From Natrialba swarupiae (lineage in GTDB: Archaea > Halobacteriota > Halobacteria > Halobacteriales > Natrialbaceae), in NCBI RefSeq assembly GCF_008245225.1, contig NZ_VTAW01000032.1, positions 1 to 38,831 on the forward strand: a DNA stretch of 38,831 bases. Direction: 5' to 3'. A model generated the notes under the pieces. It made no database searches. It saw nothing but the letters and a program-made list of their open reading frames with translations, and was not told where the DNA came from. The position numbers were made by a program, and so were the translations under genes. Shown here one piece after another: positions 1 through 38,831 of the stretch. Position 1 is the first letter of the stretch. Each line of letters starts with the position of its first letter.

Positions 1-2
1 AG

Positions 3-68
3 ACGGGCCGAGCACAGTTCAACCAGATTCAGCGCCTACTGGACAAGACAGTGAGGCTGTCGGTGTGA
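3..68 (+). CDS. Possible C-terminal end of a CDS cut by the window edge
   Basis: Reading from base 3 gives an open frame of 21 codons ending in TGA at 66-68; the last residues are LLDKTVRLSV. The stretch could be the tail of a gene entering from the left, but it is too short to identify, and an open frame of this size is expected by chance in GC-rich DNA. No function can be proposed. Confidence 0.3.
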   Translation, partial: TGRAQFNQIQRLLDKTVRLSV

Positions 69-163
69 TCGACTGAGCACGGGATTCTGCTCGATTATCG
101 ATGACAACGACCAGTCAGCACAGGCGAAGGATTCAACAGACAGACTGTCGAAGCCGATATCAC

Positions 164-763
164 ATGGGGACCGTATTCGACGATCCGGTGTCTCTTTTTG
201 TTTTCTACGGTGCAATCGCTGTAGCGCTGGGGCCAGATATTCTCCGAGAAATACGTCACCGGCGTTCCGATACTGAAACTGCCAAGACGCGAGACGAGGG
301 GTCGAAACGGGTTATCGGTGTTGCCGTTGGTAGTGGCTTCCTCGCAGGCGTTGCCGCCGTTTATGTATTTCCTGCAATGTCCATTTTGGGGGATGTTCGC
401 GTTCTCTTCGTGGGAGGGATTGCTGTTCTGTTCCTCGGTACTGGGCTCCGACAGTACGCAGTGCGAACGTTGGATGACTACTTTACGAGTTCCATCAAGA
501 TACACCAAAGCCAGCAGGTCGTCGATACAGGTCCGTATCGATGGGTTCGACACCCATCTTACACTGGGGGTCTTGTTCAATATACTGGGATAGCTCTCGT
601 TCTTAACAACTGGATAAGCCTCATTGTGATCGTCAGTTTGCTCTTCATCGCGTATTTCTATCGCATGCGTATTGAGGAGCGCGTCCTTTCGAAAGAACTC
701 GGCGAGCCATATCTGGATTATTTGGAGCGCACGCCTCATCGACTGATCCCCTATGTATGGTAG
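164..763 (+). CDS. Isoprenylcysteine carboxyl methyltransferase (ICMT/PEMT) family membrane protein
   Basis: The protein of 199 aa (from the ATG at 164) has several hydrophobic helices. In the C-terminal half it carries the family signature GPYRWVRHPSY followed by GG, a hydrophobic helix, then RMRIEE, EPYLDY and a TPHRLIP ending. In the ICMT/PEMT superfamily these residues bind S-adenosylmethionine and methylate a lipid-like or prenylated substrate at the membrane; the substrate here is unknown. An in-frame ATG at 101 would add 21 basic residues that are not typical of the family, so 164 is preferred. The gene lies in a stretch with clearly lower GC than the rest of the window, suggesting acquired DNA. 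Family membership is well supported; the exact activity is not. Confidence 0.8.
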   Translation: MGTVFDDPVSLFVFYGAIAVALGPDILREIRHRRSDTETAKTRDEGSKRVIGVAVGSGFLAGVAAVYVFPAMSILGDVRVLFVGGIAVLFLGTGLRQYAVRTLDDYFTSSIKIHQSQQVVDTGPYRWVRHPSYTGGLVQYTGIALVLNNWISLIVIVSLLFIAYFYRMRIEERVLSKELGEPYLDYLERTPHRLIPYVW

Positions 764-971
764 AAAAGTATGCACATTCAGGTTCTAGATAAAAATCTAA
801 CACGTAGAATGTACGTGTGGTGGAAGAATAGTTCGATAGTTTCAATGGGAAACAAACGAAACCCATGTGTTGAACTTATCTCTCTATCCAGCAGGCGGCT
901 TTTGGCAGAGTTCAGAAAAATCGAGAGTTGCTTCTGTAACTACTCACCCTATACTGATCGCAACGCATACG

Positions 972-1349
972 TCAGTTTAGTCCGAAACTCAGTTTCAACG
1001 CTTCGTCCACCGCCTTCATCGTTTCTGTGTCGAGGCTTCCAAGCACCGAGTGAACCCGTTTTTCGATGGAGACGACACGTATCTGGTCGAGACGGACCGA
1101 GGAATCTTTCTCGAACGGTGACTCCGCCGCTTCAACGAGGACCTCGAACGGATAGCCTCGATACGTTCCCGTCGCAGGTGCGACAATAGTTGTACTGGCA
1201 TTTTTGTTCCCAACATCGTTCTGGACGACTACCGCAGGGCGAGTGTTCTTCATCTCGGAAGACCAGCACTTCGAGATCTCGTTCCCTTCCGCAGGATCAA
1301 GCCGAACGATAACAACGCCGCCGCGACGAATTTCCGAGTCCTCGCTCAT
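972..1349 (-). CDS. MazF/PemK-family toxin
   Basis: The protein has 125 aa. An N-terminal GGVVIVRLDP strand, then NTRPAVVVQND and a later APATGTYRGYPFEV segment match the MazF/PemK fold, whose members are ribosome-independent or ribosome-dependent mRNA endonucleases. Its ATG overlaps the TGA/TAA end region of the upstream 79-aa gene by four bases (1346-1349), the usual antitoxin-first arrangement with translational coupling. The RNA target sequence cannot be predicted. The pair sits in the AT-richer left end of the window together with other accessory-looking DNA. Confidence is high for the family and moderate for actual toxicity. Confidence 0.82.
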   Translation of the reverse strand: MSEDSEIRRGGVVIVRLDPAEGNEISKCWSSEMKNTRPAVVVQNDVGNKNASTTIVAPATGTYRGYPFEVLVEAAESPFEKDSSVRLDQIRVVSIEKRVHSVLGSLDTETMKAVDEALKLSFGLN

Positions 1350-1585
1350 TTATCCAGCCCGTCCCACGCCTCGTCCGATGCTTCGTCCCACTCTTCTGCA
1401 AGCTCTTCCGCACTCTCAGATGCCTCGCGGTACGCAGCAGCCAGTTCATCTTCGTTGGGTTGGCCAGATTCCACCTCGACGACGGCGACGGTTACACGCT
1501 TGTTCGCGTACTCTGTTCCGAGATAGATTCGACCTCGATCATCGGTCTCGTTAGTTCGGAAATCCCGAGCATCTACTTTCGTCAT
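1346..1585 (-). CDS. Antitoxin of the MazF-type module, AbrB-like N-terminus
   Basis: The protein of 79 aa is very acidic in its C-terminal half. Residues 15-38 (DDRGRIYLG, then EYANKRVTVAVVEVE) resemble the swapped-hairpin AbrB/MazE DNA-binding fold, where a D-x-x-G-R-I strand precedes a beta strand. The acidic helical tail (rich in EE and WDEASDEAWD) is what a MazE-type antitoxin uses to occupy the toxin. The gene overlaps the toxin start by four bases. An AT box at 1614-1618 lies about 30 bases before the ATG, so the message is probably nearly leaderless. Two direct repeats overlap this promoter and may be the autoregulatory operator. The assignment rests on gene context plus weak sequence resemblance. 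Confidence 0.7.
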   Translation of the reverse strand: MTKVDARDFRTNETDDRGRIYLGTEYANKRVTVAVVEVESGQPNEDELAAAYREASESAEELAEEWDEASDEAWDGLDK

Positions 1586-1613
1586 GTTTCCGACTTGGAC
1601 ATTGCTGAATGAG

Positions 1614-1633
1614 TTTTACCCACTATTACCCAC
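1614..1633 (-). promoter_or_regulatory. Promoter and candidate operator of the toxin-antitoxin pair
   Basis: The TTACCCAC octamer occurs twice in direct orientation at 1616-1623 and 1626-1633, exactly 10 bp (one helical turn) apart. It overlaps the TTTTA box A (1614-1618, complement on the minus strand) that lies about 30 bases upstream of the antitoxin ATG. Autorepression by the antitoxin/toxin complex through such repeats is typical of MazEF-like modules; here it is inferred from position. Confidence 0.45.
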
Positions 1634-1746
1634 GGTAGATATTTTCTGTGATTCGTACCATGGAGTTCATCCACCTGAACGACGTTGAACAAAGGCCCAC
1701 TAGATAACCACCAAACCGATTAGTCGCTCGCCAAGGTATCGAGAAC

Positions 1747-2502
1747 ATGGACGTGCTCGGGGCGCTCGAGGCCGAGTCAGGTCTCGTCGCTGTCGTCGGG
1801 GCAGGTGGGAAGAAAACGACACTCTACGCGCTCGCACGGCGAACCGCCGACCGAGGAGCGCGGACAGTCGTCACTGCAACCGTCAGAATTCCGATCTTCG
1901 ACCGACAGGTCGAGCGAGTCGTCGTCACCGACGATCCGATCGCGGCCGTCGAGCGGACGGATGCAGAACTCGATCAGGGACCCCTCGGCGTCGTTCCCGA
2001 TACGGAAGGCGAGGATCGGTACGTCGGCTACGAGCCGTCGGTGGTCGCCGACCTCGCAGCGAGCGGAGTGGCGGATCTCGTCCTCGTTAAAGCCGACGGG
2101 GCTCGGACCCGCGAACTCAAAGCGCCCGACGATCACGAGCCACAGCTTCCGCGGGCCGCGGAGACGGTCGTCCCGGTCGCCAGCGTCGCCGCGGTCGGTT
2201 CGCCGCTCTCGACCGATCAGGTTCACCGGCCCGAACGAGTGGCGGCGATCACCGGACGCGAGATCGGTGACCCGATCCGGCCGATCGACGTCGCTCGAGT
2301 CCTCGCGAGTGAGCGGGGCGGACTGGCGGACGTCCCCGACGACGCGACGGTCGTCCCGCTTCTCAACAAGGTCGACGACGCCGCGGCTGCGGAGGTGGCT
2401 CGCGAGATCGGGACGGCAGTGCTCGAGTCGACGCCGCGCGTCTCGCGGGTGGTCCTCGCGCGGATGATCGCCGACGAGCCGGTCGTCGACGTACTCGAGT
2501 GA
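1747..2502 (+). CDS. yqeC: YqeC-family molybdenum/selenium hydroxylase accessory protein
   Basis: The 251-aa protein opens with a P-loop-like nucleotide-binding segment, VAVVGAGGKKTTL, followed by VVTATVRIP, and has DLVLVKADGAR in the middle and PLLNKVDD later, as in the YqeC family. YqeC proteins are found with selenium-dependent or ordinary molybdenum hydroxylases and are thought to act in cofactor maturation. No selenium genes are visible here and the nearby formate dehydrogenase uses cysteine, so a role in molybdenum cofactor handling is more likely (inference). It converges on mobA, whose stop is about 25 bases away. The ATG at 1747 is the first plausible start and is preceded by a weak AT box. 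Confidence 0.82.
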   Translation: MDVLGALEAESGLVAVVGAGGKKTTLYALARRTADRGARTVVTATVRIPIFDRQVERVVVTDDPIAAVERTDAELDQGPLGVVPDTEGEDRYVGYEPSVVADLAASGVADLVLVKADGARTRELKAPDDHEPQLPRAAETVVPVASVAAVGSPLSTDQVHRPERVAAITGREIGDPIRPIDVARVLASERGGLADVPDDATVVPLLNKVDDAAAAEVAREIGTAVLESTPRVSRVVLARMIADEPVVDVLE

Positions 2503-2527
2503 GAGTGACGGCCGGACGACCGAGGGA

Positions 2528-3202
2528 TTAGTGGGGCGCGCGATCGGCATCGAGCCGTTCAGCCGCCGCCTCGAGTTCCTCACGGGTGTTGACGTTCTCG
2601 AACGTTTCGAGGGTCGCGTGCTCACGCATCTCCGATTCCTCGAGGACGACACAGTCGAGATCGGCGAGTGCCTCCACGATCCGGCGGTCCCCTCGCTCGA
2701 GCGCGCGTTCGCAGGCCTCGGCCGTCGCGTCGGTCCGGTAGACCGCCTGCGTCGGCTGGTACCACTCGTCTACGCGTACGACGGCGGCGTCGTGGCCGAT
2801 CGCGCGGTCGAACAGGTACTCGAGAAAACCCGGATCGACGAACGGCATGTCACAGGCGACGGCGGCCGCGTACTCGCCGTTGGCCGCGCGAAGCCCCGTC
2901 GCGATGCCGGCGAGTGGGCCCTGGTCGGGGACGGGATCTACCGCGAAGCAGGTCGTCTGGTCACGATCGATGTCCGTCCAGTGGGTGCCGGACTCGAGGG
3001 CGTCACGGATCGCGGACACCTGTTCGGCCCGGCAGTTGACGACGAGGTCGTCGACGAGGGGTCGGATTCGGTCGGCGACCTGGCGGATCATCGGCGTTCC
3101 CGCGAGGTCGGCGACGGCCTTGTCGGCCTCACCGAACCGCGTCGAGTGACCCCCCGCGAGGACGACGGCTGACCGCTTCGATGGTTCGGAGTCCGCGGTC
3201 AT
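2528..3202 (-). CDS. mobA: Molybdenum cofactor guanylyltransferase
   Basis: The 224-aa protein begins with the nucleotidyltransferase signature VLAGGHSTRFG followed by K28, which binds GTP, and has the metal-binding CDMPFVD segment near residue 118. Its length matches MobA. MobA transfers GMP from GTP to molybdopterin-Mo to make the (bis-)molybdopterin guanine dinucleotide cofactor used by DMSO-reductase-family enzymes. The formate dehydrogenase 1 kb downstream belongs to that family and needs this cofactor, so the two genes fit together functionally although they are transcribed on opposite strands. The C-terminal part contains the usual ERALERGDRRI-type helix. The call is secure. Confidence 0.92.
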   Translation of the reverse strand: MTADSEPSKRSAVVLAGGHSTRFGEADKAVADLAGTPMIRQVADRIRPLVDDLVVNCRAEQVSAIRDALESGTHWTDIDRDQTTCFAVDPVPDQGPLAGIATGLRAANGEYAAAVACDMPFVDPGFLEYLFDRAIGHDAAVVRVDEWYQPTQAVYRTDATAEACERALERGDRRIVEALADLDCVVLEESEMREHATLETFENVNTREELEAAAERLDADRAPH

Positions 3203-3294
3203 ACCCGACAGTTAGTCGGGCCGGCTCAAAAGGGTCCGGGCCGGGCGGGTGAACCGACGATCGGTTCGGCCGGCGGCGACCGGCCGGAGCGTTG

Positions 3295-3870
3295 TCACGC
3301 GGAGTCAGGGTGACCGTCGTCACCGAGTCTGAACAGCGCCGTATACAGCGTCCACGGGTCGGAGTCGAAGCAGCCGGCGAGTTCCTGACACCGCTCGAGG
3401 TACGTTTCGTACGTCGAAATCGACGGCGGGTCGGGGTAAGATCGCTCGAGGTCGCCGGCCGCGTGAAGCGTCGCCCACACCCGTGGCCCGACGACGACGT
3501 ACTCGTCGGGATCGATAAACTGGAGGAAACCGGAGCCGACGGGAACGTCGACCCCGTCGAGTTCTATCAGCGACTCGAGACCGACCACGGCGTCGTCTGC
3601 GTTCACTGCGTCGTCGATGGCGCTCCTGACGTCCTCGAATTCGGTGTCCCAGAACCGACCTTCCGCCTCCCGTCGCCGGTCGTCGGGATACGCGCCGAGA
3701 AAGCGCCGGTAGTACCAGCGGACGACCCAGGCAGCGTCGCGTCGTCCGTACTCGCCCGACGCGAACGCGCCGGGCAGCGTCTCGAGGTTCTCTTCCTCGA
3801 CGACGGCCAGCGGGGCCTGTTCCCGGTAGGCCCGCGCCTCGGTCTCGACGATCGGTCGCGTGAGTTCCAT
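3295..3870 (-). CDS. Haloarchaeal conserved hypothetical protein
   Basis: The 191-aa acidic protein is not recognised. No signal peptide, transmembrane helix or catalytic motif is visible; aromatic residues are common (WVVRWYYRRF near residues 48-57). The middle reads LIELDGVDVPVGSGFLQFIDPDEYVVVGPRVWATLH, predicted mixed alpha/beta. Codon use and acidity match the neighbouring genes, so it is very probably real. It follows mobA on the same strand with a gap of about 90 bases between them and could be cotranscribed with it (this gene first). Nothing in the sequence ties it to molybdenum metabolism beyond position. Confidence 0.75.
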   Translation of the reverse strand: MELTRPIVETEARAYREQAPLAVVEEENLETLPGAFASGEYGRRDAAWVVRWYYRRFLGAYPDDRRREAEGRFWDTEFEDVRSAIDDAVNADDAVVGLESLIELDGVDVPVGSGFLQFIDPDEYVVVGPRVWATLHAAGDLERSYPDPPSISTYETYLERCQELAGCFDSDPWTLYTALFRLGDDGHPDSA

Positions 3871-3921
3871 TGCGATAGTGTTCGTCGTGACCGGTGTTAG
3901 CAGTTCGGACGAACCGGTGCT

Positions 3922-3948
3922 GGTGACACGTCAGTATGGTATGTCACC
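3922..3948. promoter_or_regulatory. Inverted repeat in the divergent intergenic region
   Basis: Perfect 7-bp arms GGTGACA (3922-3928) and TGTCACC (3942-3948) flank a 13-bp centre. The repeat lies 52 bp before the start of the 191-aa gene and about 210 bp before the formate dehydrogenase gene. It could be an operator for either; no known regulator site is recognised. Confidence 0.25.
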
Positions 3949-4003
3949 GGGGTCTCGAGCGAGAGCCGACCTCGAATTCGACCGACGATATTGGCTTCTG
4001 GGC

Positions 4004-4088
4004 CGAGACGGGTTACTGTCGGTCAGTGCTGACACACCTGCGACCCGGGCGGTGGGTCGCCGGGACGTCGGGACAGGAATCCGTATGA
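4004..4088. repeat. Dispersed palindromic element, copy A
   Basis: The left end reads GACGGGTTACTGTC and the right end GGACAGGAATCCGTA followed by TGA, forming an imperfect terminal inverted repeat. The interior holds a second stem, GCGACCC...GGGTCGC. This copy lies between divergent genes upstream of the formate dehydrogenase gene. It is the only one of the seven that is not joined to a stop codon; its left flank is CGA, one change from TGA. Confidence 0.7.
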
Positions 4089-4158
4089 GAGAAACACTCA
4101 TGCACGCTCGAGTGGTGAATGGATACAACGCGGTTCGATTTCGAGGGGTACTCCACGA

Positions 4159-6303
4159 ATGTCCAGTGACCAACGGGACACGATCGAGACGATCTGTCCC
4201 TACTGTGGCGTCGGGTGTGGCATCAAAATCAGTCAGGGAGACGAGCGCGGCGACGTCCGCTTTCGGCCCTGGGGCAACGCGCCGGTCAACGAGGGGCGCA
4301 TCTGTATCAAGGGCGGCGCGGCGACCGAGGTCGTCGACCACGAGGATCGGCTGACCGATCCCCTGATACGGGACGACGGTGAGTTCCGCGAGGCCACCTG
4401 GGAGGAGGCCTACGAGTACGTCGTGAGCGAACTCGAGCGCATCCGAGACCAGTACGGGCCGGACGCGATGGGATTTTTCGGCTCCTCGAAGACGATGAAC
4501 GAGGAGAACTACCTCCTCCAGAAACTCGCCCGCCGCTACGGGACGAACAACGTCGACAACTGCACGCGGATGTGTCACGCCTCGACGGTCTGGGCGCTGC
4601 GGACCAGCCTCGGCGCGGGGGCGATGACCAACAGCATGGCGGATTTGCGAGAGGAGTGTGACCTGTTCTGGATCCAGGGGGCGAATCCGGGCGAACAACA
4701 CCCTATCGCGAACAGCCAGTACTTCCGGCAGGCGGTGTTAGACGGCGCGACCGTCATCCAGGTCGACCCCCACGCCAACAAGACGACGCGATCGTTCGAG
4801 ATCGACGACACCGACCGCCACCAGCACCTCCAGTTGAATCCGGGAACCGACATTCCGTTGTTGAATATCGTTCTGAAGACGATCCTCGAGCACCACGAAG
4901 ACCGCCCCGAAGACGGCTGGATCGACGAGACGTTCGTCGAGGAGCGCACGGATGGCTTCGACGATCTGCAGGAAACGCTCGAGGGGTTCGACAATGAGGC
5001 GGCAGCCGAGGAGTGTGGCGTACCCCTCGAGGAGATCGAACTGGCCGCCGAGAAGTACGCCGAGGCCGACAATGCGGCCATCTTCACCGGGATGGGGATG
5101 AGTCAACACCGCTGTGGGGTCGACAACGTCCAAAACGAGATCAACCTGGCGTTGATCACGGGCAACCTCGGGCGGCCCGGCACCGGCGTCAACCCACTGC
5201 GTGGGCAGAACAACGTCCAGGGGACCTGCGACGTCGGTGCGATGCCGAACGTCCTGCCGGGCTATCAACTCGTGGACGACGACGAGGCGCGCGAGCGCGT
5301 CGAGGACGTCTGGGGGTTCGAGATACCGGACGAACCGGGTCTGACGAACGTCGAGATCTCTCACGAGTTCGGCAACTCAGTCCACGGCCTCTACGTCGTG
5401 GGTGAGAACCCGGTCATGAGCGAACCCGACGCGAACCAGGTCGCCGAACGGATCAAAGACCTCGAGTTCCTCGTCGTTCAGGACATCTTCCTGACCGAAA
5501 CGGCAGCGTACGCAGACGTCGTCCTGCCAGCGACGTCGTGGGCCGAACGCGACGGAACCGTCACGAACACCGACCGGCGGGTCCAGCGAATGCGCGGCGT
5601 CGAGAAAGTCCACGAGAACACGAAACACGACCTCGAGATTCTCTCGGAGATCGGTAGCCGACTGTTCGACGGTGACGAGTCGGGTTCGACGGAGAGTCAG
5701 GCGGTTCCCGGCGGCGGCTTCGCGTTCGACGATCCGGAATCCGTCTTCGAGGAGCTCCGGGAGGTCTGTCCGATCTACCACGGAATGAGCTACGACGCAC
5801 TCGGGACGGAGGGGCTTCACTGGCCCTGTTACGTCCCCGGTGACGAGGGCGATCCCTACCTCTACGCCGAGGAGTTCGAGACCGAGAGCGGGCTAGGTCG
5901 GATCGAAGGCGTCAGCCACACGCTGCCGGCGGAAACGCCCGACGACGAGTACCCACTGATCCTGACGACCGCGCGGGTCGAGGAACACTACAACACGGGG
6001 ACGATGAGCCGTCGATCGCCGACGCTCGAGCGACAGGTCCCCGAGAACGTCGTGGATATCCACCCTGCCGACGCCGAGCGATACGGCGTCGAAGACGGCG
6101 ACGAGGTCACGCTCTCGTCACGACGCGGGGAGATCGAGGTCGTCGCACAGGTAACCGAGGACACGAAAGAAGGCGTCGTCTGGACGACGCCACACTTCGC
6201 GGCCGCCTCCGCGAACCGTCTTACGAACGACGTACTCGACGATAAAGCGAAGATCCCGGAGTACAAGGCCGCCGCGGCCGAAATCGAGGTCGACCTCGAG
6301 TGA
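4159..6303 (+). CDS. fdhF: Formate dehydrogenase alpha subunit, cysteine type (molybdopterin oxidoreductase)
   Basis: The 714-aa protein begins with the 4Fe-4S motif C13-x2-C16-x3-C20 with the fourth cysteine at C49 and a conserved Lys at 51. The active-site segment is RMCH with Cys139-His140, in the position where selenocysteine occurs in E. coli FdhH, so this is a Cys enzyme. The central part is the molybdopterin-binding domain (GANPGEQHP, then a region with MGMSQH) and the C-terminal 120 residues the dinucleotide-binding domain (HYNTGTMSRRSPTLE, then EDGDEVTLSSRRGEI). It oxidises formate to CO2, passing two electrons to the Fe-S cluster. No beta or gamma subunit, NADH-binding partner or Tat signal is seen, so the electron acceptor is unknown and the enzyme is probably cytoplasmic. 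MobA and YqeC nearby would supply the cofactor. Confidence 0.9.
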   Translation: MSSDQRDTIETICPYCGVGCGIKISQGDERGDVRFRPWGNAPVNEGRICIKGGAATEVVDHEDRLTDPLIRDDGEFREATWEEAYEYVVSELERIRDQYGPDAMGFFGSSKTMNEENYLLQKLARRYGTNNVDNCTRMCHASTVWALRTSLGAGAMTNSMADLREECDLFWIQGANPGEQHPIANSQYFRQAVLDGATVIQVDPHANKTTRSFEIDDTDRHQHLQLNPGTDIPLLNIVLKTILEHHEDRPEDGWIDETFVEERTDGFDDLQETLEGFDNEAAAEECGVPLEEIELAAEKYAEADNAAIFTGMGMSQHRCGVDNVQNEINLALITGNLGRPGTGVNPLRGQNNVQGTCDVGAMPNVLPGYQLVDDDEARERVEDVWGFEIPDEPGLTNVEISHEFGNSVHGLYVVGENPVMSEPDANQVAERIKDLEFLVVQDIFLTETAAYADVVLPATSWAERDGTVTNTDRRVQRMRGVEKVHENTKHDLEILSEIGSRLFDGDESGSTESQAVPGGGFAFDDPESVFEELREVCPIYHGMSYDALGTEGLHWPCYVPGDEGDPYLYAEEFETESGLGRIEGVSHTLPAETPDDEYPLILTTARVEEHYNTGTMSRRSPTLERQVPENVVDIHPADAERYGVEDGDEVTLSSRRGEIEVVAQVTEDTKEGVVWTTPHFAAASANRLTNDVLDDKAKIPEYKAAAAEIEVDLE

Positions 6304-6361
6304 GCGACACGAGCGAACTGGTATCACGGGATTGATTATCGGCCGGTTCGAGGTGTGACCG

Positions 6362-7105
6362 ATGAGTATTCCGTCGTTCGTCATCGGCATCGCTGGCGGG
6401 ACGGGCGCCGGGAAGACGACCGTCGCCCACGATGTCGCGGAGGCCGTCGGCGAACCGCTCACTCGCATTCCCCTCGACAACTACTACGAAGATCTCTCAC
6501 ACCTCGAGTACGAGGACCGATCGACTGTCAACTACGACCACCCGTCGGCGTTCGAGTGGGAACTCCTCCGCGAACAACTCGACGCCCTGTTGACCGGCCA
6601 GTCGATCGAGATGCCCCAGTACGACTTCGAGAGACACGTCCGGACGGACGAGCACGTGACCGTCGACCCCTCGGAAGTGATCGTCCTCGAAGGCATTCTC
6701 TCGCTGTACGACGAGGAGATCCTCGAGATGCTCGACCTCCGGGTGTACGTGATGACCGACGCCGACGTTCGAATTTTGCGCCGGATCGAACGCGACGTCG
6801 TCGACCGCGGCCGGGAGTTAGCGGGTGTGATCGAGCAGTACCTCGAGACGGTCAAACCGATGCACGAGCGGTTCGTCGCGCCGACGAAGAAGAACGCGGA
6901 CGTCATCATCCCCGAGGGATCGAACCGGATCGCCGTCGATCTTCTCATCGACAAGATCGAAGCCGAACGCGGCAGTTCTGATCTCGAGGAGTTCGACTCA
7001 GATCCCGATTCGGAGCTCGAGGAGTTCGACTCGGGTCGAGGCCCGACTCTCGATCGGGGCGAATCTGGGACCGAGTCACCCGACCACTTGGGCTCACCCG
7101 AGTGA
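6362..7105 (+). CDS. udk: Uridine kinase
   Basis: The 247-aa protein starts with the P-loop GIAGGTGAGKTT (residues 9-20), followed by PLDNYYED, the NYDHPSAFEWELL segment and the QYDFERHVR region typical of uridine/cytidine kinases, which phosphorylate uridine or cytidine to the monophosphate. It differs from the usual family length by a C-terminal acidic tail in which LEEFDS occurs twice (from a 17-bp direct repeat in the DNA at 6983-6999 and 7016-7032). The ATG at 6362 lies 26 bases after a GATTAT box, fitting a leaderless transcript. The kinase assignment is secure; the tail has no known function. Confidence 0.92.
   Translation: MSIPSFVIGIAGGTGAGKTTVAHDVAEAVGEPLTRIPLDNYYEDLSHLEYEDRSTVNYDHPSAFEWELLREQLDALLTGQSIEMPQYDFERHVRTDEHVTVDPSEVIVLEGILSLYDEEILEMLDLRVYVMTDADVRILRRIERDVVDRGRELAGVIEQYLETVKPMHERFVAPTKKNADVIIPEGSNRIAVDLLIDKIEAERGSSDLEEFDSDPDSELEEFDSGRGPTLDRGESGTESPDHLGSPE
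6983..7032 (+). repeat. 17-bp direct repeat within the uridine kinase tail
   Basis: CTCGAGGAGTTCGACTC occurs at 6983-6999 and again at 7016-7032, 33 bp (11 codons) apart and in frame, encoding LEEFDS twice in the acidic C-terminal tail. It looks like a recent internal duplication. Confidence 0.8.
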
Positions 7106-7178
7106 GTGTGATCGCCCGGTTCCCGTCGATCGAACAGGTGCGAAAAAGTACATGTGGGTCGGCGTCGACGGGACAGGT

Positions 7179-8000
7179 ATGGCTCGTCCCTCCGCTACGA
7201 CCGTCGTGATCGGTGCGCTCGCCGGTCTGACGAACGTCGCCGCCGTCCTCGCACTCTACGCTCGCGCGGGATACCCGACGCTCGAGTCGGCGTCGAGTGT
7301 CGCCGTTCTCGCAGTGACCGCCTTCGCCGTCGGATTCCTCCCGGTATCGGTCTCCGCACACACCCGTCTCCTCGCACCCGCGGCTGGATTCGTCTTCGTC
7401 CTCGGTGGAACCGTCTCCGTGGAGTTGGCGACGCCGAATCCGGAGTGGAGCACGCTCGACGGATACGTGATCGTCGACGGGCCGACCCACGTCGCGAGCT
7501 ACGCGAACACGTGGTACGTCTGGCTCTCGTTGCTGCTGGTCGCCGGCGGCCTCGAGTTCGCGATCAGGCGCGGCTACGGCGTCGGCGACGACCGTCTTCG
7601 GAACCTCCCCGCGTTCCCGCTCTCGAGATCGGAGTTGGCGTGGTCGGTTCTCGGTCTCGGAGCACTCGTCGGCGTCGCGACCACGCTGTTGGTCCTTCGG
7701 GCCGGCATTCGCCCGTCGGTCGCCGCGATCGCAGTTCTGGCGGTTACGACCGTCGTCGCGGCGGTCCCGCTGGCTGCGCTGTACGCTCGTGGGATCGTCT
7801 CGCCGGCGATCCTGTTCGCGTTGCTCGTGCCATATTTCCTGACTATCGAAGTCTTCGTGACGACCGACAGCCCGGTTCACATCCTCCTGTTCGGCCCGTA
7901 CGCGCTCGTTCTCGTGCTCGTGTGGGCGCTCGAGTCGGCCATCAGATCACGGCTGCGCGGCTGGGACGGCGGTCGGTTCGCGAGAGAAAATCCGACGTGA
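7179..8000 (+). CDS. Haloarchaeal multi-pass membrane protein, function unknown
   Basis: The 273-aa protein has about seven hydrophobic helices separated by short charged loops (for example VVIGALAGLTNVAAVLALYA at the start, SVAVLAVTAFAVGFLPVSV, and the last near LLFGPYALVLVLVWALE). A central soluble loop of about 30 residues precedes TWYVWLSLLLV. No transporter or enzyme motif is recognised. The ATG at 7179 is preferred; an ATG at 7152 would add nine residues without hydrophobic character. It lies between udk and the folate fusion gene on the same strand; nothing links it to either pathway. Confidence 0.75.
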   Translation: MARPSATTVVIGALAGLTNVAAVLALYARAGYPTLESASSVAVLAVTAFAVGFLPVSVSAHTRLLAPAAGFVFVLGGTVSVELATPNPEWSTLDGYVIVDGPTHVASYANTWYVWLSLLLVAGGLEFAIRRGYGVGDDRLRNLPAFPLSRSELAWSVLGLGALVGVATTLLVLRAGIRPSVAAIAVLAVTTVVAAVPLAALYARGIVSPAILFALLVPYFLTIEVFVTTDSPVHILLFGPYALVLVLVWALESAIRSRLRGWDGGRFARENPT

Positions 8001-8051
8001 GCCTCCGGGGGCCGACCGCTACGGCCCGCCGGAACGGTCGAGTTCGACACC

Positions 8052-8057
8052 CTAAAG
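8052..8057 (+). promoter_or_regulatory. Box A of the folate fusion gene
   Basis: CTAAAG is centred about 26 bases before the ATG at 8081, which predicts a leaderless message. This is one reason for choosing 8081 over the much longer open frame that begins at 7154. Confidence 0.5.
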
Positions 8058-8080
8058 CGATCGGACTCTGTGATTCGAGT

Positions 8081-10588
8081 ATGGAGTATCACGAGGCGGT
8101 TGACTTCCTCTTCGGTCTGCGGCGATTTCGCCCGAAGCCGGGGACGGAGTCGACAGCGCGACTCCTCTCGCATCTCGGTGATCCACACGAGTCGATCGAG
8201 TTCGTCCAGATCGCCGGCTCCAACGGGAAGGGGAGTACGGCCCGGATGGTCGAACGGACGCTCCGCGAGGCCGGGCTCTCGGTCGGACTCTACACCTCTC
8301 CACACCTGACGGACGTCAGAGAACGCGTCCGGGTCGACGGGCGGAAGATCCCACGGTCGGCGGTCACCGAGTACGTCGAAGCCGTCCGCGACTACGTGAG
8401 AGCGCGAGCCAGCGACGGCGAGTCGCCGACGTTCTTCGAGACGATGACCGGACTCGCGCTGTGGCAGTTCGGTCGACAGGACGTAGACGTCGCAGTTCTC
8501 GAGGTGGGAATCGGCGGGAAATACGACGCGACGAGCGTCGTCGATCCGATCGCGAGTGCGGTCACGAGCGTCACCTTAGAGCATACGGGGATCATCGGTG
8601 ACACCGAGGAAGCGATCGCCCGCGACAAGGCTCACGTCGCCCCCGCCGACGCCTCGCTGGTCACCGGCGTCACAGGCTCCGCACTCGAGGCGGTCCGCGA
8701 GGTCGCGGGTGAGGTAATCACTGTCGGCGCGACCGACGGCGGTGATACCGGCGACGCCAGCGACGACGGTGCCACCGATGACGGCGAACCGGTAGACGTT
8801 CGCGTAACGTACGAAGGTCGGACGAACCACACCGAAGCCGCCGTGTCGATCGAGGGTGCGGGGCTCGACCTCGAGACGAGGATTCCACTTCCGGGCAGAC
8901 ACCAGGCCGAGAACGCCGGGATCGCCGCCGTTCTCGCCGGCCAGATCGGCGATGTGAGCGAAGCGAACCTCGAACGTGGCCTCCGAAACGCCCACTGGCC
9001 CGGCCGGTTCGAGGTGATGGGGACCGATCCGCTGGTGATCCTCGACGGTGCGCACAATCCCGGTGCTTGCGAGCAACTGGCCGAGACGCTCGCCACGTAC
9101 GAGTACGACGACCTGATCGTCGTCTTCGGCGCGATGCACGACAAGGACCACCGCGAGATGGTGGCTGCGTTGCCGATCCCCGATGCGGTGGTGGCGACGG
9201 AGCCGTCACTCGAGCGCGCAGAGGAGGATGCGGTGCTGGCCGAGGTGTTCGCGAACGCCGGCGTCACGGACGTCCGGACGAACCCCTCCGTCCCCGATGC
9301 CCTCGAGGCCGCTCTGGCGGAGGTCGGTCCGGACGACTGCGTGCTCGTCACGGGATCGTTGTTCGCAGTTGCAGAAGCGCGCTCGCGCTGGTCGACAGTG
9401 AGCGTCCCGAAGCGAATCCGGAATCGCGACGACGCCCGCGACGCGCTCGAGGGGGCGGACGTCGACGCGGTCGACGTCGACCGAGCCGAACGAAGCGCGA
9501 TACACCGGGTCGTCGAAACCAATCTGCAGGTGAGCCAGGCGAACCGGCTGCAGGAAGAACTCCTCCGTCTCGGTGGCGAGTGCGTTCTCACCGGCGGCGA
9601 CCGAACCGACGAGCGCGTCGACGCCGTCCTGATGGGGACGCTCGCGCAGTTTACTAGCCTCGTCGAGACCCTCGAGTCCCACTCGCCTGGACGCGGCGGT
9701 GTTCGATCGATCGCGCGGGACCTCCGGGAGAGCCTCGAGATCGGATCGTCGGATCCCGAAGTAGATCCGTGGTACCCGTGGCACGACCGCACCGCAGTCA
9801 TGGGGATCCTGAACGTCACCCCCGACAGCTTCCACGACGGTGGCGAGTACGACTCGGTCGACGACGCCGTCGCACGCGCCGAGGCGATGGTCGACGCGGG
9901 CGTCGACGTGATCGACGTCGGTGGCGAGTCGACACGTCCCGGTGCGAAACCGGTCCCGACCGCGGCGGAGATCGATCGCGTCGTCCCGGTCGTCGAACGG
10001 CTGGCCGACCTCGACGTTTCGATCGCGATCGATACTCGAAAGGCTGCGGTCGCGGACGCGGCCCTCGAGGCCGGTGGCGATGTCGTCAACGACGTCTCGG
10101 GTCTCGACGATCCCGAGATGCGTTTCGTCGTCGCCGACCACGACGCGGGCCTGGTCGTGATGCACAGTATCGACACTCCCGTCGTTCCGGACCGCAAGGT
10201 CGTCTACGACGACGTCGTCGAGGACGTGATCGACCAGCTGTCCGAGCGAATCCTGCTCGCCGAGAAGGCCGGGGTCGACCGCGATCGGATCGTCGTCGAT
10301 CCCGGAATCGGGTTCGGGAAGTCTGCCCGCGAGAGCTTCGAGATGCTCGGACGCCTCGAGGAGTTTCGTGCCCTGGACTGTCCGATCCTCGTCGGCCACT
10401 CCCACAAGTCGATGTTCGCCCACGTCGGTCGCGACGCAGACGACCGCCTCGAGGCGACCGTCGCGGCGAGTGCCCTCGCTGCCGACCGCGGCGCAGACAT
10501 CGTTCGGGTCCACGACGTTCCGGAGAACGTCGCGGCGGTCCGGACGGCGCTGGCAGCGCGGAACCCGGAGCGGTTCGCGTGGGACTGA
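8081..10588 (+). CDS. folCP: Bifunctional dihydrofolate synthase / dihydropteroate synthase (FolC-FolP fusion)
   Basis: The 835-aa protein has two enzymes. The N-terminal part (about 1-430) is a Mur-ligase-type folylpolyglutamate/dihydrofolate synthase with the P-loop GSNGKGST at 46-53, then HTGIIGDT and DGAHNPGA. The C-terminal part (from about 574) is dihydropteroate synthase with GILNVTPDSF, DVGGESTRPG and DPGIGFGKS. Between them, about 100 residues containing QANRLQEELLRLGG and LMGTLAQF resemble the N-terminal extension of some bacterial FolP proteins. The first part glutamylates dihydropteroate; the second joins the pterin pyrophosphate to p-aminobenzoate. FolC-FolP fusions are known from haloarchaea. 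The frame is open for 309 codons upstream of 8081, but that part overlaps the membrane-protein gene and is a shadow. The TGA stop abuts repeat copy B. Confidence 0.93.
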   Translation: MEYHEAVDFLFGLRRFRPKPGTESTARLLSHLGDPHESIEFVQIAGSNGKGSTARMVERTLREAGLSVGLYTSPHLTDVRERVRVDGRKIPRSAVTEYVEAVRDYVRARASDGESPTFFETMTGLALWQFGRQDVDVAVLEVGIGGKYDATSVVDPIASAVTSVTLEHTGIIGDTEEAIARDKAHVAPADASLVTGVTGSALEAVREVAGEVITVGATDGGDTGDASDDGATDDGEPVDVRVTYEGRTNHTEAAVSIEGAGLDLETRIPLPGRHQAENAGIAAVLAGQIGDVSEANLERGLRNAHWPGRFEVMGTDPLVILDGAHNPGACEQLAETLATYEYDDLIVVFGAMHDKDHREMVAALPIPDAVVATEPSLERAEEDAVLAEVFANAGVTDVRTNPSVPDALEAALAEVGPDDCVLVTGSLFAVAEARSRWSTVSVPKRIRNRDDARDALEGADVDAVDVDRAERSAIHRVVETNLQVSQANRLQEELLRLGGECVLTGGDRTDERVDAVLMGTLAQFTSLVETLESHSPGRGGVRSIARDLRESLEIGSSDPEVDPWYPWHDRTAVMGILNVTPDSFHDGGEYDSVDDAVARAEAMVDAGVDVIDVGGESTRPGAKPVPTAAEIDRVVPVVERLADLDVSIAIDTRKAAVADAALEAGGDVVNDVSGLDDPEMRFVVADHDAGLVVMHSIDTPVVPDRKVVYDDVVEDVIDQLSERILLAEKAGVDRDRIVVDPGIGFGKSARESFEMLGRLEEFRALDCPILVGHSHKSMFAHVGRDADDRLEATVAASALAADRGADIVRVHDVPENVAAVRTALAARNPERFAWD

Positions 10589-10670
10589 TACGATTTCTAT
10601 CGGTCAGTACCACCGCGTCCGGGACCCACTCTCCGGGAGCGGCGGGACACGGTTACAGCAATCCGTATGA
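10586..10670. repeat. Dispersed palindromic element, copy B, fused to the folCP stop codon
   Basis: The folCP TGA (10586-10588) continues directly into TACGATTTCTATCGGTCAG. The far end is TTACAGCAATCCGTA followed by TGA (10668-10670), so the element has TGA at both sides. The interior shows CCGGG repeats able to pair. It occupies the 3' untranslated region of folCP and ends about 87 bp before the SRP RNA. Confidence 0.75.
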
Positions 10671-10722
10671 AACGGGTTTCCCCTCGAGCCGTCGGTTACT
10701 CCTCGAACGTCACTGGCGGAGA

Positions 10723-10737
10723 CGAAAGGTCCTTAAG
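10723..10737 (+). promoter_or_regulatory. Promoter of the SRP RNA gene
   Basis: CGAAA (BRE-like, 10723-10727) precedes TTAAG (box A, 10733-10737). The spacing predicts transcription start at about 10757-10762, which agrees with the 5' end expected from the RNA structure. Confidence 0.6.
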
Positions 10738-10756
10738 TTCCAACCGCCTACGGAGA

Positions 10757-11060
10757 GATGGATAGGTCGGGCAGTTTGGCCCTGCTCAGTACCCGCGCTA
10801 TGGTCATCAGCGGGGACCGAACGCCGTGGGCGTCCGGTCAGACCGGCCGGGGCCCCGGGAGCCAACATGGAAGCCTCGTCCGTCGGGGACAGCGGTCCAC
10901 GGTGGCCGTCCGCAGGGACGTCCCACCGTGGTTAGCCGGCGACAGCCCATCAGGCGCGGAAGCGAGCAGTGGACCGCCGGACACCTGTCGCTCGACGGGT
11001 CGCGGGGTGGAGAAGGCAACCGGGATTCCCCCGTTCGGAACGACGGGCAATCGCGGCTTC
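10757..11060 (+). ncRNA. ffs: Signal recognition particle RNA (archaeal 7S RNA)
   Basis: The roughly 300-nt RNA has all landmark parts of archaeal SRP RNA. Helix 3 (GGCAG...CTGC) and helix 4 (CCCGC...GCGGG) have loops with GGCC and GGTC that can pair with each other. Helix 6 is formed by CCACGGTGG (10897-10905) and CCACCGTGG (10923-10931). Helix 8, between CCGGCG and CGCCGG (10936-10980), has the GGAA tetraloop at 10958-10961 and the asymmetric loop that binds SRP54. Helix 5 closes with CCGAACG pairing to CGTTCGG. It scaffolds SRP19 and SRP54 for cotranslational membrane targeting. Both ends are approximate. Open reading frames over this stretch are shadows. Confidence 0.92.
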
Positions 11061-11112
11061 CACACTCATACTTCATCAGAATTACAGTGCCGACGAGTTA
11101 CGACACCGTTCG

Positions 11113-11182
11113 TACGGGTACGGATATGTGGGACCGTCACCCTGGCAGTCCCTCACGGAACTGACGATAAGAGACCGTATCA
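11113..11182. repeat. Dispersed palindromic element, copy G, fused to the topA stop codon
   Basis: Read on the minus strand, the topA TGA (11182-11180) continues into TACGGTCTCTTATCGTCAGT, matching copy B closely over about 20 bases. The far end is degenerate, with CCGTA at 11123-11119 and again at 11117-11113. It separates the SRP RNA gene from topA and lies in the topA 3' untranslated region. Confidence 0.6.
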
Positions 11183-14100
11183 GGCGTCAGCCTGCCAGGT
11201 CCGCACCCTGTCGGCGCTGATGCCGTCCACCGAATCGGCGACGTCGTTCGGATCGGCGTCGACCAGTTCGTCGATGCTCTCGATACCCGCGTCGGCGAGC
11301 TTTTCGGCGGTCTTCGCTCCGAGTCCATCCAGAACCTCGAGGTCTGTTCCGCTCTCGTTTTCGCGGGCCTGAAACTCCTTGTAGTTACAGATCGGACAGC
11401 CCAGTTCCCAGGGCTCGTCGCCGTTGTGAACGACGAGTTCGGGAAGGTCGTGTTCGTCGCAGTACTCGTCGGTGACCTCGATATCACCTCGGCGGGGAAG
11501 TGGCAGCGAGTACTCGCAGTCGGGATAGCGCGTACAGCCGACGAGCCGCGAGCCGCTCTGGAGGGTTTTGATCGCTAACTCGCCGCCGTGTTCGTCGGCG
11601 GTTTCACCGCCTTCGTCTCGCGACGTTCCCGACGTCGCGCTGTCCCCGCATTCCGGACAGTCGCCGAGGATCGGCCCTTCACCCGCCTCCTCGGCCTTAC
11701 AGAGCGGACAGCCGTGGACGAACGTCTGGCGACCTGCGAGCATCTTCACCTCGTTCAGGCCGTGTTCCTCACACTCGTCATCGAGGATGAGCGGTTTTCC
11801 CGTCGAGGGCAACGGAAGGGTGTACTCACAGTCCGGATAGCCGTCACAGCCGACGAAGTACGAGCCGTGACGACTTCGACGGACGAGCAAGTCCTCGCCA
11901 CACTCCGGACACGGCCCCAGTCGCTTGTCGTCTTTCAACGACTTGCGGAGGTGGTCGCCGATCTCCTCGCGCGAGTCCGCCAGACTCGCGAAAATCTCCT
12001 CGAGCATCTCCCGGGACTCGTCGGTGACGTCCTCGAGCCCGGCCTCGCCGGAGGCGATGGCGTCCATGTCCGCCTCGAGTTGGGCGGTCATCCCCTCGCT
12101 GACGACGCGGTCGGCGTAGTTCTCGGCCGCGTCGACGACGGCCATCGCGAGCTTGGTCGGACGCGGCGGGTCGCTCTCGATATACCCCCGGTCGTAGAGC
12201 TTCTCGATGGTGTTGTGTCGCGTGGAGTTGTGGACGACTGTACCGCTTTGTACGGCGAAGTTGGGTGCGCTCTCGTCGATCGTAAGATCGTACACATAGC
12301 CGTCGTACTCGCGTTCCTCGACATCGATGACCTCGACGCCGGACGGACGACCCAGCACGGCCGCGTAGATCGTGTCGTCGAACGCCGTAGCAGCATATCG
12401 GATCGTCCGGAGTCCACTGGTGGATCGATTACTGCCCTCCACACGCTTTTCGACGTACCCGGCGTCGCGTAGCGATCGGACGTACTCGTTCACGCGAGCT
12501 CGAGAGACGCCCAGTTGTGAGGCGAGTTCGTCCGACGTTTTGGGTTCCGCCGACGTCAGTTCGAGTATCCGCGCCTTGCGTCGAGTCACGTCGTACTCCT
12601 GGAGCGCGTCGAGGCCGCGATAGAACTTCTCGTCCGCAGCGATGGGAACGACGTCGAGGAACCGTTCGAGGTTCTCGCGGCCACGGACGTGGAGCTTGTG
12701 CTGACCAGGAGCCAATTTCGAGTCGATTCCGCGGCGGTCGAGCATCTCCGACACCGCCTCGAGCAGTTCGTGGTCGGTGTTCGAGATGAAGAGTTTGCCG
12801 TCGAGGCTAGCGTGGCCTTCGTCGTCGAACAGTGCGCCGACGAACGTCGGCCCGAGCGGTTCCGGCACGATCGGCCGTCCGTCTTCGATCACCGTTTCGA
12901 GGACGAACCGCAAGAGACGGCCCACGGCCGCCGGGAGATTCACCTGGTACTTCGTTTTGTGGTGGTCCTCCCGCCCGTCACGCTCCGTAATCGTCGGCTC
13001 GAACCCGAACAGCGTCTGGACGTCGCTTGCGAATCGATCGATGAGATGGCGGTCGGTGTTGTGATACCGGACGTCGACGACGTTCTCGTCCTCGTTGACG
13101 TGGATCGAGCCGTCGCCCAGCACGTGTGCAACGATGCGAGCGAGCGTCGGACTCCACCGTAACGGGAACGGGTTCTCGACGGTTTGATCGTAGTTCAGAC
13201 CGTGGAGTTCCTCGGGGCGGATCCCGAGTTCGCCGAGGATCCACACCGGGACGTCGCGTTTCCCGTTCTCGTAGTCGCTGATCGCCGGTCGATCCGCACC
13301 GATTCGCTCGGCGAGATCGTACTGCGTTTCGTTTCGCTCCCCCCGATAGTCGGCGAGTCGATCGCGACAGTCGATCCCGTACAGCTTCGAGGAGATCGTA
13401 CACGAGGTCGCGAACTCGGACCAGTCGGCGACGACGTCGTTTTCGTCGTATTCGACACAGTTGGCGGGTCGAGTCGACAGCAGCCGGTCACCCGGAGCGA
13501 CGTCGGCGGCGGGGACGATCTCGAATCCGTCGTCCGTACGGAGATACATCGGATGGTCGGACGTCACCGAAAGCGACCCGGTTTCGGTCGTAACCCGAAC
13601 CACGCACTCGTCGGACTCGAGCGGGCGCTGACTCACTAGCGTCTGCTCTCGCTCTGTGACACGCCCGGTCGTTTCGTCGACCGAGAGCGACGTTGGGCCG
13701 TGTTCGTTGATCGCGATTTCGGTATCTCCGTCGGCCATCACGACTGCGCCGTCGTCGAACAGGTCGGACACCGGCGTCCGGACGACGTCGTCGGTCCCGT
13801 CGCGGTGAAGTACGTTCGTTTCCGCCGTGAGGCATTTCGTTCCGATCCCCATGTCCTCCATGGTCTCGATGAGCCGAGACTGGCCGTACCGACGTGGCGG
13901 CTGGGTCTCTTTGTCCTCGAGTTCGACGGCATCGATCGACAGCTCTTCGCCCTCGTCGACGTCGGGGACGAAGTTCTCCGACGTACTGAAGTACGGGTAG
14001 ACGTCGTGGTAGCCGGCCTCGAGGAGGCGTTTCCCGTTGGCTTTCAGCCGGTGATCGCCGACTTCGGCGACGACCTTGAGGTGTTCCCAGACGGCGGCGT

Positions 14101-15325
14101 CGGCGACGGTCGCGTAGAACCGACGGACGACGAGTTCGAAGACCTCCCACTCGTCGTCGGAGACGTCGCCTCGGGCGGGGATCTCGCCGGTCGGGTGGAT
14201 CGGCGGGTGGTCAGTCGTCTCCTCGTCGCCTTCCGTCGGGGCGATCTCGTCGGCTTCGAGGAGGTCTTCGGCGGATTCGCCGAGCGTCGGGTGGCCGACG
14301 AAGTCGTCGAGCAGTTCCTCCGGATCGAGGTCGTCGGGGTAGACGGTGTTGTCGGTCCGCGGGTAGGTGAGGTAGCCGGCGGTGTAGAGGTCCTCGGCGA
14401 TCGACATCGCCCGCTGGGCGGAGTAGCCCAGCGAGCCCGCGGCGCGGATGAATTGCGTCGTGTTAAAGGGTGCCGGCGGCGCGTCGGTACGCGTCCGTCG
14501 ATTGACGTCGACGACGGTAACCGTCTCCCGCTCGGAAAGCGTCTCGTAGACCGATTCGGCGACGTCTTCGTCCCAGACGCGTTCGGCCTCGTTGTCGTCT
14601 TCGTCCCGGTAGAAGTACTGCGCGTCGAAGGCGTCGGCACCGTCGGTCTGCTTCTGGAGGTCTGCGAACAGTTCCCAGTACTCCTCGGGGTCGAACGCCT
14701 GGATCTCGCGCTCGCGGTCGACGATCAGCTTGAGCGTCGGCGACTGTACCCGGCCGACGGAGATGAAGTCGTTGCCGAGCTGGCCGGCCGACAGCGAGAG
14801 GAATCGGGTGAGCGCCGCACCCCAGATGAGGTCGATGATCTGGCGTGCCTCGCCCGCGGCAGCGAGGTCGAAGTCGAGGTCTTCGGGCTGGTCGAAGGCG
14901 TTCTGGACCTCGTTTTCGGTGATCGACGAGAAGCGAACGCGGCGGATTGGAACGTCCTCGTTGACGTCGCGAACGATCTCGTATGCCTCCTTGCCGATGA
15001 GTTCGCCCTCGCGGTCGTAGTCGGTCGCGATCGTCACGCGGGTCGCCTTGCGCGCGAGGATACGAAGCGTCGCGACGATGTTCTCTTTCGTGGCGGTCTT
15101 TTCGATCTCCGCGTCGATCAACTCGACCGGTTCGACGTCGCGCCAATCGGAGTACTCCGACGGGAAGTCGACACCGACGACGTGTCCCGACAGCCCCACG
15201 CAGCGTTTCCCACCCCACTCGTAGACGTTGACCCCGTTCTCCCGACTCGAGTCGTAGCTCTCTCCGCTCAGAATGTCGGCGATTCGTCTCGCGGCGTTGT
15301 CCTTCTCGGTGATGATCAGTTCCAC
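11180..15325 (-). CDS. topA: DNA topoisomerase I (type IA) containing an intein
   Basis: The precursor has 1381 aa; removing the intein (residues 498-1033) leaves an 845-aa topoisomerase. The N-terminal Toprim domain starts with ELIITEKDNAARRIA and has ATDYDREGE. The catalytic tyrosine is Tyr321 in GYLTYPRTDN. After the intein the protein continues STRHNTIEKL, then several four-cysteine zinc ribbons (PCPECGE...GCDGYPDCEY, CPLC...CPEC...GCTRYPDCEY, GCPICNYKEF) and a C-terminal helix-hairpin-helix domain (DGLGAKTAEKLADAGI). It relaxes negative supercoils by single-strand passage. The intein interrupts the conserved GIGTK/STRHN motif, so splicing is needed for activity. The TGA stop abuts repeat copy G. 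An inverted repeat lies 31 bp before the start. Confidence 0.95.
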   Translation of the reverse strand: MELIITEKDNAARRIADILSGESYDSSRENGVNVYEWGGKRCVGLSGHVVGVDFPSEYSDWRDVEPVELIDAEIEKTATKENIVATLRILARKATRVTIATDYDREGELIGKEAYEIVRDVNEDVPIRRVRFSSITENEVQNAFDQPEDLDFDLAAAGEARQIIDLIWGAALTRFLSLSAGQLGNDFISVGRVQSPTLKLIVDREREIQAFDPEEYWELFADLQKQTDGADAFDAQYFYRDEDDNEAERVWDEDVAESVYETLSERETVTVVDVNRRTRTDAPPAPFNTTQFIRAAGSLGYSAQRAMSIAEDLYTAGYLTYPRTDNTVYPDDLDPEELLDDFVGHPTLGESAEDLLEADEIAPTEGDEETTDHPPIHPTGEIPARGDVSDDEWEVFELVVRRFYATVADAAVWEHLKVVAEVGDHRLKANGKRLLEAGYHDVYPYFSTSENFVPDVDEGEELSIDAVELEDKETQPPRRYGQSRLIETMEDMGIGTKCLTAETNVLHRDGTDDVVRTPVSDLFDDGAVVMADGDTEIAINEHGPTSLSVDETTGRVTEREQTLVSQRPLESDECVVRVTTETGSLSVTSDHPMYLRTDDGFEIVPAADVAPGDRLLSTRPANCVEYDENDVVADWSEFATSCTISSKLYGIDCRDRLADYRGERNETQYDLAERIGADRPAISDYENGKRDVPVWILGELGIRPEELHGLNYDQTVENPFPLRWSPTLARIVAHVLGDGSIHVNEDENVVDVRYHNTDRHLIDRFASDVQTLFGFEPTITERDGREDHHKTKYQVNLPAAVGRLLRFVLETVIEDGRPIVPEPLGPTFVGALFDDEGHASLDGKLFISNTDHELLEAVSEMLDRRGIDSKLAPGQHKLHVRGRENLERFLDVVPIAADEKFYRGLDALQEYDVTRRKARILELTSAEPKTSDELASQLGVSRARVNEYVRSLRDAGYVEKRVEGSNRSTSGLRTIRYAATAFDDTIYAAVLGRPSGVEVIDVEEREYDGYVYDLTIDESAPNFAVQSGTVVHNSTRHNTIEKLYDRGYIESDPPRPTKLAMAVVDAAENYADRVVSEGMTAQLEADMDAIASGEAGLEDVTDESREMLEEIFASLADSREEIGDHLRKSLKDDKRLGPCPECGEDLLVRRSRHGSYFVGCDGYPDCEYTLPLPSTGKPLILDDECEEHGLNEVKMLAGRQTFVHGCPLCKAEEAGEGPILGDCPECGDSATSGTSRDEGGETADEHGGELAIKTLQSGSRLVGCTRYPDCEYSLPLPRRGDIEVTDEYCDEHDLPELVVHNGDEPWELGCPICNYKEFQARENESGTDLEVLDGLGAKTAEKLADAGIESIDELVDADPNDVADSVDGISADRVRTWQADA
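12227..13834 (-). mobile_element. Intein in topA with LAGLIDADG-type endonuclease and two helix-turn-helix segments
   Basis: The 536 codons start with Cys (CLTAETNVL) and end VVHN, followed by Ser as the +1 extein residue. Splicing block B is seen in TSDHPMYL and block F in YDLTIDESAPNF. The homing endonuclease part has two LAGLIDADG-like motifs, ARIVAHVLGDGSI and FVGALFDDEG. Two DNA-binding segments are added: an Xre-like helix-turn-helix (TQYDLAERIGADRPAISDYE) before the first motif, and a winged helix (TSDELASQLGVSRARVNEYV) after the second. The acidic residues in both LAGLIDADG motifs are present, so the nuclease may be active. Topoisomerase I inteins are known in haloarchaea. Confidence 0.93.
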
Positions 15326-15355
15326 CGGCGATCACCTCTCCGGTCTCGAGCGGTC

Positions 15356-15369
15356 GGCACAAAAGTGCC
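15356..15369. promoter_or_regulatory. Inverted repeat upstream of topA
   Basis: GGCAC-AAAA-GTGCC lies 31-44 bp before the topA start codon, where box A would be expected. It may serve as promoter element, operator or both; no known site is recognised. Confidence 0.3.
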
Positions 15370-15451
15370 CGGGCGAATATCCTGCATCGTCGCTCGCTAC
15401 GACTGAGGATCTGATAACGCTTTCGCCAAAACCAACAGACAGCGCGGGTGT

Positions 15452-15472
15452 GCGCGTGGTCGCGCCACGCGC
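15452..15472. other. Strong hairpin between two minus-strand genes
   Basis: The perfect 8-bp stem GCGCGTGG/CCACGCGC with loop TCGCG lies about 87 bases after the stop of the BAAT-like gene (transcribed on the minus strand). No T-run follows on the minus strand, so a simple intrinsic terminator is not obvious. The rest of 15370-15558 shows nothing further. Confidence 0.35.
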
Positions 15473-15558
15473 GTGAGGAGTTACCACCGGCTATTCGATC
15501 GGCGTACTGGTCGACGGCTTCCCCACCGGCGTATCGATGGACGCCACATCGGGGCGAA

Positions 15559-16812
15559 CTACGATCGAAGCGTCTCGAGTGCCCGAGGCCAGTAGGTCCC
15601 ATCGGCCTCCGCGTATCCGGCGGACGTACCACCCAGTTGGAGGTTCTCTCGGTTCCCCGTCGGCACGTACGGATACCGGATTGCGTGGCCGGCATCGTCG
15701 AAGACCAAGTGATCGTACTCGTGGGAGAAGTCGCGTTCCTCGAGACGGTCTTCGGCGACGGAGGTGAGTTCAGTCGACTCCCACAGCAGGTCCTCGCCAC
15801 CGGAGACGAGCAACACGGGGCCGTCGTTCTCCTCGACGGCGATCGCCGCCTCTTCGCGTTCGTCGTCGCCGGTAAAGTGAGGAATGGGTTCGCCGTCCAG
15901 CGTCCAGGCGTGTTCGGTCGCGTGTCCGGGCGAGAGTCCGGTTACCACGACCCCGCTCCCGTTGAGACTGACGACGGGGCCGACCGAATCGAACCGACTC
16001 CCGGCCAACAACGCGAGTTCGCCACCCCTCGCCCGTCCGAACAGTCCCACCTGAGAGTCCTCGACCCGGTCGTGATCGAGCAACCACGCCGCGGCTTCGT
16101 TGACGAGTTCGAGGGGAACCTCGACGAGTTCGTCCGGGAGCCCCTCGGCCCCGTAGTAGTGGAGTGCGAGGGCGACGAACCCGTTCGATGCGAGCATTCG
16201 CGCGTAATCGGTCAGTGGTTCCGCCTCGGATGCGTGTAGGACCACGACGGCGGGTACTGGATCGGACCCTGGCGGTTCGAACGCCACTCCGGCGGGCCCA
16301 CCGTCGAGTTCCGTCACGGTGAGTTCCGGATCGCCGAAGGTTCGCGTCATCGTCGACGCGCCGAGGACGTCGTCGCCCGCGGATACCTCGAGCGAGAGCG
16401 TCTCTTCCGGCGGCGGTGTGTAGGTAGATCCCTCCCCGTCGACCGTCTCCATCGACTGGATCAACTGCATCGTTCCCGCGTCGTCGTCCGTCCCGTCCAC
16501 CGGGACGTCAGCCTCGAGATCGATCGTGCCGTCGGTGGCCTCGTACGTCGCAGTCGTCGACCACGTGACGTCGTTGTCGTCGTCCGCCGTCGCGGTCACC
16601 TCGACTTCCTCGCCCGACGGCAGTCCGCTGATCTCGAGCGAGAACCGTTCGTCGATCCGGACGGACTCGGGGTGGTCGAACGTCGGTTCGGTTTCAGCTA
16701 TCGACCGGACCTCGCCGAGACAACCACTCGTCGTACCGACGACACCTGCACCAACCACGCCGAGAAATCGACGACGATTTGCATCCGCCAGCTTTCCCCC
16801 AGATGTTTCCAT
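15559..16812 (-). CDS. Exported lipoprotein-like BAAT / acyl-CoA thioesterase homologue lacking the nucleophile
   Basis: The 417-aa protein starts with a Tat-type signal (RRRFLGVVGAGVV) and lipobox TSGC with Cys31, so it is probably exported folded and lipid-anchored. Residues about 45-165 resemble the acyl-CoA thioesterase/BAAT N-terminal beta domain; residues about 180-417 form an alpha/beta hydrolase (AVVVLHASE, LASNGFVALALHYYG). At the nucleophile elbow the sequence is GRARGGELAL: Ala261 stands where Ser or Cys is expected. The Asp region (GGEDLLWES) and His (AGHAIRYPY) are present. The protein is therefore likely non-catalytic or uses another mechanism. A TTTTAAATTTT promoter lies 28 bases before the ATG. 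Divergent from the MATE gene. Confidence 0.85.
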   Translation of the reverse strand: METSGGKLADANRRRFLGVVGAGVVGTTSGCLGEVRSIAETEPTFDHPESVRIDERFSLEISGLPSGEEVEVTATADDDNDVTWSTTATYEATDGTIDLEADVPVDGTDDDAGTMQLIQSMETVDGEGSTYTPPPEETLSLEVSAGDDVLGASTMTRTFGDPELTVTELDGGPAGVAFEPPGSDPVPAVVVLHASEAEPLTDYARMLASNGFVALALHYYGAEGLPDELVEVPLELVNEAAAWLLDHDRVEDSQVGLFGRARGGELALLAGSRFDSVGPVVSLNGSGVVVTGLSPGHATEHAWTLDGEPIPHFTGDDEREEAAIAVEENDGPVLLVSGGEDLLWESTELTSVAEDRLEERDFSHEYDHLVFDDAGHAIRYPYVPTGNRENLQLGGTSAGYAEADGTYWPRALETLRS

Positions 16813-16834
16813 ATGCGAACAACTCGATAATATG

Positions 16835-16845
16835 TTTTAAATTTT
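16835..16845 (-). promoter_or_regulatory. Promoter of the BAAT-like lipoprotein gene
   Basis: TTTTAAATTTT is centred about 28 bases before the ATG at 16812, predicting a leaderless message. It is part of an unusually AT-rich tract (about 16822-16870) in this divergent region; the rest of the region up to 17088 shows no gene. Confidence 0.55.
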
Positions 16846-17088
16846 TGTTATACCATATATAATATTACTCGTCCAGTGTGGGACCGATAGCCCGATTCGA
16901 GAGCGGATAGTGGCCGCCGTCCGCGGAGGATCGTCTCGAGCGTTCGCGGTCGGTCCGAAACCCCGACACCGGCCGCGGACGCGCCGAGGGACTGCCGACC
17001 GAACGCAGCGGGGCGATCGCGGCAATCCGGGACCGTGAGCCGAGTTCTTTTCAGGTGTCCGGGCGAGGGACGGATAGGAGCACGACTT

Positions 17089-18591
17089 GTGGGAGAGACG
17101 GATCCGGAAACCGAGCGCAAGCGCGTCGACATGACGACGGGGGCGATTCCTCCGAAACTGCTACACCTCGCGTGGCCGCTCGTTCTCGGGAACCTCCTGC
17201 AGACGTTTTACAACCTCGCCGATATGTTCTGGGTGGGCCAGATCGGTGACGGCGGCATCTCCGTCGCGGCCGTCTCGCTGATGTTCCCGCTCTCGTGGAT
17301 GTTCGTCTCGACGGCCATGGGGCTGACGGCGGCGACTATCGCGCTGGTTTCCCAGTACGTCGGCGCCGACGACGACCGGATGGCGGACAAGGTCGTCGCA
17401 CAGACGGTGTTGCTCGCGCTCGCCGTCTCGGGCGTACTCGCCGCCATCGGCCTCTACTTTCGTCGGCCGCTGCTGTGGCTGATCGGCGCTCGCGACGAGG
17501 TGTTCGTCGAGGCGCTCGCGTACATCGAGGTCATCTTCCTGGCGCTGCCGCTGACCTTTCTCTTCTTCGCGTTTCGCTCCTCGCTACAAGGTGCCGGGGA
17601 TACGAAGACGGCGATGTGGCTCGTGTTGATTTCGGCGGGCGTCAACGTCGTGATCGATCCCTTCTTCATTCTCGGCTGGGGGCCGTTCCCCGAGATGGGG
17701 ACCCGTGGTGCGGCGGTCGCGACGTTCATCTCGCGAGCGATCGCGGCGGTTGCGGGGATCTACATTCTGCTCGACGGGAGTTTCGGCGTTCGACTGCGGC
17801 CCGGCGATCTCACACCCGACGTCGGAATCTTGCGACAGTTGATCGACGTCGGCTATCCGGCGACGATCGACGGCTGGGCCCGAAGCTTCGCGTCGGTCGC
17901 GATGGCCGGCTTCGTCGCCCGGTTCGGTGCCGCTCCGACGGCGGCCTACGGGATCGGCGTTCGGTTGATGTCGGTGACGTGGGCAGTATCGGGCGCCGTC
18001 GGCAACGCGACCGCGACCGGCGTCGGCCAGAACCTCGGCGCGAAGACGCCCGACCGCGCCGCGGCCGTAGCGCGAACCGCGACGGCGGGAACGATGCTGG
18101 TCATCTTCGCCGTCGCGGCCGTGCTGATGGCGTTTCCGGCCCAGGCCATGCGGGTGTTCGTCGCGGACCCCGAGGTGATCGCCGAGGGCGTCGTCTTCCT
18201 GCGGATTATGGCCCCCTTCTGGGCGCTGTTCGCCGGCGTGATGGTGATCCAGGGCGCGTTCCGCGGGGCCGGGAACACCCGGGAGGCGATGGTGCTGTCG
18301 TTTCTCTCGCGGTGGATCTTTCGGGTGCCCGTCGCGCTCGTGCTCGCGTTCACCGCCGTGACGATCCCGATACTCGGCGTGACGATCCCGACCGTACCGG
18401 GGATCGACCTCGGGATCGAAGGGATCTGGTGGGCGTACTCTTTCGGCATGGTCGCCTCCTTCGCCGTCGCGGTCGTCTGGTTCCGGCTGGGTACCTGGCG
18501 GGAAGGGATCGTCGACGACGGAGCGGACGCCGGGGCGACCGAACATGGCGAACGCGAAGCCGAGACTGACGCTGAGTTCGTCGACGACTGA
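17089..18591 (+). CDS. MATE-family multidrug/toxin efflux transporter
   Basis: The protein of about 500 aa has twelve predicted membrane helices in two homologous halves. The first half starts MTTGAIPPKLLHLAWPLVLGNLLQTFYNLADMFWVG, the typical MATE opening with the D in the LADMFWVG motif; the second starts LIDVGYPATIDGWARS. MATE proteins export organic cations or other solutes using Na+ or H+. The GTG at 17089 places a short hydrophilic N-terminus before the DMTTG motif; an ATG at 17035 or 17131 is also possible. It is divergent from the BAAT-like gene and convergent with the flippase gene. The TGA stop at 18589-18591 abuts repeat copy C. The substrate is unknown. Confidence 0.88.
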   Translation: MGETDPETERKRVDMTTGAIPPKLLHLAWPLVLGNLLQTFYNLADMFWVGQIGDGGISVAAVSLMFPLSWMFVSTAMGLTAATIALVSQYVGADDDRMADKVVAQTVLLALAVSGVLAAIGLYFRRPLLWLIGARDEVFVEALAYIEVIFLALPLTFLFFAFRSSLQGAGDTKTAMWLVLISAGVNVVIDPFFILGWGPFPEMGTRGAAVATFISRAIAAVAGIYILLDGSFGVRLRPGDLTPDVGILRQLIDVGYPATIDGWARSFASVAMAGFVARFGAAPTAAYGIGVRLMSVTWAVSGAVGNATATGVGQNLGAKTPDRAAAVARTATAGTMLVIFAVAAVLMAFPAQAMRVFVADPEVIAEGVVFLRIMAPFWALFAGVMVIQGAFRGAGNTREAMVLSFLSRWIFRVPVALVLAFTAVTIPILGVTIPTVPGIDLGIEGIWWAYSFGMVASFAVAVVWFRLGTWREGIVDDGADAGATEHGEREAETDAEFVDD

Positions 18592-18667
18592 TCGGTGTAA
18601 GTCATTTCCGATGAGACCGCGACCCGTCCAGTGACACACCAGGACATCGGGAAGGCAAACCGTATGG
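18589..18667. repeat. Dispersed palindromic element, copy C, fused to the MATE stop codon
   Basis: The stop codon continues as TGATCGGTGTAAGTCATTTC, and the far end is GGCAAACCGTA followed by TGG. The interior GTCATTTCC...CGACCCGTCC matches copy F in about 26 of 30 positions. The element lies between two converging genes, about 30 bp from the flippase stop. Confidence 0.7.
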
Positions 18668-18696
18668 CGGTCGTCCACACCGGTTTCGCAGACCCC

Positions 18697-20217
18697 TCAC
18701 CGATCGAACGGCCCGACCGGCAGCCACTTCTCGAGGGTCGGGCTGAACTCGGCGGCCATCTGGGCGTCGGCGTCGGTGAACGCGTCGGTCGCGATCAGGG
18801 AGAACAGATAGGTCCCGACCACGGCGATCGGAAGGACCGCGGCGACGAGGAGATCGGACTCGAGGAAGTAGACGACTGGAACGCCGGCGATCGCCGCGGG
18901 AACGCCGGCACCGACGATCTTGGCGAAGTCCCGCGTGAACGGGTGGATGCCGTCGAGGTAGTAGATCTCGAACAGCGTGAGTCCGCCGACCAGAAACAGC
19001 GCCGTCGCCGATCCAATCGCCGCGCCTTCGATGCCGAGAACCGGAACGAGCGCTACCGACGCGAGGAAGTTCGCCCCGAAGAGCGTAAGCGTGTTGGCGA
19101 AGACGATCCGGGAGTAGCCAAGCCCCTGGAGCAACGAGCCGTCGGGACCGCCGAAGGTGACGTTGAACAGGAACGCGCCGGCGAGTAACGCGACGACAGC
19201 GTTGGCCTCGGCGTACTGGGGCGTATAGAGCACGGCGAGGTACGAACTCGCACCCAGCGAGAGGACGATCGCGATGGGAAGCGTGATCCCCGCGATCCAG
19301 CGGGCCATGATCCGAAACCGTCGCTCGACCAGCTCGATGTCGTCTCTCGTCTCGGCGATCAGCGGTTTGAACACCGGCGACAGCGAGTTGAAGATGATCA
19401 TCAGCCCCGAACCGAGCATGTAGCCGACGCGGTAGATCCCGACATCGTCGGAGTCGAGGAAGTAGCCCAGCACGAAGTAATCGACGTGACCCATCAGGAC
19501 GAAGACGACGCTCGTCATCGCGAGCGGAACCGAGTACGTGACGAGCGGACCCGGTGAGACGAACTCCACGGGTCTCGAGAGCAGATCCCAGGCCTTGTAG
19601 GTGAAGACGGCCGCGCCGATCGTGATCGCGACGAACAGCCCGACGACGTAACCGACGATGAGGCCGAGCAGCCCGTACCCGACGAGCAAGAGCCCGGCTG
19701 TGACGCCGAAGCGGACGATCGGACGGACGAGATCCCGCATGATGACCCGGTACTGGAGCTTCTTGATGCTGTAGTAGGAGGTGAGCAAGACGTTGTAAAT
19801 CGCGAGCATCGGGATCGTCACCGAGAGGAACAACAGCGCGATCCGCATCGAGGGCTCCTGGAAGAGCTCGCCGAACAGTTCGGAGCTGGCCGCGAGCGCG
19901 AACGCGACGATCGACGACGTCACGAGGACGGTCGCGGTGACCTGGACGACGACACCTTTCGCCTTGCCGTACTCCTTTTCGTCGAGATACTGCGGAACGA
20001 AGTAGTCGATCGCAAGCGGCAATCCGAGGTTCGCGAACACCTGCATGAACAGGATGACGGACGTCGCGAGCACGAACAGTCCGTACACCGAGGGGCTGAC
20101 GAACCGCGTCATCAACATCACGATCGCAAAGCCGAAGACGCCGTTGACGACGTTCCCGACGAACGTGATACTGCCCTGCTTCGCGAGCGTCGAGACGCCC
20201 TCGTCCTGATCGGTCAT
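18697..20217 (-). CDS. Polysaccharide/oligosaccharide flippase (Wzx/AglR-like, MOP superfamily)
   Basis: The 506-aa protein has about 14 predicted membrane helices. The N-terminal part, TLAKQGSITFVGNVVNGVFGF followed by RFVSPSVYGLF, is typical of the polysaccharide-transport flippases in the MOP superfamily. It probably moves a lipid-linked glycan across the cytoplasmic membrane for S-layer N-glycosylation or an exopolysaccharide (inference). No glycosyltransferase genes adjoin it, so the glycan is unknown. The ATG at 20217 (MTDQDEG) is chosen; the frame stays open upstream to 20484 but that extension is arginine-rich and overlaps the next gene's end. It converges with the MATE gene. Confidence 0.88.
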   Translation of the reverse strand: MTDQDEGVSTLAKQGSITFVGNVVNGVFGFAIVMLMTRFVSPSVYGLFVLATSVILFMQVFANLGLPLAIDYFVPQYLDEKEYGKAKGVVVQVTATVLVTSSIVAFALAASSELFGELFQEPSMRIALLFLSVTIPMLAIYNVLLTSYYSIKKLQYRVIMRDLVRPIVRFGVTAGLLLVGYGLLGLIVGYVVGLFVAITIGAAVFTYKAWDLLSRPVEFVSPGPLVTYSVPLAMTSVVFVLMGHVDYFVLGYFLDSDDVGIYRVGYMLGSGLMIIFNSLSPVFKPLIAETRDDIELVERRFRIMARWIAGITLPIAIVLSLGASSYLAVLYTPQYAEANAVVALLAGAFLFNVTFGGPDGSLLQGLGYSRIVFANTLTLFGANFLASVALVPVLGIEGAAIGSATALFLVGGLTLFEIYYLDGIHPFTRDFAKIVGAGVPAAIAGVPVVYFLESDLLVAAVLPIAVVGTYLFSLIATDAFTDADAQMAAEFSPTLEKWLPVGPFDR

Positions 20218-20338
20218 GGCCCCGTTCCAGTGATTTCGTCCGCCGACCGCATCAGCAGGTTGCCCCCACTCGGCGTCGCCGGATCGGCCGCGGTCGACAC
20301 CGGTGGAGGGACTCCCTCGAGTCCCATCGAGAGAGCCA

Positions 20339-20728
20339 TCAGACCCCCGTCGCCGGCTCGAGTTCGTAGCTCTCGACGGTGGCCGCCTCCTCGCCGAAGC
20401 GGGGAAACTCGATTTCGAACGGCCACTCCTCGCCCGAGGTGACGTCCTCGTCGACGTTCTCGATGACGCTCTCGAGTTGTTCACCCTCCTCGTCGAAGAA
20501 CGTCGCCCGGATCTCGAGGTAGTTCAGCGTTCGATCGCCGACGTTTCGAACGACTCCCCAGACGTAGACGCGTTCGTCCTCGGTTCCGGGGTTGTCCCGG
20601 ACGAGATCGGACCAGGCGATTTCGACGTCGGCCGGTTCGGTGATCTCCTCCCCGTTGTCCTCGAGGAACTCGAGACAGCCCGAAACCGCGACCGCGAGCG
20701 ACAGCGAGAGGAACCCGCGACGGTACAT
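20339..20728 (-). CDS. FxLYD-domain lipoprotein
   Basis: The 129-aa protein starts MYRRGFLSLSLAVAVSGC, a short twin-arginine signal with a lipobox (VSGC) and Cys18 as the lipidated residue. The rest is a single beta-rich domain with GVVRNVGDRTLNYLEIRATFFDEEGEQL, the FxLYD pattern (a small extracytoplasmic beta-sandwich). The role of these domains is unknown; several are attached to the cell surface. It lies upstream of the flippase on the same strand with a gap of about 120 bases containing nothing recognisable, and is divergent from surE. Confidence 0.85.
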   Translation of the reverse strand: MYRRGFLSLSLAVAVSGCLEFLEDNGEEITEPADVEIAWSDLVRDNPGTEDERVYVWGVVRNVGDRTLNYLEIRATFFDEEGEQLESVIENVDEDVTSGEEWPFEIEFPRFGEEAATVESYELEPATGV

Positions 20729-20841
20729 CTATTCTCCGTTCGGCGGGCCGAGTCTTGAGGGTTCTGGACGTCGACGTTAGGTCGACAGGGGTGAGTGGGG
20801 TCGACGAAAGGTACTCCGTGCGGGGCCGACGAGAGGTACGC

Positions 20842-20847
20842 GTATAC
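20842..20847 (+). promoter_or_regulatory. Box A of surE
   Basis: GTATAC is centred 27 bases before the ATG at 20872, supporting that start and a leaderless message. Confidence 0.5.
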
Positions 20848-20871
20848 CGTCGCACCCCGAACGAACCTCGT

Positions 20872-21732
20872 ATGGAGTTGCCAGCCGAGCCGGAAATTGT
20901 CCTGACGAACGACGATGGGATCGATGCGCCGGGCATTCGAGCCCTCTACGACGCACTCTCGACGGTCGGATCGGTCACCGTCGTGGCACCCGATCGTGAC
21001 CGCAGCGCTGTCGGTCGATCGCTGTCCTACGGCCGCACGGGATCGACCGACGAACCGGATTTCTCCGGAGACGGGGAGTCCTCGGCGATCGACATGGCCG
21101 ACGGGCAGTTTACGTCCCTGGTCCCCCACACGGACCACGAACTCGGCTACGCCATCGACGGGACGCCCTGTGACTGTGCCATCGTCGGCGTCAACGCCCT
21201 CGAGCCAGCACCCGATCTCGTCGTCTCGGGCTGTAACGACGGAGCGAATCTGGGGACCTACGTCCTCGCACGTTCGGGAACCGTAAGCGCCGCGATGGAG
21301 GCCGCGTTTCTCGGCGTGCCGTCGATCGCCGTCTCGATGGACACCCTCGGAATGGCCGAACCGCTCGAGCCCGGGGACTTCTCAGAAGCCGCCGACGTGA
21401 CGGCAGCGATCGTCGAGAATGCGCCCGGAACAGGGCTGTTCGACCGCGTCGACTACCTCAACGTCAACGTTCCGACGCCCGAGGGGTCCTCGGCGGCCCT
21501 CGAGATCACGCGGCCGACCGACGTCTACGAGATGGATGCGACCGCCCAGGACGGACGATTTCGACTGACGAATCGCCTCTGGCAGCAGATGGCTAACCGG
21601 GATATCCCCGATCCGCCCGACACCGACCGACACGCCCTTCTCGAGGGGAACGTCTCGATCTCGCCGCTACGGATCCCGTCCGACCTCGTCGAGTCGGATG
21701 TCGTCTGCGACCTGCTCGAACGCTGGGTGTAG
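20872..21732 (+). CDS. surE: 5'/3'-nucleotidase SurE
   Basis: The 286-aa protein has the SurE signature at its N-terminus: ILTNDDG-like VLTNDDGIDAPG with the metal-binding Asp-Asp, then VVAPDRDRSAVG. In the middle, PDLVVSGCNDGANLG carries the conserved asparagines, followed by YVLARSGTVSAAMEA. SurE proteins dephosphorylate nucleoside 5'- and 3'-monophosphates. An upstream in-frame ATG at 20755 is rejected because it would include the promoter and overlap the upstream region of the lipoprotein gene. Length and motifs agree with the family. Confidence 0.92.
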   Translation: MELPAEPEIVLTNDDGIDAPGIRALYDALSTVGSVTVVAPDRDRSAVGRSLSYGRTGSTDEPDFSGDGESSAIDMADGQFTSLVPHTDHELGYAIDGTPCDCAIVGVNALEPAPDLVVSGCNDGANLGTYVLARSGTVSAAMEAAFLGVPSIAVSMDTLGMAEPLEPGDFSEAADVTAAIVENAPGTGLFDRVDYLNVNVPTPEGSSAALEITRPTDVYEMDATAQDGRFRLTNRLWQQMANRDIPDPPDTDRHALLEGNVSISPLRIPSDLVESDVVCDLLERWV

Positions 21733-21773
21733 CGCGGGCCGAGTCGGTCCACGGCCGACTCGAAACGCGGCGG

Positions 21774-21779
21774 TTTTAC
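21774..21779 (+). promoter_or_regulatory. Box A of the DUF2103 gene
   Basis: TTTTAC is centred about 26 bases before the ATG at 21802; a leaderless message is predicted. Confidence 0.5.
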
Positions 21780-21801
21780 AGGGTCGTCGACAATCATCGG
21801 T

Positions 21802-22548
21802 ATGGAGTGTCGTCACTGCGCGTCGCCGCTCGAGAAACCCGGCGATTACTGTCTCGTCTGCCGGGAACGGAACACCGCTGCGGTGGTGCTCGAGGCGGCG
21901 CGCGATCGCGCGACGCTTACGATGCTCGCCGAGGAAGACGAGGAGGCGTTCGCCCGCGACGACGACCCGAGACTCGGAGAGACGACGGTGACGACGACGC
22001 CGGAAGACGGCGAGAACGAGATCGTCGAACTCCGGAACTTCGCGGGGTTGATCGCCGACGAGATCAGACGAAAGCGCCCGGAGGAGGTCTACGCCGGCGG
22101 GACCCGGTCGGTGATCCGAGCCGTCCGCGGAAAGGTCCACTACCCGTTCTACCGCGTCGACGACGACGACCCCGTCGAGGCGGTTCTCCAGCGTCGGGGA
22201 AAGCGCGCGCTCGACGTCGTCGAGACGCCGCCGGCCGAGAAAATCGGAGGGAGCCACTCGACGCTCATCGGCGGCCGCACGGGAATGCGTGCGATCCACG
22301 CGGTGGCCGACCACCCACACGTAAAGAAGGTCATTCCCGGCCCCATCGACGCCGGCGGTACTGGTTCACAGTCGGGTCTCCGGGCGAAGGTCACTCGCGC
22401 TGACGACGGCGGCAACGTCCGCATGCTCATCCGGGACGGCTCGAGCGTCCAGGAGAATCGCGTCGTGACGACGGCTCGAGACCGTGAGATGGGCGAACGG
22501 ATCCGTGAGGATCTCAACGACGTACTCGCCGATTCGGAGTTTCAGTGA
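21802..22548 (+). CDS. DUF2103 family predicted metal-binding protein
   Basis: The 248-aa protein starts with a four-cysteine zinc ribbon, MECRHC...YCLVC, followed by an acidic linker and a conserved region with YAGGTRSVIRAVRGKVHYPFYRV, GGSHSTLIGGRTGMRAIHAVADHPHVKKVIPGP and, near the end, RVVTTARDREMG. This layout is that of DUF2103, an archaeal family of unknown function annotated as metal-binding. The basic, glycine-rich middle suggests nucleic-acid contact (inference). It stands alone between surE and a small membrane-protein gene. Confidence 0.8.
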   Translation: MECRHCASPLEKPGDYCLVCRERNTAAVVLEAARDRATLTMLAEEDEEAFARDDDPRLGETTVTTTPEDGENEIVELRNFAGLIADEIRRKRPEEVYAGGTRSVIRAVRGKVHYPFYRVDDDDPVEAVLQRRGKRALDVVETPPAEKIGGSHSTLIGGRTGMRAIHAVADHPHVKKVIPGPIDAGGTGSQSGLRAKVTRADDGGNVRMLIRDGSSVQENRVVTTARDREMGERIREDLNDVLADSEFQ

Positions 22549-22715
22549 CGCTCGTCCGCCGGACACACCGCCTCGACTCCCGAGCGACGAGGTAACTCGA
22601 TGGGACGGCTGACGACCCGATCGGAGGTCGCGTCCGTTTCGACGGCTCTCTCGAGAGATACGAGTCGATGGAAGAGACACTCCCTGCTGGTTGTCGGGCC
22701 CTTATCCGCCTCACG

Positions 22716-22733
22716 CTAATGAGATCTCATTAG
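22716..22733. promoter_or_regulatory. Perfect 18-bp palindrome, candidate operator
   Basis: CTAATGAGATCTCATTAG is its own reverse complement. It ends two bases before the ATG at 22736 and follows a TTAT box (22702-22705) by about 11 bases, so it covers the predicted transcription start. A bound dimeric repressor would block initiation. Confidence 0.55.
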
Positions 22734-22735
22734 AC

Positions 22736-22948
22736 ATGATCGAGCGCGCCGACGCCATCCTGGCGATGATCCCGATGCTCGCGATGAGCGGATTCGTCGT
22801 TCGATCGATCGTCACGACGACCGGAGTCGGAACCGGACTGCTCGCCGTTCCTCTCGCCCCGATCGGCTATTTCGCGGCGTTCGGGCTGATCGTCGGCGAA
22901 CTGTTCGTCGGCCCGGTTGCCGAGCGTTCGTCGGAGGAATCGACGTGA
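22736..22948 (+). CDS. Small membrane protein, function unknown
   Basis: The 70-aa protein starts MIERADAILAMIPMLAMSGFVVRSI and has two hydrophobic helices (about residues 6-26 and 33-60) with a short charged C-terminus. It is not recognised. The start is chosen because the frame upstream contains the palindrome and promoter. It is followed after about 40 bases by the L37Ae gene, which has its own promoter. A perfect 18-bp palindrome at its start suggests it is specifically regulated. Confidence 0.65.
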   Translation: MIERADAILAMIPMLAMSGFVVRSIVTTTGVGTGLLAVPLAPIGYFAAFGLIVGELFVGPVAERSSEEST

Positions 22949-22956
22949 CTCAACAG

Positions 22957-22963
22957 CTTTATG
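22957..22963 (+). promoter_or_regulatory. Box A of the L37Ae-RpoP-Pcc1 operon
   Basis: CTTTATG is centred about 30 bases before the ATG at 22991, giving a leaderless or near-leaderless ribosomal-protein message. Confidence 0.55.
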
Positions 22964-22990
22964 AATCCGCTGGCAATAGATAGCAGTACT

Positions 22991-23254
22991 ATGGCCAAGA
23001 AAGGAAAAGTCGGTAGCGCGGGCCGCTTTGGCGCACGCTACGGTCGGGTGGCACGACGTCGCGTCAGCGAGATCGAAGACGACATGCAGAACGCGGAAGT
23101 CGACGGCGACTCCGTCACCCGCGTCGGAACCGGAATCTGGAAGAACGACGAAACCGGCGAAGTCTTTACCGGCGGTGCCTACCGTCCGGAGACACCCGCC
23201 GGCAGAACGGTAAAGCGGTCGATCCGCGCTGCACTCTCCGAGGACGACGAGTAA
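22991..23254 (+). CDS. rpl37ae: 50S ribosomal protein L37Ae, form without zinc-ribbon cysteines
   Basis: The 87-aa protein starts [33 protein letters not shown], the L37Ae signature, and ends with GTGIWKN...[24 protein letters not shown]. In most archaea the middle has CPxC and CxxC zinc ligands; here both pairs are missing ([10 protein letters not shown] and NDETGEV instead), and there is no cysteine in the protein. The protein belongs to the large ribosomal subunit. It heads the operon with rpoP and pcc1, as in many archaea. The ATG at 22991 is preferred over one at 22961, which would include promoter sequence. Confidence 0.92.
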
Positions 23255-23273
23255 CCCCACCCCCATTCCACGC

Positions 23274-23408
23274 ATGAGTTACAAGTGCTCCCGTTGCAAA
23301 CGTGACGTCCAGCTCGACGAGTACGGCGGCGTCCGCTGTCCGTACTGCGGACACCGCGTGCTCCTGAAAGAACGCAGCCGCGACGTCAAGGAAGTCGGCG
23401 TCCAGTAA
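23274..23408 (+). CDS. rpoP: DNA-directed RNA polymerase subunit P (Rpo12)
   Basis: The 44-aa protein, [13 protein letters not shown] then [15 protein letters not shown], has the two CxxC pairs that bind one zinc ion in the archaeal RpoP/eukaryotic Rpb12 family, a small subunit needed for polymerase assembly. The start ATG is 20 bases after the L37Ae stop and the gene is followed after seven bases by pcc1, so the three are one operon. Length is normal. Confidence 0.95.
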
Positions 23409-23415
23409 CCGTCCC

Positions 23416-23685
23416 GTGGTTTCTCACGACGCGACCCTCGAGTTCGACTACGAGAGCGCGTCGACTGCCCGTATCGTCGCCGAGAGCGTCGCCCGCGAGG
23501 TCGGCGAGATCGACGACGAGCGATCACGGACGACGATCGACCGGGAGGCGGAGACGGTGCGTCTCGAGATCGACGCCGAGGACGTCGTCGCGCTTCGAGC
23601 GGCGCTCAACACCTGGTTTTCGCTCGTCGACGTCGCCGAGCGGACGGCCGACACCGGTACCCGGACGCTCGAAACGGGTGAGTGA
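23416..23685 (+). CDS. pcc1: KEOPS complex subunit Pcc1
   Basis: The 89-aa protein starts at a GTG (23416), seven bases after rpoP. It has the small Pcc1 alpha/beta fold, with STARIVAESVAREVGEI, then VRLEIDAEDVVALRAALNTWFSLVDVAERT at the C-terminal half. Pcc1 dimerises and binds Kae1 in the KEOPS complex, which makes the t6A modification of tRNAs reading ANN codons. Location next to L37Ae and RpoP is a common archaeal arrangement. The TGA stop (23683-23685) abuts repeat copy D. Confidence 0.9.
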   Translation: MVSHDATLEFDYESASTARIVAESVAREVGEIDDERSRTTIDREAETVRLEIDAEDVVALRAALNTWFSLVDVAERTADTGTRTLETGE

Positions 23686-23764
23686 TACGGGCTGCTGTAC
23701 CGATGTACCGGCGCGACCGCCGTCCGGTGGTTGCGCCGGAAACGACGTACAGTAACCCGTATGA
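23683..23764. repeat. Dispersed palindromic element, copy D, fused to the pcc1 stop codon
   Basis: This is the cleanest copy. The pcc1 TGA continues TACGGGCTGCTGTACCGATG, and the far end is GTACAGTAACCCGTA followed by TGA (23762-23764). The two arms pair over about 33 positions: TACGGG, CTGTAC, and CCGGCGC followed by ACC, around an asymmetric internal loop. It matches copy F over nearly its full length. Confidence 0.8.
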
Positions 23765-23875
23765 GGCCGGTTTCGACGCGCCGGTAGTCGCTCGAGTCGT
23801 CGCAGGCGGGCCGTCGAGCGAAACCCGTTGGATCACCGGAAGATCCATCTGTCGTCCGACACATTCGATCGGGTG

Positions 23876-24145
23876 ATGCGATATCTCTCCCGGCTCAACC
23901 GGTACGGGAAAACGATGCTCGTGAGCGTGACCCTCGGAATCGGGATAGTGCTGGTCGGCGGATCAAGCTTTGCGCTCCTGGCGATCTTCTGTTTCGCTGT
24001 GGCCGCGTTCTCGGGTGCCCGCGCGATGGCGCGAACTGAGCCGGTGGATCGCCCGCCACGGGACCAAACTCGTTCGGACAGCGATACGAAACGACGGCGG
24101 GAGACGGAAGGCAAGAAGGGCGCGGCCGCGATGGAGTGGAACTGA
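23876..24145 (+). CDS. Small membrane protein, function unknown
   Basis: The 89-aa protein starts MRYLSRLNRYGKTMLVSVTLGIGIVLVGGSS, with two adjacent hydrophobic helices (about residues 14-50) and a hydrophilic basic tail (RDQTRSDSDTKRRRETEGKK). It is not recognised. It sits between the RpoP/Pcc1 operon and prefoldin beta, a place where archaea usually have no gene, right after repeat copy D. An ATG at 23828 would add 16 residues and is less likely. Confidence 0.6.
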   Translation: MRYLSRLNRYGKTMLVSVTLGIGIVLVGGSSFALLAIFCFAVAAFSGARAMARTEPVDRPPRDQTRSDSDTKRRRETEGKKGAAAMEWN

Positions 24146-24260
24146 CCGTCCGGTAGACGCGACGTGAGGTAAAATCCGCGACATTTACCGGAGGATGAAC
24201 CAACGGAAAGCGGGTGGCTGGTGCTCCCAGCAGGTCCGTTCTTCGACACGAAAGCTTGAC

Positions 24261-24267
24261 TTTTTAC
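24261..24267 (+). promoter_or_regulatory. Box A of prefoldin beta
   Basis: TTTTTAC is centred 27 bases before the ATG at 24291; a leaderless message is predicted and the start at 24291 is supported. Confidence 0.6.
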
Positions 24268-24290
24268 GTCCGGAGGGCGAGGGTCGAATC

Positions 24291-24686
24291 ATGCAAGGCA
24301 ATCTTCCACCGGAAGCACAAGAGAAGATCGAACAGCTCCAGGACCTTCAGGAGACCGCACAGACGGTCGCCGTCCAGAAACAGGAAGCCGAATCGAGTCT
24401 CACCGAAGCCGAAAACGCCCTCGAGCAACTCGACGAGATCGACGAGGAGACAGCTATGTACCGCCAGGTCGGCGAACTCCTCGTCGAGACCGAGTACGAC
24501 GAGGCCGAAGCGGAACTCGACGAGAAGGTCAACTCCCTCGAGATTCGACTCGAGACGCTCGAGAAACAGGAAGATCGCGTCCAGCAGCAGTTCGAGGGGC
24601 TCCAGGAGGAACTCGAAGAACTGCTCGGTGGAGGCGGCATGGGCGGCCCGGCAGGCCCCGGCGGTCCCGGTGCCGGCGGCGCGTAA
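24291..24686 (+). CDS. pfdB: Prefoldin subunit beta
   Basis: The 131-aa protein has long coiled-coil helices at both ends (residues about 6-45 and 75-115, rich in heptads such as [14 protein letters not shown] and [15 protein letters not shown]) joined by the short beta-hairpin region [12 protein letters not shown]. This is the beta-type prefoldin shape. It ends in a flexible glycine/proline-rich tail ([13 protein letters not shown]). With prefoldin alpha it forms a hexamer that hands unfolded proteins to the thermosome. The next gene starts at the following base, so the two are coupled. The frame is open back to 24195, but the promoter lies inside that extension. Confidence 0.93.
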
Positions 24687-24941
24687 ATGACACAGGACGA
24701 ACCGACCGACGAGGAGGTCGTCCAGACGGCCTCCGACGCCGCGGAAGGGCTGATCTTCTCGCGGTATAAGCAGTCGAACGTTCGTGATTGCGACGTCACC
24801 GTTAACTTCGAGGACGGTATCCTCGAGGTGGACGTCTACCTCAACGTTCCGGACGACGTGGCTGGGCCGGACCCCGAGCAGGTCGCAGACGACGCGGCGC
24901 TTACTGCCCAGCAGGCGGTCGACGAACTGTTCGAAGAGTAG
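24687..24941 (+). CDS. DUF3194 domain protein
   Basis: The 84-aa acidic protein begins MTQDEPTDEEVVQTASDAAEG and has a central stretch FSRYKQSNVRDCDVTVNFEDGILEVDVYLNVP with alternating beta-strand character. It begins at the base after the prefoldin stop, so it is translated from the same message. DUF3194 proteins are found next to prefoldin beta in archaea; their role is unknown. It closes the information-processing cluster. Confidence 0.85.
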   Translation: MTQDEPTDEEVVQTASDAAEGLIFSRYKQSNVRDCDVTVNFEDGILEVDVYLNVPDDVAGPDPEQVADDAALTAQQAVDELFEE

Positions 24942-25114
24942 TAGTACTGGCTCTTAGGCCTGCACTGATTGGCGAACGCACGCGGTTGGTGTCGATTTCG
25001 CTCATCAGTCGACGCTTGGGAGTGCGATCCGACGGGCCGCGCCACGCCGTGTTCTGCTCTCGAGTGACGAACCGCGAACGACGGTCTCTGCATCGAAGAG
25101 CCGTCTGTCTCGTC

Positions 25115-25138
25115 GAAAACCGGGCCGAAGCGGTTTTC
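25115..25138. terminator. Candidate bidirectional terminator hairpin
   Basis: The perfect 8-bp stem GAAAACCG/CGGTTTTC has an 8-base loop and lies between the converging DUF3194 and DUF5815-like genes. The stem contains TTTT on both strands near its 3' side. The remainder of the 289-base gap (24942-25230) shows no gene or RNA. Confidence 0.4.
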
Positions 25139-25230
25139 CGGTCGGTCTCAAATCGGTGAGTCGAATCGGCTTCCCCAGTCGGATCCGTCGCGCCGTACGG
25201 ACCGCAGTCTTCGGCTCCAATGGATTCTGA

Positions 25231-25767
25231 CTACAACGCCCGGTCGTGTTCGGTCTCGAACTCCCGCTGGGCCCGGTACTGGTCGACAAACTCGCCGATA
25301 TCGAACTCGAGCATCTGGGATTCGAACTCTCCGATCGCCTCGTCGTCGTCGGCGTGGCTGATCGCGTGTTCCATCAGTTCGACGACGAGTTCGACGACGA
25401 TCTCGTGAAGTCGGCGGGCGTCGAACTCGGTGATCCATAGCATGGCATAGCCGACGGCGCCGTCGTCGCTGGCGTCGTAGACGACGACCTTCTCCGGAAA
25501 CTCCTCCATGACGACGCCCATGAGGTGTGGTGTGCCGAACTGGTCGAACTCATCCGCCGTGTCGATCGTCTCCCGTAAGACGGCGACGAGCGATTCGGGG
25601 AAAAATCGAGAGGGTGGGTGGACGTCGGTGACGACGGCGTGATGCGTACCGTCGGAACAGATCCACTCGCGCATCCCGAGGTCGATGTCGTGGGGATCGA
25701 TCGTCTCCCCACACGGTACCTCGAGACGCCGATCAGGATCGGAGCCGGGAACGCGGGGTTGTGCCAT
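25231..25767 (-). CDS. Haloarchaeal conserved protein (DUF5815-like)
   Basis: The 178-aa acidic protein has LEVPCGETIDPHDIDLGMREWICSDGTHHAVVTDVHPPSRFFP near the N-terminus, with two cysteines and several histidines that could bind a metal, then LMGVVMEEFPEKVVVYDASDDGAVGYAMLWI and a helical, acidic C-terminal end. This looks like the haloarchaeal DUF5815 family; the match is from memory of the pattern and not certain. No function is known. The ATG at 25767 is preferred over one at 25794. It lies downstream of the YdjM-like gene on the same strand. Confidence 0.7.
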   Translation of the reverse strand: MAQPRVPGSDPDRRLEVPCGETIDPHDIDLGMREWICSDGTHHAVVTDVHPPSRFFPESLVAVLRETIDTADEFDQFGTPHLMGVVMEEFPEKVVVYDASDDGAVGYAMLWITEFDARRLHEIVVELVVELMEHAISHADDDEAIGEFESQMLEFDIGEFVDQYRAQREFETEHDRAL

Positions 25768-25818
25768 TGTCCGTCGTTCGCCCGGCGAAGCCATAAGGTC
25801 GGCGACTCGAGCGGGCGG

Positions 25819-26370
25819 TCAGGGCTGTCCGCGGTCCGGAACCGTACCGGTCGACGCCGAACCCGCATCGGACGGCCAGGATCGGTACCGATCGAGGAGC
25901 AGTATCGCGAGCGTGACGCCCACCGCGAGGAGGAGGACCCACCGATCGGCCGAGACGTACCACCCTGGCGTCGGCGGTCGCCACGTCGTCAGCGGAAATA
26001 GATACTCGTTGGTGAGGAGTTTCCCGTCCGCGTACCGCTGGGGGAGGTCGACGATCAGGTGCGAGAGGCCGCCGGCGAACAGGACGAGAAACGCCCGCCT
26101 TCGGTGAGTCGAGGACCCGAACAGGAGCGCACCGATCCCGGAGAGCAACGCTGTACCGACGACCGTGTGGAGTCCATCCCACGCAAACGGCACGCCGAGT
26201 ACCGACGACACCCACCCGCTCGGAACGACGAGCGCCAGCCGGTTCAGTTCCGGAAGGATCGATCCGACCATTCCGACCGCGATCCAGCGGTCGTCGATCC
26301 ACTCCACGTACCAGCCGAGGACGGTAAACACCGCGTACGCGAGGAGGACGTGGGTCAACAGTTCGGCCAT
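25819..26370 (-). CDS. YdjM-like membrane-bound metal-dependent hydrolase
   Basis: The 183-aa protein has four or five membrane helices with conserved histidines and acidic residues on one face: ELLTHVLLAYAVF at the N-terminus, GSILPELNR, WDGLHTVVG and GGLSHLIVDLPQRYADG. The pattern fits the YdjM/DUF457 family of predicted inner-membrane metal-dependent hydrolases, some linked to DNA-damage responses in bacteria; the haloarchaeal role is unknown. Its ATG overlaps the TGA of the upstream gene by one base (TGATG), so the two are translationally coupled. A GTG start three bases upstream is also possible. Confidence 0.8.
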   Translation of the reverse strand: MAELLTHVLLAYAVFTVLGWYVEWIDDRWIAVGMVGSILPELNRLALVVPSGWVSSVLGVPFAWDGLHTVVGTALLSGIGALLFGSSTHRRRAFLVLFAGGLSHLIVDLPQRYADGKLLTNEYLFPLTTWRPPTPGWYVSADRWVLLLAVGVTLAILLLDRYRSWPSDAGSASTGTVPDRGQP

Positions 26371-26855
26371 CACCGCTCACCCCGCGGAACGAACCGGAAA
26401 CCGCGAACGTCGATCCGCCACGTCCGGAGGAAGGCGACGACGGCGAGCAATCCTCCGAGGATCGACGTTCCGTAAACGTACCGTCTATCGCTTTCCCCCT
26501 CGATGTCGACGACGACCTCGTCTGCGGCGATCGTCGACGGTTCGGCGTGAAACGTGCCGGCGACCTGAATCTCGCCGCCCGCCTCGAGTCCGGATACGGT
26601 CTTCGGATCGACGTCCGTCACTCGAGCCTCGAGCGTTCCGTCCGAGACGACGACGGCGTCGCGGTCCGGTTCGACGCTCTGGACCGTGCCGAACACCAAT
26701 ACCTGATCGCCGTCGTGCGCCACCGGATCGGCGGCGAGATCGGACTGGCTCGGCGTCCAGACATCCGTCGCCGCAAACTGGACACAAAACCCACCCGTCA
26801 CGACGAGCAAAACGACGATTCCGAGGATTCGGTGTCGCGGCTCCATCGTAGCCAC
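26370..26855 (-). CDS. Membrane-anchored OB-fold-like protein, function unknown
   Basis: The 161-aa protein has a hydrophobic helix near each end (about residues 9-30 and 130-146) with a beta-rich domain between them: DGDQVLVFGTVQSVEPDRDAVVVSDGTLEARVTDVD, then GEIQVAGTF. This resembles an OB fold facing outside the membrane. The GTG start at 26855 sits 27 bases after the TATAAA box at 26879-26884, fitting a leaderless message; the ATG at 26846 is the alternative. It is the first gene of a coupled pair with the YdjM-like hydrolase, so they may form a complex (inference). Confidence 0.7.
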   Translation of the reverse strand: MATMEPRHRILGIVVLLVVTGGFCVQFAATDVWTPSQSDLAADPVAHDGDQVLVFGTVQSVEPDRDAVVVSDGTLEARVTDVDPKTVSGLEAGGEIQVAGTFHAEPSTIAADEVVVDIEGESDRRYVYGTSILGGLLAVVAFLRTWRIDVRGFRFVPRGER

Positions 26856-26878
26856 TTATTTCAGACTGGTGTGTCGGA

Positions 26879-26884
26879 TATAAA
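26879..26884 (-). promoter_or_regulatory. Promoter of the OB-fold/YdjM-like gene pair
   Basis: On the minus strand TTTATA (plus-strand TATAAA) is centred 27 bases before the GTG at 26855. Confidence 0.55.
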
Positions 26885-26955
26885 TAATTCGAATACGTGC
26901 GAGTGCCGAAACGAACGGACGCCGGGAGAACGAAAGTGCGAAAGCGCTCGCGATG

Positions 26956-27366
26956 CTATGGCCAGTCGTCGCGGACGGGTTCGGCGTCGTCGTCCTCGCC
27001 GTCGGCCGTCGTCGCCACCACCCACTCCGCTGCCTCGGCGGCGTCCTCGATGGCCAGGTACTCCCAGCCGACGGCGTCGGCCAGCGTCTCGTCGTCTTCG
27101 TCGACGCCCACGAAGACGTATCGGTCCGTGTCGAACTGGTCTTTGACGCCCTCGAGGCTCTCGGCTTTGCCACGTGGGCCGGAGAAGAAGTCCTGACGGA
27201 TCCGGTTCTTTCGCGTGAAGTTCGTCACCACGTAGGTCGGTTTCTCGGAGACGACGCCGATGTACTCGGTCCACCCTCGAGCGTCCTCGAAGACGGACTC
27301 GGGCGAGGCGAGTTGCTTCAGCGCCTCGAGTTCGAACGCGAGAGTCATGTCGCTGCCGCCGTTCAT
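26956..27366 (-). CDS. Haloarchaeal conserved protein (DUF7124-like)
   Basis: The 136-aa acidic protein has MTLAFELEALKQLASPESVFEDARGWTEYIGVVSEKPTYVVTNFTRKNRIRQDFFSGPRG in its first half, a strongly patterned segment found widely in haloarchaea, and a shorter acidic second half (YVFVGVDEDDETLADAVGWEYLAIEDAA). No enzymatic motif is obvious; the name DUF7124 is a tentative assignment from memory. The ATG at 27366 is chosen; an internal ATG at 27348 is a possible alternative. The longer open frame up to 27648 overlaps the next gene and is rejected. Confidence 0.7.
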   Translation of the reverse strand: MNGGSDMTLAFELEALKQLASPESVFEDARGWTEYIGVVSEKPTYVVTNFTRKNRIRQDFFSGPRGKAESLEGVKDQFDTDRYVFVGVDEDDETLADAVGWEYLAIEDAAEAAEWVVATTADGEDDDAEPVRDDWP

Positions 27367-27446
27367 ACCCGAACGAACGGCCGCACTGGGGAAAACGGCT
27401 TCGATACGTCCCCCAACGGGAGGTCGTATACGATCTGCTAGCCCCG

Positions 27447-27683
27447 TCAGCTCCGTTCGACGCGGTAGTAGTCGGTGAAGACGATGACCTCGCCCTCCTC
27501 GAGGGTACTCGCCTGTGGAACCGTCGAGCGCTCGCCGGCCAGTATCTCGCGGACCTCCTCGAGCGCCGCGGCCTCGAGTTGATCGACGTGTTTTACCGTG
27601 GCTCCCGATTCGATCGTCTCCACACGACGAAGCGTCGGAGCCCGGCACGGAAACTCACTCGCGGAACGGTCGCTGAAGGACAT
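27447..27683 (-). CDS. Small haloarchaeal hypothetical protein
   Basis: The 78-aa protein starts MSFSDRSASEFPCRAPTLRRVETIESG and continues with a helical segment (LEAAALEEVREILAGE) and EVIVFTDYYRVERS. It is not recognised. The ATG at 27683 is preferred to a TTG at 27698. An AT-rich stretch (ATTAAG and GATATG, 27700-27719) upstream can serve as promoter. It is divergent from archaeosortase A. Confidence 0.6.
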   Translation of the reverse strand: MSFSDRSASEFPCRAPTLRRVETIESGATVKHVDQLEAAALEEVREILAGERSTVPQASTLEEGEVIVFTDYYRVERS

Positions 27684-27829
27684 GTGTGTTGTTACCAACT
27701 AGCATATCATCACTTAATTGCTTCGGTCGTGTAGGCCGACTCCGGTCGAACTGGCCCGACACTCGAGTGGGCGGTCGTTGCGACGAGGCGTCAAGTTGAT
27801 AGCAAGAGAGTCCTTCGTTCAGCCTGAAC

Positions 27830-28843
27830 ATGCCGCCCCTATCGGCTGCGGTCGAATCCGTACCGGCCGCCAGCCCCGAGTTCATCGGCGTGACGTCGAT
27901 CGTGTCGACGGTACTCGAGTCAGGGGTGACGGACGCGCTCGCCTGGATCGCCATCGGTGCGTTCTTCCTCGCGGTCGTGCTCCAGTGGCGTGGCGAGTCG
28001 GACGCGGCCCGGGTTCTCGCGGCGGCGGCTTGGCTCGTCTTCGGCGTCTTCTGGCTGACGATGGTGCCGTACTACTACTACGACGCGCAAAGCCCCCTCC
28101 AGACCGTGCTCTCGCTGGCCGCGTTACCGCTCTGTGTCTATACCGGCTACCTGCTCTACGGCGGTCGACAGTCGCTTCTGTTGCTCTCGAAGGCCGTCGC
28201 GATCATGGGACTGATCTATCTCCCCGCGGAGACGATCCCGTTCGTCCGTCAGTGGCTGATCGAGACGACCGCCGCCCAGACTCACACCGGGATGGAGCTT
28301 CTGGGCCACAGTCCCGGCATCAACGAGGGCGCAAACGGCTACTACAGCCGGTTCGACTTCGATCCCGACGAGACGGTCACCGGACGGACGACGTACATCG
28401 TCCTCGCGTGTACCGGGATCGGGAGCATGGCCATCTTCGCCGGGTTGATCGCCGCCGTGAAGGCTCCACTTCGGCGCAAGCTGACCGGGATCGCACTCGC
28501 CGTCGGCATCATCTGGCTCCTGAATCTCGTCCGGAACGTCTTCATCGGACTGGCCTCCCCGTGGGGCTGGTTCCAACAGGAGTGGCTGGTCTCGTTTATG
28601 ACGACCTACATGGGCGCACAACCCGAACGAGTCTCGTTTCTCGTCGCACACAACTACATCGCTCAGACGCTGTCTGTCGTCGCGCTCGTCGCCATCACCT
28701 ACCTCGTCGTCAGGATCGTTCCCGAGGTCCTCGAGCCACTCGAGGACATCCTCTACGTTCTGACGGGCAACGAGTACGACCTCTTCGAGGCCCTCGGGAA
28801 AGAGGAAGTACGCGCCGACGGCGGCCCGGATACCGACCGATGA
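27830..28843 (+). CDS. artA: Archaeosortase A
   Basis: The 337-aa membrane protein has about eight helices. The catalytic cysteine is Cys194 (LACTGIGSM), followed 41 residues later by Arg235 (NLVRNVF) and 39 further by His274 (AHNYIAQ), the same spacing as the Cys, Arg, Arg set of Haloferax ArtA, with His in the third place. ArtA processes PGF-CTERM proteins, including the S-layer glycoprotein, removing the C-terminal segment and attaching a lipid. No PGF-CTERM substrate gene is found in this window. It is followed after 22 bases by the phosphoesterase gene and may be cotranscribed with it. Confidence 0.9.
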   Translation: MPPLSAAVESVPAASPEFIGVTSIVSTVLESGVTDALAWIAIGAFFLAVVLQWRGESDAARVLAAAAWLVFGVFWLTMVPYYYYDAQSPLQTVLSLAALPLCVYTGYLLYGGRQSLLLLSKAVAIMGLIYLPAETIPFVRQWLIETTAAQTHTGMELLGHSPGINEGANGYYSRFDFDPDETVTGRTTYIVLACTGIGSMAIFAGLIAAVKAPLRRKLTGIALAVGIIWLLNLVRNVFIGLASPWGWFQQEWLVSFMTTYMGAQPERVSFLVAHNYIAQTLSVVALVAITYLVVRIVPEVLEPLEDILYVLTGNEYDLFEALGKEEVRADGGPDTDR

Positions 28844-28865
28844 CCGACGCGACTCTCACCCGACA

Positions 28866-29579
28866 GTGACCCCACCGACCGTCGACCTCCCGTTTTCGCT
28901 CGAGGAACGCGCCGTCTCCGTCCCCGACGCCGACGCGCTGATTCTCGCCGACGTCCACCTCGGCCGCGGCGTCGCCTCGAACGTCGATGCGCCGGTCGGC
29001 GACGGGGCGGACGTCCGAACCCGTCTGGAGACGCTGCTCGAGCGGACCGAGCCGGAAACGGTCGTCGTCGCCGGCGACCTTCTGCACTCGTTCGACTACG
29101 TTCCCCGAGGCGTCGAGGCCGACCTGTCGGCGCTCGAGTCGGCCGTCGCCGACGCGGACGCGTCGCTCGTCGTCACCCCCGGCAATCACGATACGATGCT
29201 CGCCGAGGTGTTCGACGGCGAGTCGATACCCGAATATCGGCTGGCCGACGGCGAGACCGTCGTCTGTCACGGCCACGAGCCACCCGAGACCGACGCCGCT
29301 CGGTACGTCGTCGGACACGACCATCCGGCAATTTCTCTCGAGGGGCGCAAACGCCCCTGTTTCCTCTATGGGCCGGCCGTCTACGAGGGAAGCGACGTCC
29401 TCGTTCTACCGGCGTTTACGCGGGCCGCGGCCGGCGCGGCGGTCAACCGGATGCGCTCTCGGGACTTCCAGTCGCCGCTCGTCACCGACGTCGACGCCTG
29501 CTATCCGGTCGTCTGGGACGACGCGAAGCGAGAACCGCTGTGGTTTCCGCCGCTCGGTGAGTGTCGCAAACTGTTGTGA
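28866..29579 (+). CDS. SbcD/Mre11-related metallophosphoesterase
   Basis: The 237-aa protein has all five metallophosphoesterase motifs: LADVHLGRG (D and H), AGDLLHSFDY, TPGNHDT, CHGHEP and VGHDHP, which bind two metal ions. It is the short archaeal form related to SbcD/Mre11 without the DNA-binding capping domains. The substrate is unknown. The start is a GTG at 28866, 22 bases after the artA stop; no better upstream start exists. Its end nearly meets the converging 107-aa gene. Confidence 0.85.
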   Translation: MTPPTVDLPFSLEERAVSVPDADALILADVHLGRGVASNVDAPVGDGADVRTRLETLLERTEPETVVVAGDLLHSFDYVPRGVEADLSALESAVADADASLVVTPGNHDTMLAEVFDGESIPEYRLADGETVVCHGHEPPETDAARYVVGHDHPAISLEGRKRPCFLYGPAVYEGSDVLVLPAFTRAAAGAAVNRMRSRDFQSPLVTDVDACYPVVWDDAKREPLWFPPLGECRKLL

Positions 29580-29595
29580 TCGAGACGGTCCGCTA

Positions 29596-29919
29596 TCAGG
29601 TGCGGTTCGACAGCCAGCCGTTGAATCGACTCTCGAACTCCATCTTCCGGTGCATCCGCCACTGGACGAGTACCACCGGCAGCGGGAGTGCAGTAACCGC
29701 TGCAAACAGCCATACCGACGGCATTCCACTCGTGAACACCCACACGAAAACGGCGATTCCGACCGCGCTCTCGAGTAGCGAGCCGACGAAATAGGCGGTC
29801 CAGAGCCGCTGGGCTCGCGTTCGCTGTTCTTCCGTGTAGACGCGATACCCGTTGAGCGCGCCCAGAACACCACCGATGGAGAACACGAACGCTAGCAGGA
29901 GCGTCGTCGTTTCGAGCAT
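29596..29919 (-). CDS. Small membrane protein, function unknown
   Basis: The 107-aa protein has three hydrophobic helices (residues about 3-24, 42-60 and 66-86), ending in a charged tail (QWRMHRKMEFESRFNGWLSNRT). It is not recognised. A box A at 29938-29949 lies about 26 bases before its ATG, giving a leaderless message. Confidence 0.65.
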   Translation of the reverse strand: MLETTTLLLAFVFSIGGVLGALNGYRVYTEEQRTRAQRLWTAYFVGSLLESAVGIAVFVWVFTSGMPSVWLFAAVTALPLPVVLVQWRMHRKMEFESRFNGWLSNRT

Positions 29920-29937
29920 GTGAACAAAAATTGTGGG

Positions 29938-29949
29938 TTAATTGATAAA
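29938..29949 (-). promoter_or_regulatory. Promoter of the 107-aa membrane protein gene
   Basis: TTAATTGATAAA (minus-strand TTTATCAATTAA) is centred about 25 bases before the ATG at 29919. Confidence 0.5.
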
Positions 29950-29995
29950 CGTGCTGTGTGACGACCGCCGTGGATCTCGAGTAACGGCGGTTGGA

Positions 29996-31327
29996 TCAGC
30001 CCGAGAGATCCTCGAGAACGGCCTTCGCCGCCTGGCGACCGCTTTCCATCGCACCCTGGATCGACGACCAGCGAGTGTAGTCACCGGCGAGGTAGACCGG
30101 CCCGTCGGGGTCGCACACGTCGGGAAGTCCGGCGTGGAAGTCGGGTGGCTGTGCGAACTGTGCGAACGGGATGCGGTCGGTGTGCTCGAGGGAGAACCCG
30201 TCGAACGTCCGTTCGGGATACCACGACTCGAGGGTCCTTCGGGTGGTTTCGGCGAGTTTCTCGTCCGTCTCGGCTCGATCGCCGAGATACGTGGCGCTGA
30301 TCAGCGTCACGTCCTCGGGTGCGTACTCGGGTGCGACCTCGCTCGTCGGAACGACGTGATTCGGCCCCGCGGAGTCGGGATCGGCGTTCAACACGATCCG
30401 TCTGGCGCTTCCGATTCCGGAGTCGGCCGGGAGCGCGTAGTACTGGGTCACACAGCCTCGCGCGTCCGTGGGGATCGAGTCGACACCAGTAAGCGATCGT
30501 GCCGTGGGCGGATCGGTCGCGACGACGGCGGCGTCGGCGTCGTACGATACGTCGTCCGTTTCGACGACGACCGTCGCATCAGTGGGGTTACTCGAGTCGA
30601 CATCCGTCCCAGACCTCGAGGCGACGTCGGTCGAAACCGACTCGACTGCCGCGTCGGTCTCGATCGTCGCACCCTCTGTCTCGGCGAAAGCGGCCAACTG
30701 GCCCGGAATCGCCCCCATTCCCGCCGCGGGGACCGCAGTGTCGCCCGCCGACAGCGCTTTGAACGTGTACTCGAAGATCCGCTTCGACGTCGACAGCGAT
30801 CGGTCGAGCGTGATCCCGCCGTAGAACGGAGCGGCGAAGCGCTCGAGAAATCGGTCCGAGAATCCCAGCTCACGGAGATACGCGCGGATCGAGCTATCTC
30901 CGGGGGACTCGAGGAATTCGTCGAACGTGCGGTTCCGGAGCGCCCACCTGAGTCTCGCCACGCGGAGTTTGTCCCCGAACGTGACGTCGGGGGTGAACAG
31001 CGCGGCCGGGAATGCCCTTGGCACCCGGAGCGGATCGACCAGCGGCGATCGGTGGCCGTCGCGAGCGATCGTTGCACCGGGCGCGAACGGACGAAGATCG
31101 AGCGCCTCGAGATCTAACTCCCGACGAACCGCGGGATAGGCAGTAAAGAGGACCTGGAAGCCGTCGTCGAACTGATAGCCGTCCCTGACCGTCGTCCGTA
31201 CTCGTCCGCCGACCGACGGCCTGCGCTCTGTGAGCGTGACGTCGACGCCACCGGCGGCGAGGTGACGCGCGGCGACGAGACCGGCGAGCCCGCCGCCGAC
31301 GACGACCACTCGCGGAGTCGATTTCAT
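29996..31327 (-). CDS. FAD-dependent oxidoreductase, amine oxidase/phytoene desaturase superfamily
   Basis: The 443-aa protein opens with the dinucleotide-binding motif RVVVVGGGLAGLVAARHLAAGG, then TERRPSVGGRVRT, the usual flavin-binding start of the amine oxidase/phytoene desaturase superfamily. It ends with VYLAGDYTRWSSIQGAMESGRQAAKAVL, the C-terminal FAD motif. The substrate is uncertain; carotenoid or porphyrin-related oxidation is possible, but no carotenoid or heme genes lie nearby. The ATG at 31327 is chosen; an upstream ATG at 31393 would add 22 residues before the flavin motif. The region upstream contains repeat copy E. Confidence 0.85.
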   Translation of the reverse strand: MKSTPRVVVVGGGLAGLVAARHLAAGGVDVTLTERRPSVGGRVRTTVRDGYQFDDGFQVLFTAYPAVRRELDLEALDLRPFAPGATIARDGHRSPLVDPLRVPRAFPAALFTPDVTFGDKLRVARLRWALRNRTFDEFLESPGDSSIRAYLRELGFSDRFLERFAAPFYGGITLDRSLSTSKRIFEYTFKALSAGDTAVPAAGMGAIPGQLAAFAETEGATIETDAAVESVSTDVASRSGTDVDSSNPTDATVVVETDDVSYDADAAVVATDPPTARSLTGVDSIPTDARGCVTQYYALPADSGIGSARRIVLNADPDSAGPNHVVPTSEVAPEYAPEDVTLISATYLGDRAETDEKLAETTRRTLESWYPERTFDGFSLEHTDRIPFAQFAQPPDFHAGLPDVCDPDGPVYLAGDYTRWSSIQGAMESGRQAAKAVLEDLSG

Positions 31328-31452
31328 ATCCGTGTATCGGTCGACGAACGGATAAACGCTCGACCTACCGTAGTTACCCACAGCCCGGAACACATCGGTC
31401 CCGGCGAGTCCCGATCAGTCTTCGGGGTCAGGAACGCCAGGACACCGATCCG

Positions 31453-31538
31453 TGATACGGATTGCTGTCCCGACCTCGCGGCGAACCCGCCCCAGGGGTC
31501 GCGAGCCTACCGACATTGACGGACCACAGATTGCATCA
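31453..31538. repeat. Dispersed palindromic element, copy E, fused to a small gene's stop codon
   Basis: The plus-strand left end is TGATACGGATTGCTGTCCCG. The right end, read on the minus strand, is the TGA stop of the 44-aa gene (31538-31536) followed by TGCAATCTGTGG, a decayed terminal arm. The interior has the palindrome CTCGCG...CGCGAG. Confidence 0.6.
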
Positions 31539-31670
31539 CATCCCGGCAACCACCCTGAGCACGACGCCGGTGAAAATAACCAGCACACCGAGGATGGTCG
31601 CGATCGGTGGAATCGGAACGAAAAGCAACACGATGCCGGCGAGGATGATACCCGTCGAGAGCCGAACCAT
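31536..31670 (-). CDS. Small membrane protein of 44 aa
   Basis: The protein reads MVRLSTGIILAGIVLLFVPIPPIATILGVLVIFTGVVLRVVAGM: two short hydrophobic helices joined by a PIPP turn. Similar small membrane proteins are common in haloarchaea; the function is unknown. The start could also be the ATG at 31706 (56 aa); a TATATA box at 31725-31730 favours 31670 as a leader of about 30 bases. The TGA stop abuts the decayed end of repeat copy E. Confidence 0.55.
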   Translation of the reverse strand: MVRLSTGIILAGIVLLFVPIPPIATILGVLVIFTGVVLRVVAGM

Positions 31671-31785
31671 GCACGTCCATCTACGACGGGACGGGTATCG
31701 GTGAGCCATGCATACCCAGCCGGCATATATACCGGTCGTGAGCGTGGTCGTCACCGCTCGCCGCTCGGACGGCAAAGAGTCGAGA

Positions 31786-32805
31786 TCAGTGGCTCGAGGA
31801 AACGATCTCACCGATATCGGCGTCGGGATCGATCAGGTGATACTCGCCGTCTTCGAGCGTCACGACGTCTTCGTGGCGCAAGTGGTCGAGATGAGCGTAC
31901 GCTTCGCCGGGGCCGTGGAGGATGTGAATTCCCTCGAGGTCGCCAAACAGGTGGTCGCTGACCGTCCAGGCGTCGGCTGGGCCGTGTTCGGTGAGAACCT
32001 CGAGGACGTTTTCGGTCCGCTCGCGGTGGTGGTCACGGATCGTCAGCGCCCGCGCGGCCGGATCGTCGATCGGATCGCGATGTCCCGGCCAGAGGCGAGC
32101 GTACCCCCGGTCGACGATCGTTCGGAGCGACGCCAGGTACGTCTCGAGCGGTCGCTCGACGCGGATATCCGCGCCGCCGACGTTCGGAGTGTAGACCGGA
32201 AGGATCGCATCGCCGACGAACGCCTCGGTCCCAGCGTGGGCGGCGTCGTCGCTCCCCGAACGCGTTTCCGACGCGCCGCCGATCTCGAAACAACAGAGGC
32301 CAGCGGTGTGGCCGGGCGCGTGAACCGCCTCGAGCGTTCGCCCGCCGACCGCGACGACGTCGCCGTCCTCGATCGGCGTCGCGTCGACCGGTTCGCCGTC
32401 GACCCCGCTCGTCGCCTCGAGAAACGCGAGCAGTTCTTCCCTCGCGTCGGCCGGAACGCCCCACTCTGAGAGGGACTCGCGACGCAACTCCTCGAGGGAT
32501 GTCACCGCGTCGGGATCAGCCTCGACGAGGGGCGCGTCGGCCTCGTGGACGTAGACCGTCGCGTCGCTTTCGGCCTGTATTTCGCCGGCCAACCCCGCGT
32601 GGTCGGGATGATGGTGCGTAAGAACGATGTCGTCGACGTCCGCGAACTCGTATCCGCGTTCGGCTAGCTCTTCCCGAAGTTGTACGCGACAGTCCGGCGT
32701 CGCGACGCCGGTATCGACGAGCGCGATGCCGTCGTCCTCATCCGCGAGTACGTACGCGTTGTTCCGTCCCTCGAACTCTTCGTTTCCCAGCGAGATCCGA
32801 TCCAT
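31786..32805 (-). CDS. MBL-fold metallo-hydrolase
   Basis: The 339-aa protein has the metallo-beta-lactamase motif THHHPDHAG (HxHxDH), then APGHTAGL, VGDAILPVY and WPGHRDPI, which bind two metal ions. A C-terminal domain of about 90 residues (DHHRERTENVLEVLTEHGP then HILHGPGEAYAHLDHLRHEDVV) resembles the winged-helix tail of many archaeal and bacterial MBL hydrolases. Substrates are unknown; glyoxalase-like or acyl-thioester hydrolysis is possible. Its 5' end faces copy F of the palindromic element and gatB is upstream on the same strand. Confidence 0.88.
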   Translation of the reverse strand: MDRISLGNEEFEGRNNAYVLADEDDGIALVDTGVATPDCRVQLREELAERGYEFADVDDIVLTHHHPDHAGLAGEIQAESDATVYVHEADAPLVEADPDAVTSLEELRRESLSEWGVPADAREELLAFLEATSGVDGEPVDATPIEDGDVVAVGGRTLEAVHAPGHTAGLCCFEIGGASETRSGSDDAAHAGTEAFVGDAILPVYTPNVGGADIRVERPLETYLASLRTIVDRGYARLWPGHRDPIDDPAARALTIRDHHRERTENVLEVLTEHGPADAWTVSDHLFGDLEGIHILHGPGEAYAHLDHLRHEDVVTLEDGEYHLIDPDADIGEIVSSSH

Positions 32806-32900
32806 ATCTGTACCAGAGTCGCCGATCGCTCATAATTCGCCGGGTCACGGAACCGTTTTCGCCGACGACGACGCGCCGTCCCGACGCACGGGTACGCGTC

Positions 32901-32986
32901 TCATACGGTCTGCTGTCAGTCATTTCCGGTGCAACCACGACCCGTCCTGCGGTCGCACCGGTACATCGGTACAGTAAACCGTATCA
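32901..32986. repeat. Dispersed palindromic element, copy F, fused to the gatB stop codon
   Basis: On the minus strand the gatB TGA (32986-32984) continues TACGGTTTACTGTACCGATG. The far end is GACAGCAGACCGTA followed by TGA (32903-32901), so TGA stands at both ends. Over most of its length it matches copy D, including CTGTACCGATGTACCGG. It lies in the gatB 3' untranslated region. Confidence 0.8.
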
Positions 32987-34474
32987 GTCCTCGAGTTCAG
33001 CCCGCAACAGCTGGTTTACGTCGCTCGGATCCGCGCTGCCGCCGGTCTTTTGCATGACCTGACCGACGAGGAAGTTGATCGCGCCGTCGTCGCCCGACTC
33101 GTAGTCCTCGACGGCCCCCTGATTCTCGTCGATCGCTTCGACGACGGCCTGTCGAACTTCGTCCCCGCTCGTCTTGCCCAGCCCCTCCTCGGCGACGACC
33201 TCGTCCGGGGTGCGGCCGTCGTCGAGCATCGAGCGCAGTACCGTCTCCCGGGCGTTTTTCGCCGTGATCTCGTCCTCGTCGACGAGCGCAACGAGTCGTT
33301 TGACCTCCTCGAGTCGCCCTTCGATTTCGGTGATCTCGATGTCGCGGTAGTTGAGTTCGCCCAGCAGGTTGTCGGCGACCCAGGTCGCCGCCAGATCTGG
33401 GTCGAACTCGCCGGCGACGTCCTCGTAGAAGTCCGCAACCTGCTTCGTCGAGGTGAGCTTGGAGGCAGCCTCCTCGTCGAGACCGTACTCGTCGCCGAAT
33501 CGCTCCCGTCGGGCCGAGGGCAGTTCCGGGATCGCGATCTCCTCCTTCCAGTCCGAGACGCGAAGCGGCGGGAGGTCGGCCTCCTCGAAGTACCGGTAAT
33601 CTTTCTCCTCTTCTTTCGACCGCATCGAGACCGTGATCCCCCGAGCCTCGTCCCAGTGGCGCGTCTCCTGTTCGACCGCCCGACCGCGCTGGATGGCGTT
33701 CTTTTGTCGGGTCTCCTCGTAGGCCAGCGCCTTCTGTGCGCCCTTGTGACTCGAAATGTTCTTGACCTCGGTGCGGTTGGCTGCCTCGAGTGCGTCCGCA
33801 CTGATCTCGTCTGCATTGTCGCCGTCGATCTCCGCTTCGGGGATGATCGAGAGGTTGGCGTCGATCCGCAGACTGCCGTCGCGTTCGGCGTCGAAGATGC
33901 CCAGATACTCGAGTACTTCCTCGAGTTCGGCGAGGAACGCCCGTACTTCGTCGGGACTGCGAAAGTCCGGCGCGGTGACGATCTCCATCAGCGGCGTGCC
34001 GGCGCGGTTGTAGTCGACGAGCGTGTAGTCGGCGGTGTCGATCCCGCCGCCGACGTGCTGGAGGCTCCCCGGGTCCTCCTCTAAGTGTGCGCGCTCGATC
34101 GTCACCGAGCGTCGCGTGCCCTCGACGCTCACCTCGAGTTCGCCGTCGGCACAGATCGGCTCGTCGTACTGCGTGATCTGGAAGTTCTTGGGCAGATCGG
34201 GGTAGTAGTAGTTCTTCCGGTGAAAGCGGGTTTCCTCGGGGATGTCGGCGTCGATCGCCTTCCCGATCTTCACCGCCGCCTCGACGGCACCCTCGTTCAA
34301 CACCGGTAACGCACCCGGGAGGCCAAGACAGACCGGACAGACGTTCTCGTTGGGCTCGTCCGTCTGCTCGGTCGAGCAGCCACAGAAAATCTTCGTGTCG
34401 GTCTCCAGCTGGACGTGGACCTCGAGCCCGACGACGGTCACGAGGTCGCCCTGCTGGACGGTTTGTGCGGTCAT
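32984..34474 (-). CDS. gatB: Asp-tRNA(Asn)/Glu-tRNA(Gln) amidotransferase subunit B
   Basis: The 496-aa protein has the GatB opening VVGLEVHVQLET, the zinc motif CGCS...CPVCLGLPGALP, the HRKNYYYPDLPKNFQITQYDEPI segment and, at the C-terminus, the helical YqeY-like domain that binds tRNA. With GatA and GatC it converts misacylated Glu-tRNA(Gln) and Asp-tRNA(Asn) to the amides. GatA and GatC are not adjacent here. The ATG at 34474 lies 29 bases after a TAAAAC box (34501-34506); the open frame continues to 34633 but the promoter lies within that extension. Its TGA stop abuts repeat copy F. Confidence 0.95.
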   Translation of the reverse strand: MTAQTVQQGDLVTVVGLEVHVQLETDTKIFCGCSTEQTDEPNENVCPVCLGLPGALPVLNEGAVEAAVKIGKAIDADIPEETRFHRKNYYYPDLPKNFQITQYDEPICADGELEVSVEGTRRSVTIERAHLEEDPGSLQHVGGGIDTADYTLVDYNRAGTPLMEIVTAPDFRSPDEVRAFLAELEEVLEYLGIFDAERDGSLRIDANLSIIPEAEIDGDNADEISADALEAANRTEVKNISSHKGAQKALAYEETRQKNAIQRGRAVEQETRHWDEARGITVSMRSKEEEKDYRYFEEADLPPLRVSDWKEEIAIPELPSARRERFGDEYGLDEEAASKLTSTKQVADFYEDVAGEFDPDLAATWVADNLLGELNYRDIEITEIEGRLEEVKRLVALVDEDEITAKNARETVLRSMLDDGRTPDEVVAEEGLGKTSGDEVRQAVVEAIDENQGAVEDYESGDDGAINFLVGQVMQKTGGSADPSDVNQLLRAELED

Positions 34475-34500
34475 TGCGCCCTGATTCGGGGCGGGTAGGG

Positions 34501-34506
34501 TAAAAC
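34501..34506 (-). promoter_or_regulatory. Promoter of gatB
   Basis: TAAAAC on the plus strand (GTTTTA on the minus strand) is centred about 29 bases before the ATG at 34474. The rest of the 287-base gap up to 34761 holds no gene or RNA that I can see. Confidence 0.5.
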
Positions 34507-34761
34507 GTAACGGGACAGAGTTGCGCGTCGGATCGGATTCAGAACGGTGTACGTCTCGCTCGCACTCGAGGGCCAACACTGGCCGTGCTGTCCGCTGGTT
34601 GGCAAGCTGGAGTGCGATGACGTTCATAGACAACCGAGAGTCCTCGAGACGTAGAGGACGGAGTCTGGAGGCGGTGGAGTTCGACTGCTGACCGATCGGC
34701 CGCCACCGAACGGTACGCCGGAGGACGTTCTCGGTCGAACGATCCGCTCGAAGACGACCGA

Positions 34762-36597
34762 TCAGAATACGTCCGGGAAGAGCACGTAGACGAAAATCAG
34801 CGTCAAGAAACCGACGAAAGCGGTGTAGTACACGAGCGGAATGAGGTTCAACCGAATGACGCGGCCCTCTTCGCCGACGAGGCCGACGGTCGCGAGGGCG
34901 GCGACGACGTTGTGGATCGCCACGAGATTGCCAATCGCTCCGCCAACGGCCTGTGCGCCGACCACGAGTTCTCGTGAAATGCCGAGCCGTTCGGCGGCGA
35001 TGAACTGGAACGGACCGAAGGTGATGTTGCTAACCGTGTTCGACCCGACCAGCGCTGCACCGAGGGCACCGATGAGCGCCGCAACCATCGGATAGACCGG
35101 ACCGAACACGTTGGCCGTGGCCGTTCCGAGCACGACGATCATACTCTCAGTACCGGACGCGTGCGATCCGGACTGGAGCATGACGTGAGCCATCGCCAGG
35201 ACGAACACGAGCGCGATCAGCGGCGAGGAGAGTTTCGACGTGGCACCGAGCCAGGCTTCCGACACTTGCTGGCGAGACATACCGAAGATGGCGATCGCCG
35301 CGACGGCGCTGACGAGCAACCACATCCCCGGCACGTAGATGAAGTTGATCTCGTTGCTGAGAGTGGTTCCGAGGATATTCGTCCACTCGAACAGAAACAC
35401 CCCGACGGATATTTCGCCGATGCTCGTCACGAACGTGCCGAGGCTCAGCGAAACCTGTGTCCCGAGTAGCGTCACCGATTCGCCCTGCAACAGCGCGGGC
35501 AGTGGTTCGACGACGCGGGTGACGAGCAAGAGCACGACCAACAGGAGGTACGGCGACCAGGCCCGCAGGATCGAAATGTCGTGGGTGGCATCCAGCATCG
35601 GACTGACGTCGCTTGGTTTGATCGAGCCGAGCCAGTGATCCGGCCACTCCGACTGCTCCGGAAAGGTCCACTCGTCTTCCGGCAGGAAATACCCCGCCCG
35701 GAGCGCGCCGATCACGATGGCTGCGCCGACCATCGAGCCAATCAGCGCCGGGAACTCGGCACTGATGTACCACGCCGACAACCAGTAGGGAATCGCGAAC
35801 GCGAACCCCGCGAACAGACAGAGCGGCCACACCTCGAGCGCCGGCGCGATCGACCGGTCCGCCGGATCGTCGAAGAAGTAGACGATCATTCCCACGACGA
35901 AAAGCGGCATGACGAATCCCACGAGGAGATGGTACGTGGCGGCCCACGCGGCCACGTTGATCGCGAATTCGGTCGCGGTCATGCCCTCGGCTTCGATCGC
36001 CGTTCGTATGCGCGAGACGCCTGCCATCGGCTCTCTGATCCCGACCATGATCGGCGTCCCCACCGCGCCGTAGGTGACGGCGATGATGTGGCCGATCAGT
36101 GCAGCGACGACGGCCGCGAGCGCAGGGAAGCCGAGGCCGAGCAACAGCGGTGCCACGACCGCGGCCGGCGCGCCGAATCCGGCCGCGCCTTCGATGAACG
36201 TCGAGAGGAAAAACGCGACCAGAACGATCTGTACGCGTCGGTCCTCGCTGATCGTCGCGAATCCGCTGTTGAGAACGTCGAACGCTCCAGCCCGGAGCAT
36301 CGTGTACAACAACACGAGCGCCCCGAAAACGATGAAGAGAATCTGGACCGCCGTGAGCAGGCCTTCGATCGTCGCCGCGATAATCCACGAGGGAGGCATT
36401 CTCCAGACGAAAAAGCCGACGAGAACTGCCGACACCCACGCGATTGGCATCGCTCGAGTCGCAGGCCAGAGGAGACCGACGAGGAGCACGCCAACGACGA
36501 TCAACGGTGTCGCTGCCAGCACGACCGCGACCGCATCAGCAAGCATCGCTGCTCCGACCGTCCCTCCGTCCACTCCACGTAGTCCGCCGTGGATCAC
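34762..36597 (-). CDS. lctP: L-lactate permease (LctP family)
   Basis: The 611-aa protein has about 14 membrane helices. LctP-family signatures are seen: FIEGAAGFGAPAAVVAPLL in the first third, HIIAVTYGAVGTPIMVG, GSNTVSNITFGPFQ and AIGNLVAIHNVVAA near the end. These transporters take up lactate (also glycolate) with protons. A GTG at 36597 gives a leader of about 10 bases from a TTTATAAG box (36631-36638); an ATG at 36546 (MLADAVAVV) is an alternative start. No lactate dehydrogenase genes are in the window. The neighbouring transducer gene is on the same strand. Confidence 0.92.
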   Translation of the reverse strand: MIHGGLRGVDGGTVGAAMLADAVAVVLAATPLIVVGVLLVGLLWPATRAMPIAWVSAVLVGFFVWRMPPSWIIAATIEGLLTAVQILFIVFGALVLLYTMLRAGAFDVLNSGFATISEDRRVQIVLVAFFLSTFIEGAAGFGAPAAVVAPLLLGLGFPALAAVVAALIGHIIAVTYGAVGTPIMVGIREPMAGVSRIRTAIEAEGMTATEFAINVAAWAATYHLLVGFVMPLFVVGMIVYFFDDPADRSIAPALEVWPLCLFAGFAFAIPYWLSAWYISAEFPALIGSMVGAAIVIGALRAGYFLPEDEWTFPEQSEWPDHWLGSIKPSDVSPMLDATHDISILRAWSPYLLLVVLLLVTRVVEPLPALLQGESVTLLGTQVSLSLGTFVTSIGEISVGVFLFEWTNILGTTLSNEINFIYVPGMWLLVSAVAAIAIFGMSRQQVSEAWLGATSKLSSPLIALVFVLAMAHVMLQSGSHASGTESMIVVLGTATANVFGPVYPMVAALIGALGAALVGSNTVSNITFGPFQFIAAERLGISRELVVGAQAVGGAIGNLVAIHNVVAALATVGLVGEEGRVIRLNLIPLVYYTAFVGFLTLIFVYVLFPDVF

Positions 36598-36630
36598 TCA
36601 TCACACACATTATTTTGTGGAGATATCCGA

Positions 36631-36638
36631 TTTATAAG
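36631..36638 (-). promoter_or_regulatory. Promoter of the lactate permease gene
   Basis: TTTATAAG (minus-strand CTTATAAA) is centred about 37 bases before the GTG at 36597. The predicted transcription start near 36607 gives a short leader. Confidence 0.5.
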
Positions 36639-36811
36639 TTTGGATGGGTGTTGGTATCAGGCGTCTCGACGGAACTGGCCGGCGTCGATCCGACGAAAGG
36701 ACGTGACGCCATCTGGAACGTCCTCCACGAAACCGTCATATTCCCACGCTTTGATAACAGCCACCGCTGTTCGTGCTGGTGGCCGATTCGCGAGCGGGAG
36801 TACGATGCTGG

Positions 36812-38779
36812 TCACCGACTCCCATCGCTCTCCGAAATCTCGTCCGCCCGAGAGAGTTCACCCACTTTCTCCTGTAACTCGACGACGGTCCGCTGTTGAG
36901 TCGTCGTCTCGTCGATTATCTCGCTGGCGGCGTCGGTGACTTCTCGAGAGTGAGTTTCGGCGGTTTCGACCATCGCGAGTACTTCTTCGACGCTCGAGGC
37001 CTGATCGTCGTTCGCTTTCGCGACCTCGTCGATCTGTTCGGATGCGGAGGTGACCGATTCTTCGATATGTTCGAACGAGTCGACGACGTCTTCGATCGAG
37101 CCGTCCATCGATTCGATCTGTCCGTGTGCCTGCTCGACAGCGGTGACGGTCTCGTGGGACATCGACTGGAGCTCGCGGATGTAGTCGGTGATCTCGTCGG
37201 TGTGTGACTGCGTTTCCTCGGCCAACGATTTGATCTCGTCGGCGACGACGGCGAATCCGGCTCCGTCATCGCCTGCGGTGGCGGCTTCGATCGAGGCGTT
37301 CAACGCGAGCAGGTTGGTCTGGTCGGCGACGCCGTCGATGATTTCGACGACCTGCTCGATCTCTTCGAGGTTGTCGGAGAGGGCGGTGATGGTGTCGACG
37401 AGTTCTTTGCTTACGTCCGCGACGTCGCCGCCGACGCGTTTTGCCTCGCTACTCGCGTCGACGCCAGTTTCGACGCGCTCCTGTGCGCGCTGGGCGGCGT
37501 CGGCGACCTCCTTCGATGTTGCGGCGATCTCTTCCATCGTCGCACTGTAGGACTCGACCTCGTTTTTCGTCTCCTGGAGCGCGTCGTTCTGTTCGTCGAG
37601 TGTCTCCTCGACAGTGTCGGCCGACGCCGCAGCGTCGTGGATCGAATCCGCGAGCTGATCGGTCGTTTCGTTTACGTCGTCGACGAGCGTCTGGAAGCTG
37701 TTGGCCATCTCGTTGACTTCGTTGACGATGTCGAGCAACTCCTCGTCGACGACGTCGTGTTCGTCCTCGTAGTCGACGCGAGCTGCCAGCTCGCCGCCGC
37801 CGATCCGCTGGAGGACGTCGGTCACGTTCTCGACGAGGTCGGTCATCGCCTCGTCTCGTCGAACTTCCTCGGTCTGGTCCCGGATGATCTCGAAGACGGC
37901 CTGGAACTCGCCGTTCTCGTCGAAGATGGGCACGGCCCAGAACTCGACTTCGATCGTCTCGTCGCCGAGCGTCGTCGCGGTACTCGTATCGTAGAAGACC
38001 GGTTTTTCGGAGTAGGGAGTTTCGTAACGCTCGACGCCGTACTCCTCGTCAGCGCTGTGAGGATGTTTCACGACCTTGTCGGCTAACGTGAGCTTTCGGG
38101 CACCCTCGCTGTAGGTCGCTTTCACGACGCTGTTTTGTGCGGTCTTCCCCATCGCCTCCTCTCGTTCCATACCGACGAACGCCGTGTGGCCGTAATTCCA
38201 GCCGACGACGCGGTGGTCCGCATCGAGCATGTAGACGGGAAACGGAATCGCCTCCAGAACCGCTTCGATCGTCAGATACGAATCGGCGTATTCGTCCGTC
38301 CGTTGCGCTCCGAACTCCTCGACAGCCGTCGCGACGTCGCCGAGCATCGTTCCCAATCCCGCTCGAAGCTCGGATTTCACCGCCTCGGCACGGCCGGCCT
38401 CGAGACGGTCGAACGCCTCCTCGAGCAGCGAATCGACGATCACCTCGTAGGAACGGACGAACTCCCCCGGCGAACACCCCTGTTTCATGTACCGCTCGCT
38501 TTCGGCCGTAACGGTATCGGCGTCCCACTCGGAGTCGTCGGCTATCACCGTCGAAAGGCGGTTTGCTCGATCCTCCTGTATCGCTGTCGGAACCTCTGTG
38601 TTGTGAACGCCGTCTAGCTCGTCAGGTGAGACGTCGATGCTGAGATCGAGAGCCCGGTGATCGCCTTCCGGCGGTGATGGCGACGTATTCGAATCCGACG
38701 GTTCCAGCTGTGGGTCTGACTCGCCGCTCGATCGGGAACTCTTGTTTCGTATATGAGGGTACCACAGAATCATTGACAC
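36812..38779 (-). CDS. Soluble methyl-accepting chemotaxis transducer with PAS domain
   Basis: The 655-aa protein has no membrane helix, so it is a cytoplasmic transducer. Residues about 60-165 are helical and acidic (resembling the N-terminal sensor helices of soluble haloarchaeal transducers); residues about 170-310 form a PAS domain ([21 protein letters not shown], then [20 protein letters not shown]). A coiled-coil of about 300 residues ends in the signalling tip [40 protein letters not shown], which binds CheA and CheW. The ligand is unknown. The start is a GTG at 38779; an ATG at 38773 is equally possible. It is upstream of the lactate permease gene on the same strand with about 210 bases between them. 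Confidence 0.9.
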
Positions 38780-38831
38780 ACCTCGATCGTCGTTTTGCCA
38801 GGGTTAGCTCCTCGTTTGTAGTTGGCGATAG

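Follow-up and report, generated by a model that had tools for sequence, protein, structure and literature searches.

A BAAT/ACOT-type protein of Natrialba swarupiae has, as its sequence strongly indicates, lost hydrolase activity with its fold intact. The nucleophile position holds an alanine, the oxyanion loop is altered and 27 residues are missing from a segment of the hydrolase domain. The reading frame is intact despite the loss of catalytic residues, with neither a stop codon nor a frameshift. We lean towards the view that the protein is maintained as a folded, non-catalytic binder at the cell surface. The gene lies in the window, i.e., the whole stretch of 38,831 nucleotides analysed here (GCF_008245225.1, contig NZ_VTAW01000032.1, positions 1-38,831 of the forward strand).

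Fold, active site and export signal

Translation of 15559-16812 on the minus strand gives a single uninterrupted frame with a GRARGGE elbow (Table 1), and the GC content by codon position (0.713/0.474/0.768) looks coding. By homology and fold the product is a full-length member of the ACOT/BAAT family. Both Pfam matches exceed their curated cut-offs (Bile_Hydr_Trans, 52.8 bits versus 27; BAAT_C, 92 bits versus 20.9), and a sequence search at E 0.001 gave human ACOT4 and ACOT2 as the sole solved structures. An AlphaFold model built with 33 sequences (pLDDT 87.8, pTM 0.86; residues 1-39 low) aligned with ACOT2 (3hlk) over 369 residues at a Z of 44.0 and an rmsd of 2.6 and with ACOT4 at a Z of 43.4, the next structure entry being far lower (Z 21.8). 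In this comparison of the model, the ACOT2/ACOT4 fold spans the whole protein.

Table 1. Coordinates in the window of the BAAT-type gene, its parts and its conserved flanks
Feature	Coordinates	Strand	Basis
BAAT/ACOT-type protein, 417 aa, predicted from sequence to be catalytically dead	15559..16812	-	One open frame; Pfam; model
Tat signal (RRRFL) and weak lipobox TSGC, Cys31	16720..16812	-	Motif; -3 residue Thr
N-terminal Bile_Hydr_Trans beta domain, residues 54-168	16309..16653	-	Pfam E 4.7e-14
HASEAE, residues 193-198, oxyanion loop with G194A and G197A	16219..16236	-	Alignment columns
BAAT_C part of alpha/beta-hydrolase domain, residues 232-410	15583..16119	-	Pfam E 7.3e-26
Ala261 (GCG), nucleophile position	16030..16032	-	Codon read; strand 255-260, A261, helix 262-273 in model
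Shortened segment between W303 and E327, 23 aa	15835..15903	-	Shortest of 117 rows, next 33
Asp341 of GGEDLLW, retained catalytic acid	15790..15792	-	Invariant column in alignment A1
His376 of AGHAI, retained catalytic His	15685..15687	-	Alignment
topA neighbour, intein-bearing, conserved flank	11180..15325	-	Pfam; synteny
MATE transporter, other conserved flank	17035..18591	+	Synteny

Active ACOT/BAAT enzymes carry a serine or cysteine nucleophile in a G-x-S/C-x-G elbow. Here, the serine of the human ACOT2 and ACOT4 elbows pairs with Ala261, so that the nucleophile of the active enzymes is missing. An earlier reading of this DNA from the sequence alone had named this alanine and its codon, GCG at 16032-16030, and translation and a codon read reproduce both exactly. 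The acid and the histidine, which the same reading had described as remaining, align with those of human ACOT2/ACOT4.

Two losses go beyond that reading. The glycines of the HGSxG motif at positions 194 and 197, which from the fold in general we take to form the oxyanion loop, are both replaced, and N. swarupiae reads HASEA. Among 121 rows (those longer than 250 aa whose residue at site 261 is S, G or A, including one artefact row, L038_p_854, described below), position 194 is Gly in 118 and Ala solely in N. swarupiae; at position 197, 108 rows have Gly and 12 have Ala, which means that G197A by itself is tolerated. The segment after W303 measures 50 aa in all four nearest orthologues versus 23 aa here, a 27-residue in-frame loss, and from its place in the fold the lost stretch would roof the active site. 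Overall, 58 columns are conserved in 23 or more of the 24 Ser-bearing rows of the surrounding 30-row clade, and the protein departs at seven of them (194, 197, 220, 261, 290, 323 and 329); three of the seven fall in five active-site columns that were selected post hoc (hypergeometric P 0.010).

A shift of the alignment that would move the nucleophile to another serine was ruled out, as the model places A261 at the turn from strand through elbow to helix and the candidate serines S195 and S286 are widespread. Since most homologues carry S195 and S286, these are not replacement nucleophiles. The search for an alternative nucleophile next to the elbow that the sequence-only reading had suggested was carried out against the four orthologues; it found no new Ser, Cys or Thr apart from S282, a residue commonly seen in other homologues.

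The Tat motif and Cys31 of the proposed export signal are present, and the lipobox proved weak: the -3 residue is Thr, where orthologues having a lipobox carry I or V, and lipid anchoring of the N. swarupiae protein is uncertain for this reason. It had been argued that a Tat signal and lipobox would place an acyl-CoA-type enzyme outside the cell, where acyl-CoA is absent, and that this pointed to a pseudoenzyme. This line of evidence was dropped. A regular expression for Tat-lipobox signals matched 13 of the 24 Ser-bearing rows of the same clade, three of the four nearest orthologues among them; over all full-length rows, 41 of 97 matched. Because so many Ser-bearing homologues share the signal, export is no mark of a pseudoenzyme. 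Judged from these sequences, BAAT-type proteins that combine a surface location with a full triad are common, and their substrate is presumably not acyl-CoA.

The nucleophile position across homologues

In a genome search, 56 of 125 genomes of the family matched at E 1e-3, some matches covering the signal region alone, and at least 93 of 392 genomes of the order matched at 1e-15. The stronger places were fetched from the matches listed, which are fewer than all matches, and gave 128 open-frame rows, or 126 without two duplicates. At position 261 these 126 rows have Ser in 113, Gly in 8, Ala in 1 (N. swarupiae) and no letter in 4. One of the Gly rows, L038_p_854, is a wrong-frame artefact: it comes from one part of a broken gene, and the other part has Ser. 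This leaves seven real Gly rows. In the genome of the artefact row (G008) the BAAT homologue is split over two frames, through either a broken gene or a sequencing error. Conservation of the alanine among haloarchaeal homologues, which the sequence-only reading had put forward as a check, was not found: the residue is unique to N. swarupiae in the order sample.

In a tree of 97 rows (SH-aLRT support only), N. swarupiae is sister, with support 83, to the four nearest orthologues, L003-L006, whose own node has support 98 and which all have Ser at 261. Because these four sit at the same topA locus and keep Ser, its loss in N. swarupiae is derived. From the shared node, the N. swarupiae branch measures 0.40 versus 0.30-0.35 for its sisters. 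At the orthologue loci of G051, G068 and G069 the BAAT gene lies between topA and MATE; in G012 it adjoins topA, with MATE some 4 kb beyond. A BAAT_C gene is absent from all three other genomes of the N. swarupiae genus. In G038, topA and MATE are adjacent, with no BAAT remnant by tblastn; the slot is held in G040 by a different gene that looks by eye like a histidine kinase; and G039 has topA and MATE on separate contigs.

Other features of the locus were recorded along the way. The topA frame, 1383 aa long, contains an intein (Intein_splicing match 524-1033), in which a LAGLIDADG domain and two helix-turn-helix matches (HTH_3, 657-691; MarR/TrmB, 911-966) were found; the topA frames of seven related genomes measure 828-885 aa and look intein-free. 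At 20339-20728 on the minus strand lies a 129-aa protein whose N-terminus resembles by eye that of a lipoprotein; Pfam gave no match to it at 1e-5.

Outside the order sample, genome contigs scanned with the single N. swarupiae protein as query gave no match. A scan with a profile (alignment) gave 327 loci, of which 80 were kept via the motif [KR]G[GA]EL..., which begins after the nucleophile; elbows unlike the motif are left out of this sample. Its nucleophile residue is Ser in 75 loci, Gly in 4 (Natronococcus again) and Ala in 1, an actinobacterial MAG. The latter protein (L186:2857-4152, 431 aa) reads GTARGGE and, by eye, has a Tat signal and lipobox and keeps the acid and His. Among the best 15 of 26 plasmid records, no near relative exceeded 37% identity.

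The seven real Gly rows form two lineages, five from Natronococcus (genus g19) and two from g2 genomes. The Natronococcus proteins (L013, L019, L031, L036 and L037, which include those of sp. A-GB7, amylolyticus, jeotgali and sp. A-GB1) lie on a single branch of the 97-row tree with support 100, and their origin is separate from that of N. swarupiae. His376 is Arg in 4 of the 5, position 220 is V in all, and the lipobox Cys is gone in 4 of the 5. The Gly-type gene is the only BAAT_C gene in four of the five genomes, the fifth (G092) also having a Ser copy; among the nine genomes of g19, three more lack BAAT_C and G089 has two others. A codon fit of the clade gave an omega of 0.182 (lnL -4156.8 versus -4327.2 at omega 1, kappa held), comparable to those of five Ser clades (0.160, 0.211, 0.187, 0.231 and 0.083); a three-row set into which the g2 pair was mixed (omega 0.080, tree length 8.4) was disregarded. 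The codons vary silently, Gly261 being GGT, GGC, GGC, GGG and GGG and Arg376 being CGG, CGC, CGA and CGA. At the codon level, these data show purifying selection on the Natronococcus Gly lineage after nucleophile loss. The nucleophile loss is fixed in this separate lineage, which shows that in this family of archaea a BAAT protein without catalysis can be worth keeping.

At the Natronococcus locus L134, the Gly-type gene is near genes for polysaccharide deacetylase-like, Wzy/O-antigen-ligase-like and PQQ beta-propeller proteins, and the gene order at L135, of the same genus, looks alike by eye. The g2 pair (L050 and L051), probably belonging to Haloarchaeobius, has Gly at 261, no HG loop, a long branch (1.47) and no signal by pattern search; both are cytosolic-looking BAAT relatives.

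A maintained binder or a gene in decay

The course of events that we favour would start from a topA-linked, Tat-exported BAAT-type serine hydrolase. On the lineage to N. swarupiae, catalysis would have been lost as the nucleophile became Ala, the oxyanion glycines were replaced and the segment was shortened by 27 residues; the fold and the remaining residues would have been kept, and the protein would persist at the surface in non-catalytic form. An alpha/beta-hydrolase fold without a nucleophile forms no covalent acyl-enzyme, so the remaining capacity would be binding, as in other alpha/beta-hydrolase pseudoenzymes, and the opened pocket may take an acylated or aromatic ligand or a partner protein. 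Analogy, together with the maintained Natronococcus Gly lineage, makes a binding role plausible. Of the surface pseudoenzyme, perhaps a binding protein, that the sequence-only reading had proposed, the loss of activity is thus well supported by the nucleophile, the oxyanion loop and the segment, and the binding part is the more conjectural one, with gene decay as a substantial competitor.

Decay would mean that the hydrolase was no longer needed and that the copy is drifting, having lost its catalytic residues first. We regard this as a credible though less probable account. The protein combines the loss of several catalytic features with a deletion and a weakened lipobox, its Ala is a singleton in the order sample, its branch is a little longer than those of its sisters, and the congeners lack the gene, the slot being empty in one and taken over in another. 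The open frame, which might be offered as proof of selection, is weak evidence, because neutral simulations remained free of nonsense codons in 29-41% of runs at 4 conserved hits and in 9-20% at 7. Against decay, there is no stop or frameshift, and the acid, His and fold are intact. Omega is not raised, at 0.180 for the five-row set with N. swarupiae versus 0.187 without it, a single omega that is blind to late relaxation on one branch. In addition, the 7 departures at 58 conserved columns fall within the leave-one-out range of 0-10 among Ser rows.

Residual or altered catalysis, whether by water that His376 and Asp341 activate or by a different nucleophilic residue, would fit the retention of both residues, unlike the Natronococcus Gly proteins with their frequent loss of His. 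We consider it improbable, as the oxyanion loop has lost G194 as well, the residues beside the elbow include no new nucleophile, and S195 and S286 are common in homologues. That Ser in the homologues might signify a sequencing error had been foreseen in the sequence-only reading. The near orthologues do all have Ser, and TCG to GCG is a single base; yet an error of sequencing or assembly at codon 261 is very unlikely because G194A, G197A and the in-frame loss of 27 residues accompany Ala261, next to further independent changes at 220 and 290.

Maintenance of the N. swarupiae protein as a binder may be part of a wider pattern. Tentatively, exported BAAT-type hydrolases of haloarchaea may have been converted several times into binders that are conserved at the surface without catalysis, a receptor class without an enzymatic role, in Natronococcus and, independently and with an opened pocket, in N. 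swarupiae.

Relation to known systems

Non-catalytic proteins with a hydrolase fold are a known kind of event. The NDRG family, the neuroligins and the thyroglobulin domain have this fold with catalytic residues replaced and serve non-enzymatic roles, as described in passages of PMC7022630 and PMC5943944. The examples in the literature consulted come from animals; these three differ from the N. swarupiae protein in being eukaryotic, in belonging to other subfamilies and in having known partners. In the open-licence PMC literature searched, no report of inactive BAAT proteins in prokaryotes was found, and the family is one for which the search found no such report.

With human ACOT2/ACOT4 and BAAT, the N. 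swarupiae protein shares the two-domain architecture, the fold, the acid and the His; it differs from them in lacking the Ser/Cys nucleophile, in its altered oxyanion loop and shortened segment, and in its Tat signal. For nucleophile-less genes, the annotation "acyl-CoA thioesterase/BAAT" is likely wrong as to activity.

The closest comparison is with the Natrinema/Halopiger relatives L003-L006, which share the orthologous topA locus and 54-55% identity, three of the four also having a Tat-lipobox; they differ in having all three triad residues, the HGSxG loop and a segment of the full 50 aa. The Natronococcus Gly proteins share with N. swarupiae the loss of the nucleophile, the Tat motif and the change of F220, and differ in their separate origin, in having Gly rather than Ala, in the replacement of His by Arg and the loss of the lipobox Cys (4 of 5 each), in keeping HGxxG and in being maintained. 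Within one haloarchaeal family, a single locus holds active proteins in some genomes and a dead one in N. swarupiae, and at least two further dead lineages occur in the order; this repeated loss of catalytic parts in relatives hints at reuse of the fold beyond its chemistry. With active and dead members paired, and with the Natronococcus dead lineage usually supplying the sole BAAT_C gene of its genome, a direct test of whether the fold is kept for binding is possible.
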